In this document: positions 1-64,000 of the stretch, piece after piece
Position numbering within the stretch: the stretch's first letter is position 1
Layout: every line of letters starts with the position of its first letter
Origin: Candidatus Gastranaerophilales bacterium
Lineage (GTDB): Bacteria; Cyanobacteriota; Vampirovibrionia; Gastranaerophilales; Gastranaerophilaceae
Assembly: GCA_944326555.1 (NCBI GenBank)
Contig: CALVEK010000001.1
Location: 1-64,000 of the forward strand
Length of the DNA stretch: 64,000 bases
Direction of reading: 5' to 3'
Notes under the pieces: generated by a model
Databases searched by the model: none
What the model saw: the letters and a program-made list of their open reading frames with translations, nothing else
Told to the model about the DNA's origin: nothing
Translations under genes and position numbers: made by a program

Positions 1-95
1 TATACGGCACGGAGATACTCCGTATCTCTCTTTGCCTACCTCTATGTAAAACCTGACATTTAGTCAGCTTTTACTCAAAAACTTATAAAAATCTA

Positions 96-1172
96 CTACA
101 GAACAATGTCCTTACATATATTTTTCATTGCATCAAAGCTCTTTGTATAAAGCTGTCCGTTGTTTTCTCTTGCATCTACTCTGCCAATAAAATCTCTAAA
201 TACATCTTCAGATGTTTTTAACCCTACTTTCTCAGCAGCCATTGTACACTTTTTGGCGATAATTTCCGTTAGTTTAATATAATCAGCCTTTTGTGCGGTA
301 TTCATAGTCTTGTAATACTTACCAAAATTAGGATAATCTACCAACGGGCATATTAAATCGTATTTTGTATTTATATGTTCATCTACATTGTAGTAATACC
401 AGTCAATTATATTGAGTCTTTTTTCTTTAAAATTAATTAAAAAGTTGTTAGGGTTGAAACTATCTGCTTTACCTTTATTTTCATCAATTAGTTTTAATTT
501 TTTGGCAAAATCATCAAAAGATTCTTGAGGGAATTTTGCAATTTGTTTTAAATCAGAAATGAAATCACTTGCCTGTTGCGGAGTAATTTCTATTTGAGCA
601 CGTCTATGCTCTGCCCAATTTTCTATAGAATGGGGTTTTCCTTTTATTCTTTTTAGAATTTTTACATTTTCACCAAAGCCAGCTATTGGCTGCCCCATAT
701 TATATCCGGCAAAATCATCTTGAATTTGTCTTAATGGCAAATAAAAATAGTCTTTAAAATTATCACCTGCTGATTTTGAAATTTTTATAACCCAATTTTC
801 CATCAAAGGATTGCTGAATTTGTAAACTACAGAATTTTGCCCTGAACCGATAATATTGCTTTCTATACAATTTGAAATAAATCCTTCAGGACTTTTTATG
901 TTAGCTTTATCTGCTTGGTTGAAAAAAGCAGATAAATTAAACAATTCATCATTAAACTGTTTAAAAGAAGGTTTACTTTTTGCTCTTATTGCAAGCACAG
1001 CAATACCGGCAACAGCCATACACCCAAGAGTTGTTGTTATATATTTGGTTTTATTGTTTTTCTGACCGGAAATATTATTATTTTGATTTATCGAGTCTGT
1101 TTTTGGGGCTATATAATTTACACTGCCAAAAACAAGAGACCTGTCTCCCTGAATCTTTTGAATAGAATGCAT
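96..1172 (-). CDS. Membrane-anchored kinase-like protein of unknown function
   Basis: This 358-residue protein was not recognised as a named family. One hydrophobic helix lies at about residues 44-63 after a polar, Asn-rich N-terminus. The rest resembles a divergent protein-kinase or aminoglycoside-phosphotransferase fold: a glycine-rich loop (GSGQNSVVYKF, 109-119), a lysine in VIKI (130), a catalytic-loop-like DSFNPNN (237-243) and an IIDW (about 255-258) where kinases carry the metal-binding Asp. The usual HxD histidine is not seen, so it may be an atypical kinase or a pseudokinase. ATG start with a GGAG box. It is the last of four minus-strand genes of odd composition. The kinase reading comes from motif spacing alone. 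Confidence 0.5.
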   Translation of the reverse strand: MHSIQKIQGDRSLVFGSVNYIAPKTDSINQNNNISGQKNNKTKYITTTLGCMAVAGIAVLAIRAKSKPSFKQFNDELFNLSAFFNQADKANIKSPEGFISNCIESNIIGSGQNSVVYKFSNPLMENWVIKISKSAGDNFKDYFYLPLRQIQDDFAGYNMGQPIAGFGENVKILKRIKGKPHSIENWAEHRRAQIEITPQQASDFISDLKQIAKFPQESFDDFAKKLKLIDENKGKADSFNPNNFLINFKEKRLNIIDWYYYNVDEHINTKYDLICPLVDYPNFGKYYKTMNTAQKADYIKLTEIIAKKCTMAAEKVGLKTSEDVFRDFIGRVDARENNGQLYTKSFDAMKNICKDIVL

Positions 1173-1340
1173 TATTTACTCCATTATTAAAACTGATTTT
1201 ATACTATCACAAAAGATTTCAATTCAAAAACATTTATGTATCTGACAGGGCTTTGCCAATGCGCAGAAGCAAACCACGCTTTGCCATAACATCAGTATTC
1301 CCAAACAAGCTCAAAATGATAACTTCACTACTAAACCGGA

Positions 1341-2225
1341 TTATTTATGTATTAATTTTTTTATAATCGGTGAAAATTTATCAACATTTGCAAAAATAAA
1401 ATCTTTTGATTTTAGTACGAAAGAATCGTGCTTTTGTAAATCTTTTAAAATAGCAATAAATTCTTTTTCCGTTAAAATTGTGTCGGCAATATCGGCTTTA
1501 CCTATGCTATGACGCAAAATGGAGTTTTTTGTCATTCTCAAAGCTCTTCTAAATTGAGCATCTTGATTGTATCTGGCAGTATAAACTCTTGTTAGCAAAT
1601 CCTTGTATTCTTGAGAATCTCTGCTAAAACTTTTACCCATCCAATAAAGTGTTCTTGTGTCATAAACAGGTTTAATCGTTTTTGCAACTTCTTTCAAATT
1701 TTCTTGAGAGACAGAAAATACTTTTTTCTGTTCCATCGGGTCTTTTACTTTCAATGCAAGCAAAAATGAATTAACAGAAGCAATATCATTACCTGAGTAT
1801 CTAAAGTTTGTTGCCGACGGCGTTTTTTCTTTTCTGTTTATGACATTCGATAACAAATTTTTGAAATCATCTGAATCTCTTCTAAAAGATTTGCCTTTCC
1901 AAAATAAAAGAATATCTTCTTTTGCTCTTTTTATTGATTTAGAGGCTTTTTTTGCATCAAAACCGTTTAGAGAGCATATTCTTTTTTGCTCATCTATATC
2001 TTTTACTTTTAATGATTGTAAAAAGCCTTCGATAGAATTTATTTGAACGCCATCCAATTGAAAATCTGTTTTTGAAAAATTACTCAAAACATTTGCAGGA
2101 AAAGCACCTCGTGCCTTTATATCGACTATATCAATCGAATTTTTTCTGTACGGCATCGGGTATTTTCTGTTGTACAGAACGATATTTGTTGTATTTGGAT
2201 ATATTTGAGGTTGTACTGTAATCAT
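1341..2225 (-). CDS. NADAR/YbiA-like protein with a duplicated core
   Basis: This 294-residue protein contains two related units. Unit 1 (about 40-128) has ANVLSNF, LDGVQINSIEGFLQSLK and FWKGKSFRRDS. Unit 2 (about 140-263) has SFLLALKVKD, LYWMGKSFSRDSQEY and an ALRMTKN..LRHSIGK..ILTEKEF tail. These strings match the pattern of the NADAR/YbiA-like superfamily (N-glycosidases acting on riboflavin intermediates or ADP-ribose-type substrates) as I remember it. The Glu of EGFLQSLK survives only in unit 1, while the HSIGK-type tail exists only in unit 2, so a working site might combine both halves. The upstream ribosome site is weak. Activity is unproven. Confidence 0.5.
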   Translation of the reverse strand: MITVQPQIYPNTTNIVLYNRKYPMPYRKNSIDIVDIKARGAFPANVLSNFSKTDFQLDGVQINSIEGFLQSLKVKDIDEQKRICSLNGFDAKKASKSIKRAKEDILLFWKGKSFRRDSDDFKNLLSNVINRKEKTPSATNFRYSGNDIASVNSFLLALKVKDPMEQKKVFSVSQENLKEVAKTIKPVYDTRTLYWMGKSFSRDSQEYKDLLTRVYTARYNQDAQFRRALRMTKNSILRHSIGKADIADTILTEKEFIAILKDLQKHDSFVLKSKDFIFANVDKFSPIIKKLIHK

Positions 2226-2290
2226 AATTTTTCTGTTTTTATAGTTTTAAAGTTTCTGAATAAAAAAAATTGCGTTTCCTGTTTTCAATA

Positions 2291-2983
2291 CTAAATATTT
2301 TCGTTGTTATTTTGAAACAAAATTTTATATATTTTGTTCATTACATTCATTCTTGCCCCTGTTTTTGAGTTTTCACAATAATATGACTCAACAGGACACA
2401 AATTTGTCCAATTGTCGCATACAATGCGATTTGGATTGTCTGGAGTTATTTTTAAACCATTTTTATTTATTATATCAAGATTAACAATTCCCAATTTTGT
2501 AAGATTTTTTAGCTCATTATACGCTGCTTTTTTTGCATCATCAGACAACAAACGATATGATTTATTATAATCCAACAATTCACCTGATTTAGCACCATCA
2601 ATTCGTAAAACGGAAACAGAAAAACCTTCCTTGGTATTAGCTGATTTAACAAATTGAGGAGCCATCTTTATACCCTTATCGGCAAGAGCTTTGAGGATTG
2701 TTTTGTCATATTCCGTATCTGCTTCTATACCTGTTTTAATAAGATATTCACCGTCTTTTAGCATATTAGGGCCTACTTTTATAACCCCAGGTCTTTTGTT
2801 TTGGTATTTTTCAATTACCGTCCAAAACTCTTTATAGTTTTTTGTCTTTTCAATATTTGACAAAAGATCATCAAGGTGATTAGGCAGACTGCAATTTTTA
2901 TTGTAGTCAAAAACATTCTCATGTGCCTTGAATGTGGGCCTGTATTGTACATATTGAATATTTGTTCTTTTTACTTCAGACAT
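2291..2983 (-). CDS. Hypothetical protein, possible divergent kinase-like fold
   Basis: This 230-residue soluble protein belongs to no family I recognise. A central segment (YLIKTG, then a hinge-like SVSVLRIDG, then LTKLGIVNLDIINKNG, then NRIVCDNW) follows the order of the beta-3 lysine, hinge, catalytic loop and metal-binding motif of kinase-like folds, but the residues are poorly conserved. It could be a pseudokinase related to the larger protein two genes downstream (96-1172), or something else. The N-terminus has a short F-K-A motif (PTFKAHE) resembling the FG(S/K) motifs at the N-termini of other unknown proteins here. ATG start with an AGG-type box. It begins 30 bp after the phosphoribosyltransferase-like gene and is probably co-transcribed with it. 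Confidence 0.45.
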   Translation of the reverse strand: MSEVKRTNIQYVQYRPTFKAHENVFDYNKNCSLPNHLDDLLSNIEKTKNYKEFWTVIEKYQNKRPGVIKVGPNMLKDGEYLIKTGIEADTEYDKTILKALADKGIKMAPQFVKSANTKEGFSVSVLRIDGAKSGELLDYNKSYRLLSDDAKKAAYNELKNLTKLGIVNLDIINKNGLKITPDNPNRIVCDNWTNLCPVESYYCENSKTGARMNVMNKIYKILFQNNNENI

Positions 2984-3013
2984 ATAGACGACCTTTCGAA
3001 ATTGATGCAGATA

Positions 3014-4171
3014 TTAAATTAATCTTTCAGTTAACCATTTTGGCGGGAATACAAGTTTCCCTTCTTTTGATACTATACTCTTTTCAACATTTTTTATCGC
3101 AAATTGCGGACCTGTGAACAAATGTTGAATCATATTTGCAGAAAACAAACTGTTGTTATTTGGTGCCATATAAGGAAACATTATGGCAGTACCTGCAGCG
3201 TAGCCTTGAGAAGTATCTTGGCATCTTAACAAGGTTTTTAAGAAGTCTTGTTTTACGCTTTTTGGTTTACCATTCATCATTATAACAAGATTTTTGAAAA
3301 AATCTGTCTCTTCAAGAGTATTTTTTACATCTCGACTATAATGAATATTCAAATTCGGAGCATCCTTAGATACAGCAGCAATACCTTTTTTGTATGCTGC
3401 ACAAACGTACATATCAACACTCTTTATATTTTTACAACCGTCTGTAATTGATTTATACAAATCTACTGCAGAACTACCGCTAACAAGACAATCATCAAGA
3501 ACAACAACTCTTACATCTTTAGCTTTTTCAGTATATTTTTGCAAGTTCTTCCAACCGACAATGAATTTTGATTCGGGACTAACTTCTTTAAACAAACTGC
3601 CGACTATACCATAACTTTTGCTTGCATCAGGTACATAAATAACAGCATTTGGAGTTTCTTTTTTAATTTGTTTTGCAAAATCAGAAAGAATGCTTTTCAT
3701 TCTTGGGTAAGAATAAATATCAAGATTGTTTTCAAGATATTCTGTCAAAACTTTTTTTGCTTCTTCTCTTGTTTTATCATTCAACTTAGGGAAAGCTGTG
3801 GCGAGATAGTCATCTATAGCTCCGCCGTCTTGTTTTAATTTGTTTATAGCATTTTCAAAAACACCGTTTCTATTTGCAATACCGTACTCCGGATGCCAAT
3901 TTGCAAGAATAGAAGAAGTTCTGCCATGTTTCATAGCAGATGCCATTTTACCCGTATTGTAACTTAGTAATACATCATCAAAAACAAGACTGTTTTTTGA
4001 TAATTCTAAACCCGACTCAACTTTACTGCTAAGTTGAAAAACATCACCTGACAATTCAGGTAAATACTTAAATTCGGAAGTTTTAGGGACAATCGATTTT
4101 GGCGGAGTATGCCAAACATTCCTTAACAAAGGCAAATTTCTTATACTTTTTATTGTGTTAAAACTCGCCAT
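3014..4171 (-). CDS. Orphan phosphoribosyltransferase-domain protein
   Basis: This 385-residue protein carries a clear PRPP-binding motif of the type I phosphoribosyltransferase fold at about residues 222-234: four hydrophobic residues, two acidic residues and SGSS (VVVLDDCLVSGSS). An upstream beta-strand segment (AVIYVPDASKSYG) fits the flexible-loop side of the fold. It is much longer than salvage enzymes such as Hpt or Apt, with about 170 extra N-terminal residues and a C-terminal extension, so the substrate cannot be named. ATG start preceded by AAAGGG. It heads the four-gene minus-strand group with the NADAR-like and kinase-like proteins, which suggests shared nucleotide or ribosyl chemistry (inference). 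Confidence 0.6.
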   Translation of the reverse strand: MASFNTIKSIRNLPLLRNVWHTPPKSIVPKTSEFKYLPELSGDVFQLSSKVESGLELSKNSLVFDDVLLSYNTGKMASAMKHGRTSSILANWHPEYGIANRNGVFENAINKLKQDGGAIDDYLATAFPKLNDKTREEAKKVLTEYLENNLDIYSYPRMKSILSDFAKQIKKETPNAVIYVPDASKSYGIVGSLFKEVSPESKFIVGWKNLQKYTEKAKDVRVVVLDDCLVSGSSAVDLYKSITDGCKNIKSVDMYVCAAYKKGIAAVSKDAPNLNIHYSRDVKNTLEETDFFKNLVIMMNGKPKSVKQDFLKTLLRCQDTSQGYAAGTAIMFPYMAPNNNSLFSANMIQHLFTGPQFAIKNVEKSIVSKEGKLVFPPKWLTERLI

Positions 4172-4280
4172 TAAAGTACCCTTTAAAACCTAACCTTATT
4201 TATATAAAAACATGTTTTCTAAAGAAATTGCCATGCAATTTTTATTATACAACTCAAAACTGATGTTTTGTTACTCAAAT

Positions 4281-4670
4281 TTATTTAGCGGAAGATGATT
4301 TTAATTTTTCTTTCAATTTGCAATACTCTTTGTAATCCTCACCCCATTGAGCAATGGAATCTAAAACAGGTGCAAGAGAATAACCTAAATCCGTAAGGCA
4401 ATATTCAACTCTTGGCGGCATCTCAGGATATACTGTTCTTTTTACAAGCTCATTATCTTCCATTTCCCTAAGATGAATTGTCAAAGATTTTTGTGAAGCT
4501 CCCGTTAAATTTTTTAATTCACCAAATCTTTTTTGACCATCCAGCAAGTCTCTTATAATAAGCATTTTCCATTTATGTCCGACCAAATTTAAAAGAGTCT
4601 CTATAGGACAAGCCTCAGAAGTTTTTTTACTAACAGAAATATTTTTTTTACCCGAATTTTTCTTTTTCAT
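4281..4670 (-). CDS. HxlR-family winged-helix transcriptional regulator
   Basis: This 129-residue protein has the HxlR signature: CPIETLLNLVGHKWKMLIIR at the start of the winged helix, then FGELKNLTGASQKSLTIHLR as recognition helix and PPRVEYCLTDLG as wing. HxlR proteins are dimeric DNA-binding repressors or activators, often sensing electrophiles or redox state through the conserved N-terminal Cys, which is present here. A basic Lys-rich leader of about 20 residues precedes the domain. The GAGGT ribosome site sits almost on the ATG, so the start is slightly uncertain. Two GTATC direct repeats in the 78-bp upstream gap could be its operator (inference). The target gene is not obvious. Confidence 0.9.
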   Translation of the reverse strand: MKKKNSGKKNISVSKKTSEACPIETLLNLVGHKWKMLIIRDLLDGQKRFGELKNLTGASQKSLTIHLREMEDNELVKRTVYPEMPPRVEYCLTDLGYSLAPVLDSIAQWGEDYKEYCKLKEKLKSSSAK

Positions 4671-4748
4671 ACCTCAATTACCACATTAGTTTCAGTTTGA
4701 TACCTAGTGTATAACAGATACTAAAATACTGCAATAAGCTATAAAAAG

Positions 4749-6524
4749 TTATTTTTTCTTGTAAACAACAAAACTGATTTGATCATCCAGAACATATACA
4801 GGCTTGTAATTTTCAACTAAAAAATTGCATATTTTAGGAGAATAATCACAAAAAGCTCCGGTTCTAAAGGGAGTATATTTAATATTATTCAGTATAAAAT
4901 AGTCAGGCGAATTTTTTTCAAAATCAGCCAAAATTTTATCTTCTCCAAAAACCTGAACATTGACAGGAATCAAATAGTAATAATAATCACTTGATTTTTT
5001 AGATGTCAAAAAGTTAATCAATGCGCCCTCAGGAATATTAACAACCGTTGCATCTTTTGGAATATTTTTTTGAATATAGTGTAATAGTTTGTTTTGAGAT
5101 TTTAACCACACATCAACAAATATCATTCCTCTATCTGTTTTTACGGGAAACAAAGGCTGTGTGCCTATCCTGTGAACATTTAAAAACAAATAAGCAATTA
5201 TAATCATTACACACAAATTACAAATAGTATTTGCAAACACGGGTTTGTTGATAAACGGAAAAATACGAGGGATATAATTGACAAAAAATATAACAAACGG
5301 AATAAATAAAGCTGCCAAAGAAAAAGTTCCGTAACATTCCAAAGTAATATCACAAATTCCTTTTACAGAAACGCTTAAAGCAGAAAAGAACAAAAATAAG
5401 AACATCTTGTCCGAAGAAGAAATATTTGCCAAAAACTGCTTTTCCTTAAAAAACTTAAAAGCATAATTCAAGCAAAAACACAGAACTATAAAAACACTTG
5501 CTATTCCCATCCAAAGAAACGGATTTTGTGCATGAATTTGAAACTTGTCAAACAATTTTATGTTAACAAAAATCATGAATACAAAAATTGCCAGACCAAC
5601 AATTTTTTTGATATATCTGTCATTACTATATATAAAGGAAATATAATTAAGAGCATACAAAATAACTGAACAAATAACCACAACCGGAATATATTTTACA
5701 AATAAATAATTCAAAGCGAGTTTTATATGCAAAGGATTGAAGTAAAGTCCGTATGCATTGTAAAAATATTCAACAGCAGGGGTTTTGACTAATTTTTGAA
5801 TATAATCAAAAGCATTAATCAAATCCTGTACACTAACACCTTGTATTAAAAGAATTCCAAACGACAAAATGGGAAAAAGCATAAAAGAAGCAAATGCAGC
5901 AAGATACTGCTTCCAATTTAACTTGAACAATGGTAAAACAAAAAACAACAAACAAAAATACGGCAAATACTCAATTTTGTTTGCAAAAGAAAATCCTGCC
6001 ATAACAAATGACAACATGAGATATTTGATTTTTTTGTCTTTAATATAAAATAGCATTGCCAAAAGAGAAAGCAAATAACCTGAAAGTGCGTATACAGCGG
6101 AATATGAATAAACAAAAATAAAGTTGAAAAAACCTTTTGCATAAACACAAACAAACGTTGTTAACCCCACTATACATAGCGCTGTTTTTTTATCGGTAAA
6201 TAACTTTGAAATATAAAAAGTGGAAAACAAAATTATCAAAGAATTTAAAAATCCCATAAAATATAGTGTATTAAGGTGAACGCCAAAAAGAGCATAAGCT
6301 ACTGTGTTTATTTGATAACCAAGAGGCCCGTAAACATTATAAATATCTTTATAAAGCAATTTGCCCTGCAACATTTGCCAAGGTATATAGGCTTCTCTGC
6401 CGACATCTACCATGTATGCACCTTGTTTGCCAAAATACAAGACAAACAAAACAAGACAAACCGTAAAAATTAACAATAACTGCGCAAGATTATATTTCTT
6501 TGCAAATTCTATAAACTTTTCCAT
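4749..6524 (-). CDS. Polytopic membrane glycosyltransferase (GT39/GT83-like)
   Basis: This 591-residue integral membrane protein has about 11-13 hydrophobic segments. The first periplasmic loop contains DVGREAYIPWQMLQGKLLYK followed by DIYNVYGPLGY, an arrangement typical of PMT/ArnT-like GT-C glycosyltransferases, in which acidic residues of this loop are catalytic. The soluble C-terminal domain (about 480-591) carries DYFILNN-type strands as in other family members. Such enzymes move a sugar from a polyprenyl-phosphate donor to lipid or protein outside the cytoplasm. It is transcribed divergently from a DPM1-like GT2 gene (6660-7448) that could make the donor. ATG start with a GGAGGAG box. 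The exact acceptor is unknown. Confidence 0.75.
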   Translation of the reverse strand: MEKFIEFAKKYNLAQLLLIFTVCLVLFVLYFGKQGAYMVDVGREAYIPWQMLQGKLLYKDIYNVYGPLGYQINTVAYALFGVHLNTLYFMGFLNSLIILFSTFYISKLFTDKKTALCIVGLTTFVCVYAKGFFNFIFVYSYSAVYALSGYLLSLLAMLFYIKDKKIKYLMLSFVMAGFSFANKIEYLPYFCLLFFVLPLFKLNWKQYLAAFASFMLFPILSFGILLIQGVSVQDLINAFDYIQKLVKTPAVEYFYNAYGLYFNPLHIKLALNYLFVKYIPVVVICSVILYALNYISFIYSNDRYIKKIVGLAIFVFMIFVNIKLFDKFQIHAQNPFLWMGIASVFIVLCFCLNYAFKFFKEKQFLANISSSDKMFLFLFFSALSVSVKGICDITLECYGTFSLAALFIPFVIFFVNYIPRIFPFINKPVFANTICNLCVMIIIAYLFLNVHRIGTQPLFPVKTDRGMIFVDVWLKSQNKLLHYIQKNIPKDATVVNIPEGALINFLTSKKSSDYYYYLIPVNVQVFGEDKILADFEKNSPDYFILNNIKYTPFRTGAFCDYSPKICNFLVENYKPVYVLDDQISFVVYKKK

Positions 6525-6659
6525 AAAAATTGAGTTCTCCTCCGATTTTGATTATACTATGAATATGACCGAATCGTTCTAATAGACGAAGGCAAAATAA
6601 CGTTTTATAAAGCGATTCAAAACCAAAAGCACAAAAAGGGGTTTAGAGTAGGATTAAGT

Positions 6660-7448
6660 ATGATAAATAACAAAAAAGTTGCGGTAATAATGCCTGCATA
6701 TAACGCTGAAAAAACACTTGAACAAACATATAATGAATTGTATAAAGATATAGTTGATGAAATTATACTTGTAGATGACAATTCTTCCGACAAAACAAAA
6801 GAAGTAGCTAACAGACTCGGAATAACAACAATTGTACATGATAAAAACAAAGGTTACGGCGGTAACCAAAAAACATGTTATACAGCCGCTCTAAAAACCG
6901 ATGCAGACATTGTCATTATGGTTCATCCCGATTATCAATACACCCCAAAACTGGTCCCTGCCATGGCAACAATGATTGCTTTTGATGAGTATGATGCTTG
7001 TATTGCTTCAAGATTCATAGGCAAAGGAGCTTTAGAAGGTGGTATGCCTTTGTACAAATTTGTAGCAAACAAATTCCTTACCCTGTTTCAAAACCTTTTG
7101 ATGGGTGAACGTTTAACGGAATATCATACAGGATTTAGAGCTTTTTCAAAAGAAGTCCTTGAAAACTTGCCGCTTAAAGATTGCAATGACGACTTTATTT
7201 TTGATAATGAAATGCTTGCGCTAATTTTCTACAAAGGTTATACAATAGGACAAATAAGCTGTCCTACAAAGTATTTCCCTGACGCATCTTCAATAAACTT
7301 TTTAAGAAGCTGTAAATACGGTTTTGGAGTATTAAAAGTAAGCATTCTTTATGCTTTAGCAAAATCCGGAATTTACAAATCCAAAATTTTCAAAAAAGAT
7401 GCTAAATTGCTGGATAAAAACGAAGAACTTCCATATTTCAAAAACTAG
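6660..7448 (+). CDS. GT2 family glycosyltransferase (polyprenyl-phosphate sugar synthase-like)
   Basis: This 262-residue protein has a GT-A fold: VAVIMPAYNAEKTL at the N-terminus, the nucleotide-binding IILVDDNSSD, GYGGNQKTCY and VMVHPDYQY, which supplies the metal-binding acidic residue. This is the architecture of dolichyl- or undecaprenyl-phosphate mannose/glucose synthases (DPM1/GtrB type), but the C-terminal membrane helices of GtrB are absent. It probably charges a lipid carrier used by the divergent GT-C enzyme at 4749-6524. ATG start with an AGAGTAGGA box. The reading frame stays open about 110 bp upstream of this ATG (see findings), but nothing there offers a better start. Confidence 0.85.
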   Translation: MINNKKVAVIMPAYNAEKTLEQTYNELYKDIVDEIILVDDNSSDKTKEVANRLGITTIVHDKNKGYGGNQKTCYTAALKTDADIVIMVHPDYQYTPKLVPAMATMIAFDEYDACIASRFIGKGALEGGMPLYKFVANKFLTLFQNLLMGERLTEYHTGFRAFSKEVLENLPLKDCNDDFIFDNEMLALIFYKGYTIGQISCPTKYFPDASSINFLRSCKYGFGVLKVSILYALAKSGIYKSKIFKKDAKLLDKNEELPYFKN

Positions 7449-7505
7449 CTTATATGAGCCAAAAATCAGAAATACAATAGTTCTTGAGCTTTAAAATGAA
7501 GTATA

Positions 7506-8138
7506 CTAGCCCTGTGCAAGATAACCCAGAGCTTCTTTAAGGATTTCTTCCGAAGAATCTTTTTTGCTGACGGTTTTGCAAGCATAAGTTAAACCTGCTT
7601 TAGTTTCTTCTTCAGAATATCCCAAAGATAAAAGTACAGCCTGTGCTTCTTGCAATACAACTTCTGAAACATCTTTTTGTGCATTTATATCAGATATATC
7701 AATCGTGGCAGTTTTTTGCCAATTTATGAGTTTGTCTTTCAATTCCAGTATGATTTTTTGAGCAAGTTTTGGGCCCACACCCTTTGCTTTTGAAAGTTCT
7801 TTAAAATCGCCCCTCACAACTGCAGATATCAAATCACAGCCCGAAAACTCGTCTAACAAAACAATAGCAACTTTCATACCAACGCCTGATACACTCAAGA
7901 GAATATTAAAAATATCTCTGTCTTCTTTGTTCAAAAATCCGCACAACATCATAGCATCTTCTCTATGTATCAAAGTTGTATAAACTTTAATTTCCTCATC
8001 TTCTTTCTCAACAAGGGCAACATTTCTTGAAGTTGTGTGAATCAAATATCCAAGACCGTTGTTTTCTACAACCAAAGTAGCTCCTTTTGCTGATACAGAC
8101 TGTTTAGAAACCAATTTACCTTTAATATAATCTAGCAT
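7506..8138 (-). CDS. ruvA: Holliday junction DNA helicase subunit RuvA
   Basis: RuvA (210 residues) forms the tetramer that binds four-way junctions and loads RuvB for branch migration. The N-terminal OB domain begins MLDYIKGKLVSK and includes NGLGYLI. The helix-hairpin-helix domain has LLSVSGVGMKVAI and LSKAKGVGPKLAQKI. The C-terminal RuvB-contacting domain ends with LLSLGYSEEETKAGL and LKEALGYLA. Length is normal. Its ATG overlaps the end of bioB by 7 bp, indicating translational coupling. ruvB is not in the window. Confidence 0.97.
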   Translation of the reverse strand: MLDYIKGKLVSKQSVSAKGATLVVENNGLGYLIHTTSRNVALVEKEDEEIKVYTTLIHREDAMMLCGFLNKEDRDIFNILLSVSGVGMKVAIVLLDEFSGCDLISAVVRGDFKELSKAKGVGPKLAQKIILELKDKLINWQKTATIDISDINAQKDVSEVVLQEAQAVLLSLGYSEEETKAGLTYACKTVSKKDSSEEILKEALGYLAQG

Positions 8139-9052
8139 AATATTCCTTTGCCCAAATCTTTAATCATGTCCAAATCATCATGCGGATTACGCCCTGTTTT
8201 TGTCAGATAATTACCGACCATAATACCGTCTACACAAGTTTTTAACGCTTTTTTTTGATTTTCGATACTCAATCTCATCCTGCCGCCGCAAAATCTAAGC
8301 ACAGAATGAGGATTTGCAATTTTAAAAATCGCAAGAGTGCGAAGAATATTTTCTTCATCAATTTTATCTATATAATTTTCAAACGGCGTATTAGCTACAG
8401 GCATGAGTATATTTATAGGAATAGACTCGGGTTCAATCTCAGAAAGAGTATGAGCCATCTCAACTCTTTGCTCAACAGATTCTCCCATACCCAAAATCAC
8501 ACCACAGCACAGCTCCATGCCGTATTTTTTTACGAGTTTGCACGTGTTTATTCTGTCCTCAATTGTATGTGTTGTACAAACATCAGGGTAATATGACGGT
8601 GCTGTATTTATGTTATGATGAAACCTTTTTAAACCGGCATTAGCAAGTCTTTTTGCCTGTTCTTCATTTAATATGCCAATAGAAGCACAACTTTTTATGC
8701 CGTCAATTTTATTTAGCTCATCTATCATCTCAAGCATTTTATCAAAATCACTTTCATCAGGTGTTTTTCCTGATGTTACGATAGCAAATCTTGAAGCATG
8801 ATTTTTTTTAGCATCAATTGCCGCATTTTTTACGGTTTCTATATCTACTAAAGGAAATGATTCTATTTCTGTGTTGTAATGCGAACTTTGTGCGCAATAT
8901 TTACAATTTTGCGAACACTTACCGTTACGAGCATTAACAATAGAGCACAATTCAACATCTTTTTTTACGTACAAAGATGACATCTTTAACAGTTCATCCA
9001 AATCTGTATTGTAAAGTCTAAAAAGCTCTGATTTATCAATGATATTTTTCAT
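8132..9052 (-). CDS. bioB: Biotin synthase BioB
   Basis: BioB is a radical-SAM enzyme that inserts sulfur into dethiobiotin, the last step of biotin synthesis. The CxxxCxxC cluster motif is seen as CSQNCKYC, followed by SSHYNTEI. Other family strings are CASIGIL, HHNINTAPSYYPDVCTTHT and RFCGGR. I start it at ATG 9052 (306 residues). An upstream in-frame TTG (9091) lies inside the terminator hairpin of the previous gene and adds residues not typical of the family. It overlaps ruvA by 7 bp. No other biotin gene is in the window. Its product feeds AccB (48220-48675). Confidence 0.95.
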   Translation of the reverse strand: MKNIIDKSELFRLYNTDLDELLKMSSLYVKKDVELCSIVNARNGKCSQNCKYCAQSSHYNTEIESFPLVDIETVKNAAIDAKKNHASRFAIVTSGKTPDESDFDKMLEMIDELNKIDGIKSCASIGILNEEQAKRLANAGLKRFHHNINTAPSYYPDVCTTHTIEDRINTCKLVKKYGMELCCGVILGMGESVEQRVEMAHTLSEIEPESIPINILMPVANTPFENYIDKIDEENILRTLAIFKIANPHSVLRFCGGRMRLSIENQKKALKTCVDGIMVGNYLTKTGRNPHDDLDMIKDLGKGILC

Positions 9053-9070
9053 AAGTTCATCATACAACAA

Positions 9071-9107
9071 ACAGCGAACCTTTGATAACAATCAAACGAT
9101 TCGCTGT
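9071..9107 (-). terminator. Hairpin terminator between the small helical protein gene and bioB
   Basis: An 8-bp outer stem (ACAGCGAA with TTCGCTGT) continues into a TTTGAT/ATCAAA inner stem after a small internal loop, followed on the minus strand by a T-rich stretch. It lies directly after the stop of the gene at 9136-9537 and just before the bioB start, so it could also attenuate read-through into bioB. Confidence 0.65.
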
Positions 9108-9135
9108 CTTTAAGTGTATGTATGTAGTATTTTAT

Positions 9136-9537
9136 TTATTCAGGTTTAACTTTTTTAAGAAGCTCAATAGCTTTATCTTTTAATTCATTTGCTTTTTGAG
9201 CAAGTACTGTTAAAGACTCTGATAAAGATTCCTTAACTTCTCCGGCTTTCTCTGCAGCTTTTGATGCGGTATCTCTACCAAAATCTTTGATATTTTTGGC
9301 ATACTCACTGCCTTTTTTCATAATAGTATCAACAAAAGGTAATTTTGCGAGTTTGCCTCTAAAAACATAAGCTGCGGTAGCCAATGCAGCAAATGCAACC
9401 AAACCGCCTGTTATATATGCAGCTTTATGACTTTTTGGTGCTCCATCTTGTTCTTTTTTGCCAAAATTTTGAGCTTTTTGTGCTTGTGGCTTGCAACACT
9501 CGTTGTTACTTCTTAAACTTACTGCGCCTAATGTCAT
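9136..9537 (-). CDS. Small single-pass membrane protein with amphipathic C-terminal helices
   Basis: I place the start at ATG 9537 (133 residues, beginning MTLGAVSLRSNNECC) because GGAGAA sits 9 bp upstream, better than the TTG/ATG pair further upstream. A polar N-terminus contains NFGKKEQ. One transmembrane helix follows (YITGGLVAFAALATAAYVF), and then about 75 residues of Lys/Glu/Ala-rich amphipathic helix (GEVKESLSESLTVLAQKANE and similar), like YtxH or apolipoprotein-like proteins. No function is assignable. The topology suggests an anchored coiled coil on one face of the inner membrane. A hairpin terminator follows. Confidence 0.6.
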   Translation of the reverse strand: MTLGAVSLRSNNECCKPQAQKAQNFGKKEQDGAPKSHKAAYITGGLVAFAALATAAYVFRGKLAKLPFVDTIMKKGSEYAKNIKDFGRDTASKAAEKAGEVKESLSESLTVLAQKANELKDKAIELLKKVKPE

Positions 9538-9641
9538 AAATTTATTCTCCAAGTTAGTAATATTTTCATGATTACTAATAATCATCAATGCTTAAATTTG
9601 TCAAAAAAACACTGCAACTTAACATTTTTTTACATCTAACT

Positions 9642-11090
9642 TTAGTTTTTATAATTTACAGATACCCTAATTTCAAAAAAACGTTCCCAAGGGTAACTGT
9701 AATCTATAGAATTAGGCTCAAAATTTAGTGTAGAAAAAAGCTGTTTTTGAAAAGGAGACATTTCTTTTTTTAGTTCTTCAACAGAAATATTGTCTAAATA
9801 CGACTTCAATTTTTTTCTTACATTAGCTTGATAAGCCCAGTCATCCAAAAATCTAATTAATTGAACTTTTTTAAATTCATTTAAGTTAATATTTTTTGAA
9901 ACATACTTAACTAATGCACAACAAATAGCACTTCCTAATGAATTACCTGTTGTGTTCCAACCTGCATAGCCCAAAAAATTGTCTTTATCCAAACCGTATT
10001 CAAAAAGACTCTGAACAAAACTGTTATCTGCTCCGTTGGCGTTTCTTATATCAACTACAAAATAAGGTTTTTCTCCAACACAAGACAATATTTCTTTTCC
10101 AACTTTGCAGTCTTCCACATCAACACCCATAACAAGCTCACCTTGTTCTTCTTTAAAATTATTCACTACAAGAACAATATCCGAACTATTCAAATCAGAA
10201 ATACAGCATCCTGCCAATTCAATCTGTCCTTTTACTGACTCAAAAACACTTACATCCTCGTATTTCGATATTTTGTCCATAAAATCGGGTTCCGTAAACA
10301 CAGGTGAAATTTTTATAACATTATCTTTGGCAAAATGTTTTACAACAACTCTACTCAAAAGGCTCAAAGGAATTTCGTCTGCGCCTGTTTTAACAAGCGC
10401 ACAAACTCCCATTTCTTTTATCATCATCTCCAGAGCTTGTGCCTCTGCAACATTAAACCCGTATTTTGAACAATCATCTTTTGAAAAAACCAGAGTATCA
10501 AAAATTCTATGTTTTGAATTCAATCCTCTTGCAAGTTCCAAATAATATTGGTTTATCTCAAAATTTCTTTTTCTTGTTAACAAATAATCTTGAATAATTT
10601 CGGCAGGAACATCCGTTTCAACAGAAGATTGAGGGGCATTTTTGTGCATTTCGTAAGAATATTTGAAAATTTTTTCTCCATATAAGTTCCAATATTCTTT
10701 TTCTTCTTCGTTAATATTGTTGTTAGATATTCGCATGATACTTGAAAAAGCGTAAACCTTGGCTTTTTTTGCAAGCAATATATCTACAAACTTGTCTATT
10801 CTTGATTTTATTTGTTCAAAAGTGTCCTTAGAACGTCTGGAGGGAATTAAGCCTCCATAAGCTATGGTATCTAAAGCAACGACAACATCATCAATTTCTT
10901 TTAAGTTGTTTAACCAATCAAAAATCGCTTCAATGTTGGCATTTTTTTTCAAATCGCCCAAATATTTTATCGGAGGAATAAAAAGTTCTATATCCTTGTT
11001 AATTTGAGCTATCTGAACAGCTAAGTCATAACATACGGGTCTGTTATCGATTGGAATAAAAGCTATTTTTACCTTTGGACAAGAACTCAT
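9642..11090 (-). CDS. DUF4127 family protein
   Basis: This 482-residue protein matches DUF4127 by its opening IAFIPIDNRPVCYDLAVQIA, the DDVVVALDTIAYGGLIPSRR segment, VVDIRNANGADNSF and LGYAGWNTTGNSLG. The biochemical role of DUF4127 proteins is not known to me. The conserved Asp/Arg/Asn residues give the impression of a cytoplasmic enzyme. Its ATG begins only 2 bp after the ilvN stop, so it is almost certainly translated from the ilvB-ilvN transcript. That links it genetically to branched-chain amino-acid synthesis, but the link could be operon convenience. Confidence 0.85.
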   Translation of the reverse strand: MSSCPKVKIAFIPIDNRPVCYDLAVQIAQINKDIELFIPPIKYLGDLKKNANIEAIFDWLNNLKEIDDVVVALDTIAYGGLIPSRRSKDTFEQIKSRIDKFVDILLAKKAKVYAFSSIMRISNNNINEEEKEYWNLYGEKIFKYSYEMHKNAPQSSVETDVPAEIIQDYLLTRKRNFEINQYYLELARGLNSKHRIFDTLVFSKDDCSKYGFNVAEAQALEMMIKEMGVCALVKTGADEIPLSLLSRVVVKHFAKDNVIKISPVFTEPDFMDKISKYEDVSVFESVKGQIELAGCCISDLNSSDIVLVVNNFKEEQGELVMGVDVEDCKVGKEILSCVGEKPYFVVDIRNANGADNSFVQSLFEYGLDKDNFLGYAGWNTTGNSLGSAICCALVKYVSKNINLNEFKKVQLIRFLDDWAYQANVRKKLKSYLDNISVEELKKEMSPFQKQLFSTLNFEPNSIDYSYPWERFFEIRVSVNYKN

Positions 11091-11092
11091 TT

Positions 11093-11638
11093 TTATTCAG
11101 CCTTTACAACAGAATTACCATTACCGTTAGCATTGTTGGTAGTAAATTGATTGGCTCTTGTAATACCAACTTTACCGGAACGTACCAATTCTCTGATTCC
11201 TATGGGTCTTAACAATTCAATAAGAGAGCGAATTTGTCTTTCATCTCCGATAGCTTGCAGAGTATAAGTTCTTGGCGTAACATCAATAATCTTTGCACCG
11301 AATATTTCTGCTATTCTCAATATTTCAGAGCGGTCTTCATCTTTTGCAATAACCTTACAAAGAATAAGTTCTCTTTCAATCGATTCAACATCGCCAAGGT
11401 CAATAACTTTTAAAACAGGAATTAATCTGTTAAGTTGTTTTGTAATTTGCTCAATTACATTGGCATCGCCACCCGATGTTTCTATGGTGATTCTTGCATA
11501 ACCTTTTTCACTTGTTTGTGCGGCGGTGATACTTTCAATACTGTATCCTCTGCCAGAAAACAAACCGCTTACACGAGATACAATCCCTGCCTCGTCTTTT
11601 ACCAATACTGATATTACATGATTTTTATTATTTTGCAT
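11093..11638 (-). CDS. ilvN: Acetolactate synthase regulatory (small) subunit
   Basis: This 181-residue protein is the ACT-domain regulatory subunit that activates acetolactate synthase and mediates valine feedback. Typical strings are HVISVLVKDEAGIVSRVSGL followed by FSGRGYSIESI, the linker LNRLIPVLKVIDLG, and the second domain with ERELILCKV and FGAKIIDVTP. It lies 13 bp downstream of ilvB and 2 bp upstream of the DUF4127 gene. Length is normal for the IlvH-like type (two ACT-like halves). Confidence 0.95.
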   Translation of the reverse strand: MQNNKNHVISVLVKDEAGIVSRVSGLFSGRGYSIESITAAQTSEKGYARITIETSGGDANVIEQITKQLNRLIPVLKVIDLGDVESIERELILCKVIAKDEDRSEILRIAEIFGAKIIDVTPRTYTLQAIGDERQIRSLIELLRPIGIRELVRSGKVGITRANQFTTNNANGNGNSVVKAE

Positions 11639-11651
11639 TTTTTTTACCTGT

Positions 11652-13388
11652 TTAATTTATAGGACAATCATTAGAGAGTAAAACTTTGTTTATCGGATTA
11701 CCAGCAAGAACCCAAGGATAAACCATTTCACATTCTTCGACAACAAAGTCAATAAACACCGGTTGTTTACATTCAACTGCCTGTTGTAATACCGGAATAA
11801 TTTCTTCTTCTTTTGTAACTCTAAAACCTCTTGCGCCGTAGGCTTCTGCCACTTTTACAAAATCGGGCCCCGAAATTTTAGTCTCCGAATAATGTTTGTG
11901 ATACAGCTTTTCTTGCCATTGACGAACCATACCGAGATAACCGTTATTGATAATGATATTGATTACAGGAATATTATATTCAACACAAGTTGCCAATTCT
12001 TGTATATTCATCTGTAAACTGCCATCTCCCGCAACATTAAATACAGGTTTGTCAGGCATTGCAATAGAAGCACCCATCGCAGCAGGGAAGCCAAAACCCA
12101 TCGTTCCTAAACCACCTGAGGTTATAAATCTGCGGGGTTTATTAAATTTGTACATCTGAGCAGCCCACATTTGATGCTGACCTACTTCTGTTGCTACAAT
12201 AGCATCCATGTCTTTTGTATATTCATAAAATTTTTGAATAACCGTTACGGCACTTAGTTTATCTGTCGGCTGTTCTAAGGCAGGAACTTTCTTTTTCCAC
12301 TCATTAATTTGCTCTAACCAAGACTGTTTTACTTCGTAGTTAATTTCATATTTATTTTTGTCAAAATCTTCTAACATGGAAACCAAAACATTCTTTGCAT
12401 CACCAATAATAGGAATATCGACTTTTACATTTTTATTGATAGAACAAGGATCAATATCTACATGTATAATTTGTGCATCTCTTGCAAAACGTTTTAGACA
12501 ACCTGTAATACGGTCATTAAAACGAGTACCGATTGCAAACAACACATCACAATTTGATACGGCGTGGTTTGCCCAGAAATTACCATGCATACCAAGCATA
12601 CCAAGAGATTTGGCATCAGACTCAGGGAAAACTCCCTTTGCCATAAGTGTATTTGTAACAGGAACATGCAATCTGTCTGCAAGCTGTTTTAATTCTTCCA
12701 TAGCTTCCGATGCAACAATACCGCCGCCTGCAATAATAACAGGACGCTCTGCATCGCAAAGCAATTCTAATGCTTTTGAAATTTGTTTCGGATGCCCAAA
12801 ATAGTTTGGATTATACCCAGGCAGCTTAACTTCCTCAGGCCAAACAAATTCTGCCTTAGCACTCAAAATATCTTTTGGCATATCAACAACAACAGGTCCT
12901 GGTTTCCCTGTCGTAGCAATATGAAAAGCCTCTTTTATTACACGAGGCAAGTCTTTTACATCTTTTACAAGATAATTATGTTTGCAGCAAGAACGTGTAA
13001 TACCAATGATATCAGCCTCTTGAAAAGCATCATTACCTATTTGATTAACACCAACCTGACCCGTAAAAACAACCAGCGGATATCCGTCATAATAAGCATT
13101 TGCAATACCTGTAATGGCATTTGTTGCACCCGGGCCTGAAGTTACAAGAGCAACTCCTGCTTTTCCGGTTACTCTTGCATAACCCTCAGCTGCATGGATT
13201 GCGGCTTGCTCATGTCGAACAAGATAATGTTTTATAAAATCACAGTTATAAAGTGCCTCGTATATAGTTAAAATTACTCCTCCGGGGTAGCCAAAAATTT
13301 TGTCTACACCCTCTTTTTTCAAACATTCCAAAAATATCTGAGCACCTGTTAATTTATTTGTACTTTTTTCTGTATCAGTTGTTGTCAT
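11652..13388 (-). CDS. ilvB: Acetolactate synthase catalytic (large) subunit
   Basis: This ThDP-dependent enzyme condenses pyruvate with pyruvate or 2-oxobutyrate, the first common step of Val/Leu/Ile synthesis. Motifs: FGYPGGVILTIYEAL, RHEQAAIHAAEGYAR with the catalytic Glu, SGPGATNAITGIANAY, GTRFNDRITG, and the ThDP-Mg motif GDGSLQMNIQELAT...NNGYLGMV. I start at ATG 13388 (578 residues), preceded by CCGGAG. An upstream in-frame ATG would add 16 residues without a ribosome site. A sigma70-like promoter lies about 40 bp upstream. It heads the ilvB-ilvN-DUF4127 operon. Confidence 0.96.
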   Translation of the reverse strand: MTTTDTEKSTNKLTGAQIFLECLKKEGVDKIFGYPGGVILTIYEALYNCDFIKHYLVRHEQAAIHAAEGYARVTGKAGVALVTSGPGATNAITGIANAYYDGYPLVVFTGQVGVNQIGNDAFQEADIIGITRSCCKHNYLVKDVKDLPRVIKEAFHIATTGKPGPVVVDMPKDILSAKAEFVWPEEVKLPGYNPNYFGHPKQISKALELLCDAERPVIIAGGGIVASEAMEELKQLADRLHVPVTNTLMAKGVFPESDAKSLGMLGMHGNFWANHAVSNCDVLFAIGTRFNDRITGCLKRFARDAQIIHVDIDPCSINKNVKVDIPIIGDAKNVLVSMLEDFDKNKYEINYEVKQSWLEQINEWKKKVPALEQPTDKLSAVTVIQKFYEYTKDMDAIVATEVGQHQMWAAQMYKFNKPRRFITSGGLGTMGFGFPAAMGASIAMPDKPVFNVAGDGSLQMNIQELATCVEYNIPVINIIINNGYLGMVRQWQEKLYHKHYSETKISGPDFVKVAEAYGARGFRVTKEEEIIPVLQQAVECKQPVFIDFVVEECEMVYPWVLAGNPINKVLLSNDCPIN

Positions 13389-13426
13389 TAATATATTTAC
13401 TCCGGATAACTGTATATATTTAAAAT

Positions 13427-13455
13427 ATTCTAACATTTTTTACGATTTTTTCCAA
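13427..13455 (-). promoter_or_regulatory. Sigma70-type promoter for ilvB operon
   Basis: On the minus strand, TTGGAA (13450-13455) and TAGAAT (13427-13432) are separated by exactly 17 bp, and the ilvB ATG follows about 38 bp downstream of the -10. No attenuator or leader peptide was seen. Confidence 0.55.
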
Positions 13456-13508
13456 AATTTTTATAGTTAACTTTGATTATTGATATTTAACTTTTCTAAA
13501 GAACTATA

Positions 13509-13542
13509 AAAAATCGGACTATTATAAAATAGTCCGATTTTT
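13509..13542 (-). terminator. Rho-independent terminator of metK
   Basis: A perfect 15-bp inverted repeat (AAAAATCGGACTATT and its complement) with a 4-nt loop lies 22 bp after the metK stop and is followed by a T-run on the minus strand. The A/T flanks make it potentially bidirectional. Confidence 0.85.
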
Positions 13543-13564
13543 GGTATTAAATTCATAAATTTAA

Positions 13565-14839
13565 TTATTTACAACCGCAGCAATTAAGTCCTGCTTGTTC
13601 TTTTAAAGCTGCTGCCTTGTCAGTAGCTTCCCAAGGAACGTCAATGTCAGTACGTCCCATATGACCGTATGCAGCAAGCAACTGGTAGAACTTACCGCCA
13701 TTTTTAGCAGGTAATCCTCTCAAGTCAAATTGCTTGATAATAGCAGCAGGTCTTAGGTCAAAGTTCTTTTTAACCAAAGCTGAAATTTCATCATCAGAAA
13801 TAACACCTGTGCCAAAAGTATCAACCATGATAGAAACAGGTTCAGCAACACCGATTGCATAACCGAGCTCTACCTCACATTTTTGAGCAAGTCCTGCTTT
13901 AACAATATTTTTTGCAACATAACGAGTTGCATAAGCAGCAGAACGGTCAACCTTTGTAGGATCTTTTCCTGAAAAAGCTCCACCACCATGACGAGAATAT
14001 CCGCCATAAGTGTCTACAATGATTTTTCTTCCTGTTAAGCCTGCATCCCCTTGAGGTCCGCCGATTACAAATCTTCCTGACGGGTTGATTAAATATTTTG
14101 TATTTTCATCAGGCTTGATTGCATCGTTTTCGAATACAGGATTTATAACTTTTTCTATCAAGTCTTGTCTGATAATTTCTTGAACTTCTTTGTTGTCAGA
14201 AACACCGTTGATTTCAGGGTCGTGTTGAGTAGAAAGTACGATTGTGTCAATTCTTGACGGTCTTCCATCAACATATTCAACAGTAACCTGAGATTTACCG
14301 TCAGGTCTTAAATAGCCTAAAGAACCGTTTTTTCTGACTTGAGCAAGTCTGTAAGCCAATCTGTGAGCAAGGCTTATAGGCAATGGCATAAGCTCAGGTG
14401 TTTCATCACAAGCAAAACCGAACATGATGCCCTGATCACCTGCACCAACATTTTCTGTTTCTGTTGAAGCTGTATCAGAATTATCACTTCTTGATTCAAG
14501 AGCTTTGTTTACACCACCGGCAATATCTGTAGATTGCTCATCAATTGTTGTAAGTACAGCACAAGTTTTGTAATCAAAACCGCCGCCTTCTTTACCGACA
14601 TAGCCGATATTTTTTATTGTATTTCTTACTACTGCGGGAATATCCACGTAGCAGTCGGATGTAATTTCTCCACATACAAGAGCCATACCTGTAGTTACCG
14701 TAGTTTCTGCAGCTACACGAGAACTTTTGTCTTTTGTAAGGAATTCATCCAGAATTGCGTCAGAAATTTGGTCGCATACCTTATCAGGATGCCCTTCTGT
14801 AACTGATTCTGACGTAAAAAGAAATCTTTTTGATGTCAT
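13565..14839 (-). CDS. metK: S-adenosylmethionine synthase MetK
   Basis: MetK makes SAM from methionine and ATP. Seen: [32 protein letters not shown] (the glycine-rich GAGDQG hexapeptide), and [19 protein letters not shown] with catalytic Lys and Asp. I start it at ATG 14839 (424 residues) with an AAGGGAAA box. The longer open frame to 14935 runs through the promoter. The C-terminus ends with CCGCK, a Cys-rich tail. The gene is about 25 residues longer than the E. coli enzyme. It has its own promoter and terminator. Confidence 0.97.
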
Positions 14840-14866
14840 TTTGTTATTTTCCCTTTCATAATTACA

Positions 14867-14884
14867 CCCGAATGACTCTTCGGG
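14867..14884 (-). promoter_or_regulatory. Hairpin in the metK leader
   Basis: A 6-bp stem (CCCGAA/TTCGGG, 6-nt loop) flanked on both sides by UGUAAU lies between the predicted transcription start and the metK ribosome site. It does not match the SAM-I or SAM-II riboswitch consensus as I know them. It may be a stability element or regulator site. Confidence 0.3.
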
Positions 14885-14893
14885 ATTACAAAC

Positions 14894-14922
14894 ATAGTAA
14901 ATCAAAGGAATAACAGGGTCAA
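14894..14922 (-). promoter_or_regulatory. Sigma70-type promoter for metK
   Basis: On the minus strand, TTGACC (14917-14922) and TACTAT (14894-14899) are spaced by 17 bp. Transcription would begin about 45-50 nt before the metK ATG, leaving a short leader with one hairpin. Confidence 0.55.
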
Positions 14923-15037
14923 ACAAAGTATACAAGAGGTTTACATAGCTTAATCATTACAACTTTTCGACAAACTTTATTCTGTTATTAAACGAATTAC
15001 GAACAAAACAGCTTGTTTGTAATACTCAAACCATATT

Positions 15038-15634
15038 CTAATCTATTACAACCTCACCCTGACGCAGCACTTTTATTTCATCCCCAACCGCCAATGCAAC
15101 TGTAGAAGCCAAACCTTGACAGTGATAACCGTAATCCTCAAAAACAAATTCCATATGTTCCCCGACATTTTTCAATGCTTCCTGATAATTTGAAGCAGCC
15201 TCCTGACCGGAGAGATTGGCACTTGTTGTTGCAAGCACATGACCGTCTATTACCTCGCATAACCTCTTAAAAACAGGGTTATTCGGAACTCTTATTCCAA
15301 CTGTGTTTTTAAAAGAAGTCATATAATCAGGCGTCAAATCGGATTTTTCAAAAATCAAAGTCAATGCCCCCGGAAAATATTTTTTTACAAGTTCATTTGC
15401 ACGAGGCGAAATTTCTTTTACATAAGGCAAAAGATGCTCTACACTGTCAGACATCAATATCAAAGGTTTAGAGCGGTCTCTATTCTTAAGTGCATAGATA
15501 TTTTCAACCCCGTCTTCACTTTGCGGCAAACATCCTACACCCCAAACGGTATCCGTAACAAAAGAGACAACACCGCCCTTAGCCAATCGGTCGTTTAGTT
15601 TTTTTACAAAAGACAAATCATCAAAAATATCCAT
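15038..15634 (-). CDS. tsaC: Threonylcarbamoyl-AMP synthase (TsaC/Sua5/YrdC)
   Basis: This 198-residue protein makes threonylcarbamoyl-AMP for t6A37 modification of ANN-decoding tRNAs. YrdC-domain features: GGVVSFVTDTVWGVGC, YALKNRDRSKPLIL with the KxR...SKP motif, FPGALTLIF and TTSANLSG. It lacks the C-terminal Sua5 domain, so it is the TsaC type. It lies 26 bp after murJ and probably closes the spoIID-murJ-tsaC transcript. Confidence 0.93.
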   Translation of the reverse strand: MDIFDDLSFVKKLNDRLAKGGVVSFVTDTVWGVGCLPQSEDGVENIYALKNRDRSKPLILMSDSVEHLLPYVKEISPRANELVKKYFPGALTLIFEKSDLTPDYMTSFKNTVGIRVPNNPVFKRLCEVIDGHVLATTSANLSGQEAASNYQEALKNVGEHMEFVFEDYGYHCQGLASTVALAVGDEIKVLRQGEVVID

Positions 15635-15660
15635 AAATTCACAAAATCCTTTTAATTTGT

Positions 15661-17280
15661 TTATCTTTTAAATTTAGTCAATTTACCTTTTACTCTGCCA
15701 TAAAGCTCAAATACGTAAGGTATTTTAAACAGTGCAGCAAATAAACTGTAAACTACCGCACAAATCAAGGTTATCAAAATAATTTTGATAATCAATAAAA
15801 GTTGAGTAGGTTCAAAATACTTATCCCATAATTTGTAAGCACCAAGGCATACATAATAAGTAAATACAGAGATTATTGCCATTTTTATAAGGTTTTTAAA
15901 ATAAATACCATAATCCATGCTCATTTTTTCCTTAATCAAAAGACCAAGCCAAAAACCGTTTATCAAAGTTACAAAAGAGGTAGAAAGCGTGATACCCCCA
16001 ATACCCAACTGTTTAACAAACAAGAAGTTCAGGATAAATTTTATAATAATAGAAGACAATGCTACTAAAAAAGGAGTTTTTGAATCATTAAACGCATAAA
16101 AAACTCTTGTTATAGAATCTCTGAAAACATAAAAGATTATAGAAATCGATAAATAACAAAGAGCCTCTGACACCATCATAGTAGCAACTTCGTTAAATGC
16201 ACCTCTTTGAAAAATCAGCTGTATTGCGTTTGTTGAAAGTAAAATTATCAAAACCAAAATTGGAAACGCAACAAAGTTGAGAAGCCCAACACCCTTGTTA
16301 AAATAATATCTTATGTTGTCATAATCTTTCTCGCCCACAAGTTTGGAAAAAATAGGAAACAAAGGAACGAGAAAAGCTGTTACCAAAACACCAACAGGAA
16401 ACTGGAACAGCCTGTTTGCATAACCAATCGCAGACCAAGCCCCCTCTTGCAACTGTGAGGCAAAAAACATATCAACATAAATATAAACCTGACCGACCGT
16501 AGAACTTAAAATCGCAGGGAACAACAACTCAAGAATATTGTTGTACTGAGGATTATTAAACACATCAAGATTAGGTTTAAACTTAAAGCCCAGTTGCTTG
16601 AGTTTTGGCAATTGGTAAACAAACTGGCACATTGCACCGACTGTAGTTGCCAAAGCCAAAATTATACCCGTATTATCATGATGAACAAGTGATATTATTG
16701 CAATAATGGCAACACTCATCAGAATAGGAGAAATATTCGGTATCAAAAACTCTTTGTATGTAATCAAAATACCGTAATAAATACCGACAACTCCACCGAC
16801 TACAAGTACGGGAGCCATTATTTTTAAGTGTAAACTCGCAAGATGTATAAGTTGAGGAGAACCGTTTGCGATTATAACTTTCATTATAATATCGGAAAAT
16901 GCAAATACCAGAACCCCTAAAACCAGAAATACCAAAAACGAGCTTGTTAAAAAGGTATTGAACAGCTTATTAACGTTTTCGGGAGCTTTTGCATTAAGGT
17001 CGGGTATCATTTTTGAAAATACCGAAACAACAGCACTATGGAAAGGACCGCCGATTCCACCCAAGAGGATTATTGATATAGCGGGAATCTGATATGCATA
17101 AAAATATGCATCGGAGACCATGCCTGCTCCGTAGAAATTAGCAATTACAACATCTCTTAAAAAGCCTATCAATTTACTTATGATAGTAACAAATGCTATA
17201 ATCCAAGCTGCTTTTAAAAGACTCTGTGTCTTAGAAGCGCCATTTTGATTTAAAGATTCAATATTATCACTATTCGACAT
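15661..17280 (-). CDS. murJ: Lipid II flippase MurJ
   Basis: MurJ flips lipid II across the inner membrane for peptidoglycan synthesis. This 539-residue MOP-superfamily protein has about 14 hydrophobic segments. Seen: SKLIGFLRDVVIANFYGAG near the N-terminus, SDAYFYAYQIP, and PILVLIILLSTNAIQLIFQR followed by GAFNE in TM9-like context. I start at ATG 17280 with an AAGGGG box. This overlaps the end of the spoIID-like gene by 11 bp, so the two are coupled. Wall-synthesis context fits well. Confidence 0.93.
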   Translation of the reverse strand: MSNSDNIESLNQNGASKTQSLLKAAWIIAFVTIISKLIGFLRDVVIANFYGAGMVSDAYFYAYQIPAISIILLGGIGGPFHSAVVSVFSKMIPDLNAKAPENVNKLFNTFLTSSFLVFLVLGVLVFAFSDIIMKVIIANGSPQLIHLASLHLKIMAPVLVVGGVVGIYYGILITYKEFLIPNISPILMSVAIIAIISLVHHDNTGIILALATTVGAMCQFVYQLPKLKQLGFKFKPNLDVFNNPQYNNILELLFPAILSSTVGQVYIYVDMFFASQLQEGAWSAIGYANRLFQFPVGVLVTAFLVPLFPIFSKLVGEKDYDNIRYYFNKGVGLLNFVAFPILVLIILLSTNAIQLIFQRGAFNEVATMMVSEALCYLSISIIFYVFRDSITRVFYAFNDSKTPFLVALSSIIIKFILNFLFVKQLGIGGITLSTSFVTLINGFWLGLLIKEKMSMDYGIYFKNLIKMAIISVFTYYVCLGAYKLWDKYFEPTQLLLIIKIILITLICAVVYSLFAALFKIPYVFELYGRVKGKLTKFKR

Positions 17281-18967
17281 TATTAACCCCTTTAACTTCC
17301 ACATACAATCTTACAGGTTTTTTGTGTAAATCGGAATACGGAAGTACATAAGTTATTCTATTTTCGCCATCTTTAAGATAAGGTGTCAAATCAACCTTTT
17401 CAGTTCTAAACAGAGAGGGAGCCAATTCCAACTTGAGTTCCTGTCCGTTTATAACTATTGTCAATTGCGTAAATTGAAATTTATTTTCTATAACCAAAGA
17501 AGCTGTTTTATATTTTGAATAAAAAGTTTGTACAGCTGTTTCTTTTCCGTTTTGATAAGAAAGTTCTACAGGATATGTGGTTATTGATGTATTTTTAAAG
17601 TAATGCTGAATAATTTCCGCATAAGTATACCCCTCAGAGCACATAGCACCTGCTCCCCATTGGCTCATTCCAACACCGTGGCCAAAACCTCCTCCTGTAG
17701 CAATAACTTTTTTTACGGTTTTTTCTTTAGGGTCCTCACTTTTTACTTCTTTTATTTCAAAAATAACATTTGCAGAGGGTAAACCAATATTATTTTTTTG
17801 GAAAACTCGTCTTATCTGCAATTCCTTTTGGACATTAAAAACACCTTTGTCTGTAATTATGTTAACAGACATCGCTTTACCCGAAACACCGCGTTTTAAG
17901 ACCTTTATATCTTTTAAATGACCAAAATCCTCGGGCTTATTGAGCTTTGGCTTAACAAATCCTGTAGAAGATTGTGTTTTTAGTGTTTTTTTAAGTACGT
18001 CTTCAAGCTCTGACAATGTCCATTCTTTTGTCCATCTAAAATATGGAGAAGCATTATCAAAAGTTTTTGGTGTTGTGGTATAAAACTTTTTGACATCATT
18101 TTCGGTTTTTAATTCCGGAATTTTAGAGTTATCAGGAACACCTTTTAAATAAGACTTTGGCACCCCTGGAAAAAGCCTTGTGCCGTTACCAAAATCGGTA
18201 GAAAAAGCATTTTCATAATTCTCTGTATAACCGCCGGCAGTTGAACTGTACAATGCCAGAATCAATTCACCCTCGCTCATTGCAACAAGGTTTTCTGTCT
18301 CATATACAGCTTTGTCAGACTGAGGTTTTTCTGTATTTGCACCGTAATAAACCTGACAAGCTACAGAATCACATACATCAAAGTTGTGGTAATTTCTTTC
18401 GCGAGGTTTCAAAACATAATTTCTGGCAAGTATTGCCTGAGCTTTTAGAGCTTCTTCTCCAAACCTTACAGGCATTTCATTGGGAACAACACCTCTAAGA
18501 TAAGACTCTAAATCCAATACATTAATAACATTGAACTGATTGTTTTTGGATGGAACTTTGGTAATTTCAAAAGTTCCTCTGTAATAAGCCGGCTTGCCTG
18601 CTCTTTTTAAGTTTGCAACAGTAACAAAACCGTTATCAGACTCAACTACGACAGGGCCTTTGATTTTTGATGCAATCTCTGTACTGTCTTGATAAATTGA
18701 GAATAAATTATCTTTGATAACTATTTTTATATTCTCACCTGCACCAAAATCCGAAATAACGGTATTTGTATTTTTATCATTCAAACGAAAACTGTCAGTC
18801 GCACTTACGGTAATATTATTAAAGTAATATTCTTTGAAATTTGCATTACTGATTCCGACTTTCACCATTTTACCGTTTTGCGCAGGAACGGCTTGCACAG
18901 AATTTTGTACAATTAATACCGTAAAAAACAATAAAAAAATAATTATTTTAATAAAATTTTTATGCAT
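17270..18967 (-). CDS. SpoIID/LytB domain protein (cell-wall amidase enhancer or lytic transglycosylase)
   Basis: This 565-residue exported protein has a signal peptide (about 1-26, ending near VQA). The SpoIID core has YLRGVVPNEMP, EALKAQAILARNYVL, YSSTAGGYTENYENAF and the C-terminal GGGFGHGVGMSQWGAGAM. SpoIID cleaves denuded glycan strands. LytB-type homologues stimulate amidases and are widespread in Cyanobacteria. About 100 C-terminal residues beyond the core form an extra beta-rich domain (LTIVINGQELKLE onward). It is the first gene of the operon with murJ and tsaC. A hairpin lies just upstream of its start. Confidence 0.9.
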   Translation of the reverse strand: MHKNFIKIIIFLLFFTVLIVQNSVQAVPAQNGKMVKVGISNANFKEYYFNNITVSATDSFRLNDKNTNTVISDFGAGENIKIVIKDNLFSIYQDSTEIASKIKGPVVVESDNGFVTVANLKRAGKPAYYRGTFEITKVPSKNNQFNVINVLDLESYLRGVVPNEMPVRFGEEALKAQAILARNYVLKPRERNYHNFDVCDSVACQVYYGANTEKPQSDKAVYETENLVAMSEGELILALYSSTAGGYTENYENAFSTDFGNGTRLFPGVPKSYLKGVPDNSKIPELKTENDVKKFYTTTPKTFDNASPYFRWTKEWTLSELEDVLKKTLKTQSSTGFVKPKLNKPEDFGHLKDIKVLKRGVSGKAMSVNIITDKGVFNVQKELQIRRVFQKNNIGLPSANVIFEIKEVKSEDPKEKTVKKVIATGGGFGHGVGMSQWGAGAMCSEGYTYAEIIQHYFKNTSITTYPVELSYQNGKETAVQTFYSKYKTASLVIENKFQFTQLTIVINGQELKLELAPSLFRTEKVDLTPYLKDGENRITYVLPYSDLHKKPVRLYVEVKGVNNVE

Positions 18968-19421
18968 AAATCTCCCTCAAACAAATTTTATAATAAACAA
19001 GAAAAAAAATCGGCTTTATTCATAAGAAACAAGCCGAGATGGATAGAATTAGTATTACGGAGTTTATAGAGGAGTTTACATGAGCATGAAATCTTAATAA
19101 AAAATTTTTTGCTACTTTTGTCATAGCATGTTAACAAATATTAAGACGAGTTTTTGAAACTAAAATTTTAATAGCAAAATATCTAATCTAGAATCGTAAG
19201 CTACCGAAAACTCACCTTACCTCTCACAAAACAATTCGCAGGATTGTTTTGCTCGGCAGAGTGTCATCTTACTCACTTTTGACGTCATATGAGCGAATCT
19301 TTGATTATGTGCAAAATGTCTTCACGTAGTGAACAATAGAGACTCGCCTAACGCCACACTCGGTCATTGACCTCTGTCATGTGAAGCACGGCTCAAACAA
19401 AGTTTGTGGTATCCTAAAGTA
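18968..19421. other. 454-bp intergenic region with a palindrome-rich, GC-richer island
   Basis: No convincing gene lies here. About 19201-19380 is 43% G+C by my count against 23% for 19081-19200. It carries five short inverted repeats at 19227-19251 (9-bp stem), 19280-19287, 19321-19333, 19362-19372 and 19394-19406. On the minus strand two short ORFs are visible (starting MTEVNDRVW and MTSKVSKMTLC), both under 25 codons. The minus-strand terminator hairpin at 19010-19037 has no annotated gene upstream of it, so a minus-strand RNA is possible. It could equally be a degraded insertion or a dispersed repeat unit. Confidence 0.45.
19010..19037 (-). terminator. Hairpin with T-run upstream of the spoIID-like gene
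   Basis: TCGGCTT (19010-19016) pairs with AAGCCGA (19031-19037) around a 14-nt loop and is followed on the minus strand by eight T residues. No minus-strand gene precedes it, so it would end an unrecognised transcript or read-through from the intergenic island. Confidence 0.6.
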
Positions 19422-20321
19422 ATGAAAAAGTTAATGTTTTTCCTACAATGTACAAGAGCCTACGCACTCCCTATGTCTGTTATGGCATGGTTAATACCTT
19501 TTTCTATGGGTGTTTTAAATAAAGGAAACATCCTATACGGTCTTGTTGCTCTTTTGGGTATTTGTTGTGTCCATTTAGGAGCAAACCTCTTTGACGATGT
19601 GATAGACTACAAAAAATATCTAAAAGATACGGGAAAAAACGGAAAAATTAACCTGAAAAAAGGTAAGTGTAAATATTTTGTAGACGGAAGCATAAGTATT
19701 AAAAAAGCTCTTTTGATTTGCGGTTTCTTGTTCTTAATTGCAATATTAATCGGAGCATTTTTTATAACAATATACAAACTCCCCATTATTATCCTAATGG
19801 CAATTACGGGAATACTTTGTCTTTTGTACCCAAAATCAGGCTATTTTGGACTTAGCGAAATTATCGTAGGTTTGATATACTCACCTTTACTTTTTACAGG
19901 GGTTTATTATGTTATGACCTCAAATATTTCTACAAAACTCGAATGGCTTTCCATCTCTTTTGCTATCGTAACAGTTACTCTTTTGTACACAGACTTTTTC
20001 CTTGACTACAACACAGATAAGATTTCAGGGAAAAAAACCATTCCAGTTATTTGCGGAAACAAGCAAAATGCTTATTACTTTTATTTGTTTTTAATTTTTT
20101 TGATATATTCAAATATTTTTTTAGGAATCCATGCTCACGTATTTTCTCTAAAATATTTGATAATTTTTATCTCAATATTCCCTGCACTAAAAACAGCCTC
20201 GAATTTGCAACACTATGTAGATAAAGAAATAAAAGACGAAAAAGAATTTTTAAAAATAATGAATACTGTACAAAAATACATAGCAATATTTACTTGCCTG
20301 TGTATTTTGAGTTTTTTATAA
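19422..20321 (+). CDS. UbiA-family prenyltransferase
   Basis: This 299-residue membrane protein with about 8-9 hydrophobic helices carries the first Asp-rich UbiA motif as NLFDDVIDYKK and a second acidic motif near YTDFFLDYNTDKISGKKTIP. The latter part matches the DxxxD...GKKT pattern of MenA-like enzymes. Family members attach a polyprenyl chain to an aromatic acceptor (quinones, heme O, others). No quinone gene is adjacent, so the acceptor is unknown. I prefer ATG 19422 to a TTG 18 bp upstream. The ribosome site is weak for both. It converges with the HD-GYP gene 12 bp downstream. Confidence 0.8.
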   Translation: MKKLMFFLQCTRAYALPMSVMAWLIPFSMGVLNKGNILYGLVALLGICCVHLGANLFDDVIDYKKYLKDTGKNGKINLKKGKCKYFVDGSISIKKALLICGFLFLIAILIGAFFITIYKLPIIILMAITGILCLLYPKSGYFGLSEIIVGLIYSPLLFTGVYYVMTSNISTKLEWLSISFAIVTVTLLYTDFFLDYNTDKISGKKTIPVICGNKQNAYYFYLFLIFLIYSNIFLGIHAHVFSLKYLIIFISIFPALKTASNLQHYVDKEIKDEKEFLKIMNTVQKYIAIFTCLCILSFL

Positions 20322-20333
20322 AAAACAAAATAT

Positions 20334-21455
20334 CTAAACGGTTCTGTTAATTTCTTTTAACAGGTAACTGTATTTAGGATAATAAGTTTCAGGGTCTTCT
20401 TTTGCTGCTTTAATTTCGTCAGAGCATTTTATAAAAAGTTCTGCCAAAACAGGGTCAAACTGAGTTCCCGAGCATCTTTTAATTTCTTCTATAGCTGTCT
20501 CATGAGAAAGTGCTTTACGATAAGAGCGGGTAGACGTCATCGCATCATAAGTATCAGCCAAAGCAATTATACGACCCGAAATAGGAATCTCTTCGCCTTT
20601 AAGCCCCATAGGATAGCCAAGTCCGTCCCATCTTTCATGGTGTGCTCTGAGCCAATTTGAAACAACAGTAAGTTTTTTTATACCCATAAGCATCTTTTCT
20701 GCCTGAGCAGGGTGTGATTTCATTACCTCATATTCTTCATCAGTGAGTTTACCCGGTTTACACAATATACTTTGAGGAATCCCTATCTTGCCTATATCAT
20801 GCAACAAACCTGCTGTTTCAATTTCTTCGAGTGTTGTATCATCAAGATTTAAAGCCTTTGCCAAAATCAAAGAATACATAGTAACACGCAACGAATGACC
20901 ATGTGTATAAGGGTCTTTTGCATCCAATGCAGAAGCTATTAACTTTATGGTTTTATAAAAAAGCTCTCTCAAATCTTTTAAGATAACTGTTTTGTTATTT
21001 ACAAGGTCAAATTTTTGTATACCTGTTTCTATCGTTAGCTTTAATTCTTCAGGGTCAAAAGGTTTAACAATATACTGATACAAATGACAATCGTTGATAG
21101 AATCAACAATTGCATCGACATCCAAATGTCCTGTTAAGAGAATTTTAACTATATCCGGATATTCTCCTGCAACCCTCTTTAAAAACTCCGTACCCTCCAT
21201 CTCCGGCATTTTTTGGTCAGAAACAATAAGAGCAATCTCATTACCCTTACCTTCGACAATTTCAAGAGCCTCTTTTCCGTTTGATGCAGTAATTATGTTG
21301 TAATCATGGCGCAAAGTTCTGCGAAGCAGTTGAAGATTATTCACCTCATCATCCACGAGCAGAATTGTATGTTTTTCGTTTTTCGGATTCACTTGAAGTA
21401 TTTCGCCAAGGCTCTCCTCAAAAGAATCTTCTTTTAATAAAGCAAAATTTTCCAT
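20334..21455 (-). CDS. Response regulator with HD-GYP output domain
   Basis: This 373-residue two-domain protein has a receiver domain (about 30-145; acidic pair at 35-36, phospho-acceptor D80 in VSDQKMPEMEG, K131 in IVKPFD). An HD-GYP domain (about 170-350) follows, with HD at 219-220 (GLLHDIGKIGIP) and HHERWDGLGYP at 272-282, so the GYP is intact. HD-GYP proteins hydrolyse cyclic di-GMP to GMP, usually lowering sessile behaviour. No sensor kinase is next to it. A degenerate GGDEF-like protein occurs at 43254-44483. Activity is likely because the metal ligands appear intact. Confidence 0.92.
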   Translation of the reverse strand: MENFALLKEDSFEESLGEILQVNPKNEKHTILLVDDEVNNLQLLRRTLRHDYNIITASNGKEALEIVEGKGNEIALIVSDQKMPEMEGTEFLKRVAGEYPDIVKILLTGHLDVDAIVDSINDCHLYQYIVKPFDPEELKLTIETGIQKFDLVNNKTVILKDLRELFYKTIKLIASALDAKDPYTHGHSLRVTMYSLILAKALNLDDTTLEEIETAGLLHDIGKIGIPQSILCKPGKLTDEEYEVMKSHPAQAEKMLMGIKKLTVVSNWLRAHHERWDGLGYPMGLKGEEIPISGRIIALADTYDAMTSTRSYRKALSHETAIEEIKRCSGTQFDPVLAELFIKCSDEIKAAKEDPETYYPKYSYLLKEINRTV

Positions 21456-21637
21456 ACATACACCATATTACTCTTTTTTCTTCGACTAATTCCAGTCAAA
21501 ACTTTATATTTTTTGAATTAAACTTTACAAAAGTTCAAATTTATTTTAACGTGGATATTATATATTATTTTCCGCATAATGGAAATACACGATTTAACTC
21601 AATTTTTGGACAAAATAAAAACACACGGGTAAAAACA

Positions 21638-22072
21638 ATGCTTATAAAACAATTTGAACAAGGCAGAACTTTTATGGCAAAGCTGAATCAAAATTCTGAT
21701 TTGCTTGAAGAACTGAACAAAATTTGTATAGATGAAAATATAACAGCGGGAACAATAAACCTGATAGGAGCAATTTCAAGCCTAAAATTGGGTTTTTATG
21801 ATCAGGTTACAAAGCAATATATATACACAACATACGCATACGACGAGCCTATGGAAATCGTTTCTTGTACAGGGAATATTTCTCTAAAAGACGGTAAACC
21901 GTTCTGCCACATACACTTAATCGCAGCAGATAAAAAAGGAAAATGCATAGGCGGACACCTTGTTCAAGGTACATCTGTTTTTGCGGGAGAAGTTTGTATT
22001 CAAGAATTGCTTGGAGAAGACCTGAACAGACAACCTGATAAAGAAACCGGTTTGACTCTTTGGACAGAATAA
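21638..22072 (+). CDS. PPC/DUF296 domain protein
   Basis: This 144-residue protein matches the stand-alone PPC (DUF296) domain: FEQGRTFMAKL near the start, EELNKICIDENITAGTINLI, ISLKDGKPFCHIHLIAAD with the metal-binding HxH, and GGHLVQGTSVFAGEVCIQEL. These form trimers. In plants the domain follows AT-hooks, and bacterial single-domain forms have no settled function. I start at ATG 21638. The open frame extends further upstream over the divergent gene without a better start. It precedes the CDF-CorC gene by 103 bp. Confidence 0.87.
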   Translation: MLIKQFEQGRTFMAKLNQNSDLLEELNKICIDENITAGTINLIGAISSLKLGFYDQVTKQYIYTTYAYDEPMEIVSCTGNISLKDGKPFCHIHLIAADKKGKCIGGHLVQGTSVFAGEVCIQELLGEDLNRQPDKETGLTLWTE

Positions 22073-22175
22073 AAATCGTCGACAATAAACACAAAAAACA
22101 TTGCACACAAAGCTGTTTACGGTTATTATATTAACTGGTAGTTAAAATAAATAATAAATCATATAAGGATTTAAG

Positions 22176-24077
22176 ATGTCATCTGACAGTAATAAATTAG
22201 AAACTATTAAAAACGAAGAAAATACAGAAAATAATATCAACGAAGATAACACTGTTAATACAGAAGAATCTTTTCAGGAAAAAGCAGATAATTCAAAATT
22301 TATGGCCGTAATAAAGGCTTTAATCGCTAATTTAGGAATTGCACTTGTTAAATTAATTTGCTTTTTCTTCTCTTCAAGTTCTGCTATGTTAGCAGAAGCA
22401 ATTCACTCCGGTGTTGATTCTTTCAACAGTATTTGCCTTTTAATAGGTATTAAAAGAGGCTCAAAACCCGCAGATACGGCTCATCCTTTCGGATATGGTT
22501 TAGAAGCCAACATTTGGGCAATGTTTGCTTCCATACTTATGCTGGGTGGTACTTTTGTAGCTATATATCACGGTTTTGAAAAACTTATCCACGCAGAAAA
22601 TGTAAGTGATTTGCTTGTACACTACAACGCAATAGCAATAGCATTGTTATGCAGTATATGCTTTGAAGCGTGGGCAGTTGTCAGCGCATCAAAAGCTGTA
22701 TTGCACGAAGTAGGCATTGAAGAAAAAAATCCCGTAAAAGAATTTTTTAGATCCATAAAATACATTGGACACATAAAAAGCCCAACAACAAAATTTGTTT
22801 GGTACGAAGACACTGCAGCCTTTAGCGGTGTAGTTATAGCTTTTGTTTCTCTTACCATGGCAAAATTTGTTATGCCTGAAAAACTTGCATATATTCCCGA
22901 TGCTATTGCATCTATCATAATCGGTATAATCTTGTTTTTCTTAGCTATTTATTTGCTAAAAAACAACGTTAACAGCCTTACGGTACAATCTGCAGAGCCT
23001 GATGTAGAAGAAAAAATAAGAGAAGTTGCTTCTACAATTCACGGTATTACGGGCGTAATTGAACTTAAGACAATAGACTTAGGTTCTTCAGGATTAATCA
23101 TCAATATGACAATAGAAGTTGACCCCGAAACTCAAATGAAAGATGCTGATGATATTGCAGATATGCTCGAAAGGAAAATTAAAAAAGAGATAAGAAATAT
23201 TACTCACATTACAATTGAGCTGCAAGCACACGATGCAGAAGATAACTGGGAAGAAAAATTTTATAAATTAATTAAAGAAGGCGAAAAAATAGAAACCATA
23301 GATAGCCACGAGGCTACAATGCTGCAAAATTTCTTTGGTTTTGCAAATACCGTTGTAAAAGAAATTATGGTTCCAAGAACTGAAATTTTTATGGTCAATG
23401 CTCAAGAGAATATTAATGCTCTTGCTGATTTAATCATAAGTTCAGGTCATACAAGAATCCCTGTATATAGAGATAACGTTGATAATGTTATAGGCGTGAT
23501 AAACGCAAAAGACGTATTAAAAGTAATTAAAAATAACAATATTGACGAAAATTTCTCAATAGAAACACTGGCAAGAGAACTGTTAATTGTTCCGGAAAAC
23601 AAATTCATCTCAGATTTGCTCAGTGATTTTACCTCTTCAAAAAATCAAATTGCAGCCGTAGTTGATGAACACGGCGGAGTTGCAGGTATTGTTACAATCG
23701 AAGACATCATTGAAGAAATTGTCGGCGAAATTTATGACGAATTTGATAAAGTTGAAACCCCTGAAATTGTGAGAATAGATGACAATACACTGAATGTTTC
23801 TTGCAAAATGGACATTGAAGATATTAACGAAAAATATGACCTTGATATACCAAATGAAGATTTTCAAACAATTGGCGGTTATGTTTTCGGTCTTTTGGGC
23901 AGAGAACCTGAGCTTAATGACGTAATAGAAGATAAAAATATTACTTATACAATACTCGAAATTGACGGAAGAAGAATTTCAAGAATAAAAATGTATAGAG
24001 AAACTCCTTTTGTGGATGTTAAAGAACAAGAAAAATTGATAGAAGAAAATTCAAACAATACTGAAGAAAATTCTTGA
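22176..24077 (+). CDS. CDF-family cation transporter fused to a CBS/CorC_HlyC regulatory module
   Basis: This 633-residue protein joins two domains normally found apart. Residues 1-40 are an acidic Asn/Glu-rich tail. Residues about 42-350 are a cation diffusion facilitator: HxxxD (H77, D81) in TM2, HPFGYG (103-108), an E211-D212 pair in TM5 as in SLC30A9-like CDFs, and a cytoplasmic ferredoxin-like domain. Residues about 375-610 are the CorC/HlyC cytosolic half: KEIMVPRTEIF, two CBS motifs (SGHTRIPVYRDNVDNVIGV; VVDEHGGVAGIVTIEDIIEE) and a C-terminal CorC domain (DFQTIGGYVFGLLG). In CorB/CorC/CNNM this half follows a DUF21 membrane domain, which is missing here. A nucleotide-gated metal exporter is plausible (inference). 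The gene is monocistronic, with a good ATG. Confidence 0.9.
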   Translation: MSSDSNKLETIKNEENTENNINEDNTVNTEESFQEKADNSKFMAVIKALIANLGIALVKLICFFFSSSSAMLAEAIHSGVDSFNSICLLIGIKRGSKPADTAHPFGYGLEANIWAMFASILMLGGTFVAIYHGFEKLIHAENVSDLLVHYNAIAIALLCSICFEAWAVVSASKAVLHEVGIEEKNPVKEFFRSIKYIGHIKSPTTKFVWYEDTAAFSGVVIAFVSLTMAKFVMPEKLAYIPDAIASIIIGIILFFLAIYLLKNNVNSLTVQSAEPDVEEKIREVASTIHGITGVIELKTIDLGSSGLIINMTIEVDPETQMKDADDIADMLERKIKKEIRNITHITIELQAHDAEDNWEEKFYKLIKEGEKIETIDSHEATMLQNFFGFANTVVKEIMVPRTEIFMVNAQENINALADLIISSGHTRIPVYRDNVDNVIGVINAKDVLKVIKNNNIDENFSIETLARELLIVPENKFISDLLSDFTSSKNQIAAVVDEHGGVAGIVTIEDIIEEIVGEIYDEFDKVETPEIVRIDDNTLNVSCKMDIEDINEKYDLDIPNEDFQTIGGYVFGLLGREPELNDVIEDKNITYTILEIDGRRISRIKMYRETPFVDVKEQEKLIEENSNNTEENS

Positions 24078-24091
24078 TATAATTTTAAAAA

Positions 24092-24748
24092 TTAATGGAG
24101 ATTGTATTCACTACAGCTTGTTACAAAGATTGTTAAATCTTCTATTTTGCTTTTTCTAAAAGTTTTTATCATTTCAGACATTGTACTTCCTGTAGTTAAA
24201 ATGTCATCTATCAACAACAATTTTTCATCGTGATAGTTTTCTTTTTGACATTTAAATGCGTCCTTAAGATTTTTTTCTCTTTGTTTTTTTGTCAATTTAT
24301 ATTGTGGTTTTGTATCTTTTATTCGAAAAATCAAATCAGAATTTACACTGTAACCCGTCAGTTTAGCAAACTCCTCCGCAACTAGCTGCATGTGGTTATA
24401 TTTTCTTTTAACTTCCCTTTCTTTAAAAAGAGGAACGGGGACAATTACAAAATTTTCTTGCGAAACTGTTAGTTTTTTCCAATAATCGTACATTAATTTT
24501 GCCTGAAAAAAAGCAAGTTCTTTTTGATTATGATATTTAATTCCCCTTATCATTTTTTTCACTTCATCAGCGTACAAACTTGCACAATAAACAGGTACAT
24601 TGTCTAAGGTTTGAAACTTTTTAGGCTGTAAAAAGTTTATTTTTTTATAACACTTAGAACACATGATGGTATTTTCTTTTGATTTTAAACAAAAATAACA
24701 TCTCTTTTTGTATATTAAGTCGAGTAATTGTTTTAAAAAATTAATCAT
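24092..24748 (-). CDS. comFC: ComF family phosphoribosyltransferase-like protein (ComFC)
   Basis: This 218-residue protein has an N-terminal CxxC pair set typical of ComFC (CYFC...CSKC), a central VPVPLFKEREVKRKYNH and the PRPP-loop LLLIDDILTTGSTMSEM. ComF proteins are needed for DNA uptake in transformable bacteria and act with ComFA-like helicases. In many genomes the gene is kept without known competence. It converges with the CDF-CorC gene (14 bp apart) and diverges from rseP (59 bp shared promoter region). Confidence 0.9.
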   Translation of the reverse strand: MINFLKQLLDLIYKKRCYFCLKSKENTIMCSKCYKKINFLQPKKFQTLDNVPVYCASLYADEVKKMIRGIKYHNQKELAFFQAKLMYDYWKKLTVSQENFVIVPVPLFKEREVKRKYNHMQLVAEEFAKLTGYSVNSDLIFRIKDTKPQYKLTKKQREKNLKDAFKCQKENYHDEKLLLIDDILTTGSTMSEMIKTFRKSKIEDLTIFVTSCSEYNLH

Positions 24749-24807
24749 ATAATAATTATAATATGATAAAATAGTCTTACACGTAGCTTTTTGAGAGAGA
24801 AAAATAC

Positions 24808-26178
24808 ATGAATATTATTATAATGCTTTTGCTGATAAGTTTTTTGATACTTGTTCACGAATTGGGACATTTTATGTCGGCAAGATTTCTTGGTATCAAA
24901 GTAGACAAATTCGGTTTTGGCTTACCTTTTGGACCAACATTATTTAAAGGTAAAATCGGTGATACGGAAATTCTTGTACATGCCCTTTTATTAGGCGGAT
25001 ATGTCGCTTTCCCCGATGATGATACGGAATCAAAAGAAGAAAAAAATCCAGAAGATTTGTTCAAAAATAAACCGATATGGAAAAGGGCAATCGTCGTATC
25101 AGCAGGGGTAATTGCCAATGTTATATGTGCAATTCTTCTTGTAATTTTTACGGCATCTGTTTGGCACAAACTGCCTGCAGGCAAATACAACATTACTGTT
25201 GATAAAATCACTGCCCCCAAAAGTGCATCAGTACATTATTCGGGCTTAAAAAAAGGTGATAAAATTTATAAAATTAACGGTTCTGAAATATTCCAACCTT
25301 TTCAAATCAACAAATACGCTACAGAAAGTAAATTGCATGACGGCTTAATTACTCAGGAAATTTACAACGACAGATTAAATGCTTTAAAAGAAAAGAATTC
25401 TCAAATTACTGATATTTACAAAGCTGTTGAAAATGGTAAAAAAATCGTACTTGTTCCGCTAAAAGATGAAAAAGAATTGCACCTTTCAAAAGCAGCTTTA
25501 ATGGGTATGGAAAAAGTAAAATCAGACCCTATTAAGCTGACCAAAGAACAAATTACATTAAGAGACAAAATACAAGGCAAGGAATATTATATTTCGGATG
25601 GAAAATACTCTTTGTCAGATATAGCAAAATCCTTGGCCGATACAAAAAAACCTATGTATTTTACAGTTATAAGAGACGGTAAAGAAATAGAATTAAAGCC
25701 GATATATTCAGACAACAAAGGAATAATCGGTATTCAACAAAATCTTGAAGAAGTTCTTTTACCTGCAAAAACGCCTGTAGAAATATTAAAGGCTTCGTTT
25801 GCTTATACTTGGAGAATCACTGATTACACTATTTTAGGTTTAGAAAAATTGTTCACAGGTCAAATACCTGTTAAAGAATTACATGGTATTGTTGCAATTA
25901 CCAAAGTTGGCGGTGATATGATTCAAAATACAGGTATATTCAACGGATTACTGCTGACAGCAATTATCAGTATAAACCTTGCTATTATGAACCTTTTGCC
26001 TATTCCTGCTTTGGATGGCGGGCATCTTTTATTTTTAATAATAGAAAAAATCAAAGGTAAGCCTCTTGATGAGGAAGTCGTTGCTAAGATTAGTAATTTC
26101 TTCTTTTTACTTTTGATAATATTGATGTTGTTAATAGTATTTAACGATATTTTTGCTTTAATTACCAAAAAAATATAA
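24808..26178 (+). CDS. rseP: Site-2 protease family zinc metalloprotease (RseP-like)
   Basis: This 456-residue inner-membrane protease carries HELGH (H17, E18, H21) in the first transmembrane helix and NLLPIPALDGGHLLF in the last third. These are the zinc ligands of M50/S2P enzymes. A PDZ-like domain (GLKKGDKIYKINGSEI) and a second periplasmic segment lie between. RseP cuts anti-sigma factors and signal-peptide remnants inside the membrane. ATG start with a GAGAGAG box. It is followed after 9 bp by a matrixin-like protease gene, so the pair is probably co-translated. The target regulator is not in the window. Confidence 0.93.
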   Translation: MNIIIMLLLISFLILVHELGHFMSARFLGIKVDKFGFGLPFGPTLFKGKIGDTEILVHALLLGGYVAFPDDDTESKEEKNPEDLFKNKPIWKRAIVVSAGVIANVICAILLVIFTASVWHKLPAGKYNITVDKITAPKSASVHYSGLKKGDKIYKINGSEIFQPFQINKYATESKLHDGLITQEIYNDRLNALKEKNSQITDIYKAVENGKKIVLVPLKDEKELHLSKAALMGMEKVKSDPIKLTKEQITLRDKIQGKEYYISDGKYSLSDIAKSLADTKKPMYFTVIRDGKEIELKPIYSDNKGIIGIQQNLEEVLLPAKTPVEILKASFAYTWRITDYTILGLEKLFTGQIPVKELHGIVAITKVGGDMIQNTGIFNGLLLTAIISINLAIMNLLPIPALDGGHLLFLIIEKIKGKPLDEEVVAKISNFFFLLLIILMLLIVFNDIFALITKKI

Positions 26179-26187
26179 AATCAAAAC

Positions 26188-26997
26188 ATGGAATATTTAA
26201 CTTATCTACAAGACAACTTAAAAGACAATCGCCTTGTAAGATGGCCTGAAAGTTGTTTTCCTTTAAAATTTTATATAGCTCCATTCAGATGGTACGCAAG
26301 GAGCGGCAATGACACTTATATTTACCAAGCCCTTGTAAAAAGAGCATTGGATGCTTGGGAAAAAGTCAGTGCAGGTAAAGTCAGATTTAAGGTAGTAAAC
26401 ACATTAAACGAATCTCAAATTAATCTGGATTGGAAAAGAGTAGACAGAAAAGCTCTCGGGCACTGCTATTTTCATTTTGATAATAACAGCAGACTCTACA
26501 GTGCCGAAGTTCAAATCGGCTTGTCTGACGGAATTTTACACCAACAGTATCAGGATGAAAATGAGGTTTACCATACCATATTACACGAAATAGGTCATGC
26601 ACTTGGCTTGGGACACAGTCCATATCAATCGGATATTATGTATACACCACACAAATACGGTGTTGTAAGTGTTTCAAAAAGAGATGCAGCTTCTTTGCAA
26701 TGGTTGTACAAATTGCCTTATGGTATTTCTGTAAGTGAGATGGCACAAAGATATGGAGTTAATTCCTCCAACATAGATGATATTATTTTAAAAGCATCAC
26801 TCTCTGATAAACATAATAGTGCTTTTGAAGAAGTTAAAAACAGTATTAAAATTCCTCAAAAAGATTTGATGAATGAACAAGATAAAATAGCAGAACTGAA
26901 AAAATATAACCTCGGGTTACAAAATATACAGATTTCATCTGATGTACAAGATTATATTAAGAAAAATTTGACGATGAAGAATAAAAAAGACAAATAA
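26188..26997 (+). CDS. Matrixin-like zinc metalloprotease (M10 family)
   Basis: This 269-residue protein has a complete metzincin site HEIGHALGLGH (H133, E134, H137, H143) and a Met-turn at M151 (SDIMYTP). The preceding ALDAWEKVSAGKVRFK and EVQIGLSDG strands are typical of matrixins. Unlike most matrixins it has no signal peptide, propeptide or cysteine switch. The N-terminus begins directly with MEYLTYLQDN. It may act in the cytoplasm or be exported by a non-Sec route. The C-terminal 80 residues are helical and charged. It sits 9 bp after rseP and its stop lies inside a strong terminator. Confidence 0.85.
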   Translation: MEYLTYLQDNLKDNRLVRWPESCFPLKFYIAPFRWYARSGNDTYIYQALVKRALDAWEKVSAGKVRFKVVNTLNESQINLDWKRVDRKALGHCYFHFDNNSRLYSAEVQIGLSDGILHQQYQDENEVYHTILHEIGHALGLGHSPYQSDIMYTPHKYGVVSVSKRDAASLQWLYKLPYGISVSEMAQRYGVNSSNIDDIILKASLSDKHNSAFEEVKNSIKIPQKDLMNEQDKIAELKKYNLGLQNIQISSDVQDYIKKNLTMKNKKDK

Positions 26998-27028
26998 ACC
27001 ACACTAATAAGGTTAATTTGTCTTTTTT
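26983..27028. terminator. Bidirectional terminator between the matrixin and glgA genes
   Basis: An 18-nt arm (AAAAAAGACAAATAAACC) pairs with its near-complement at 27011-27028 around a 10-nt loop. A/T tracts on both sides give T-runs in each direction, ending both convergent genes. Confidence 0.85.
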
Positions 27029-27055
27029 GTTATATTAAAAAACCAATGTAAAAAA

Positions 27056-28507
27056 TTATTTGGAGCCTAAAGATTCTTTGTAAGCCTGAACATATTTTTC
27101 AGCACTTTTATCCCAGCTAAAATCAGCATTCATTGCATTTTTAACTATAACAGGCCAATCTTTTTTGTCTTTAAAAATATCCAAAGCATAACGAATACAA
27201 TCCATCATAGAATAAGGACTGTAATTCCAGAACTTAAATCCGTCTCCGTTCTCCATCGGATAACCGACAATAGTATCGTCAAGCCCACCCGTAGCTCTGA
27301 CTATAGGGATAGTTCCGTATTTTAAAGCTATTAATTGACTCAAACCGCAAGGTTCAAATGCCGACGGCATCAAGAACATATCCGCACCTGCATACATCTT
27401 GTTGCTCAACCCTGCGGAAAACTCTATTTTCGCTCTAATATTATCACTTGTTGCATCAAGATATCTAAACATATCCTCATAATGCTGTGCTCCCGTTCCA
27501 AGAACTATAAATTGAGCATCAAGACCTTTTAGTTCTTCACAAACAGGACCTAACAAATCAAAACCTTTTTGCTCAACCATTCTCGAAACAATTGCAATAA
27601 GCGGTTTGTCTTTGTGATATGGGAGACCAAACTCCTTGAGAATATCTTTTTTGCATTCTTCTTTGTTTGCAATGTGTTTAACATCATAATTTTTTATAAT
27701 TGTTTTATCGGTTGCAGGATTATACACGCTGTAATCAACACCGTTTAAAATACCCAACAGCTTATGTGAATTGTGGTTCAACGTCCAATCAAGACCATGA
27801 CCACCCTCGAATGTTTTTATTTCTTCCGCATATTTTGGAGATACTACTATAACCTTGTCGCTGTAGTTTATAGCACCTTTCATCCAATTTAACATACCAA
27901 AGTGTTCAAGCCCCCAGCAATTCCAAACATCTTTGTGATCCAACTGAGCAAAGTACAGCAAGTCATCAAACCACTGTCCCTGATAAGCTATATTGTGAAT
28001 AGAAAAGAAATTCTTTGCCTTATTAAAGAACGGATCATCTTTATAATTCACTTTCATATATACAGGAATCATCGCCGTATGCCAATCATTAGAGTGAATT
28101 ATATCAGGTTTAAAATTCAATAATCTTGCGTACTCAATCGCTGCATGAGAAAAAGCAATGAATCTTTCATGTTCATATCTTGTATCGATATATCTTGGGT
28201 AAACCTCGTTAAAAGGAGCAAAATACTTGCTGTTATCCAAGAAAAATACATTGATATTGGTATCAGGAAGTTTGGCCATTTTGAGATTAAAATAATATTG
28301 ACCATAACTGTAATCGATAGTTAGTTTTGAATTTGGAATTTCTTGAATATTGTATTTTTTTTGGTCAATACAACCATGCAGCGGTGTAAAAATAGCAACT
28401 TCATGTCCCATCTTCTCAAGAACTTTCGGAAGACTGCCCACAACGTCAGCTAAACCGCCGACTTTTGAAAAAGGTGCTACTTCTGCCGAAACAAACATTA
28501 TTTTCAT
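27056..28507 (-). CDS. glgA: Glycogen synthase GlgA
   Basis: This 483-residue GT5 enzyme transfers glucose from ADP-glucose to glycogen. Seen: MFVSAEVAPFSKVGGLADVV with the donor-binding KVGGL, FSIHNIAYQGQW, GILNGVDYSVYNP, and VSRMVEQKGFDL plus MPSAFEPCGLSQL of the C-terminal Rossmann domain. It implies carbohydrate storage. No glgB or glgC is adjacent. ATG start with AGGGG upstream and an extended -10 promoter (28544-28552). Confidence 0.96.
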   Translation of the reverse strand: MKIMFVSAEVAPFSKVGGLADVVGSLPKVLEKMGHEVAIFTPLHGCIDQKKYNIQEIPNSKLTIDYSYGQYYFNLKMAKLPDTNINVFFLDNSKYFAPFNEVYPRYIDTRYEHERFIAFSHAAIEYARLLNFKPDIIHSNDWHTAMIPVYMKVNYKDDPFFNKAKNFFSIHNIAYQGQWFDDLLYFAQLDHKDVWNCWGLEHFGMLNWMKGAINYSDKVIVVSPKYAEEIKTFEGGHGLDWTLNHNSHKLLGILNGVDYSVYNPATDKTIIKNYDVKHIANKEECKKDILKEFGLPYHKDKPLIAIVSRMVEQKGFDLLGPVCEELKGLDAQFIVLGTGAQHYEDMFRYLDATSDNIRAKIEFSAGLSNKMYAGADMFLMPSAFEPCGLSQLIALKYGTIPIVRATGGLDDTIVGYPMENGDGFKFWNYSPYSMMDCIRYALDIFKDKKDWPVIVKNAMNADFSWDKSAEKYVQAYKESLGSK

Positions 28508-28543
28508 GGTAAACCCCTGTAATTGTTAAATCTATCCAAAGAT

Positions 28544-28552
28544 ATTATATCA
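28544..28552 (-). promoter_or_regulatory. Extended -10 promoter for glgA
   Basis: TGATATAAT on the minus strand is an extended -10 (TGn plus TATAAT) about 38 bp before the glgA ATG. A TTGACA further upstream is spaced 22 bp, too far for a canonical pairing. Confidence 0.45.
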
Positions 28553-28612
28553 CTAATTTGAGCTATTTATTTGTCAAAAATAATAATAAAAAAGAAAAAT
28601 AAATAACTAAAA

Positions 28613-28676
28613 AACAAGCAATAACCTAAATATTTGGTTTACTAAATCCATAAATATCTTAAAGCTATTGCCTGTT
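28613..28676 (-). terminator. Long hairpin terminator of the permease gene
   Basis: AACAGGCAATAG and TTATTGCTTGTT pair across a 40-nt A/T-rich interior, followed on the minus strand by a T-rich run (TTTTTTAGTTATTTATTTTTC). It separates the permease from glgA. Confidence 0.6.
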
Positions 28677-28697
28677 AATTAAAATTATTTGCAATTT

Positions 28698-30329
28698 TTA
28701 TAAAGAAGATTCGGAAGAAATTCTTTCTCTTGCTTCTTTATTACGTTGTTTCTTTTCTTCGATAACTTCGATTCTTCTGTTTCTTTTATAACCATAACCT
28801 GCATAAATGCTTATACCGATTAACAGCCACAGAGGGAAAAGAAGAGCAGTCTTGCCCATGCTGATAACAGCAACAACCATCAATCCGCCGCAAAGGATTA
28901 TACCCATAGCAGGGAAGAATGGAGAGAAAGGAACTCTAAAAGGTCTGTGTCTGTCAGGATCAGTTTTTCTAAGAATCAAAACACCTACACAAACGATTAT
29001 GAAAGAAGTGAATACACTAAAAATACACAACTGAGCTGCCAAATTCAAATCAAGGAACAAGCATCCGATAACCATGGCAATACCAACAACCCAAGTTATC
29101 ACGTGAGGAGTTTTGTACACAGGGTGTACTTTTTTCAATATGCCTGGGAAGAAATTATCTCTTGCCATAGAGAACAAAATTCTTGTAGCCGCTAACTGCA
29201 TAACCAAAAGTACAGAAGTCAAACCTGTTAACGCACCAACGGAAATCAATCCTGCAACCCAACCTTGTCCTGTCATTTGCATTGCATAAGCAATAGGTGC
29301 ATGGATATTTATTGTATCCCATCTAACTACACCTGTAAGAACCAATGCAACAAAAATATAAACAATGGTACAAAGAACAAGCGTTCCTATAATACCGATT
29401 GGAATATCTTTTTGAGGATTCTTTGTTTCTTCTGCTGCGGTTGATATTGCATCAAAACCTGTGTAAGCAAAGAAAATTGTGAAAGCACTAACCAAAACAC
29501 TGCCAATTCCGTTAGGCATAAACGGAACCCAGTTTGCAGGTTTTACATAGAAAGCACCCACACCAATGAATAATCCTATAACAACAAGTTTTATGATAAC
29601 CATTAAACCCGCCATGTTTTTGGATTCGGAAATACCCTTAACAAGAATTGCCGTAACCAAAAGTATCATCAAAATAGCAGGAACATTTATACAAAAAGGA
29701 ATACAACCCAAATGAGGAATATGATCCATCGGATTCATACCCATTTTTAAATAAGCAGCCTTGGCAGAGCCAAAATCATTAACGAGCCACAAAGGCGGAT
29801 ACATTATATGATGAGCAACAGGCTGCAAAAATGCAGGCAAAGCCTTCATATAAGGTTCAAAACCTCTTAAAAACTGCAACAAATAACCTGTCCAACTGCA
29901 AGCAACAGCAATGTTACCGATGGTATATTGCAACATCAAAACCCAACCTACCATCCATGCGGCAAGCTCACCCATTGTTGCAAAAGTGTAAGTGTATACA
30001 CCGCCTGATACAGGAATCATAGAAGCAAATTCCGCATAACAAAGAGCAGAAAAAATACAAGCAATCCCTGCAATTATCATAGAAATAATAAGAGCAGGCC
30101 CTGCACCATGACCATCTGTACCAACAACCGCAGAACCTACCATTGAAAAAATACCGGCACCGATAACCGCACCTATACCTAAAATTATCAAGTCTACCCA
30201 GTTCAAGGTTTTTTTCAAACCTGTCTCTTTAGACTGTGCAAGCATATCATCCGGATTTTTTGTTTTTAAAAGTTTAGAAACAAAATTTTCAACCAATCCT
30301 ACTTCGGTTACTTCTTTTTGTTGGCTCAT
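28698..30329 (-). CDS. APC-family amino acid permease (YfnA/CAT-like)
   Basis: This 543-residue protein has 12 or more hydrophobic segments. Seen: IILGIGAVIGAGIFSMVGSA in TM1, FSALCYAEFASMIPVSGGVY, FFAYTGFDAISTAAEETKNP with PQKDIPIGI, and MARDNFFPGILKKVHP. This is the cationic amino acid transporter branch of the APC superfamily, taking up amino acids with protons. The substrate cannot be specified. It begins 15 bp after the glyQ stop and so shares the glyQ transcript. Confidence 0.92.
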   Translation of the reverse strand: MSQQKEVTEVGLVENFVSKLLKTKNPDDMLAQSKETGLKKTLNWVDLIILGIGAVIGAGIFSMVGSAVVGTDGHGAGPALIISMIIAGIACIFSALCYAEFASMIPVSGGVYTYTFATMGELAAWMVGWVLMLQYTIGNIAVACSWTGYLLQFLRGFEPYMKALPAFLQPVAHHIMYPPLWLVNDFGSAKAAYLKMGMNPMDHIPHLGCIPFCINVPAILMILLVTAILVKGISESKNMAGLMVIIKLVVIGLFIGVGAFYVKPANWVPFMPNGIGSVLVSAFTIFFAYTGFDAISTAAEETKNPQKDIPIGIIGTLVLCTIVYIFVALVLTGVVRWDTINIHAPIAYAMQMTGQGWVAGLISVGALTGLTSVLLVMQLAATRILFSMARDNFFPGILKKVHPVYKTPHVITWVVGIAMVIGCLFLDLNLAAQLCIFSVFTSFIIVCVGVLILRKTDPDRHRPFRVPFSPFFPAMGIILCGGLMVVAVISMGKTALLFPLWLLIGISIYAGYGYKRNRRIEVIEEKKQRNKEARERISSESSL

Positions 30330-30344
30330 GTAAATATCCTTATA

Positions 30345-31235
30345 TTAAATTGTAGCTTTTTCTTTTTTTAGTAAGGGGAAACCCAGCTCTTCTCTTTGTT
30401 CAACATAGAGTTTAGCCACCATTGCAGCCATTCTTCTTACTCTGTTGATAAAGTTTATTCTCTCATCTTTAGAAATAACGCCTCTTGCATCCAAAAGATT
30501 GAATGTATGAGAACATTTTAAAACGTAGTCATAAGCAGGTAAAACCAATTTATTTTCTACACAGCTTTCGACTTCTTCTTGGAAAATATCAAACATTTTG
30601 AACAATCTTTCAGCACTTGAAACTTCAAAGTTATATTTTGACTGTTCTATTTCATTTTGAAGATAAATTTCACCGTACTTAAGTTCTTTATTCCACATAA
30701 CGTCATAAACAGAATTAACATTTTGCAGATACATAGCAATTCTTTCAAGACCGTATGTCAATTCAAGAGCCACAGGTTTGATTTCTAAACCGCCAACCTG
30801 TTGAAAATATGTAAACTGAGTAATTTCCATACCATCCAACCATACTTCCCAGCCCACACCGGCTGCACCCAATGTTGGTGATTCCCAGTTATCTTCTACA
30901 AATCTGACATCATGTTGAGACAAATCTATTCCCATTGCCTCTAAACTTTTCAAATACAATTCCTGAGCATTATCAGGAGATGGTTTTAAAATAACCTGAT
31001 ACTGAAAATAGTGTCCCAATCTGTTAGGGTTTTCTCCATAACGAGCATCTGTCGGACGTCTGCAAGGTTCAACCATTGCTGTATTCCAAGGCTCAGGACC
31101 CAATGAACGCAAAAAAGTTGCAGGATTCATTGTTGATGCACCTTTTTCAATATCATAAGGTTGTTGTATTATACATCCGTAATCGGACCAAAATTTTGAT
31201 AAATTTAAAATTAATTCTTGAAAGGTTAAAGCCAT
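30345..31235 (-). CDS. glyQ: Glycyl-tRNA synthetase alpha subunit
   Basis: This 296-residue subunit is the catalytic half of the bacterial alpha2beta2 glycyl-tRNA synthetase. Seen: [54 protein letters not shown] and [11 protein letters not shown] start at ATG 31235, preceded by GGAAATCAAGAGAGA. Another in-frame ATG at 31301 lacks a ribosome site. The beta subunit glyS is not in the window, so the two genes are unlinked. A 300-bp leader with inverted repeats lies upstream. Confidence 0.96.
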
Positions 31236-31543
31236 TCTCTCTTGATTTCCAGTACCATAAAATCTAACACTTACGGACTTTTCCGTATTTAGCTTTATCA
31301 TTATAATATAATAACACTGATTTTACAAACGATTGTAATATACACACCCAAAAATTGTTACATGTGTAATTGCATGTCGCACAAGGTTTTTGACAAATTT
31401 GCTTTGTTTTTGCAAATTATACCTTGTTTTTTGCATTTTATATTACAAATTTGAACAAAACATTATTTATTTACATTAAATTGTTCAAATTTTGAGTTAA
31501 ATATTAAAAATTTACAACCGAAAAAAACTTAAAAAAATAAAAA
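31236..31543 (-). promoter_or_regulatory. Structured leader upstream of glyQ
   Basis: This 308-bp gene-free stretch contains several inverted repeats. The best is 31381-31427, where ACAAGGT/ACCTTGT and an inner AATTTGC/GCAAATT could form one stem. Another pair of ATTTGAACA sites faces inward at about 31450-31490, and there is a short TTACA-TG-TGTAA palindrome at about 31357-31368. No T-box specifier or antiterminator consensus was found. It may hold the glyQ promoter and a regulator site. Confidence 0.4.
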
Positions 31544-31563
31544 ACCCCGTTTTAAAACGGGGT
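31544..31563 (-). terminator. Rho-independent terminator of the Ctp protease gene
   Basis: A perfect palindrome (ACCCCG-TTTTAAAA-CGGGGT) lies 18 bp after the stop codon and is followed on the minus strand by TTTTTTATTTTTTT. Confidence 0.9.
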
Positions 31564-31581
31564 AAACTTTTTATTATATTT

Positions 31582-32811
31582 TTACTTTGCACAAACTGAT
31601 TGATTTTTTATCATCTGTACAAGAAGCTCGTTAGCTTTTTTCAGTTGAACATCGTCTTTAGCTTTCACGTTTTCTTCTGTCAATTCTACCGTAACATCCG
31701 GAGCAATACCTTTTTTATTTATATCCGTACCGTTTGGAGTTAAATATTTTTGAATAGTAATATTTGCGCCCGAGCCGCCCATTAGTTTATTTACCTCTTG
31801 TACCAAACCTTTTCCAAAGGTATTTTCTCCAACCAAGAGAGCTCTTTTGTTATCTTTCATTGCGCCTGAAAAAATCTCACTTGCAGAAGCAGAACCTTTG
31901 TTTATAAGAATTACAATAGGTTTATCCGTAACATATTTTCTTGTAGCTCTTGTTGTTTCTTTGTAGCCGTCTCTGTCAACGGTACTTACAATAATACCTC
32001 CGTCAAGGAACATATCGGATATCAAAATTGCATTGCTCAATAATCCTCCGGGGTTTGAGCGCAAATCAATGATAAATCCTTTTTTATTTTTATAACTGTT
32101 TAAAGCATTCTCAAATTCTGTAGTGGCATTTTTGCTTATAAACGAACTTAGTCTTATATACCCTACACAGTCATCCAGTTGAGCTTTTTCTGGTACTTTT
32201 GTCGAAACAGATTTTATTTCTATTTCTGCACGTTTAATTTTGTATAATTTATTTTCTTGATTTTTTCTTTTAATTAAAAGAGTTACATAAGTACCCTCTT
32301 CGCCTCTGATTTGGTCAGCTGCTTTATCAATGGTTATACCTTTTGTTGATTTACCGTCAATTTCTAAAATTTCATCTTCGGCAAGCAGCCCTGCTTTTTC
32401 TCCCGGAGTATCTTCGATAGGTGCAATGATAAGGAGTTTTCCCTCTCTAAGACCTATTTGAACACCAATACCTTTTAAAGAACCTTTGATTGAGCTTGTT
32501 TCATCTTCAAATTCTTTAGGATCCAAAAACTTTGTATAAGGGTCATTCAAACTTGCCAGCATTGTTTGGATTGCAACGTAAGAATCTTCATCCGTTTTAA
32601 TTACATTGTCGTATTTATTTCTCCATCTTTTCCAATCTTGCTGATTGTTTGTATGGTCAACATATTTTGAGTTAATTAACTTCCACACCTGATCATACAA
32701 TTGCTGTGGCGTGGACGCAAATACATTGTTTGAGCCTGATATAGAGCTTGTAATAAAGATTGCAAAAAGAACAAAAGCAATTAAACCGTATTTTTTTATA
32801 TTTATTTTCAA
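31582..32811 (-). CDS. S41 family carboxyl-terminal processing protease (CtpA-like)
   Basis: This 409-residue exported serine protease has an N-terminal hydrophobic segment (YGLIAFVLFAIFITSSI), a PDZ domain (GSLKGIGVQIGLREGKL, DTPGEKAGLLAEDEI) and the S41 catalytic core with GSASASEIFSGAMKD (catalytic Ser) and GKGLVQ (catalytic Lys). Ctp enzymes trim proteins in the envelope. In photosynthetic relatives CtpA matures D1, which is not expected here. I prefer a TTG start at 32811 because AGAGG lies 8-9 bp before it. An upstream TTG at 32838 is the alternative. Confidence 0.9.
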   Translation of the reverse strand: MKINIKKYGLIAFVLFAIFITSSISGSNNVFASTPQQLYDQVWKLINSKYVDHTNNQQDWKRWRNKYDNVIKTDEDSYVAIQTMLASLNDPYTKFLDPKEFEDETSSIKGSLKGIGVQIGLREGKLLIIAPIEDTPGEKAGLLAEDEILEIDGKSTKGITIDKAADQIRGEEGTYVTLLIKRKNQENKLYKIKRAEIEIKSVSTKVPEKAQLDDCVGYIRLSSFISKNATTEFENALNSYKNKKGFIIDLRSNPGGLLSNAILISDMFLDGGIIVSTVDRDGYKETTRATRKYVTDKPIVILINKGSASASEIFSGAMKDNKRALLVGENTFGKGLVQEVNKLMGGSGANITIQKYLTPNGTDINKKGIAPDVTVELTEENVKAKDDVQLKKANELLVQMIKNQSVCAK

Positions 32812-33035
32812 AACTATACCTCTTTTTTCCCTATCCAATAAAGGTTAACAATATAATAACATAAAGCTGCTCTTTTTTTATATCGGATAAAAAGCTAACC
32901 TTACAAATTCTCATACTTATACTTTTTGACAGTATTTTGAACAAATTGTTTCTAAAAAACACAAAATATTTATTTTTGTAAATGAAATTATTTTAAAATC
33001 AACGGTTTTATTAGCTTCAAAAAAACTGAAGCAAA

Positions 33036-33060
33036 AGACCCCGCTTAAAAAGCGAGGTCT
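33036..33060 (-). terminator. Terminator of ppdK
   Basis: AGACCTCGCTT pairs with AAGCGGGGTCT (one G-U pair) on the minus strand, 28 bp after the ppdK stop. A second weaker hairpin (GCTTCA/TGAAGC, 33014-33032) follows directly. The flanks also give a T-run on the plus strand. Confidence 0.8.
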
Positions 33061-33088
33061 TTTTATAAACGAAAATATAATATATTCG

Positions 33089-35767
33089 TTATTTACAACC
33101 GAGTGTACCAATTTCTTCTTTAGAATGTTTAAACTCGATAACTGCCTGAGCTGCAGCAAGTCTTGCTTGCGGAACTCTGAATGGTGAACAAGAAACATAG
33201 TTCAAACCGATTCTGTGGCAGAATTTAACTGAAGCAGGGTCTCCACCGTGTTCACCACAAATACCTCTTTTCAAGTGAGGTTTAACAGCTAATGCCTTAT
33301 CCAAAGCAATTTTCATTAACTGACCAACACCCTCTTGATCAAGAGTTGAGAATGGGTTAGATGGAAGTATCTTGTTATCTACATATTTTTGCAAGAACTT
33401 ACCTTCCGCATCGTCTCTGGAATATCCGAAAGTCATTTGTGTAAGGTCATTTGTACCAAATGAGAAGAATTCTGCATATTCTGCAATTTGGTCAGCAGTA
33501 AGCGCAGCACGAGGAATTTCTATCATGGTACCAATCATGTATTCAACTGATACTCCTTTTTCATCCATTACTTCTTTAGCTACACGTTCTGCAACAGCTT
33601 TTGCTTCTTTCAACTCATTAACATGACCAACCAGAGGAATCATAACTTCAGGTTTTACATTCAAGCCCTCTTTTTTCAAATCACAAGCAGCAAGGAAAAT
33701 TGCTCTAACTTGCATTTCATTGATTTCAGGATAAGTAAGACCCAAACGGCATCCTCTAAGACCCATCATCGGGTTAGATTCAGACATATTTTCTACCAAA
33801 TGAAGCATTTCTTCATCTTTTTTGTAATCTTGATTCAATGCTTTTTTAGTAGCAACAGTCGCAATGAGTTCTTCCTTAGACGGCAAGAATTCATGAAGCG
33901 GCGGATCTAACAATCTGATTGTCATTGGTTTATCACCAAGAGCTTTAAACATGTCATAAAAATCTTGATATTGCATTGGCAACAGATGACTTAGAGCTTC
34001 TTTTCTTTGTTCTGTATTTTCAGCAATAATCATCTTTTGAACCCAAGGCAATCTTGCAGGATCCATAAACATGTGTTCAGTTCTACACAAACCAACACCT
34101 TCAGCTCCCATTTCTAACGCTTTTGCAACGTCAGCAGGTGTATCCGCATTTGCGCGAACACTCAACAATTTTACGTTATTAACCCATTCAAACAGTTTTT
34201 TGAAGTTATCATCCAATGTCGGAGGAACAAGATGTACAGAACCTTCAAATACTTCACCCGTACCACCGTCAAGAGAGATGATATCATCTTTGTGGTAAAC
34301 TTTTCCGCTACCATCAGTTAATGTACCGTTTTTGAGGTCAATTTTTAAATCTTCACAACCTGCAACACAAGGTTTACCCATACCTTTTGCAACTACAGCA
34401 GCGTGTGAAGTCATACCGCCTCTAAGAGTCAAAACACCTTGAGAAGCAATCATACCGTGAATGTCATCAGGACATGTTTCTAAACGTACAAGAATAACTT
34501 TTTCACCGCTTTTGCCTCTTTCAGCTGCTTCTTCGGTATCAAAAACAATTTTACCTACAGCAGCACCAGGAGAAGCTGCAAGGCCTTGTGCAATTTTGTG
34601 AGCTTCTTTTTTTGCAGCAGGGTCAAAGTCAGGCAAGAGAACTTGATACAACTGGTTCGGATCAACAAGTTCGATTGCTCTTTCTTTTGTAATAATGCCC
34701 TCTTCTGCCATCTCTACAGCTATACGAACAGATGCTTTTGCTGTTCTTTTACCGTTTCTTGTTTGCAAGATATAGAGTTTTCCTCTTTCAATAGTAAATT
34801 CCATATCTTGAACATCTTTGTAGCCTTCTTCCAATCTTTTTGCAATATCAACGTATTGTTTATATTGTTCAGGCATTTCTTTTTCCAAATCTGCAATAGG
34901 ATGTGGTGTTCTGATACCGGCAACAACGTCTTCACCTTGAGCGTTAGTCAAATATTCACCGTAGAATTTATTTTCACCGGTAGATGGGTTTCTTGTGAAA
35001 GATACACCTGTAGCACAATCATCACCCATGTTACCAAATACCATTGTTTGAACGTTTACGGCTGTTCCGTAGTTGTGGTCAATTTTGTAGTGGTTTCTGT
35101 AAGCTACGGCACGAGGAATATTCCAAGAACGGAAAACAGCTTCAATTGCTTCTTCTAATTGAACATAAGGATCTTGAGGGAATTCCTTACCCGTTTCTGC
35201 TTTAATAAGAGCTTTATAAGGTTCAATTAAAGATTTCCAATCATCTGCCGTAAGGTCAATATCTTGTTTGTAACCTTTTTCTTCTTTAATTTTATCAATG
35301 TATTCTTCAAATTTCATTCTTTCAATGTCCCAAGCAACAGAGCCGAACATTGTTAAGAAACGTCTATATGAATCATAACAGAATCTCGGATTATTGGTTA
35401 ATTTAATCATGCCTTCGACAGTTTGGTCGTTCATACCAAGGTTAAGGATAGTTTCCATCATACCAGGCATTGAAAGTCTTGCACCTGAACGAACTGATAC
35501 AAGGAGAGGATTTTCGGGATCACCAAATTTTTTACCCGCTTTTTCTTCAACTTTTTTCAAAGCCTCTTTAACTTCATCCATTACGCCTACAGGCATTTTA
35601 TTTCCATGGTTAATATAATCCATACAAGTTTCTGTAGTGATTGTTAAACCCGGAGGAACTGGTAATCCTAAATTAGTCATTTCAGCAAGGTTTGCACCTT
35701 TGCCTCCCAGAAGATTTCGCATATCTGCGCTACCTTCTTCAAATAACCATACTCGTTTTTCTGTCAT
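33089..35767 (-). CDS. ppdK: Pyruvate, phosphate dikinase
   Basis: PPDK interconverts pyruvate, ATP and Pi with PEP, AMP and PPi. In fermenters it often runs glycolytically using PPi. This 892-residue protein has the N-terminal ATP-grasp region (LLGGKGANLAEMTNLGLPVP), the phosphohistidine domain (LRGGMTSHAAVVAKGMGKPC, catalytic His) and the PEP-binding barrel (GAEGVGLCRTEHMF, FSFGTNDLTQMTFG, GICGEHGGD with catalytic Cys). ATG start with AAAAGGAG. It is monocistronic, with its own terminator. Confidence 0.97.
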   Translation of the reverse strand: MTEKRVWLFEEGSADMRNLLGGKGANLAEMTNLGLPVPPGLTITTETCMDYINHGNKMPVGVMDEVKEALKKVEEKAGKKFGDPENPLLVSVRSGARLSMPGMMETILNLGMNDQTVEGMIKLTNNPRFCYDSYRRFLTMFGSVAWDIERMKFEEYIDKIKEEKGYKQDIDLTADDWKSLIEPYKALIKAETGKEFPQDPYVQLEEAIEAVFRSWNIPRAVAYRNHYKIDHNYGTAVNVQTMVFGNMGDDCATGVSFTRNPSTGENKFYGEYLTNAQGEDVVAGIRTPHPIADLEKEMPEQYKQYVDIAKRLEEGYKDVQDMEFTIERGKLYILQTRNGKRTAKASVRIAVEMAEEGIITKERAIELVDPNQLYQVLLPDFDPAAKKEAHKIAQGLAASPGAAVGKIVFDTEEAAERGKSGEKVILVRLETCPDDIHGMIASQGVLTLRGGMTSHAAVVAKGMGKPCVAGCEDLKIDLKNGTLTDGSGKVYHKDDIISLDGGTGEVFEGSVHLVPPTLDDNFKKLFEWVNNVKLLSVRANADTPADVAKALEMGAEGVGLCRTEHMFMDPARLPWVQKMIIAENTEQRKEALSHLLPMQYQDFYDMFKALGDKPMTIRLLDPPLHEFLPSKEELIATVATKKALNQDYKKDEEMLHLVENMSESNPMMGLRGCRLGLTYPEINEMQVRAIFLAACDLKKEGLNVKPEVMIPLVGHVNELKEAKAVAERVAKEVMDEKGVSVEYMIGTMIEIPRAALTADQIAEYAEFFSFGTNDLTQMTFGYSRDDAEGKFLQKYVDNKILPSNPFSTLDQEGVGQLMKIALDKALAVKPHLKRGICGEHGGDPASVKFCHRIGLNYVSCSPFRVPQARLAAAQAVIEFKHSKEEIGTLGCK

Positions 35768-35930
35768 AATTTGTCTCCTTTTAATAAACTGAGTATATTC
35801 GTGTTTTTTTATTTTTTACACATGAAACCATTAATTTTACACAGTCTTAGACTAACATATTTTTTGCAAATACACAAACGTTTTTATTGCAAAAACAAAC
35901 AAATAATGTATTTATTGATAAAAAATTTTT

Positions 35931-36884
35931 TTAATAAAGCCAACAAGAAACAAAATGAGAGTTTTCAATCTCTTTTATGTTTGGTTTTTCTTCAATACAT
36001 TTGTCAAAACACTTTTTACATCTCGGATGAAAAAAGCAACCTGAAATAGAGTCATTAATAGAGGGAGGCTGTCCGTTGATTGTTTTTATTTTTGACGTAT
36101 TAACATCCAAAACAACATCTAAAAGAGCTTTTGTATAAGGGTGTTTTGGATTATTAAAAATTACATCAACATCAGCATTTTCGACAACATGCCCTGCGTA
36201 CATAACTACAACTCTATCAGCATTTTGTGCAACAACACCAAGGTCGTGAGTTATTAGGATTATAGAAATATCGTCCTGTTTTTTTATCTCTCTTAATATT
36301 TCCATAATTTGAGCCTGTACAGTAACATCTAAAGCAGTAGTAGGCTCGTCTGCTATTATTATCTCTGCATTACAAGCAAGGGCCATTGCTATTATTACAC
36401 GTTGTTTCATTCCTCCTGAAAATTCATGAGGATATGATTTCATTTTTTGTTCGGCATCAGGAATTTTTACACGCTCTAAAGCCTTAACAGCAACATCCCA
36501 CGCTTCTTTTCCTTTCAATCCCTGATGAAGCTCTATAATTTCTAATAGTTGATTACCTATCGTATATAGAGGGTTTAACGATGTCATCGGGTCTTGAGGA
36601 ATAAGAGCTATTTTTTTTCCCCTTATCTGCTGCATTTGTTTTTGAGAAAATTTAAGTAAGTTTTCTCCTTTATAAAAAATTTCTCCACTTTTTATTGATG
36701 CAGTTTCAGGTAGCAATTGCAAAACAGACATTGTTGATAATGTTTTTCCACAACCTGATTCACCCACAATAGCAAGTATTTCTCCTTTTTTTAAAGAAAA
36801 ACTTACATCATAAACAGCTTGCAAAAAACCGTCAGACAAATTAAAACCAATATTCAAATTTTTAACTTCTAATATATTTGACAT
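35931..36884 (-). CDS. Oligopeptide/dipeptide ABC transporter ATP-binding protein (OppD/DppD-like)
   Basis: This 317-residue ATPase has Walker A (GESGCGKT), Q-loop IPQDPMTSLNP, signature FSGGMKQRVIIAMAL, Walker B IIIADEPTTALD and a switch His in ILITHDLGVVAQ. The C-terminal oligopeptide-type extension includes GCFFHPRCKKC with Cys residues. Such ATPases drive uptake of peptides or nickel. No permease, binding protein or OppF partner is in the window. Its ATG shares one base with the dapF stop (TAATG), so the two are translationally coupled, perhaps linking DAP-peptide recycling to synthesis (inference). Confidence 0.92.
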   Translation of the reverse strand: MSNILEVKNLNIGFNLSDGFLQAVYDVSFSLKKGEILAIVGESGCGKTLSTMSVLQLLPETASIKSGEIFYKGENLLKFSQKQMQQIRGKKIALIPQDPMTSLNPLYTIGNQLLEIIELHQGLKGKEAWDVAVKALERVKIPDAEQKMKSYPHEFSGGMKQRVIIAMALACNAEIIIADEPTTALDVTVQAQIMEILREIKKQDDISIILITHDLGVVAQNADRVVVMYAGHVVENADVDVIFNNPKHPYTKALLDVVLDVNTSKIKTINGQPPSINDSISGCFFHPRCKKCFDKCIEEKPNIKEIENSHFVSCWLY

Positions 36885-37738
36885 TAAACGTTTATGGTTC
36901 CCTCAAAAACGTACTGAGCTTCTCCAGTCATAAATACATCAAAATTTGTATCTTGTACATTGCCTGACCATTCAATAGTCAAAACCCCTCCGGGCAGATT
37001 AACATTAACTTTTTTATCACAATAATTGTTCAAGATAGAAGCAACAACCGAAGCACAAGCTCCTGTTCCGCATGCCAAAGTTATACCGCAGCCTCTTTCC
37101 CAAACTGCTACATCTATCTCGTTTCTTGATTTAACTTTTACGAATTCAACATTTGTTTTTTCAGGAAATAAATTGTTATATTCTATTTCTTTTCCGTATT
37201 TTAGCGCCAATTTATTTATATCTTCATCTTCTTCGGCAAAAATAACACAATGAGGATTACCCATGCTAATGGCATTAAGCATAAACTTTTTTAAGCCAAG
37301 TCTTAGGGGATAATTCAAATTTTTGTCTCCGGAAAAAGGAATTTTATCGGGTATTAGTATAGGTTGTCCCATATTAACTTTTATTTTCATGTCTTCAAGA
37401 ACTTCAGGAACAATTTTTCCTGCACCTGTATGCACAGTAAATTTTCTTTTATTAACTATTTTTTTATCAAAACAAAAACGAGCAAAACATCTCATACCAT
37501 TGCCGCACATTTGAGCAGTTGAACCGTCAGCCTGATAAAATAACCATTCCAAATCAGAATAAGTTTTTGGATTTTCAACAGGAACAAAAATGCCGTCAGC
37601 ACCTATACCAAAATGTCTGTCGCACAAAAATTTTGCAATATCAGGAAACTTCTTTTCTATTTTTTTATACTCATCATATTCCATCAAAATAAAATCATTA
37701 CCTGCACCTTGCATTTTTGTAAATTTTACTTGCGCCAT
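36884..37738 (-). CDS. dapF: Diaminopimelate epimerase DapF
   Basis: This 284-residue enzyme converts LL- to meso-diaminopimelate for lysine and peptidoglycan. Both catalytic cysteines are seen, in AQMCGNGMRCFARF and GCGITLACGTGACASVVA, and the N-terminus KMQGAGNDFILME is typical. It supplies the meso-DAP for the wall. It is coupled to the OppD-like ATPase and preceded by an extended -10 promoter. Confidence 0.97.
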   Translation of the reverse strand: MAQVKFTKMQGAGNDFILMEYDEYKKIEKKFPDIAKFLCDRHFGIGADGIFVPVENPKTYSDLEWLFYQADGSTAQMCGNGMRCFARFCFDKKIVNKRKFTVHTGAGKIVPEVLEDMKIKVNMGQPILIPDKIPFSGDKNLNYPLRLGLKKFMLNAISMGNPHCVIFAEEDEDINKLALKYGKEIEYNNLFPEKTNVEFVKVKSRNEIDVAVWERGCGITLACGTGACASVVASILNNYCDKKVNVNLPGGVLTIEWSGNVQDTNFDVFMTGEAQYVFEGTINV

Positions 37739-37779
37739 TTTTTATTCCTTTTTTTATTATTTATTTTCTTTATTGACCG

Positions 37780-37788
37780 ATTATAGCA
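37780..37788 (-). promoter_or_regulatory. Extended -10 promoter for dapF
   Basis: TGCTATAAT on the minus strand (TGn plus TATAAT) lies about 42 bp before the dapF ATG. A weak -35 (TTTCTC) is 17 bp upstream. Confidence 0.5.
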
Positions 37789-37840
37789 TATTAAAAATAT
37801 ACGAGAAAATCGAAAAAAAGAATTAGCATAAATAAAAAAA

Positions 37841-37865
37841 AGCAGGATAATTAAATTACCCTACT
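37841..37865 (-). terminator. Terminator of the atpD-atpC operon
   Basis: AGTAGGGTAA pairs with TTATCCTGCT on the minus strand (two G-U pairs) and is followed by a run of T residues. It lies 24 bp after the atpC stop. Confidence 0.8.
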
Positions 37866-37888
37866 TTTTTATAAGTTCAAATTAAAAT

Positions 37889-38293
37889 TTAATCTTTCAT
37901 AGCTGCTTTTAATCTTGCCATAGCTTTAGCCAAAGCAATCTGTGCACGAGCGTTATCAACTTCTACATCGTGCGAACCGATTCTTGCTTCTGCTCTTTCT
38001 TTAGCTGATTTAGCTCTTGTAACATCTATATCAGAACCTCTTTCGGCTAAATCGGTAAGAATAAGTGCCTGATTGTCTTTAAATTGGAAGATACCACCCA
38101 TAGTGGTAAAACTTTCCATTTTATCGTCAATTTCAGCTCTTGTTACACCTATGTCCAAAGCTGTCATGAAAGGTTGGTGGTCCGGTAATATACCAAACTC
38201 ACCTTCTATACTCTTTGAATATATAGCATTTACTTTTTCATTAAACACTTCTTTTTCATGAGTTATTATTTTTAAGTCTATTTTTTTCGTCAT
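37889..38293 (-). CDS. atpC: ATP synthase F1 epsilon subunit
   Basis: This 134-residue subunit of the central stalk begins with a beta-sandwich (LKIITHEKEVFNEKVNAIYS, EGEFGILPDHQPFMTALDIG) and ends with two helices (RAKSAKERAEARIG...ALAKAMARLKAAM). It couples rotation and can inhibit hydrolysis. It is 27 bp after atpD. The gene pair stands alone without the rest of the ATP synthase cluster (in cyanobacterial naming this gene is atpE). Confidence 0.95.
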   Translation of the reverse strand: MTKKIDLKIITHEKEVFNEKVNAIYSKSIEGEFGILPDHQPFMTALDIGVTRAEIDDKMESFTTMGGIFQFKDNQALILTDLAERGSDIDVTRAKSAKERAEARIGSHDVEVDNARAQIALAKAMARLKAAMKD

Positions 38294-38320
38294 TATTCCC
38301 CCTTTAGGGTTTAATTAACA

Positions 38321-39795
<1,475 letters not shown>

Positions 39796-39823
39796 ATACA
39801 AAGATTTGCAATGATTCAAAAAG

Positions 39824-39991
39824 ATGAATTATTTTGTGCATGATAAACAAGTTTTTACGCATACAAAAGACTATGACAGGACAATAACAATAGAAGTAGT
39901 TGCTCAGGAAATACTAAAAAGTAATAATGAAAAAAACGCAAATGCAATTAATTTAATCAATGATTTGAGAGCCGTTTTCTTCTACTTTTAA
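39824..39991 (+). CDS. Possible 55-residue ORF converging on thrB
   Basis: An ATG at 39824 opens a 55-codon frame (beginning MNYFVHDKQVFTH, containing VVAQEILKSNNE and AINLINDL). Its composition looks protein-like, but it has no clear ribosome site, and its last 39 bp overlap the thrB 3' end on the other strand. It may be a real small protein, the remnant of a longer gene, or chance. Confidence 0.25.
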   Translation: MNYFVHDKQVFTHTKDYDRTITIEVVAQEILKSNNEKNANAINLINDLRAVFFYF

Positions 39992-40882
39992 AGTTAGTAT
40001 TTTGGATTTTACATTCAACTCATCCCAAACATGAGAAACTGTATTTCTTATCTTGTCCAAATTATTTCCGTATGAAATAACAAGAACAGAAGGACCTGCA
40101 CCGCTTATTACAACACCCATAACGTTTTCTTCATGTTTTAGAGCTTCTTTTATCTCTTTTAATCCGGGTATAAGTCTTTCTCTGTACTGTTGATGCAATC
40201 TGTCATCAAGAGCTATCTTCATAAGTTTTTCATCATGAGTATTTACTGCTTGAACAAGCATCGCTGTATGTTTCAAATTAAAAATAGCATCTTTCATAGG
40301 AACTTCTGCAGGCAAAACGGAACGGGCAATACTTGTCGACAATTCATAATCAGGAATACAAACAGTAATATTCCAATCTTTTGGCCAATTCATTTTGGAA
40401 TAAACAACACTGCCGTCATCTTCTAAAGAAGAAACAACAAACCCACCAACCAAAGCAGGAGTAATGTTATCAGGATGATTTTCAATTTCTGTTGCTATAG
40501 ATAACAAAGCAGCTTCATCGGCAGGTCTTCCCAACAATTCGTTAGCAGCAAGCAACCCGCCAACTATTACAGCAGCAGAACTACCAAGACCTCGTGCTAT
40601 CGGTATCTGTGTTCTTATTGTTATCTTTAATTCACTCGGAGTTTGTCCTATTGAGTTGTATAAAAGTTCAATAGCTTTATAAACTATATTATTCTCGTCT
40701 GTCGGTATTGATATAATATCCTGCTCATTTGTTTCATCAATTATATTTATCTCTATTCCTGTTCCCGGCATTATCGTTTCTTCAACAGTAATAGTATTGT
40801 AAATTGGCAAAGCCAAACCTAAAGAATCAAATCCCGGTCCTAAATTTGCTGTTGTAGCAGGTACTTTTACACTAACTTTCAT
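39953..40882 (-). CDS. thrB: Homoserine kinase ThrB
   Basis: This 309-residue GHMP kinase phosphorylates homoserine in threonine synthesis. Seen: VSVKVPATTANLGPGFDSLG, the GHMP ATP-loop PIARGLGSSAAVIVGGLLAA, and GVVISGAGPSVLVIS near the C-terminus. I start at ATG 40882 with GGAAAGAG. The longer frame to 40933 would overlap the dnaN stop and has no ribosome site. It lies 20 bp after dnaN. Confidence 0.96.
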   Translation of the reverse strand: MKVSVKVPATTANLGPGFDSLGLALPIYNTITVEETIMPGTGIEINIIDETNEQDIISIPTDENNIVYKAIELLYNSIGQTPSELKITIRTQIPIARGLGSSAAVIVGGLLAANELLGRPADEAALLSIATEIENHPDNITPALVGGFVVSSLEDDGSVVYSKMNWPKDWNITVCIPDYELSTSIARSVLPAEVPMKDAIFNLKHTAMLVQAVNTHDEKLMKIALDDRLHQQYRERLIPGLKEIKEALKHEENVMGVVISGAGPSVLVISYGNNLDKIRNTVSHVWDELNVKSKILTLKVEENGSQIID

Positions 40883-40902
40883 AATCTCTTTCCGTAAAAA
40901 CC

Positions 40903-42033
40903 TTATCTTATTTGTATAGGCATGATAAGACAAAGGTAATCATCTTCACTATCAGGTCTAAACAATGTAGCTGATAAACTACCACCCAAACCTATCTTAA
41001 CTTTTTCCGATTCCATTATTTTTAAGGAATCTAAAACATATCTGTAGTTAAAAGCTATTGTCAACTCATCATCTGTATATTCAGCAGATATAGAATCTTC
41101 TCCCAATCCGGCATCAGGCGTATCAGCTTTCAAGAAGAGAGTATTTTCTCCGAATATAAACTTAACGATATTTGTTCTTTCGTTTACCATTACAGCAACT
41201 CTCTCTAAAGCAGATATCATATCTTCTCTGGATAATACCGCATTCTTTTCGCAAGACTGAGGAATAAGTTGCTTGTATGGAGGATATTCACCTTCCAACA
41301 ATCTTGATGACATTATCATTGATGCTGTTTTAAAGATTATTCTTGTTTTTTCTATGATTAAACATATTTTTTCATCATTAATAAATGATGCTATTCTCAA
41401 AAATTCTTGTAAAGTTTTTGACGGAATAACGCAACTTATACTTGCGTCTTTCTCATTTGTAATTTTTTCTACGATTCTTGTTAAGCGGTTTCCGTCTGTT
41501 GCTGCCATTTCTATATTTTCTTTAGAAATTGAACAAAATACACCGCTTATTATATTTCTGTTTTCGTAATTTGCTGCAGAAAAAGCTGTATATTTTATTG
41601 ATTTTATGAAAGGATTCAAGTCAATTTCCACACACTCTTTTTCTTTTAATTCTTCTTCGTTTATTGTTTGAGGAAATTCATCAGCAGAAATACCAATCAA
41701 TTCAAATTTTGAGTTTCCGCAAATTATATTCACGATATTAGTTTCAGAATTAAGTGAAAAAACAACAGGTTTATTACTCAATTTAGAAACAATTTCCGAC
41801 AATTTTTTTGCAGGAAGTGTAATTTTTCCGGGAGTTTGAACAGAAGCAACTGTTTTTGAAGTAATATTTATATCCAAATCAGTTGCAGAAAAAGTTATAA
41901 AATTATCAGGAGTTGCATCTATCAATATATTGGAAAGTACAGGTTGAATACCTCTTGCAACTGTAGTTTTTTCTACAATTTTTAAATTTGTAAGCAGTGA
42001 TTCTTTTTCTATAGTAAATTCCATATTTGACAT
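40903..42033 (-). CDS. dnaN: DNA polymerase III beta sliding clamp
   Basis: This 376-residue protein has the three-domain clamp fold: FTIEKESLLTNLKIVEKTT, FSATDLDINI, MAATDGNRLTRI, EYPPYKQLIP and the C-terminal YLCLIMPIQIR. It tethers DNA polymerase III and recruits other factors. dnaN commonly flanks the chromosome origin. In Cyanobacteria the origin is often next to dnaN rather than dnaA. The upstream region here has an origin-like 9-mer cluster. ATG 42033 with GGAG 11 bp upstream. Confidence 0.97.
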   Translation of the reverse strand: MSNMEFTIEKESLLTNLKIVEKTTVARGIQPVLSNILIDATPDNFITFSATDLDINITSKTVASVQTPGKITLPAKKLSEIVSKLSNKPVVFSLNSETNIVNIICGNSKFELIGISADEFPQTINEEELKEKECVEIDLNPFIKSIKYTAFSAANYENRNIISGVFCSISKENIEMAATDGNRLTRIVEKITNEKDASISCVIPSKTLQEFLRIASFINDEKICLIIEKTRIIFKTASMIMSSRLLEGEYPPYKQLIPQSCEKNAVLSREDMISALERVAVMVNERTNIVKFIFGENTLFLKADTPDAGLGEDSISAEYTDDELTIAFNYRYVLDSLKIMESEKVKIGLGGSLSATLFRPDSEDDYLCLIMPIQIR

Positions 42034-42055
42034 TTAACTCATTTCTCCTGACAGC

Positions 42056-42324
42056 TTTATATTATTTATTAATTAATATATATAAATATATAATATAAAT
42101 AATAATAGTAATAAAGACTAAAAAATCTGTTTAAAACTATTATAAACCAAACAGGCAAAAGGAAACAACTTGTTCAAAACAATGTTAATTTTTTGTAGAA
42201 AACCTGTTCATAATTTTCAATAACTTTTTAAGATTTTGTTTAAAATACTAAATCCTGTAGAAAACTGTATAAAATTATACAAAATTTGAACAACCATTTT
42301 ATAGTTTTGAACAGGTTTTGAACA
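42056..42324. other. Candidate chromosome replication origin (oriC) beside dnaN
   Basis: The gene-free interval 42034-42379 holds a 52-bp tract of pure A/T (42056-42107), suitable as an unwinding element, then ten 9-mers fitting TTTTNNACA or one base off. On the minus strand: 42128-42136, 42171-42179, 42194-42202, 42205-42213, 42237-42245, 42256-42264 and 42266-42274. On the plus strand: 42284-42292, 42305-42313 and 42316-42324. The last two are in an 11-bp tandem repeat. TTTTCCACA-like boxes are typical DnaA sites. Transcription polarity flips near here. None of the boxes is a perfect consensus, so this is inferred. Confidence 0.55.
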
Positions 42325-42355
42325 ATCAAAAAGATACATGTTATTACAAAAAATT

Positions 42356-42371
42356 GGCATGGAACCATGCC
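42356..42371 (-). terminator. Terminator downstream of the 104-residue unknown gene
   Basis: A perfect palindrome (GGCATGG-tt-CCATGCC on the minus strand) is followed by AATTTTTTG and lies 9 bp after the stop. It would keep transcription out of the candidate origin. Confidence 0.7.
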
Positions 42372-42379
42372 CTAAACCT

Positions 42380-42694
42380 TTAAATATCAATATCTTTACA
42401 ATTTTTAAAATTATTTGCTTTTTGTTCGTGAATCCATCTTGCCATTTTTTGTTGTTCAAAACTCAGCGCAAAATTGTATAAACTTTGAATAAGATTTCTT
42501 CCGCTTGGTGATTTTCCTATAAAAAATGTTGAACCAACTTTGTTTTTTGCTATATAAATTTCTTTTTGTATTATTCTGTCTACATTACTCTTTGCAGGAG
42601 ATTCTATTTTTATTTTTAACCACACAAACAAAAGAGAAACGGATGGTTTCTCTTTGTTTTGTTTTAAAAATTCTGAAAATTCCTGTAAAATCAT
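42380..42694 (-). CDS. Hypothetical protein (104 residues)
   Basis: Not recognised. The predicted soluble protein starts MILQEFSEFLKQNKEKPSVS, has a central beta-like stretch (KVGSTFFIGKSPSGRNLIQS) and ends in a Lys/Gln-rich helix with RWIHEQKAN. No catalytic motif or membrane segment was seen. It begins 5 bp after the isochorismatase-like gene stop and is therefore probably translated from the same message. A terminator follows, and the candidate oriC is next. Confidence 0.5.
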   Translation of the reverse strand: MILQEFSEFLKQNKEKPSVSLLFVWLKIKIESPAKSNVDRIIQKEIYIAKNKVGSTFFIGKSPSGRNLIQSLYNFALSFEQQKMARWIHEQKANNFKNCKDIDI

Positions 42695-42698
42695 TTTT

Positions 42699-43241
42699 TT
42701 ACTTTATTAATGCTTGTACTTCTTTGAAATTTGGATGTTTTGATGATTTTAACATTTCAAAAACAACCATTTCTGTAGTGAGGATTTTTGCACCTTCTTT
42801 TTCCATCAAGTTAATACCTGCTTTAAATTCATCAGTTTCTCTTGATGCACAAGCATCTTTTACAACAAAGACGTTAAAGCCTTTTTCCAGTAAAGAAATA
42901 GCTGTTTGATATACACAGATGTGTGTTTCTATTCCAAAGATGAATATATTTTTATAGCCGTTTAATTCATCACTTAAACCCTCTGTTAAAAGCGCATTGA
43001 AAGATGTTTTTTCAAAAGTTTTTGCACTGTCCGGAAGACTGTATTTTACCTCTGGAATAGTAGAACCGAGTCCTTTTGGATATTGTTCCGTTAAAACTGT
43101 TTTTATTCCCAAAATTTTTGCAGTACGTGCTAATATTTCAGCTTTTTTTGCACATTTGTTTTTTGTCAGCATTCCGACAAGTTTTTCTTGTACATCTATA
43201 AATAAAAATACTGAATTTTCAGGGATTATATTTATACTCAT
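42699..43241 (-). CDS. Isochorismatase-family cysteine hydrolase
   Basis: This 180-residue hydrolase has the family triad Asp (FLFIDVQ), Lys (FEKTSFNALL) and Cys (GIETHICVYQTA). The family includes nicotinamidases and other amidohydrolases. This short form is like YcaC/YrdC-type hydrolases of unknown substrate, and lacks strong nicotinamidase metal-ligand signals. It lies between the receiver-GGDEF-like gene (12 bp) and the 104-residue unknown (5 bp), so the three are likely one operon. Confidence 0.87.
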   Translation of the reverse strand: MSINIIPENSVFLFIDVQEKLVGMLTKNKCAKKAEILARTAKILGIKTVLTEQYPKGLGSTIPEVKYSLPDSAKTFEKTSFNALLTEGLSDELNGYKNIFIFGIETHICVYQTAISLLEKGFNVFVVKDACASRETDEFKAGINLMEKEGAKILTTEMVVFEMLKSSKHPNFKEVQALIK

Positions 43242-43253
43242 TTTTTTCTCCTT

Positions 43254-44483
43254 TTAGCTGTTTGTGTAATTTTGAAAGTCTTTTATAAAAGAATTTAACA
43301 GATAATCAATTTTTTCTTCCGTTAATTCGTCTCTTTCGATGTATAGCTTTTCTGCTTTCATTTCAGAATCTTTTATGTCGTGTATTACTTGTATATTTAT
43401 TTTAGTGAAGCCCGGGCAACTTATTTCAAAAGAACTTTTACCGTTTTCGTTTTCCAGTTTGAACCAGCTTTTTTCTTCATTAACAGACTGTGTGATTTTT
43501 GTTTCAAACAGTTTTTCTTCATTTCTTTTTTGTGTTTGATAAAAAAGAGGAGATAGTATAGCTTCCAATTTTTTTACAAAATTTTCTTTGTGGAGTTTAA
43601 AGTTTTTTACATTGGCTTCAATGTTCACTTCTTTTTTCTTTGGTTCTTTCGCATAAAGAAAGGTGTTTCCTTTTAACAGTGCTTTTGATAAGGCTTTATT
43701 GGCAAGTTCTTCTGCCTCGTCAAAAGCCAGATTTTTTGTTTCTATAAATCCTGCAGAAATACTAAAGCCTGATGTTAGGGTTACTTTTATTTTTTCTAAT
43801 ATTTTAATAACATCTTCTTTACTTGTTTGTCTAAACCATAGGTAAATTTTAAAATCAGTTGCGTAACCCAAAATATCACATGCTCTGACAGTCTTTTTTA
43901 TGGTATTCATAAGAGTTTGTGGTGATATTTTACTTCTTATATTTATGTCAGGAGCTACTACAACAAAGGAACCCCAATTTTTTTTACTTTCTTCTTTTAA
44001 AATAGTGTAGGTGTAATTTTCTGTATAGACATGATTTGTTTTGTCTATTATTTTTAGTTGAGAAAGAATGTCTTTACTGCTTTCATTTTCGAAAGATTGC
44101 TCTCTTTTTTGCAAACACCAAATAGTGCGGATTGTATACTCGGAGTCTGTTGCATCAGCAGGCATAAAGTCTGTTATTCCTCGTTCAAAAGCAGAGCACA
44201 AGAAATCTTCATCAATTTCTTCATAAACAAGTATTATGGATACTGTTTTGAGTCCGTTTGTTTGTTTTATTTTTTGAACAAAATTCAAAAATTCTTCCGA
44301 ATTTGAATCTTCTTTTGGCAGATGATAAAAAATTAAAACAGGTTCGATTTTTTTGACCATTTCTATACTGTGAGGCGTACCGATTATTTTAAATTCATCA
44401 GTATTTCTCAACAAAAAGATTTTCTTTTGTACTTTTTGAGCGAATTTTTCGTTATTGGTGATGAGTACTATAGTATTTTGCAA
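43254..44483 (-). CDS. Receiver-like plus degenerate GGDEF-like signalling protein
   Basis: This 409-residue protein starts with a receiver-like domain (TIVLITNNEKFAQKV; conserved acceptor Asp not evident). A GGDEF-shaped domain follows: IRSKISPQTLMNTIKKTVRA, then CDILGYATDFKIYLWF where active enzymes have GGDEF, then FSISAGFI and a helix ending ALLKGNTFLYAKEP. The catalytic motif is lost, so it should not make cyclic di-GMP but could bind it or GTP. A 70-residue C-terminal helical/beta extension follows. I prefer the TTG at 44483, because GGAG sits 8 bp upstream, over the ATG at 44576. Confidence 0.6.
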   Translation of the reverse strand: MQNTIVLITNNEKFAQKVQKKIFLLRNTDEFKIIGTPHSIEMVKKIEPVLIFYHLPKEDSNSEEFLNFVQKIKQTNGLKTVSIILVYEEIDEDFLCSAFERGITDFMPADATDSEYTIRTIWCLQKREQSFENESSKDILSQLKIIDKTNHVYTENYTYTILKEESKKNWGSFVVVAPDINIRSKISPQTLMNTIKKTVRACDILGYATDFKIYLWFRQTSKEDVIKILEKIKVTLTSGFSISAGFIETKNLAFDEAEELANKALSKALLKGNTFLYAKEPKKKEVNIEANVKNFKLHKENFVKKLEAILSPLFYQTQKRNEEKLFETKITQSVNEEKSWFKLENENGKSSFEISCPGFTKINIQVIHDIKDSEMKAEKLYIERDELTEEKIDYLLNSFIKDFQNYTNS

Positions 44484-44629
44484 AAAAAGGTCTCCAAAAC
44501 AGTGAAAATTTTGTCCAAGTCTTAAAAAATATTTTATACCAAAACATGCTTTATTGTCATTTAGAAAAAATATCATACTTTAGTTTCTCTTTTTTCTAAC
44601 TTTTTTTGTATATAGAAACAAAACGAAAA

Positions 44630-44770
44630 GCCGTAGTATATGTGTGTAAGGGGAACGCCATCTCCCCAAAACTCAGAAAGTATAAGGCTTTTAAGCCTCT
44701 GATTATGTTGCAATGCAATCAGTGAGCTTATTATGCCCTATTAGAGTTACAAGGAAGTATAAAAAACTCT
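44630..44770 (+). promoter_or_regulatory. Flagellin upstream region with four hairpins
   Basis: The region between a GCCGTAGT string (44630-44637, resembling a sigma28 -10 GCCGATAA but without a well-spaced -35) and the flagellin ribosome site contains hairpins at 44650-44667 (GGGGA/TCCCC), 44685-44698 (AGGCT/AGCCT), 44699-44722 (CTGATT/AATCAG) and 44743-44770 (AGAGTT/AACTCT). It does not fit the cyclic di-GMP-I riboswitch consensus. It may be an mRNA-stabilising leader for an abundant product. Confidence 0.4.
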
Positions 44771-44790
44771 CTCAGAAAGGAGCTATCACT

Positions 44791-45705
44791 ATGGCTATTA
44801 TTGTAAACACAAACTTATCTGCGTTAAAAACGCAAAAAAACCTTACCAGTGCAACAAATTCTTTGAACCAAGCATTGGAAAGAATGTCAACAGGTTATAA
44901 AATTAACTCTGCAAAAGATGATGCAGCAGGTTTATACGTAGCAACAGGTTTAGAAACACAAATTAGGGGTTCAAAAGTAGCTCAAGATAACATAGCTACA
45001 GGGACTAACGTGTTACAAACCGTTGAAGGCGATTTGGATAATATATTGACCAACTTGAATCGTATCAGAGATCTTGCAACACAAGCAGCAAACAGTATCT
45101 ATGGCGATGATGAGATGGATGCAATGTATGATGAGGTAGAAGCGCGTCTTGAGGAAATAAACAGAATATCCAAAGCATCAAACTTCAACGGTTTAACACT
45201 GTTAGACGGTCAATCAAGATTGGCTACAGACGGCTTAAGACTTCAAGTTGGAGCCAATGCGGATATTTCAGGTAACAGTATTATGATTGATGGAGCATTG
45301 TTTGACCAAATTGATGCTACAACGCTTGGTGCAACAGGTAATAACCATGCTAATGCGGGTTCACAAGTTACAGATGGTATGACAATAACAGAAGGTGCTC
45401 AACATGCATTCTTGGCAGCAACTGCCGCTGCAAGTTATATCGCTATTGTTGATAACGCTATTGACCAAATTTCAACAAACAAAGCAACAATCGGTGCTGT
45501 TATGAACAGATTGGAATCTGCTACAGAATCATTAACAACAACAATTGAAAATGCTACAGCAGCAAAATCAACAATCATGGATGCTGATATTGCCGAAGAA
45601 TCTGCTGAATATACAAGATCACAAATTCTTCAACAGACATCAGCAGCTCTTATGGTACAAGCAAACGCATTGCCACAAATTGCAATTCAACTTGTACAAG
45701 GATAA
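44791..45705 (+). CDS. fliC: Flagellin
   Basis: This 304-residue protein builds the flagellar filament. The conserved N-terminal D0/D1 domain reads MAIIVNTNLSALKTQKNL, ERMSTGYKINSAKDDAAGL and QDNIATGTNVLQTVEGDL. The C-terminal domain reads VMNRLESATESLTTTIENAT, ADIAEESAEYTRSQILQQT and ANALPQIAIQLVQG. The central variable domain is short and Ala/Thr-rich. I start at ATG 44791 with AAAGGAG. The longer upstream frame is in the leader. The gene is monocistronic, with a terminator right after. Confidence 0.97.
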   Translation: MAIIVNTNLSALKTQKNLTSATNSLNQALERMSTGYKINSAKDDAAGLYVATGLETQIRGSKVAQDNIATGTNVLQTVEGDLDNILTNLNRIRDLATQAANSIYGDDEMDAMYDEVEARLEEINRISKASNFNGLTLLDGQSRLATDGLRLQVGANADISGNSIMIDGALFDQIDATTLGATGNNHANAGSQVTDGMTITEGAQHAFLAATAAASYIAIVDNAIDQISTNKATIGAVMNRLESATESLTTTIENATAAKSTIMDADIAEESAEYTRSQILQQTSAALMVQANALPQIAIQLVQG

Positions 45706-45740
45706 TAATAAAATTTTTACAATACATATACTTCTTTCTG

Positions 45741-45758
45741 AGCCCGCGCAAGCGGGCT
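45741..45758 (+). terminator. Terminator of flagellin gene
   Basis: AGCCCGC-gcaa-GCGGGCT hairpin followed by TTTTAAAT, 35 bp after the flagellin stop. It lies against the convergent 3' end of the next gene. Confidence 0.9.
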
Positions 45759-45766
45759 TTTAAATA

Positions 45767-46969
45767 TTAAACAAGTGCTTTTCCTGCAACAAAACCGCAG
45801 GACCAACAGTTTTGCAGGTTAAAACCTCCTGTTAATCCGTCTATGTCTACAACTTCTCCACAGAAAAAAAGATTTTTTATCAATTTTGATTCCATTGTTT
45901 TTGAATCTATTTCTTTTAAATCTACTCCTCCTGCTGTAACAATTTCTTCTCCTAATGTTGTTTTTTGAGCATTTAGGATAAATTCAGTCAAAATTTTTGA
46001 AATCTTTTGTCTGTTTTTTTTTGTTAACTGACCTGCTTTTATGTCTTTTTTTATGTTTTCTTTTTCTAATATGCAATATGCAAGGTTTTTGGGTATAAAA
46101 TCCGATAAAACGTTTACAATATCTTTTTGAGCGTTATTTTTTAATGTTTTAGAAAAAATGTCATCAAATTCTTCAAAATTTTTATTTACCAAATTAAATG
46201 ATATTTTAAGAGGATTTTTCTCATCAAAATTTGAATATGCAAAGTAAGAAGATATTTTGTATACAACAGGCCCTGAAATACCAAAATGCGTAAAAAGCAA
46301 ATCTCCGCTCAATTGTTTTTGTTTTTTGTTGTTAACAAAAACTGTTGCAGTGATATTTTTTACACTAACACCTGCAAGTGAATAATAATTATTTTCTTTG
46401 GTTTTTAATGAACACAAAGCAGGTTTTAAATCGACTATATTGTGTCCGAGTTTCTTTGCTAATTCTTGGCCGTTTCCTTTTCCGCCTGTTGATATAACAA
46501 CTTTGTCAAAGGTATACAAATTTTTGTTTGTTTTTATTTTAAATTTATCTTTTTCTTTTTTTAGTTCGATAACATTTTCAAAAACTTTTTTTATATTTTT
46601 GTTTTTATCTACTTCTTTTATTAGAGCGTCCTTTACTTCTTTTGAAGAATCGGAAACGGGGAAGATTCTGTTATCTTTTTGAGTATAGGTTTTTACACCG
46701 ATTTTTTCAAAAAAGTTTAAGGTATCTTTTGTAGAGAATTTGGAAAAGATACTATATAAAAATTTTTCACCACGAGGATAAAATTTTGACAGTTCTTTAA
46801 AGTTGTATTCAGCATAAGCCAGATTACACCTGCCTCCACCTGTTGGTAGTATGGTTTTTAGTATTATATTTTTATCAAAAATATAAATGTTATTACTCTT
46901 ATTTTCAGATGCAGTTAATGCACACATAACCCCTGCAGGGCCGCCGCCAATAATTGCTATATCAGTCAT
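45767..46969 (-). CDS. HI0933/YhiN-family FAD-dependent oxidoreductase
   Basis: This 400-residue flavoprotein has the dinucleotide motif IAIIGGGPAGVMCAL at the start, TGGGRCNLAY, VISTGGKGNG and the C-terminal LTGGFNLQNCWSCGFVAGKA. The family includes YhiN and BaiN. BaiN reduces bile-acid intermediates in some gut bacteria, but family membership alone does not give the substrate. I start at ATG 46969, where GAGGAGAA precedes it. The start overlaps the folK stop by 8 bp, so the two are coupled. Confidence 0.9.
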   Translation of the reverse strand: MTDIAIIGGGPAGVMCALTASENKSNNIYIFDKNIILKTILPTGGGRCNLAYAEYNFKELSKFYPRGEKFLYSIFSKFSTKDTLNFFEKIGVKTYTQKDNRIFPVSDSSKEVKDALIKEVDKNKNIKKVFENVIELKKEKDKFKIKTNKNLYTFDKVVISTGGKGNGQELAKKLGHNIVDLKPALCSLKTKENNYYSLAGVSVKNITATVFVNNKKQKQLSGDLLFTHFGISGPVVYKISSYFAYSNFDEKNPLKISFNLVNKNFEEFDDIFSKTLKNNAQKDIVNVLSDFIPKNLAYCILEKENIKKDIKAGQLTKKNRQKISKILTEFILNAQKTTLGEEIVTAGGVDLKEIDSKTMESKLIKNLFFCGEVVDIDGLTGGFNLQNCWSCGFVAGKALV

Positions 46970-47468
46970 TTCTCCTCGTTCCATAAAGAAAAACATCTTC
47001 TACTTCTTCAAGTTCATCATAAATTTGAGATAAAGATTTTTTAAATATCGGATGAACAAAATCAGGAATAAGTTCCAACAAGGGAATCAATACAAAGGCT
47101 CTTTTGTGCATTAATTTATGCGGAATTGTAAGAAAATCCGTATCGAGTATTTCTTCTCCGTAGAAAATAATGTCTATATCAATAGGTCTTTCACCCCATC
47201 TTGTTTCTTTAACTCTGTTTCTGCCAAGTGTTTTTTCTATATTTTGAAGTTTTACAAGTAAATCTTGAGGAGGAATATTGGTTTTTAGCTCCACTGCTAT
47301 ATTTAAAAACCAGTTTTGATTTTTTACACCCCAAGGTTCTGTTTCATATAGTGCAGATGTTCTTATTATTTTCATATTTTCTGCAAGGTTCATTAAACTT
47401 ACCGCTTGCTCGATAAGTTTAAGTCTATCACCCGAGTTTGAACCCAAACATAAATAAACAATTGCCAT
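46962..47468 (-). CDS. folK: 2-amino-4-hydroxy-6-hydroxymethyldihydropteridine pyrophosphokinase
   Basis: FolK transfers pyrophosphate to hydroxymethyl-dihydropterin in folate synthesis. This 168-residue protein has AIVYLCLGSNSGDRLKL at the start, TSALYETEPWGVKNQNWFLN and the signature RWGERPIDIDIIFYG. Ending in a coupled overlap with the flavoprotein gene, it is not near other folate genes. It diverges from efp. Confidence 0.95.
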   Translation of the reverse strand: MAIVYLCLGSNSGDRLKLIEQAVSLMNLAENMKIIRTSALYETEPWGVKNQNWFLNIAVELKTNIPPQDLLVKLQNIEKTLGRNRVKETRWGERPIDIDIIFYGEEILDTDFLTIPHKLMHKRAFVLIPLLELIPDFVHPIFKKSLSQIYDELEEVEDVFLYGTRRND

Positions 47469-47658
47469 AGCTAGATTTTATCCGTTTTTTTATATTTTTA
47501 CAATTTATTCTTTCTAAATGTTAAAAAATAAGGACTGTAATTTCGCAAGATTTGGTTTTTTATGTTAAAATTCTTTTTGAGTCGAGCTTTTTATACATAA
47601 AAAGTTTCACATTAGTTTTAAGCTAAAAAGATATATCAGTATAATTGAGGAAAACCTA

Positions 47659-48216
47659 ATGATTTCAGTAAACGATTTAAAAACAGGATTAACCCTTGAA
47701 TTGGACAACGGACTTTGGTCTGTAGTTGAATTCTTACACGTAAAGCCGGGTAAAGGCGCTGCTTTTGTAAGAACAAAACTTAAAAACGTTGAAACAGGAA
47801 ACGTTGTTGAAAAAACTTTTAGAGCAGGTGAAAAAGTTGCAAAAGCTACTCTTGATAAAAGAGAAATGCAATATTTATATAAAGAAGGTTCTGATTACAT
47901 CATGATGGATACAGAATCTTATGAACAACTTGCTGTTACAGAAGATCACATTGGTGATGGTGTTAAATATTTAAAAGAAAACATGAATGTAAATATCTTG
48001 CTGCATGATGGAAAAATCATTGGCTTGGATATGCCAAACCACGTTGAATTGGAAGTAACCGATACTCCTCCTGCAGAAAAGGGCAATACTGCTCAAGGCG
48101 GAACAAAACCTGCTACTTTAGAAACAGGTGCTGTTGTTAACGTTCCTTTCTTTATTTCAAACGGAGACAGAATCAGAGTTGACACAAGAACAAACGAATA
48201 CTTAGATAGGGTATAA
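47659..48216 (+). CDS. efp: Elongation factor P
   Basis: EF-P (185 residues) rescues ribosomes stalled on polyproline. It has the three-domain beta fold: MISVNDLKTGLTLELDNGLW, the modification loop HVKPGKGAAFVRTKLKN with the Lys in PGKG, and C-terminal NVPFFISNGDRIRVDTRTNE. EF-P genes often precede accB, as here (3 bp apart). GAGGAAAACC provides the ribosome site. No epmA/epmB-like gene is in the window. Confidence 0.97.
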   Translation: MISVNDLKTGLTLELDNGLWSVVEFLHVKPGKGAAFVRTKLKNVETGNVVEKTFRAGEKVAKATLDKREMQYLYKEGSDYIMMDTESYEQLAVTEDHIGDGVKYLKENMNVNILLHDGKIIGLDMPNHVELEVTDTPPAEKGNTAQGGTKPATLETGAVVNVPFFISNGDRIRVDTRTNEYLDRV

Positions 48217-48219
48217 ATT

Positions 48220-48675
48220 ATGAATTTTGATTTAGAATACATTGAACAATTGGTAAAAATGGTATCGGATAGTGAATTGTCCGAACTTACTCTCGAAGAG
48301 GGTGAAAATGCAATTGTTGTAAGAAAAGAAAAAACAGTAGTACAAGCACAAACCATAATGCCACAAGCTGTTGCAGCTGCACCTGTTGCTCAAGCACAAG
48401 CTGCACCTGTAGCAGAAGAAAAGAAAGAAGAAGCTCCTAAGGGAAAACCAATTACTTCTCCTATGGTAGGTACTTTCTATATGGCATCTTCTCCGGGGGC
48501 AAAACCTTTTGTTGAAGTTGGTCAAAGCGTTTCTGTAGGCCAAGTTGTTTGTATTATTGAAGCAATGAAGCTGATGAACGAAATTGAATCTGAAGTTTCA
48601 GGTAAAGTTACACAAATTTGCGTAAAAGACGGCGAAGCTGTTGAATACGGTCAAGTTTTGATGTACGTTGAATAA
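48220..48675 (+). CDS. accB: Biotin carboxyl carrier protein of acetyl-CoA carboxylase
   Basis: This 151-residue carrier has an N-terminal helical segment (FDLEYIEQLVKMVSDSELSE), a flexible Ala/Pro/Val/Gln linker (about 45-75) and the biotinyl domain with the conserved Lys in CIIEAMKLMNEIES. It carries CO2 between biotin carboxylase and carboxyltransferase in fatty-acid synthesis. It follows efp by 3 bp and precedes accC after a terminator-like hairpin. Confidence 0.97.
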   Translation: MNFDLEYIEQLVKMVSDSELSELTLEEGENAIVVRKEKTVVQAQTIMPQAVAAAPVAQAQAAPVAEEKKEEAPKGKPITSPMVGTFYMASSPGAKPFVEVGQSVSVGQVVCIIEAMKLMNEIESEVSGKVTQICVKDGEAVEYGQVLMYVE

Positions 48676-48706
48676 TAAGTTACTAAACTTATAAATATTT
48701 ACAAAG

Positions 48707-48729
48707 AGAGGGTTAAATTTTGACCCTCT
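48707..48729 (+). terminator. Terminator after accB
   Basis: AGAGGGT and ACCCTCT form a 7-bp stem with a 9-nt loop, followed by TTTTTATTTTTG. It would partly uncouple efp-accB from accC. Confidence 0.8.
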
Positions 48730-48784
48730 TTTTATTTTTGATATAAAATTATACTAGCTATCAGACTTAGGGAATTTATTTTAT

Positions 48785-50152
48785 ATGATAAAAAAAGTTT
48801 TAATCGCTAATAGAGGTGAAATTGCGGTAAGAATTATAAGAGCTTGCAGAGAACTTGGAATAAAAACGGTTGCTGTGTATTCGCAAGCTGATGCAGATTC
48901 TTTACACGTCAGTTTGGCTGATGAGGCCTATTGTATAGGACCTGCTCAGAGTGCAAAAAGCTACTTGAATATTCCTGCAATAATTTCAGTTGCTTTAACA
49001 AGCGGAGCTGATGCAATTCACCCCGGATACGGTTTTATGTCAGAACGTGCAGATTTTGTTGATATTTGTACAGACCATGGAATCAAATTTATTGGTCCTA
49101 CAGCAGAAGCTATGAGAAAAATGGGCGACAAAGCTACTGCACGTAAAACTATGACAGCAAACGGTGTTCCTGTTACTCCAGGTACTGATTTGGTAGATGA
49201 CATGGAAGCTGCAAAAGCGTTTGCCGCAAAAGCAAAATATCCTGTTATTGTTAAAGCAACAGCAGGCGGCGGCGGAAAGGGCATGAGAATCGCTAATTCT
49301 CCTGATGAATTGGAAGAAGCTATTACTTTGTGTCAAACAGAAGCTCAAAATGCTTTTGGTAACGCAGGCGTTTATATAGAAAAATACATCATCAATCCTC
49401 GTCATATTGAGGTTCAAATTATTGCCGACAGCTATGGTAATGTTGTTCACCTTGGTGAAAGAGATTGTTCTGTACAAAGAAGACACCAAAAACTTTTGGA
49501 AGAAGCACCATCTCCCGCTATAGATGAAGAAACAAGAAAAGCAATGGGTGCTGCTGCTGTTACGGCTGCAAAATCTATCAATTATGAGGGTGCGGGTACA
49601 ATAGAATTCTTGCTTGATCACGACGGCAGTTGGTATTTTATGGAGATGAACACTCGTATTCAAGTAGAGCATTGTGTTTCTGAAATGATTTCCAGCGTTG
49701 ATTTATTGAAAGAGCAGATCAGAGTTGCTGCGGGTGAAAAATTGTCATTTACTCAAGATGATATTCAACTGAGAGGCCACGCTATAGAATGCCGTATCAA
49801 TGCAGAAGATGCGGACAAAGACTTTATGCCTTGCCCCGGTGAAATCAAAGGTTACATTGCCCCAGGCGGTTTTGGTGTAAGAGTTGATTCTCACTCTTAT
49901 ACAGGTTATAAAATTCCTCCTTATTACGATTCAATGATAGGCAAACTTATTTGTTGGGGTGTCGATAGAGAAGATGCTAGAAAAAGAATGCTTCGTGCGT
50001 TGGATGAATATGTTATTACAGGTATAAAAACAACTATTCCTTATCATAAAAAAATTCTTACAAATGATGTATTTATTTCAGGCAACTTCAATACAGGATT
50101 TATTCCTGAACATATGACTCCTAAAAAAGAAGAGGAAGAAGCTACTGTATAA
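48785..50152 (+). CDS. accC: Acetyl-CoA carboxylase biotin carboxylase subunit
   Basis: This 455-residue ATP-grasp enzyme carboxylates biotin on AccB. Seen: [20 protein letters not shown], the glycine-rich loop [46 protein letters not shown] (catalytic Arg/Glu region) and RINAEDA. It forms a clear acetyl-CoA carboxylase module with accB, but accA and accD are not in the window. Confidence 0.97.
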
Positions 50153-50181
50153 AATTTTATAAAATTTTAAGATTAAAATAG

Positions 50182-50212
50182 CAGGTATTTGTAAAGTAAA
50201 AACAAATACCTG
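50182..50212 (+). terminator. Terminator after accC
   Basis: CAGGTATTTGT pairs perfectly with ACAAATACCTG over a 9-nt loop, followed by TTGTTTTTGTTT. Ends the accC transcript. Confidence 0.85.
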
Positions 50213-50322
50213 TTGTTTTTGTTTAATTTTTAGCTATCCTCTTGGCTGTTTAACAGTTTATTGCGGTAAGGTGCTGTTTAATAGTATAATTGAATACGTT
50301 AACAAGACTTTGGCGGAGTGTT

Positions 50323-51648
50323 ATGTCGGGAGATTTTTCTGAAAATAAAGTTGATGTGATAGTAGTAGGAGCTGGCCCTGCGGGAGTGAGTGCGGCAATT
50401 ACCGTTGCAAGAGGCGGAAAAAAAGTTGTACTTGTTGAAAGAGGTTCCTTTGCCGGTTCAAAAAACATGTATGGTGGTGTAATTTATTCACATGCTGCCG
50501 AAGAGATTTTTCCAAACTTTCAAGAATCTGCCCCGATAGAACGCTTTGTTGGAGAGCACAGATATATTTTGATGTCTGAGAAGGATTCTACAGCAATCAG
50601 TTACAAGAATTTTGAAAACAAAACAAATTCTTTTATAACAATAAGAGCAAATTGGGATAAATGGTGTGTTGAAGAAGCCGTTAAAGAGGGTGTTTATTAT
50701 GCTCCCGATACACTGGTAAAAGAATTAATCGTTGAAAAAGGCAAAGTAATAGGTATAAAGACTGATATAGAAGATTATTTTGCAGATATTGTTATTCTTG
50801 CCGATGGTGTTAATTCTTTGTTGGCAAAACAAATCGGTCTTAGAGAAGATATAAAACCAAAAAATGTTGCACTTGGAGTAAAAGAAGTTATAAAACTTCC
50901 GCAAGAAGTTATAAATCAAAGATTTGGACTTCAATCTTTCGATGGTCTTAATCATTTAGGTGCTGCTATAGAGCTTGTTGGAGGCCCGTTAGAGGGTATG
51001 TTGGCTCTTGGGTTTATTTATACAAACAAAGATTCTGTTTCTGTCGGTATTGGTGTCTGTTTAGAAGATTTGAAAACAAAAAAAATAAAACCTTATGAGC
51101 TTTTGGAAAAGTTAAAGAAACATCCTGCCATATCTTCACTTATTGAAGATGGAGAGCTTTTGGAATACTCTGCTCATTTAATTCCAGAGGGTGGATATAG
51201 TTGTGTTCCAAAATTGTATACTGATGGAGCTATGGTTGTTGGTGATGCTGCTATGCTTGTTAACAATGTACATTTTGAGGGTACGAATTTTGCTATGTTA
51301 AGCGGAAAATTTGCGGGAGAAACGGCTCTTGATGCTTTAGAGCGCAATGATTTTTCTTCAAATACTTTATGTCTTTACAAGAAAAAACTTTTAAACAGTT
51401 TTATTTTAAAAGATTTATATACCTACAAAGATGTTATAAAAACTTTATCTTCCAGAACAGGTTCTTTTTTGGGTTATTATCCCAAAAAGTTAAATGAATT
51501 TTTTAGCATCTTTACTTGTGCAGACGGAAAACCAAAACAGGAAAAATTTCGCAAATTTACACTTGATTTTTTCCGAAAAAGAAGTTTGTCAGAGCTTTTT
51601 AAAGATGCTATTGCCGGTATAAAAATAGTTTTTGGCATATTAAAATAA
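50323..51648 (+). CDS. fixC: FixC/ETF-quinone oxidoreductase-like flavoprotein
   Basis: This 441-residue FAD protein has the dinucleotide motif VDVIVVGAGPAGVSAAITVA, AGSKNMYGG near the flavin, and VVGDAAMLVNNVHFEGTNFA (the second FAD motif DGAMVVGDAA). Its length and the partner ferredoxin fit FixC of FixABCX, which passes electrons toward ferredoxin or a quinone. fixA/fixB are not adjacent. Start ATG 50323 is preceded by GGCGGAG. The TTG at 50290 lacks support. It is 19 bp before fixX. Confidence 0.88.
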   Translation: MSGDFSENKVDVIVVGAGPAGVSAAITVARGGKKVVLVERGSFAGSKNMYGGVIYSHAAEEIFPNFQESAPIERFVGEHRYILMSEKDSTAISYKNFENKTNSFITIRANWDKWCVEEAVKEGVYYAPDTLVKELIVEKGKVIGIKTDIEDYFADIVILADGVNSLLAKQIGLREDIKPKNVALGVKEVIKLPQEVINQRFGLQSFDGLNHLGAAIELVGGPLEGMLALGFIYTNKDSVSVGIGVCLEDLKTKKIKPYELLEKLKKHPAISSLIEDGELLEYSAHLIPEGGYSCVPKLYTDGAMVVGDAAMLVNNVHFEGTNFAMLSGKFAGETALDALERNDFSSNTLCLYKKKLLNSFILKDLYTYKDVIKTLSSRTGSFLGYYPKKLNEFFSIFTCADGKPKQEKFRKFTLDFFRKRSLSELFKDAIAGIKIVFGILK

Positions 51649-51667
51649 AATTGATGTAAGGGATATT

Positions 51668-51955
51668 ATGGATAACAAACAACCTGAAAAAATAGAAGAC
51701 AAATTGTTTAAATTAAAATATAAAACCGATACGGTATGCCATCTTTTACCGGAAAGTTCGAAATGCTTGCAATGTATTGACAAAACCTGTACAATTATAT
51801 GTCCTGCTAATGTTTATAATTATAATGAAGCAGAAAAAAAACTTACGGTAAGTTATGAAAAATGTCTCGAATGTGGGGCATGTAGATTAATTTGTAAAAA
51901 TATAAAATGGTCTTATCCAAAAAGCGGTAAAGGTGTCCATTTTAAAAAAGGTTAA
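51668..51955 (+). CDS. fixX: FixX-type ferredoxin-like protein
   Basis: This 95-residue protein has Cys clusters in CLQCIDKTCTIICPANVY and CLECGACRLICKNIKW, the pattern for one intact 4Fe-4S cluster as in FixX/ETF-QO C-terminal domains. It would accept electrons from FixC. AGGGA ribosome site. It follows fixC by 19 bp, an arrangement typical of fix operons. Confidence 0.92.
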   Translation: MDNKQPEKIEDKLFKLKYKTDTVCHLLPESSKCLQCIDKTCTIICPANVYNYNEAEKKLTVSYEKCLECGACRLICKNIKWSYPKSGKGVHFKKG

Positions 51956-51988
51956 AATTTAAAGAAGATCTTATAAAAGGAGAGAAGT

Positions 51989-52384
51989 ATGAAAGAAGAA
52001 TACAGTTCTAATTATCGCAGATGGTATGACAAAGATCCGCTTTTGTCTAAATCAATGCATACTTTAGAAAATACAGATGACGAAACACAAATTAAAGTTG
52101 CGTTGAATCTTATTAAAATTTTGATAGAACACAATATTTCGGAAAACACTTTTACAGGGGTAGAAGATGTTTTGTCTGCTGTTGAAGACGGACTTGTTGA
52201 AAGAGGCAACAACAACAGATGGTATGACCTTGATTCTACTGTAAGAACAGCTATTAATATGTTAGAAAACAGTCCTGAACCTGTACAAAAAGCAGTAGCT
52301 AAAGAAATGGCAAAAATGGTTGTTGATAAAATTAAAGAAGATGCTGATGATGTTGATGAGGATGAAGAAGAATCAGCAGAATAA
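51989..52384 (+). CDS. Acidic repeat protein of unknown function
   Basis: This 131-residue protein has two related units: residues 11-45 (RWYDKD...SMHTLENTDDETQ..VALNLIKIL) and 77-112 (RWYDLD...AINMLENSPEPVQ..VAKEMAKMV). The shared pattern is RWYDxD followed by a helix with (M/L)LEN and an amphipathic helix. The tail (117-131) is Asp/Glu-rich. No family is recognised. It sits 33 bp after fixX and 6 bp before recJ, with a strong AAAAGGAG box. It may be a protein-binding adaptor (inference). Confidence 0.6.
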   Translation: MKEEYSSNYRRWYDKDPLLSKSMHTLENTDDETQIKVALNLIKILIEHNISENTFTGVEDVLSAVEDGLVERGNNNRWYDLDSTVRTAINMLENSPEPVQKAVAKEMAKMVVDKIKEDADDVDEDEEESAE

Positions 52385-52390
52385 ACAACC

Positions 52391-54778
52391 ATGGATAAAA
52401 TCTGGAAAATAAAAGAGAAAAAAAATATTTCATCCGAGCTGGAAACTGCTGCAGGTAGTAAGTTATTAGCTCAATTTTTGCTTCAAAGAGGAGTAGATAC
52501 ACCACAGAAAATTCAAAACTTTTTGAATCCGTCAAAAATGAAAATATCTTCTCCTTTTTGTTTTTCGGATATGCAAAAGTCAGTAGACAGAATTTTTTCT
52601 GCAATTGACAAACAGGAAAAAATTATAATATATGGCGATTTTGATGCTGACGGTGTAACGTCGACTTCTCTTCTTTTTAAAACACTTACTCACCTTGGCG
52701 CAAATGTCGAATATTATATTCCAAACCGAGAAAAAGAAAATCATGGTCTTAATACCCAAGCTCTTGTTAAATTGATAGCCAAACACAAAGCAAAGCTGAT
52801 AATAACAGTGGATTGCGGTGTTAGCGATGTGGAACAGGTTAATTTTGCTAACGGTTTTAAGGTTGATGTGATAATAACTGACCATCACGAGGCTCCTGAT
52901 GAATTGCCCAATGCTTTTGCAATCATTAATCCTAAGGCAATAAATTCTTTAAAAAAAGAACTTGAGTTGGAGGAAATAGAAGCATTAAATCAGCTTGCAG
53001 GCGTTGGAGTTGCTTTTAAACTTGCTTGCGCTTTGCTTGAAGTAAAAGAAGATTTTGACTTTGCGCAGGAGTTGCTTCCTCTTGTAGCTGTCGGGACAAT
53101 AGCTGATTTGGTTCCGCTGTTGTGTGAAAACAGGTCTTTTGTTGAGGCGGGGCTTCAATTAATTTCTTCCGGAGTTCATTACGGGCTTACAAAGTTGTTA
53201 GAAATAAGCGGTTGTGATATTAAAAATGGCCTTACCTCCGAAAATATAGCCTTTGGTGTTGCGCCACGGATTAATGCTGCCGGTAGGTTGGATACGGTTG
53301 AACATGCTGTCAGGTTGTTGATTTCTGACAATAAATCAGAGATTAACATGTGTGTTGAAGAATTGAATAATCTCAATAGAATCAGACAGGATTTGTGCGA
53401 TAACATTTATCAAGAAGCTCTGTCTATGGTTCAGGAGGAATTTTCTCAAAATGGAAAATTTTCGGAAAGCATTATTCTTTTCAATCCAGACTGGCATATT
53501 GGTATTATAGGTATTGTTGCTTCAAAGTTGGTTGAGCATTTTTATAAACCTGTTTTTTTGATGACGTTGGATAAAAATACAGGTTTTGTAAGATGTTCTG
53601 CAAGAAGTATTCCACAGGTTCATTTAAGAGACGCCATTGCAGAAAATGAGGATTTGTTGGAATATTTTGGCGGACATTCTCAAGCGGCGGGTCTTGTTTT
53701 TAACCCTCAAAAATCTAAATTTGATATGGTGAAACAAGCATTAAACAACTCTATAAAAACACAGCTTGAGGGAAAAGATGTTAAACCATGCATTGAAATA
53801 GATGCGCAAATAGATGCGGAAGATATTACCCTTGAGCTTTTGGAAACAATAAAAAAACTTGAGCCGTTTGGTGAATCAAACAAAAATCCTTTGTTTGTTA
53901 CAAAAGATTTGATTCTAAATCAATCAAGGACAATGGGTGCTAACAATAATCATTTAAAAATATTTTGCGAAAGCCAACAATCTAAACCTCTTGAATGTGT
54001 TTATTGGAATCATTCCGAGATAAATATTCCCGAGGGTAAAGAGTTTGATGTTGTTTATTATCCAAAATTGAATACTTTTAACGGGGTTACGACCATACAA
54101 CTGGATGTTCAAGATATAAAATCAGAGTTTATGTTAAAAGAAAAAAAATCTGATTTTAAGCTCTATGATCACAGACAAAAAACAAATATTTTTAATCAAA
54201 TATCCGATTATCTTATGACGACAAAAATATCTACTCAGATTTTTGTTCAAGATAAATCTATATACGAAAATTTAAAAATTTATCCTGCTATTTTGGATAA
54301 AGTCAAAAACAGAAAAACAATATCAAAATGTTCTCAATTAATGTTTTTTGATTATCCTGCAAGTGAATCTTTGATGACGGAAATTTTAAATAAAACAGGT
54401 GCTAAAGTTTTTCATTTTATGCATTACAACAACAAAAATACTGAGGCCCAAGAATTTATAAAGAAAATTTCAGGAATGTTAAAGTATGTTGATACTCAAA
54501 AAAGCGGTGAGGTTAATATTTGTGATGTTTCTGATTTTCTTTCTGTTTCTGATGATGTGATAGAACTGTGTTTTGATATTTTGCAAGAAACAGGAATGAT
54601 AGAAGTTTTATCCAAAAACAATAATAATTACAATATCAAATTTTTACGTGCAGTTGAATTTTCTAAAATAAAAGAAAATGAAATGTACGAAGAATTGTGT
54701 AATGAGCTTAATAAAATTTATGAATATCGTCAAACTTTGTGTTCTATTCCTTTAGAGGAAATTATCAATAAGTCTTGA
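52391..54778 (+). CDS. recJ: Single-stranded-DNA-specific exonuclease RecJ
   Basis: RecJ degrades ssDNA 5'-3' in recombination and mismatch repair. This 795-residue protein has the DHH phosphoesterase motifs IYGDFDADGVTSTSLL, TVDCGVSD and ITDHHEAPDELPNA, and the DHHA1 part with GGHSQAAGLVF. About 220 C-terminal residues beyond the OB-fold, with no recognised motif, form an extra domain. It starts 6 bp after the repeat protein. The ribosome site is weak, so translation may be coupled. Confidence 0.94.
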   Translation: MDKIWKIKEKKNISSELETAAGSKLLAQFLLQRGVDTPQKIQNFLNPSKMKISSPFCFSDMQKSVDRIFSAIDKQEKIIIYGDFDADGVTSTSLLFKTLTHLGANVEYYIPNREKENHGLNTQALVKLIAKHKAKLIITVDCGVSDVEQVNFANGFKVDVIITDHHEAPDELPNAFAIINPKAINSLKKELELEEIEALNQLAGVGVAFKLACALLEVKEDFDFAQELLPLVAVGTIADLVPLLCENRSFVEAGLQLISSGVHYGLTKLLEISGCDIKNGLTSENIAFGVAPRINAAGRLDTVEHAVRLLISDNKSEINMCVEELNNLNRIRQDLCDNIYQEALSMVQEEFSQNGKFSESIILFNPDWHIGIIGIVASKLVEHFYKPVFLMTLDKNTGFVRCSARSIPQVHLRDAIAENEDLLEYFGGHSQAAGLVFNPQKSKFDMVKQALNNSIKTQLEGKDVKPCIEIDAQIDAEDITLELLETIKKLEPFGESNKNPLFVTKDLILNQSRTMGANNNHLKIFCESQQSKPLECVYWNHSEINIPEGKEFDVVYYPKLNTFNGVTTIQLDVQDIKSEFMLKEKKSDFKLYDHRQKTNIFNQISDYLMTTKISTQIFVQDKSIYENLKIYPAILDKVKNRKTISKCSQLMFFDYPASESLMTEILNKTGAKVFHFMHYNNKNTEAQEFIKKISGMLKYVDTQKSGEVNICDVSDFLSVSDDVIELCFDILQETGMIEVLSKNNNNYNIKFLRAVEFSKIKENEMYEELCNELNKIYEYRQTLCSIPLEEIINKS

Positions 54779-54983
54779 AATATCAAATTAAAGTTATGTT
54801 TAAAATAATGTTCCAAGATAAAAACTTGCAAAAAATGAAAATTGAATGCTTAAACCTTTGTAACCTTTTTGACTAAACCATGCCTTTATAAGACAATGGA
54901 TTATATATGTCTGTCATTTTATGGACATAAGAAGACATCGACGGATGTCGGATTACCAAAAGACTTGGGATTAGATTAGCTTA

Positions 54984-57900
54984 ATGTACATTAAAGAAGT
55001 AGAAATAGACAACTTCAAATCTTTTGCAAACAAGATAACTATACCGTTTTTAAAAGGTTTTACGACTATTTCGGGTCCAAACGGCTCGGGTAAGAGTAAC
55101 ATTATCGATAGTATTTTGTTTGCGCTTGGCCTGTCTACATCAAGGACACTTAGGGCAGAAAAGATTTCTCAACTTATTTCTACACACACAAGAAGAAATG
55201 AAGCTATTGTTAAGGTTACGTTTTCCCCCGAAAATGGAGATGAAAAAGAGTTTTCCGTAGCTCGTAAAATAAAAAAATCATCTCAAGGTTACAATAGTAT
55301 CTATTATCTTAATGACAAAATAGTTACGTTGACAGATGTTCATACGTTGTTGGAAAAATATAACATAACACCAAACAGCTACAACGTAATTATGCAAAAC
55401 GATGTTATGTCTATAACTAACTGCTCTGATGTTGAACGAAGAAAAATTATAGACGAGATAGCAGGTGTTGCAGATTTTGACCGCCGTATAGAACAAGCGC
55501 AAAATGAGCTTGGAACGGTTGAAGCTCGTGTTCAAAATTCTCTTTTGATTTTGTCTGAGGTTGAAACAAGACTGGAACAACTAAAAGCAGAAAGAGAAGT
55601 CGCTCTTAAATATCAAAAACTGCGTGATGAAAAAATAGATTTGGAATCTAAAATTACAACAGTAAAATATTTTGAGATTAAAAAAAATCTTGAAAGAACT
55701 CACGAAAGTATTTTGGATTCAAATAAAAAGAAAAAAGAAGAAGAAGTTAAGCTCAAAAAGCAAGAGCAGAGCTTACTTCAGGTTAAAGCCAAGCTGGATG
55801 AACTCACAGATCTTGTTAGAGAAAAAGGTGAAGCCGAGCAAATTGAGGTTAAAAAACAGGTCGAAGAGCTTAAAGGACAAGTTGACCGTAAGGAAGCCGC
55901 TATAAATTATGCGGAAAAAAATATCCACAACAATCTTAGAACTGTTGAGAATGCTCAAAACGGTATAGAAAACCTTAACAAAAAAAATGCGGATACAACT
56001 GTTCAAATTCAAAATAAAGAAAACGAAATAAAAACTCTTGAAGAGCAAAGAGATGCCGAAAAAGCAAAACTCCTAGGTATTTTACAAGAGGTTTCGGGTC
56101 TTAGCGAAACCACTGATAAATATCTCGAAAAAAGAAATGAACTGAGAAAACAATTTGAGCAGGCAAAAGATGAAGAAACAAAACTGATTCAGGCAAAAGC
56201 ACCTATGGAATCAGAACTAAGTAATCTTTTAAAAGAAGTTGAAGAAGCCAAAAAGCGCATAGAAGAGTTTGAAGAGTTTAAGAATAATTTTGCAGGAAAC
56301 AAAGACAGAGTAGAAGTTCAAGTCGAAGAATTAGGCAAAGAACTCCAAGATTTTAAAACTATCCAGCAAAATACAATGTATGAACTCGATAAGACAAAAA
56401 ACGAGCTTAATGATGTTCAGTACAATGTTCAAACTGCTTATCGAAAAATATCTCAAATGGAAGCCCAAAAGCAGGCATTTGATGAGGTAAACTTTGGACG
56501 TGCGGTAGATACCGTTTTAAACGCAAAAATAAAAGGTGTGCACGCAACTCTGGCTCAGCTTGGGCAGGTTGACAAGGAATACTCCGTTGCATTGGAAGTC
56601 GCTATGGGCAGCAGAATGGCAAATGTTGTTGTTGATGATGACGAAGTAGCAAGGATTGCAATAGAAGTTCTAAAAAGTGCTAATGCGGGGCGTGCAACAT
56701 TCTTGCCGTTGAATAAGATTAATAAAGCTCCTCGCTCTTTAAGATTGCCAAAAGACAAAGGTGTTGTTGATTTTGCCATTAATCTTATTGATTTTGATGA
56801 CGAATATTTGAATGTGTTCTTCCATGCTTTGGGTGAGACTCTTGTTGTAGAAGATTACAATACTGCAAGAAAATTAATCGGACAGTATAGAATGGTTACC
56901 TTAACAGGTGAATTGTTCGAAAAATCAGGTTCTATTTCAGGCGGTTCTCAAAAACGTTCAGGGTTGAAGTTTAGCCAAACCCAAGATGACGAACTTGAAA
57001 AATTCAAAGAAAGATTAAAGGCTTTTGAGAAAAATTATGCTGAGTTAGAGAAAAAGAAATCAGAACTTGAAGAAAAATTGGACAAGGTCAGATTCTCTTA
57101 TTCAAACTCTATGACAGAATACAACAAGGCAAAAATGGAGCTTGCAAACCTCATTAAAAATTCAGAAGAAAACGAAAAAAATATTAATGAGAAAAAAGCA
57201 CTTATTGCAGAAGCTGAACCAAAAATCAAAAAACTCGAAACAGAGCTTGATAAAATGGAACAGCAGCATATTGAGTTGGGCGAAAAAACCCTTAAACTTG
57301 AAGAAGAAATTAAAGAAATAGAAGCAAAAATGAGTCCTGAAGAGCTTACTAACCTCAAAAAGCTCACAGAAGCCTCAGAAAACCTGATTAAACAACAAGA
57401 GGCCAAAATAGCTTCTTGCCGTAACGAAATAGACGGATTTAACAGGGCAATAAGTTTCCATAACGATATGATTGCTACTCACAAGCAAGATATTGAACGT
57501 CTGTATAAAGATAATGAAAACCTTGAACAAGACAAAGTTAAGTTTAAAACAGAAATTGAAGACTTGAACAAAAAAATTGATGTTCTTGATATAAAGATTA
57601 AAGAACTCGGCGAAAAACTTATTGAAATACAAACAGAGCGTGATGCGGTTAATAACCAATACCTTGAACTTGATAAAGAAAAAAATGTTATCGTTTTGAA
57701 TATCGAAAAAATAGCCGAGCAAATAGAGGCGTTTAAATCAAGAAGAAGAGAACTTGAACCGCAACTTGAAAACGTCAAAGAAGAACTTAAAGAAAATGGC
57801 GTTGATTTGACTCATTTGCAAGAAATAGAAATTTCTGTGGATGAAATTACAGCAAAAATCCAAAGACTCCAAAAACGCATGGATGAGCTTGGTGATGTTA

Positions 57901-58481
57901 ATATGCGAGCTATCCAGTCTTATGACGAGGTTTCGGAACGTCAAAACGAATTGAAAACAAAAATAGAAACTCTTTCTAACGAAAAAAATCAAATCATGGA
58001 TAGAATGCAGGGTTATGAAAATCTTAAAAAAGATACTTTCTTAAATACCTACAACAATATCAATGATAATTTTAAAGAAATTTTCCACAAATTGTCAGAG
58101 GGTGAGGGTACATTATTCCTAGACAATCCTGATGCACCTTTCCAAGGTGGTATGTCTATTGAGGCACAACCGAGAGACAAAGAAAAAACAAGGCTCAATT
58201 TGATGTCCGGTGGAGAAAAATCACTCACTGCTTTGGCATTTGTTTTTGCAATTCAAAGATACTTGCCGGCTCCATTTTACGCTTTTGATGAGGTAGATGC
58301 CAACTTGGACGGTATCAATGTAGAAAAACTTGCGGATATGGTAAAATTACAAGCAGAAAATACGCAATTTGTAGTAGTTAGCCATCGTAAACCTATGATA
58401 GAATCAGCTAATAGGACAATCGGCGTTACTCAAAAAGAAAAAGGTATAACACGAGTTACAGGTGTTAAACTTAGAGACTAA
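54984..58481 (+). CDS. smc: Chromosome segregation protein SMC
   Basis: This 1165-residue ATPase compacts and segregates chromosomes. Walker A GPNGSGKSN (31-39) is in the N-terminal head. Long coiled coils flank a hinge at about 500-670 (GVHATLAQLGQVD, SGSISGGSQKRSG). The C-terminal head has the ABC signature LNLMSGGEKSLTALAFVFAI and Walker B FYAFDEVDANLD. The upstream 205 bp contains a possible hairpin at 54934-54949. It is followed by scpA after 23 bp. Confidence 0.97.
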   Translation: MYIKEVEIDNFKSFANKITIPFLKGFTTISGPNGSGKSNIIDSILFALGLSTSRTLRAEKISQLISTHTRRNEAIVKVTFSPENGDEKEFSVARKIKKSSQGYNSIYYLNDKIVTLTDVHTLLEKYNITPNSYNVIMQNDVMSITNCSDVERRKIIDEIAGVADFDRRIEQAQNELGTVEARVQNSLLILSEVETRLEQLKAEREVALKYQKLRDEKIDLESKITTVKYFEIKKNLERTHESILDSNKKKKEEEVKLKKQEQSLLQVKAKLDELTDLVREKGEAEQIEVKKQVEELKGQVDRKEAAINYAEKNIHNNLRTVENAQNGIENLNKKNADTTVQIQNKENEIKTLEEQRDAEKAKLLGILQEVSGLSETTDKYLEKRNELRKQFEQAKDEETKLIQAKAPMESELSNLLKEVEEAKKRIEEFEEFKNNFAGNKDRVEVQVEELGKELQDFKTIQQNTMYELDKTKNELNDVQYNVQTAYRKISQMEAQKQAFDEVNFGRAVDTVLNAKIKGVHATLAQLGQVDKEYSVALEVAMGSRMANVVVDDDEVARIAIEVLKSANAGRATFLPLNKINKAPRSLRLPKDKGVVDFAINLIDFDDEYLNVFFHALGETLVVEDYNTARKLIGQYRMVTLTGELFEKSGSISGGSQKRSGLKFSQTQDDELEKFKERLKAFEKNYAELEKKKSELEEKLDKVRFSYSNSMTEYNKAKMELANLIKNSEENEKNINEKKALIAEAEPKIKKLETELDKMEQQHIELGEKTLKLEEEIKEIEAKMSPEELTNLKKLTEASENLIKQQEAKIASCRNEIDGFNRAISFHNDMIATHKQDIERLYKDNENLEQDKVKFKTEIEDLNKKIDVLDIKIKELGEKLIEIQTERDAVNNQYLELDKEKNVIVLNIEKIAEQIEAFKSRRRELEPQLENVKEELKENGVDLTHLQEIEISVDEITAKIQRLQKRMDELGDVNMRAIQSYDEVSERQNELKTKIETLSNEKNQIMDRMQGYENLKKDTFLNTYNNINDNFKEIFHKLSEGEGTLFLDNPDAPFQGGMSIEAQPRDKEKTRLNLMSGGEKSLTALAFVFAIQRYLPAPFYAFDEVDANLDGINVEKLADMVKLQAENTQFVVVSHRKPMIESANRTIGVTQKEKGITRVTGVKLRD

Positions 58482-58504
58482 GGGATTAAGGATACAAAAA
58501 AGAT

Positions 58505-59395
58505 ATGACAGAAACAGCCGAATCAAATTTACATCACGATTTTTATGTTCCGGAATCTGCTGCATCAAATGACAGCAGTATGGCTGATATGAATATTATT
58601 TCTGAAACAACCTTGCAATCTGATATTACAGAGCAGGTTGATGGTATCGAAATCCTTGTCGGTATGGCAAAAAGCGGTAAAATTGACCCTTGGAATGTTG
58701 ATATTGTTGATGTTACGGACAAATATCTTGCCCATCTTTTCCAAATGAAAGCCCAAAACCTCAGGCTTACCGGCAGAACTCTCTTGTTTGCGGCTATTTT
58801 GTTGCGTCTCAAATCAAATGTTCTTGAGGGAATAGACGTAAATCAAATTGAGGGTATCGAAGAAGACAATTTTGATGAATTTGAGATGCAAGATGACTCG
58901 TGGGATGACGATGAAATTAATACAAATAACGTTGTTTCTCTTGATGAGGTTTTGCAAAGAAGAACCAGTATAAGACTCAACAGAAGCCGTACAGTTAACT
59001 TAAAAGACCTTATCAAACAACTACAATTCTATGAAGAATTGGACAGAAAACAATCACTGAAAAATGCTCACGAACGTGCAAAAAGAAGAGTTCGTTCTTA
59101 TGCAAGACTCACTCCTGATGATATTGTAAACCTTGCTCATGATGAGTATATCGAAAAAAGTGTAGAAGTTTTGCATGAAAACCTTAAAAAGATTTTTGAA
59201 ACAGAAGAAAAAGTTGAACTTACAACTCTGACTTTGTTAGGTTTGGATAAAATTTCCGCATATATTGCTTTGTTGTTTTTAACAGCTGAGCCTGAGTCTG
59301 ACGTTGATTTGTATCAGGAAGAGTTTTATGGAGAATTATACGCTGTTCCTTACAAAAAGAGCTCTGATATTGAAGCAGAAAAAGAGTCTGCTTAG
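58505..59395 (+). CDS. scpA: Segregation and condensation protein A
   Basis: ScpA is the kleisin bridging SMC heads. This 296-residue protein has GKIDPWNVDIVDVTDKYL, an N-terminal helical domain (LLFAAILLRLKSNVLEG), an acidic linker (about 115-150) and a C-terminal winged helix. It starts 23 bp after smc (ribosome site AAGGATACAAAAAAG), but scpB does not follow. Confidence 0.93.
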   Translation: MTETAESNLHHDFYVPESAASNDSSMADMNIISETTLQSDITEQVDGIEILVGMAKSGKIDPWNVDIVDVTDKYLAHLFQMKAQNLRLTGRTLLFAAILLRLKSNVLEGIDVNQIEGIEEDNFDEFEMQDDSWDDDEINTNNVVSLDEVLQRRTSIRLNRSRTVNLKDLIKQLQFYEELDRKQSLKNAHERAKRRVRSYARLTPDDIVNLAHDEYIEKSVEVLHENLKKIFETEEKVELTTLTLLGLDKISAYIALLFLTAEPESDVDLYQEEFYGELYAVPYKKSSDIEAEKESA

Positions 59396-59706
59396 TTAGT
59401 ATTTTGTATTTTAGTCTGTGAAAAAATAAGGATTTTTTACAGGTGATAAAATTTGATTACAGAATCGCGCGTTGCTGTAATTAAAATTGTTTATTTTGTT
59501 GAGATACTTTGCTCTTATTCCCATAGATTTTAGCCCTATTGGTGCTTGAGGGATACAGAAGATATCTTGTAATTTTTTTATAGCTTTTATTAAAAATGCC
59601 ACGGCACACCCCACAGAAAAAGATTTTTAATGCTATAATTTTATTAATGAATTTTGATGAATAGTCAAAGTTATACAATAAGGAAGTATGAAAGGATAAG
59701 ATAATT
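59396..59706. other. 311-bp gap between scpA and the DUF1858 gene
   Basis: Two inverted repeats follow scpA: a CTGT(G)AAAAAAT/ATTTTTTACAG stem at about 59417-59443 and an ATTACAG/CTGTAAT stem at about 59457-59482. These may act as weak terminators, although no good U-tract follows the first. The minus strand holds overlapping 67- and 83-codon frames I do not believe (see rejected). Upstream of the next gene, AAAGGATAAG gives a good ribosome site. Nothing else is seen. Confidence 0.4.
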
Positions 59707-59913
59707 ATGGCAGGAAAAGTAACAAAAGACATGGGACTAATTGAGATAGTTCAAAATTACCCTGAAGCATTAGAAGTTTTTGCAAAATACGGTCTTGGTT
59801 GTATAGGTTGTGCTGCTGCAAGATTTGAAAACCTCGAAGCAGGTGCAAAAGTTCATGGCGTTGATCCTGACGTTATGGTGGATGAAATTAATGCTTTAAT
59901 TGAGCAAAGATAA
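59707..59913 (+). CDS. DUF1858 domain protein
   Basis: This 68-residue protein is a stand-alone DUF1858 domain: KDMGLIEIVQNYPEALEVFA followed by KYGLGCIGCAAARFENLEAG. The CxxC pair (CIGC) and ETL-like segment are typical. These small proteins are associated with hydrid-cluster/hemerythrin-like or nitric-oxide-linked redox roles in some genomes, but the function here is open. ATG start with AAAGGATAAG; terminator downstream. Confidence 0.88.
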   Translation: MAGKVTKDMGLIEIVQNYPEALEVFAKYGLGCIGCAAARFENLEAGAKVHGVDPDVMVDEINALIEQR

Positions 59914-59930
59914 GTTTATTTTTTGTAATT

Positions 59931-59956
59931 AAAGCGGGCTTAAACAAGCCCGCTTT
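59931..59956 (+). terminator. Terminator of the DUF1858 gene
   Basis: AAAGCGGGCTT pairs perfectly with AAGCCCGCTTT around AAAC, followed by TTGTC, 17 bp after the stop. Confidence 0.9.
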
Positions 59957-60017
59957 TTGTCTATTCAGGTTGGTTCTTAAAATTTTTCGATATAGCTAAA
60001 ATAATTACCTAAAAAGG

Positions 60018-60170
60018 CTATTTTTCTACCTTAATCGGCACTGTAGCCAAACGTGCAAAACGAAACATTTTATCTTTATCTGAATCTTTTTTTTCAGCTT
60101 CTTTTTCTTTTTCGATGTAATCATTTGCGTCTCGGCCGACTAAAAATCTCATAAATTCTGGACTATACAT
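60018..60170 (-). CDS. Possible 50-residue charged small protein
   Basis: A 50-codon frame begins at ATG 60170 with AAGGTG 9 bp upstream. It has an N-terminal hydrophobic segment (PEFMRFLVGRDAN), a highly charged Lys/Glu/Asp helix (DYIEKEKEAEKKDSDKDK) and a C-terminal segment (FRFARLATVPIKVEK), and ends in TAG. It lies between the DUF1858 terminator and a leuS-side hairpin and has no overlapping alternative gene. I do not recognise the family. Its clean ribosome site makes it more plausible than chance. Confidence 0.5.
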   Translation of the reverse strand: MYSPEFMRFLVGRDANDYIEKEKEAEKKDSDKDKMFRFARLATVPIKVEK

Positions 60171-60330
60171 TAAAGAACACCTTCACTTTCCACTATATAT
60201 ATAAACACAATTGAGCATGATTTTTTTCACAAAATCGAAGAAAGTTTACAATTATACAGAAATTTTTTAAGCCAATAACTACTAAGATTGTAATATTGTT
60301 GATTTTAGGGCATATATGTCTTCTTAGCAA

Positions 60331-60364
60331 AACTATCACGATTGTAACAAAAATCGTGATAGTT
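60331..60364. terminator. Hairpin downstream of leuS
   Basis: AACTATCACGATT and its reverse complement form a 13-bp stem with an 8-nt loop, beginning 26 bp after the leuS stop. Short T-tracts occur on both sides (GTTTTTC on plus, GTTTTGC on minus), so termination in either direction is possible. Confidence 0.7.
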
Positions 60365-60390
60365 TTTCACTATTTAATTTTTCGTAATAT

Positions 60391-62880
60391 TTATTTAACT
60401 ACGATGTTAACCAATCGACCCGGTACAACAATTGTTTTGACTACTGTCTTACCGTCAATTGCCTGTTTGATTTTTTCACTGTTCATCGCAGCTTTTTCTA
60501 ACTCTTCTTTTGAAGATTCAGAGTCAACTTCTATTTTGTCTTTTACTTTACCGTTGACTTGGACAACAAGAGTTATGGCAGCTGTTTTTGCCAATTTTTC
60601 ATCATATACAGGCCAATCTGTCTCATGTATAGAACCTTTACCGCCTATGTCATGGTAAAGCTCTTCTGTCAGGTGAACTGTAGTTGGTGCAAGCAGTTTA
60701 AGTAATGTTATAAGTGCAAAACTCAATACGTTTTTATCTTCTTCATTAAATTCTGCTTTTTTACCAACATAGTCATAAATAGCGTTTACAAATTCACGAT
60801 ATTTAGAAATTACAGTGTTAAACTGGAATTCATTTGATATATCCTGAGTTATACCTTTAATTGCTATATGAGTTGTTCTGACAAGGTCATTGTTTTCTTT
60901 AGATAAAGTAGAAACATCCTGAGGGAGTTTGTAGTCAAATACAATATTCTCCTGCATAGAAGAATACAGTCTCCAAACTCTGTTAAGGAATTTGTAGCAA
61001 CCCTCTACTCCGGCATCAGACCAGTCAAAATCTCTTGCCGGTGGTGAATCTGACAAGATGAATAATCTTGCTGTATCAGCACCGTAGTTTTCGAATATTT
61101 CATCAGGGTCTACTGTGTTGCCTTTTGATTTTGACATTTTTGAACCGTCTTTTAGAACCATGCCTTGTGTAAGAAGATTTTTAAACGGTTCATCAAAGTC
61201 TACAAGCCCGAGATCTTTTAACGCTTTTGTGAAAAATCTTGAATACAAAAGGTGCAAAATCGCGTGTTCAATACCGCCGACATACTGATCAACAGGTAGC
61301 CATTTGTTTACAAGCTCTTTTGAGAAAGGTGCATCCGCATTTTTTGCATCCGCATAACGCATGTAATACCAGCTTGAACAAATGAACGTATCCATAGTAT
61401 CGGTTTCTCTTGTTGCTTTGCCTCCACAAACAGGGCAAGTTGTTTCCAAGAAAGTTTTGGATGTAAGGATAGGCGATTTGCCTGTAACACTAAAGTCAAC
61501 GTCCTCAGGTAGTTTTACGGGGAGTTGCTCCTCAGGCACCGGTTGAGGGCCGCAGTGTTCGCAATAAACAATAGGAATCGGAGCACCCCAGTATCTTTGG
61601 CGAGAAATCAACCAATCACGAAGTCTGTATTGTGTTTTAAATTCTCCGTATCCGCCTTGTACTGCTTTTTGAGTTATTGCTTTTTTAGCTGATTCATTAT
61701 CCATACCGCTAAATTCATCGGAATTTACAAGCACACCGGGGTCTGTATATGCAGAATCCTTGCAATCAGATGGATTTTCAGGGTTTTGGATAACTACTTT
61801 CATTGGCAGATTATATTTTTTAGCAAAATCAAAGTCTCTCTCATCATGAGTCGGTACTGCCATTACCGCACCTGTTCCGTATTCAACAAGGGCATAATCT
61901 GCTGTCCAAAGAGGGAATTCTTCTCCTGTAAACGGATTTATTGCGTGTGTGCCTAAAGGAACACCTGTTTTTACTCTGTCTGTAGAAAGTCTTTCGATTT
62001 CTGTCATTTTACGAGCGTTTGCTCTATATTCTTCTACAGCTTGTTTTTGTTCAGGAGTTGTAAGTTTTTCTATATCTTTGTACTCCGGAGCAACTACAAG
62101 GTAAGTTATTCCGTAAACGGTATCAGGTCTTGTTGTATAAACAGGAATTTCCAGACCGTCTATTTCTTTAACTTTGAATTTTAAAATAGCACCTTGAGAT
62201 TTGCCTATCCAGTTTTTTTGCATAATTTTTACGCTGTCAGGCCAACCCTCAAGTTTATCTATATCTTGCAAAAGTTGTTCTGCATAATCTGTGATTTTTA
62301 AGAACCATTGAGAGAGGTATTTTTTCTCTACAACGCTGTCGCATCTCCAGCATTTACCGTCAATAACCTGTTCATTAGCAAGAACTGTAGCGCATTTGTC
62401 GCACCAGTTAACCGCAGCTTCTTTTTTGTATGCAAGCCCTTTTTTATATAGTTGTAAAAACAGCCATTGTGTCCATTTGTAGTAATCAGGCTTGCAGGTT
62501 GCAACTTCTCTATCCCAGTCATACATTAGACCAAGTTTCTTGAGCTGCATTTTCATATATCCGATATTTTCATCAGTCCATTTTTCGGGGTTTTCACCGT
62601 GTTGAATAGCGGCATTTTCTGCAGGAAGACCAAAGCTGTCCCATCCTATCGGATGCAAAACGTTGTATCCGTGCATTTTTTTGAATCTGGCTATAACGTC
62701 AGTAATTGTGTAATTTCTGACGTGTCCCATGTGCAATTTGCCTGATGGGTAAGGAAACATTGAAAGTGCATAATATTTGGGTTTTTCACAATCATCGTAT
62801 GTTTTTCCGAATTTGTTTTCTTCCCAATCTTTTTGCCAATGCTTTTCAATTTCCTGAGGAAAATATTGTTCTTTTATCAC
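60391..62880 (-). CDS. leuS: Leucyl-tRNA synthetase
   Basis: This 829-residue class I enzyme has the HIGH-like HMGHVRNYTITDV, the editing domain (VYTTRPDTVYGITYLVVAPE), the zinc-binding segment (CPVCGGKATRETDTMDTF) and KMSKSKGN. The length matches LeuS. ATG start at 62880. It diverges from smpB (149 bp apart). Confidence 0.98.
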   Translation of the reverse strand: MIKEQYFPQEIEKHWQKDWEENKFGKTYDDCEKPKYYALSMFPYPSGKLHMGHVRNYTITDVIARFKKMHGYNVLHPIGWDSFGLPAENAAIQHGENPEKWTDENIGYMKMQLKKLGLMYDWDREVATCKPDYYKWTQWLFLQLYKKGLAYKKEAAVNWCDKCATVLANEQVIDGKCWRCDSVVEKKYLSQWFLKITDYAEQLLQDIDKLEGWPDSVKIMQKNWIGKSQGAILKFKVKEIDGLEIPVYTTRPDTVYGITYLVVAPEYKDIEKLTTPEQKQAVEEYRANARKMTEIERLSTDRVKTGVPLGTHAINPFTGEEFPLWTADYALVEYGTGAVMAVPTHDERDFDFAKKYNLPMKVVIQNPENPSDCKDSAYTDPGVLVNSDEFSGMDNESAKKAITQKAVQGGYGEFKTQYRLRDWLISRQRYWGAPIPIVYCEHCGPQPVPEEQLPVKLPEDVDFSVTGKSPILTSKTFLETTCPVCGGKATRETDTMDTFICSSWYYMRYADAKNADAPFSKELVNKWLPVDQYVGGIEHAILHLLYSRFFTKALKDLGLVDFDEPFKNLLTQGMVLKDGSKMSKSKGNTVDPDEIFENYGADTARLFILSDSPPARDFDWSDAGVEGCYKFLNRVWRLYSSMQENIVFDYKLPQDVSTLSKENNDLVRTTHIAIKGITQDISNEFQFNTVISKYREFVNAIYDYVGKKAEFNEEDKNVLSFALITLLKLLAPTTVHLTEELYHDIGGKGSIHETDWPVYDEKLAKTAAITLVVQVNGKVKDKIEVDSESSKEELEKAAMNSEKIKQAIDGKTVVKTIVVPGRLVNIVVK

Positions 62881-63029
62881 AGTTATCCACCTATAATTAA
62901 AATGTACATTTGTAGTTCAATTATAGTCAAAAAACAAATCTGTGCAAAACAGGAATAATAAAATACATAGTCTTTACTGTTAATAATCAATTTTTGCTTT
63001 TAGATGTTAAAATAATAACAGGTAAAATT

Positions 63030-63479
63030 ATGAGCAGAAAAATAATATCAAATAATAAAAAAGCCTTTCACGATTATACAATTGTAGAAAAGTATGATGC
63101 AGGACTTGTTTTGACGGGTACTGAAATAAAATCTATAAGAAAAGGCGCCATAAATCTTAAAGACGGTTTTGCAAAGATAGAAGATAACGAAGCATGGCTT
63201 TATAACGTGCATATTAGCCCGTATGAGCAGGGAAACAGATTTAACCCCGACCCCGCACGAAAAAGAAAACTTCTTTTGAATAAAAATGAAATCTTAAAAA
63301 TGGCAGGAAAGGTAAAAAAAGAAAAATATACAATAGTTCCTTTAAATGTCTTTTTGGAAAACGGTTGGGCAAAGTGTGAAATAGCATTGGCTAAAGGTAA
63401 ATTGCTCCACGACAAACGTGAAGATATTGCCAAAAAAGCTATGGATAGAGATATTGCGCGTAATTTTAAAGTTAGATAG
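63030..63479 (+). CDS. smpB: SsrA-binding protein SmpB
   Basis: SmpB (149 residues) carries tmRNA to stalled ribosomes. It has NKKAFHDYTIVEKYDAGLVL, GTEIKSIRKGAINLKDGFA and the basic tail DRDIARNFKVR. I start at ATG 63030 with an AGG box. The upstream frame to 62994 lacks a ribosome site. tmRNA itself is not in this window. Confidence 0.96.
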   Translation: MSRKIISNNKKAFHDYTIVEKYDAGLVLTGTEIKSIRKGAINLKDGFAKIEDNEAWLYNVHISPYEQGNRFNPDPARKRKLLLNKNEILKMAGKVKKEKYTIVPLNVFLENGWAKCEIALAKGKLLHDKREDIAKKAMDRDIARNFKVR

Positions 63480-63531
63480 TATTGTTTAATTTTTATTTTT
63501 TTCGTCAACAGTTTATATGAAAAAATAAAAA

Positions 63532-63563
63532 GGGCATAACTATTTATATCCCTAGTAACGCCC
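63532..63563 (-). terminator. Terminator of flgL
   Basis: On the minus strand GGGCGTTACTA pairs with TAGTTATGCCC (mismatches at two positions) around a 10-nt loop, followed by TTTTTATTTTTTC. It is 101 bp after the flgL stop. Confidence 0.65.
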
Positions 63564-63664
63564 GTAATAAATAATGGTAAGATTAACTTGTTTTAGAGCA
63601 AAAATTGTATTTTAGCTCAATAGTTTATATTGTTTTTGAAAATTAAAACAAAAGATTTTTAAAA

Positions 63665-64000
63665 TTACAGATAATCAAGCAAAGATTGGTTTGCAATAAT
63701 TGTATAGGCCTGCATTGATGCTTGCAGTGCGTATGTTTGCTTTGTCAAATCTGTTATTGCACTTGTCATATCAACTTCTGATATATCTGCAAGTTTAGAT
63801 TCTAAAAGTATTTCATTGCTATCCAAAAGTTCTGAAGTCATGTTTAACTTTGTAACTGTAGAACTGTGTTGAGATTGAATTTCTGAGATATGTTGCATGG
63901 AATCTTGAAGCGGGTCAAGTTGTTCTCTGATGAGATTGCTATCCGGCGGGTCTGCGTTCAGTGCTGCTTCTAAATCACCCAAAACTTTGAACAAACCTGA
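63665..64000 (-). CDS. flgL: Flagellar hook-associated protein FlgL, C-terminal part
   Basis: Only the last 110 or so codons are present. The frame runs off the right edge without a start. The ending LLESKLADISEVDMTSAITD followed by YALQASMQAYTIIANQSLLD is the typical FlgL/HAP3 C-terminus that packs with flagellin-like helices at the hook-filament junction. The TTG at 63994 is internal, not a start. Confidence 0.85.
   Translation of the reverse strand, partial: SGLFKVLGDLEAALNADPPDSNLIREQLDPLQDSMQHISEIQSQHSSTVTKLNMTSELLDSNEILLESKLADISEVDMTSAITDLTKQTYALQASMQAYTIIANQSLLDYL

Follow-up and report, generated by a model that had tools for sequence, protein, structure and literature searches.

Two families of membrane transporter serve as the closest described points of comparison for the locus reported here. 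Members of the cation diffusion facilitator (CDF) family export divalent metals by proton coupling. Among them, metal binding to the cytoplasmic C-terminal domain (CTD) controls YiiP, ZitB, CzcD and MamM (PMC10710835). In the CNNM/CorB/CorC family, transport by MtCorB and by the CorC of T. parvatiensis (TpCorC) is activated by ATP-Mg on the CBS pair (PMC10710835, PMC8242095). Given CTD control in CDFs and CBS control in CorB/CorC, both parents of the protein described below are thus regulated from the cytoplasmic side. CBS pairs are also found grafted onto other transporters, including MgtE, osmoregulatory ABC importers and some members of the MFS (PMC10710835). In the open-access literature that we searched, we found no description of a CDF joined to CBS or CorC domains.

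Here we describe such a joined protein, encoded in a window of 64,000 nucleotides (the whole stretch of DNA that was analysed) from a Candidatus Gastranaerophilales bacterium, a gut-dwelling relative of the cyanobacteria whose genome (G000) comprises 2.08 Mb and is 99.6% complete.

Domain architecture of the fusion protein

Four kinds of Pfam domain were identified in the fusion protein, every one of them exceeding its curated cut-off: Cation_efflux (E 2e-31), ZT_dimer (E 5e-11) lying between the two halves, CBS in two stretches from residue 394 (E 2e-14) and CorC_HlyC (E 2e-19) (Table 1). Each of 28 aligned fusions likewise had all four above the respective cut-offs, and Pfam found no DUF21 membrane domain (Pfam CNNM, PF01595) in the 633 residues. 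Among NCBIfam models, the CDF superfamily spans residues 46-352 above cut-off, and CorC/GldE-type models span about 352-606, below their full-length cut-offs. The nearest PDB sequences are CorC (4hg0) over residues 355-605 and FieF/YiiP over residues 48-175.

The preliminary description of this DNA had read residues about 42-350 as a CDF and about 375-610 as a CBS pair plus CorC domain, in one uninterrupted frame and without DUF21, and had pointed to the motifs HxxxD (H77-D81), HPFGYG and E211-D212. Profile matches above cut-off cover both halves, the frame is open across all 633 codons, and each motif lies where it was placed, HPFGYG occupying residues 103-108. This map was right about both halves but overlooked two elements between them, the ZT_dimer domain and an acidic helical bundle of the CorB type.

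Table 1. Features of the CDF-CorC fusion gene, in window positions
Feature	Position	Strand	Extent and basis
CDF-CorC fusion gene	22176..24077	+	one uninterrupted frame from an ATG; 633 aa
CDF membrane domain	22296..22985	+	residues about 41-270; PF01545 48-268, AlphaFold2 helices, structure matches
TM2 half of metal site, H77xxxD81	22404..22418	+	conservation in 56 fusions; FieF alignment
TM5 acidic pair E211-D212	22806..22811	+	conservation in 56 fusions; also seen in five unfused CDFs
ZT_dimer cytoplasmic dimerisation domain of CDF	22998..23219	+	residues 275-348; PF16916
Two-helix linker, equivalent of the CorB acidic helical bundle	23232..23351	+	residues about 353-392; MtCorB alignment, model helices
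CBS pair	23352..23750	+	residues about 393-525; PF00571, structure match
H425-T426-R427, ATP-contact equivalents	23448..23456	+	MtCorB alignment; conservation
I505, T507, D510, adenine/ribose-contact equivalents	23688..23705	+	MtCorB alignment; conservation
CorC_HlyC domain	23772..23999	+	residues 533-608; PF03471

The AlphaFold2 monomer (pLDDT 72.9, pTM 0.43) gives no reliable arrangement of the domains relative to one another; it contains six long helices, predicted to be transmembrane, as a CDF should have, an alpha-beta domain resembling ZT_dimer, two linker helices (residues 358-371 and 377-396), a CBS pair and a CorC domain. Structure comparison matched model residues 31-357 to chains of YiiP, ZnT3 and ZnT7 (Z about 20), the CBS part to the MtCorB CBS pair with Mg-ATP (7msu; Z 16.5, rmsd 1.7 Å over 112 residues) and the CorC part to CorC domains (Z 14.6, rmsd 1.4-1.5 Å). 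The sequence match to MtCorB begins at MtCorB residue 167, and residues 359-391 of the window's protein correspond to the acidic helical bundle, which comprises residues 166-199 of MtCorB (PMC8242095). Because the match starts inside the bundle, the helical bundle came along with the CBS-CorC module.

Metal site and putative nucleotide site

The A-site of a CDF is a quartet with two ligands from TM2 and two from TM5, the latter spaced four apart. In the CDF half, FieF residues D45 and D49 of TM2 correspond to H77 and D81, neither of which varies among 56 fusions. In TM5, which has no HxxxD, the places of FieF H153 and D157 are taken by W209 and T213; between these two positions lies the acidic pair E211-D212, again invariant in the 56 fusions, giving a putative TM5 half-site that is all-oxygen and free of His. 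Invariance at both half-sites is retained across a set of fusions whose CDF halves fall to about 42% identity to that of the window. The same combination of HxxxD and ED was found in five unfused CDFs of Proteobacteria and Actinobacteria (28-31% identity), which places the CDF half in a subgroup whose TM5 departs from the usual pattern. The correlation between the make-up of this A-site and the metal carried is limited (Barber-Zucker et al., PMC5703985).

The cytoplasmic zinc ligands of FieF, H232, H248, H261 and H283, align with I295, T312, D325 and E348, and the ZT_dimer domain of the fusions has no histidine conserved in 90% of sequences. Since the unfused ED-type CDFs align much like the fusions at these positions, loss of the FieF-type histidines is no evidence that control was handed over.

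ATP contacts in MtCorB include F233, S234, R235, I311, T313, D316 and T207 (PMC8242095), whose equivalents by alignment are, in that order, H425, T426, R427, I505, T507, D510 and V399. Across the 56 fusions H425, P429, T507, D510 and E513 are invariant and R427 is present in 55; T or S occupies position 426, one of I, L and M occupies position 505, and every fusion has V or I at position 399. The threonine at MtCorB position 207, a ribose contact, is therefore replaced in every fusion, and 5yz2, an E. coli-type CorC chain crystallised with nucleotide, has Ile at the aligned position too. Conservation of the residue equivalents supports an ability of the CBS pair to bind ATP-Mg and the Thr207 equivalent does not, so that the sequence makes binding of ATP-Mg by the fusion likely. 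The CBS/CorC part as a whole is mostly 33-43% identical to DUF21-CorC proteins of the phylum.

Distribution, genomic context and origin

To assess conservation of the architecture, we examined its distribution among genomes. Full-length fusions were found in 23 of 23 searched genomes of the genus, at 81-90% identity to the window's protein, as well as in other genera of the window's family, in five more families of the order (f2, f3, f4, f5 and f7), in the further genera g39, g42, g45 and g46, and in three families of the class beyond the order (f46, f50 and f51). In total, at least 73 genomes of nine families in one class encode the full-length fusion, a figure that tallies full-length matches over three search listings; the two-domain architecture is thus conserved in relatives, which the preliminary description had named as the support to look for. 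At least 80 named fusion loci come from many assemblies, mostly of Candidatus Gastranaerophilales and many from gut or rumen metagenomes. Only DUF21-CorC-like matches, and no fusion, turned up in family f6, in most of the remaining genera of the family to which the window belongs, and in families f8, f9, f47, f48 and f49. One search across 292 genomes of the phylum returned no full-length fusion beyond the window's family; the fusions elsewhere in the order and class came from other searches. A 589-residue candidate in one genome (G080) was rejected, being a DUF21-CorC protein of the usual kind that is extended at its N terminus.

Among 72,556 plasmid records, a single one covered at least 80% of the query in one place. 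This record, Azospirillum ramasamyi plasmid NZ_CP029834 (L055, 3905-6586), carries two separate genes on one strand, first an ED-type CDF gene and then, after a gap of 400 bases, a DUF21-CorC-like gene. In three other annotated plasmid records the CDF gene had no CNNM neighbour, and we therefore treat the Azospirillum pairing as chance.

The window's genome encodes no DUF21 protein, no CorC_HlyC domain besides that of the fusion and no MgtE; it has one CorA, probably for uptake, and one other CDF. This second CDF has an HxxxD motif in TM2 and another in TM5, and it groups, weakly, with FieF. A DUF21-CorC gene apart from the fusion is retained in congeners, G001 and G006 among them, whereas the window's genome is without any. 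No conserved neighbours of the fusion were found beyond close genera, an HD-GYP response regulator and a PCC gene being present nearby mainly within the genus. No metal-linked operon surrounds the fusion in the neighbourhoods compared, and a scan of 14 fusion loci revealed no metal riboswitch upstream, only tRNAs. With no conserved neighbours, metal-linked operon or riboswitch to confirm a metal role, function has to be deduced from the protein. Two nearby genes are recorded here as observations in their own right. A stand-alone PCC (PF03479) domain protein is encoded just upstream on the same strand (21674-22072, +), and a protein with a matrixin-like (Peptidase_M10) metalloprotease domain and the motif HEIGHALGLGH is encoded at 26188-26997 (+), downstream of an M50 site-2 protease gene.

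In a tree of the CorC half (28 fused and 25 unfused proteins), all fusions fall into a single clade (100/99), separate from the DUF21-CNNM proteins, with f46, f50 and f51 on one side of the clade and the order on the other. The CorC half accordingly goes back to one old fusion event. A single origin is weakly supported in the tree of the CDF half (72/87), where the outgroups are distant; there, a split supported at 99/99 sets the fusions and the unfused ED-type CDFs together against FieF, ZitB and the second CDF of the genome. The distribution among genomes points to a single ancient fusion that was later lost in some lineages, or else to transfer.

Proposed mode of action and comparison with known systems

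Because the joined protein has been kept in at least 73 related genomes, we regard it as real and old, and probably as a pump with a built-in switch. Specifically, we infer a homodimeric CDF-type exporter of divalent metal onto which a CBS-CorC module of the CNNM/CorB type has been grafted and whose activity Mg-ATP tunes by binding there, a reading to which we assign a probability of roughly 0.55. It takes up the exporter gated by nucleotide-Mg status that the preliminary description had suggested. The regulatory module (acidic helical bundle, CBS pair and CorC domain) extends the CDF at its cytoplasmic end and, as the C terminus of a CDF is cytoplasmic, would be placed to sense Mg-ATP in the cytoplasm. 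Sitting behind ZT_dimer, it would equip a transporter already dimeric in its function with an ATP-driven dimerising unit. Mg-ATP would close the CBS-pair dimer, and closure may be relayed along the linker helices and then by ZT_dimer to the dimer in the membrane, where it would permit or, less probably, block metal export; licensing of export by Mg-ATP binding is the likeliest role. More tentatively, and with slightly less conviction than the pump-and-switch reading itself, we propose that the CNNM CBS-CorC module is a portable Mg-ATP switch that left DUF21 once, in an ancestor inside this class of relatives of the cyanobacteria, and that now gates a transition-metal exporter by ATP-Mg status.

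The same features could be read in other ways. The CorC domain's own function is unsettled, and CorC of the 4hg0 type, 292 residues long, consists of CBS and CorC parts on their own, with no DUF21; both facts leave room for a structural or docking module that holds the dimer or recruits a partner, any ATP binding being constitutive at cellular ATP levels. The tight coupling of CBS-pair dimerisation to ATP binding in MtCorB (PMC8242095) also fits such a scaffold. However, the nucleotide-contact residues rank with the best-conserved positions anywhere in the protein, beyond what dimer packing alone would need, and both parent families are regulated through cytoplasmic domains, so that we consider a purely structural module less likely. 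Less probable still is replacement of a missing CNNM, in which the fusion would export Mg2+ (or Co2+) through a CDF membrane part under CorB-like feedback by the product at the CBS pair. A genome with CorA that lacks both DUF21 proteins and MgtE would suit this idea, as would a His-free, all-oxygen TM5 half-site, which suits harder ions. Yet many congeners hold a separate DUF21-CorC protein beside the fusion, which argues against simple replacement, the same ED pair occurs in unfused CDFs of other phyla, and we know of no CDF that exports Mg2+.

A join of two neighbouring genes through sequencing or annotation error, against which the preliminary description had advised a check near position 23300, is rejected. 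Nothing was found in its favour: the same in-frame join recurs in many independent assemblies, spanning the 73 genomes of nine families and the 80 or more named loci, and the CorC halves share one common ancestor.

If correct, the reading of the fusion as an exporter tuned by Mg-ATP implies CDF control of an undescribed kind, exerted by nucleotide instead of the transporter's own metal substrate. It also touches on what we read as a question for the CNNM field, namely whether CBS and CorC can act as a regulator on their own or are inseparable from DUF21. A natural graft onto an unrelated transporter fold, kept across several families of one class, parts the module from DUF21 and so makes a direct test possible.

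Both parts, and the principle of a CBS pair on a transporter, were already known; it is the combination of a CDF with a CNNM/CorC module that is new to the literature searched. In fold and domain order, the first 350 residues are like CDF exporters (TC 2.A.4; YiiP/FieF, ZnT), and the TM2 HxxxD is common to the fusion and to CDF exporters with HD-type sites. FieF and ZitB are only about 18-19% identical to the fusion, which has ED in TM5 instead of HxxxD and, compared with CDF exporters, about 280 extra C-terminal residues. Unfused ED-type CDFs (from Azospirillum, Paenarthrobacter, Thioclava, Bradyrhizobium and Nonomuraea) have no CBS or CorC domain. With CNNM/CorB/CorC proteins (MtCorB, T. parvatiensis CorC and E. 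coli CorC), the fusion has in common the helical bundle, the equivalents of the CBS ATP site and CorC_HlyC, but it swaps DUF21 for the unrelated membrane domain of a CDF. MgtE and the ABC and MFS transporters follow the same principle, in that a transporter carries a CBS pair that binds nucleotide; in the fusion, by contrast, what a CDF has received is specifically the CNNM/CorC module, complete with helical bundle and CorC domain.

Follow-up and report, generated by a model that had tools for sequence, protein, structure and literature searches.

Results

Features of the dnaN locus

We analyzed a 64,000-nucleotide stretch of DNA (the window), which is the start of contig C1 in a genome of 45 contigs (2.08 Mb, about one third G+C). 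Its dnaN product is 94% identical to that of MAGs named Candidatus Gastranaerophilales, an order of Melainabacteria; the GTDB name of the class containing this order we take to be Vampirovibrionia. The initial annotation had proposed a replication origin in an array of 9-mers that adjoins dnaN and lies near a 52-bp pure A/T tract. The features of the region are as follows.

40903–42033, minus strand: dnaN, DNA polymerase III sliding clamp, the gene adjacent to the array
42056–42107, no strand assigned: pure A/T tract of 52 bp, probable DNA-unwinding element, overlapping the trio-like repeats
42091–42114, no strand assigned: DnaA-trio-like repeats AAT-AAT-GAT-AAT-AAT-AAA-TAT-AAT (3' to 5'), coordinates derived from the spacer
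42128–42136, minus strand: TTTTAAACA, the box nearest dnaN and likely anchor of an unwinding module
42128–42324 (197 bp), no strand assigned: putative DnaA-box array, eight exact matches to TTTTNNACA and two that are one base away
42128, 42171, 42194, 42205, 42237, 42256 and 42266: starts of array boxes on the minus strand, all exact except TTATGAACA at 42205
42284, 42305 and 42316: starts of array boxes on the plus strand, all exact except ATTTGAACA at 42284
42356–42371, minus strand: stem-loop followed by a T run, probable terminator of the next gene
42380–42694, minus strand: 104-aa open reading frame across the array from dnaN, no Pfam match

The stem of the probable terminator recurs in other members of the genus, and its RNA fold is not unusual relative to shuffled sequences (z = -0.74). 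This element probably shields the proposed origin from the gene at 42380–42694. The genome's dnaA gene lies away from the array, on contig C13. A flagellin gene with Pfam flagellin N and C domains is found at 44713–45705, 2.3 kb from the array.

We evaluated the array against chance. The initial annotation had counted ten 9-mers in 197 bp; the arrangement it described (seven minus boxes and then three plus boxes, two of which form an 11-bp tandem at 42305/42316) is correct, but the figure of ten is a selection, with 14 matches at one mismatch in the array region. This looser count reaches 17 at 46574, another spot in the window, so diagnostic value is confined to the exact motif. Exact TTTTNNACA occurs at a mean of 0.25 per 200 bp across the window, and the next-highest peak is 3. 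Dinucleotide-preserving shuffles of the region gave a mean of 0.51, and 0 of 3,000 shuffles reached the observed 8. When all XXXXNNXXX patterns containing G or C were tried on the shuffles, the best reached a maximum of 6, so the result is not due to post-hoc choice of a pattern. These results indicate a cluster of DnaA-box-like 9-mers beyond chance expectation.

Conservation of the array in relatives

The initial annotation had suggested looking for conserved 9-mers upstream of dnaN in related genomes, and these are present in every genus genome with a dnaN match and in most of the order. We searched 22 other genomes from the same genus, of which 21 had a dnaN match and one did not. Together with the genome under study, 22 of 22 genomes with a match carry the array beside dnaN with matching spacing; the 1 kb upstream of the gene (809 bp in one genome) contains between 6 and 12 exact 9-mers in every case. 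In an alignment of 15 of these genomes, bases 1–4 and 7–9 are mostly retained at seven of the ten sites, where bases 5–6 toggle among GA, CT, AT and AA. The poorly kept sites lie at -241, -212 and -180. Column conservation is 0.84 in boxes and 0.77 elsewhere (p = 0.0008; the box list includes one coding site). At the site homologous to the box at 42128–42136, relatives have TTTTATACA or TTTTGAACA.

For the order, 80 named loci were reduced to 73 by dropping seven with less than 400 bp upstream of dnaN. At least three TTWTNNACA motifs were present in 65 of the 73, and at least three TTWTNCACA motifs in none. A targeted scan of exception genomes showed that in two of them (G023 and G028) the array lies about 5 kb from dnaN rather than next to it; the scan found no array for G024, G025 or families f12 and f14. 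A generic ranking of repeated 9-mers in the exception genomes favored single G/C-rich words. Among the genomes examined, families f11 and f12 had no box array near dnaN, and no origin was found for f11, f12 or f14. Second, diverged dnaN-like genes were observed in two genomes (G031:C3:35120-36133 and G081:C5:29953-31023).

GC skew and gene strand

Between 27.0 and 44.5 kb of the window, 0 kb of genes lie on the plus strand and 15.5 kb on the minus strand. From 44.8 to 60 kb, 11.8 kb are plus and 1.7 kb minus, placing the turn at 44.6 kb. The gene directions and hand base counts reported earlier were reproduced. The proposed GC-skew check held in a contig of the same genus and in a single-contig relative. 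In the window, the cumulative minimum falls at 47.5 kb, 5 kb off the array. In a contig from the same genus (G022:C4, 243 kb read), the minimum lies in the 5-kb bin holding the dnaN start, 212 kb from dnaA. The skew of a single-contig relative (G059), read at 20 sampled places, changes sign at dnaN and again at 0.58–0.69 Mb, about half a genome from dnaN. GC skew and gene strand thus reverse at the site, with the window minimum 5 kb away, and the skew turn in relatives and the conserved 9-mers support the origin proposed beside dnaN. Positions 22000–27000 of the window show a local reversed GC skew with plus-strand genes inside the otherwise minus arm; this stretch is perhaps an inserted or inverted segment.

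A box, spacer and trio-like repeats

The A/T tract is the longest in the window and adjoins the boxes; its role in unwinding is putative. The basal unwinding module, as defined in PMC8287927, consists of a DnaA box, a spacer of at most 16 bp and at least three NAN triplets. At our locus, the last box towards dnaN is followed by a 13-bp spacer and then by eight trio-like triplets that overlap the A/T tract, an arrangement that fits the known module. GAT is not the commonest triplet in this genome (1 of 8) as it is in many relatives from the order; in this genus AAT predominates among the trios, and many order relatives have GAT-GAT-GAT-GAT at 13–15 bp. A box, a 12–15 bp spacer and a trio were found in many genomes of families f1–f8 and also in f13. 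The words GTAGTAG/CTACTAC are also enriched, as judged by a crude shuffle by base pairs. The box-spacer-trio pattern matched 86 of 194 genomes, and a reversed control also matched often, so single matches are a guide and not proof. The trio-like continuation of the array is one of two points that the initial annotation missed; the other is a class-wide change in the box that is paired with a changed DnaA.

Boxes and DnaA proteins across the class

We compared the boxes of the class with those of the rest of the phylum. The class box is TTTT(CT, GA, AT or AA)ACA, as opposed to the cyanobacterial TTTTCCACA. The C at base 6 of TTWTNCACA and TTTTCCACA is replaced here. Base 6 is T in 281, A in 238, G in 11 and C in 10 of 540 order-locus boxes, and bases 5–6 read GA in 164, CT in 139, AT in 116 and AA in 59, with CA and GT nearly absent. 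The two bases are interdependent (0 of 2,000 shuffles reach the observed level), and this holds when only every fourth locus is used. We scored the base-6 majority in genomes with at least four TTWTNNACA motifs in 400 bp; 18 of the 80 class genomes and 16 of the 39 others had fewer boxes in the DNA examined and were excluded. Base 6 is mostly A/T in 59 of 62 qualifying class genomes, with three mixed, and mostly C in 23 of 23 from the rest of the phylum, chiefly as TTTTCCACA. The 9-mers had been described as atypical; they are so in lacking C at base 6, and this property extends across the class together with the changed initiator.

DnaA in this genome is a single protein with DnaA_N, AAA+ and C-terminal HTH domains. 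Published work reports that D433 of Escherichia coli DnaA is an Asp that contacts the DnaA box, calls the equivalent residue highly conserved among all classes (PMC8235120) and ties D433 to base 7, not 6. We read this position by alignment to E. coli D433; the reading covered 115 of the 135 class genomes and 40 of the 41 other phylum genomes in which a domain match was present. None of the 115 class genomes has the Asp of canonical domain IV; in its place stand Lys (92), Thr (9), Arg (6), Gly (4), Gln (3) and Asn (1). All 40 genomes from the rest of the phylum have the Asp. The recognition helix begins with RDHTT or KDHTT in E. coli and the other classes of the phylum, and with KKHTT in this genome. 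In families f11, f12 and f14, the residue at the D433 position is Gly, Thr or mostly Gln. The helix is changed further in f11 and f12 (L168–L179), to GRGNS and NRTHSS.

G032 encodes two extra short DnaA C-terminal-like open reading frames (L087 and L088). L087 (202 aa) reads RKDHST, retaining the Asp, unlike the full DnaA in the same MAG; it could be of phage origin, a paralogue or a contaminant. In G059 (L149, L376), DnaA carries Gln where E. coli has D433 (GGRQHST). On its dnaN side this genome has TTATCAACA arranged in an array, accompanied by ATGATGA repeats; the boxes may represent a third type.

A different explanation for the boxes is that the site is an origin whose sequence drifted towards A/T independently of the DnaA residue. 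A/T at base 6 is partly to be expected in genomes with a G+C content of about one third, and 67 of 95 TTWTNNACA motifs in the rest of the window show it. We nevertheless consider this explanation unlikely. C6 is found in 10 of 540 order-locus boxes compared to 13 of 95 background motifs, the four favored base 5–6 pairs make up 478 of 540 compared to 31 of 95, CA and GT are nearly missing, and the Asp has gone from all 115 class genomes.

Discussion

The array beside dnaN is very probably the chromosomal oriC of this Candidatus Gastranaerophilales genome, a conclusion drawn from sequence comparisons. We also consider likely the fuller explanation, in which DnaA would bind the boxes, opening would be guided by the trio-like repeats, and the altered box would go with the loss of the D433 Asp across the class. 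Points against it are the 5-kb offset of the window's skew minimum, the predominance of AAT over GAT in the trios of this genus, the class genomes with few boxes, families f11, f12 and f14, for which no origin was found, and the published assignment of D433 to base 7.

It is very unlikely that the array is instead a dnaN regulatory region, bound by DnaA or another repressor, with replication starting elsewhere. The array does sit upstream of dnaN, but it is about 5 kb from that gene in G023 and G028, and this separability argues against a dnaN operator. The skew and gene-strand turn at the array and a box-spacer-trio module typical of origins also speak against this reading, and we rejected it. 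Isolated one-mismatch matches are common in A/T-rich DNA, but we give practically no credence to a chance cluster, which no shuffle reproduced and which is refuted by retention of the array at homologous sites in 22 genomes. A plasmid or phage origin was rejected because the neighbors are core genes (atpD, dapF-like, dnaN and HPPK).

We propose the following model for the chromosomal origin. DnaA made from contig C13 would bind the 9-mers as DnaA boxes. DnaA molecules anchored at 42128–42136 would extend past the 13-bp spacer over the trio-like repeats and unwind the A/T tract, and replication would then proceed in both directions. Replacement of the D433 equivalent by Lys (sometimes Arg, Thr, Gln, Gly or Asn) may alter reading at bases 5–6, and a Lys in place of an acceptor beside bases 5–7 could plausibly change reading there. 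We hold with moderate confidence that the residue change causes the altered reading, in an association that rests largely on one ancestral change and is therefore a correlation. We read these sequences as pointing to a shift shared by initiator and origin throughout the class. With slightly less confidence, we favor a model in which the near-universal recognition Asp was lost in the ancestor of the Melainabacteria class and C6 boxes gave way to a two-base code (CT, GA, AT or AA at bases 5–6), such that initiators and origins would mismatch those of photosynthetic cyanobacteria.

Few protein-DNA pairs in bacteria are as conserved as DnaA and its box. A class without the D433 Asp and with changed boxes would represent a natural experiment on the joint change of an essential initiator and its origin. 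Origin finders built on TTATCCACA or TTTTCCACA would overlook these origins or put them in the wrong place. A search for TTTTCTACA and TTTTGAACA with a trio would locate them, aiding replication-rate estimates from gut Melainabacteria metagenomes.

Comparison with known systems

In a literature search that covered few subscription papers, we found no account of Melainabacteria, Vampirovibrio or Gastranaerophilales origins or DnaA boxes. The locus resembles the oriC of Synechococcus, Anabaena and Cyanothece (PMC4674748), where a 9-mer box array also lies by the dnaN start with an A/T-rich stretch. The cyanobacterial box is TTTTCCACA, whereas here C6 is replaced and bases 5–6 are CT, GA, AT or AA; the Cyanobacteria read in our analysis have KDHTT in DnaA, in contrast to KKHTT in this genome.

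The locus matches the basal unwinding system (PMC8287927) in having a box, a 13-bp spacer and, on the expected strand, more than three NAN triplets. Our locus differs in that trios of this genus are mostly AAT, with GAT-GAT-GAT-GAT in many relatives of the order. Epsilonproteobacterial boxes (PMC5043019) also show a lineage-specific shift, which is discussed alongside alterations where the recognition helix starts. Those boxes have a fixed T at base 5 and retain C at base 6, and the 433-434 dyad is kept, whereas in this class base 6 has changed and the usual residue 433 is gone. Thermotoga maritima DnaA (PMC7561715, PMC10225481) has likewise lost the usual base-contacting residues and reads a different box. 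Its motif is 12 bp long, unlike the boxes described here, which remain 9-mers that keep T1–T4 and A7 C8 A9.
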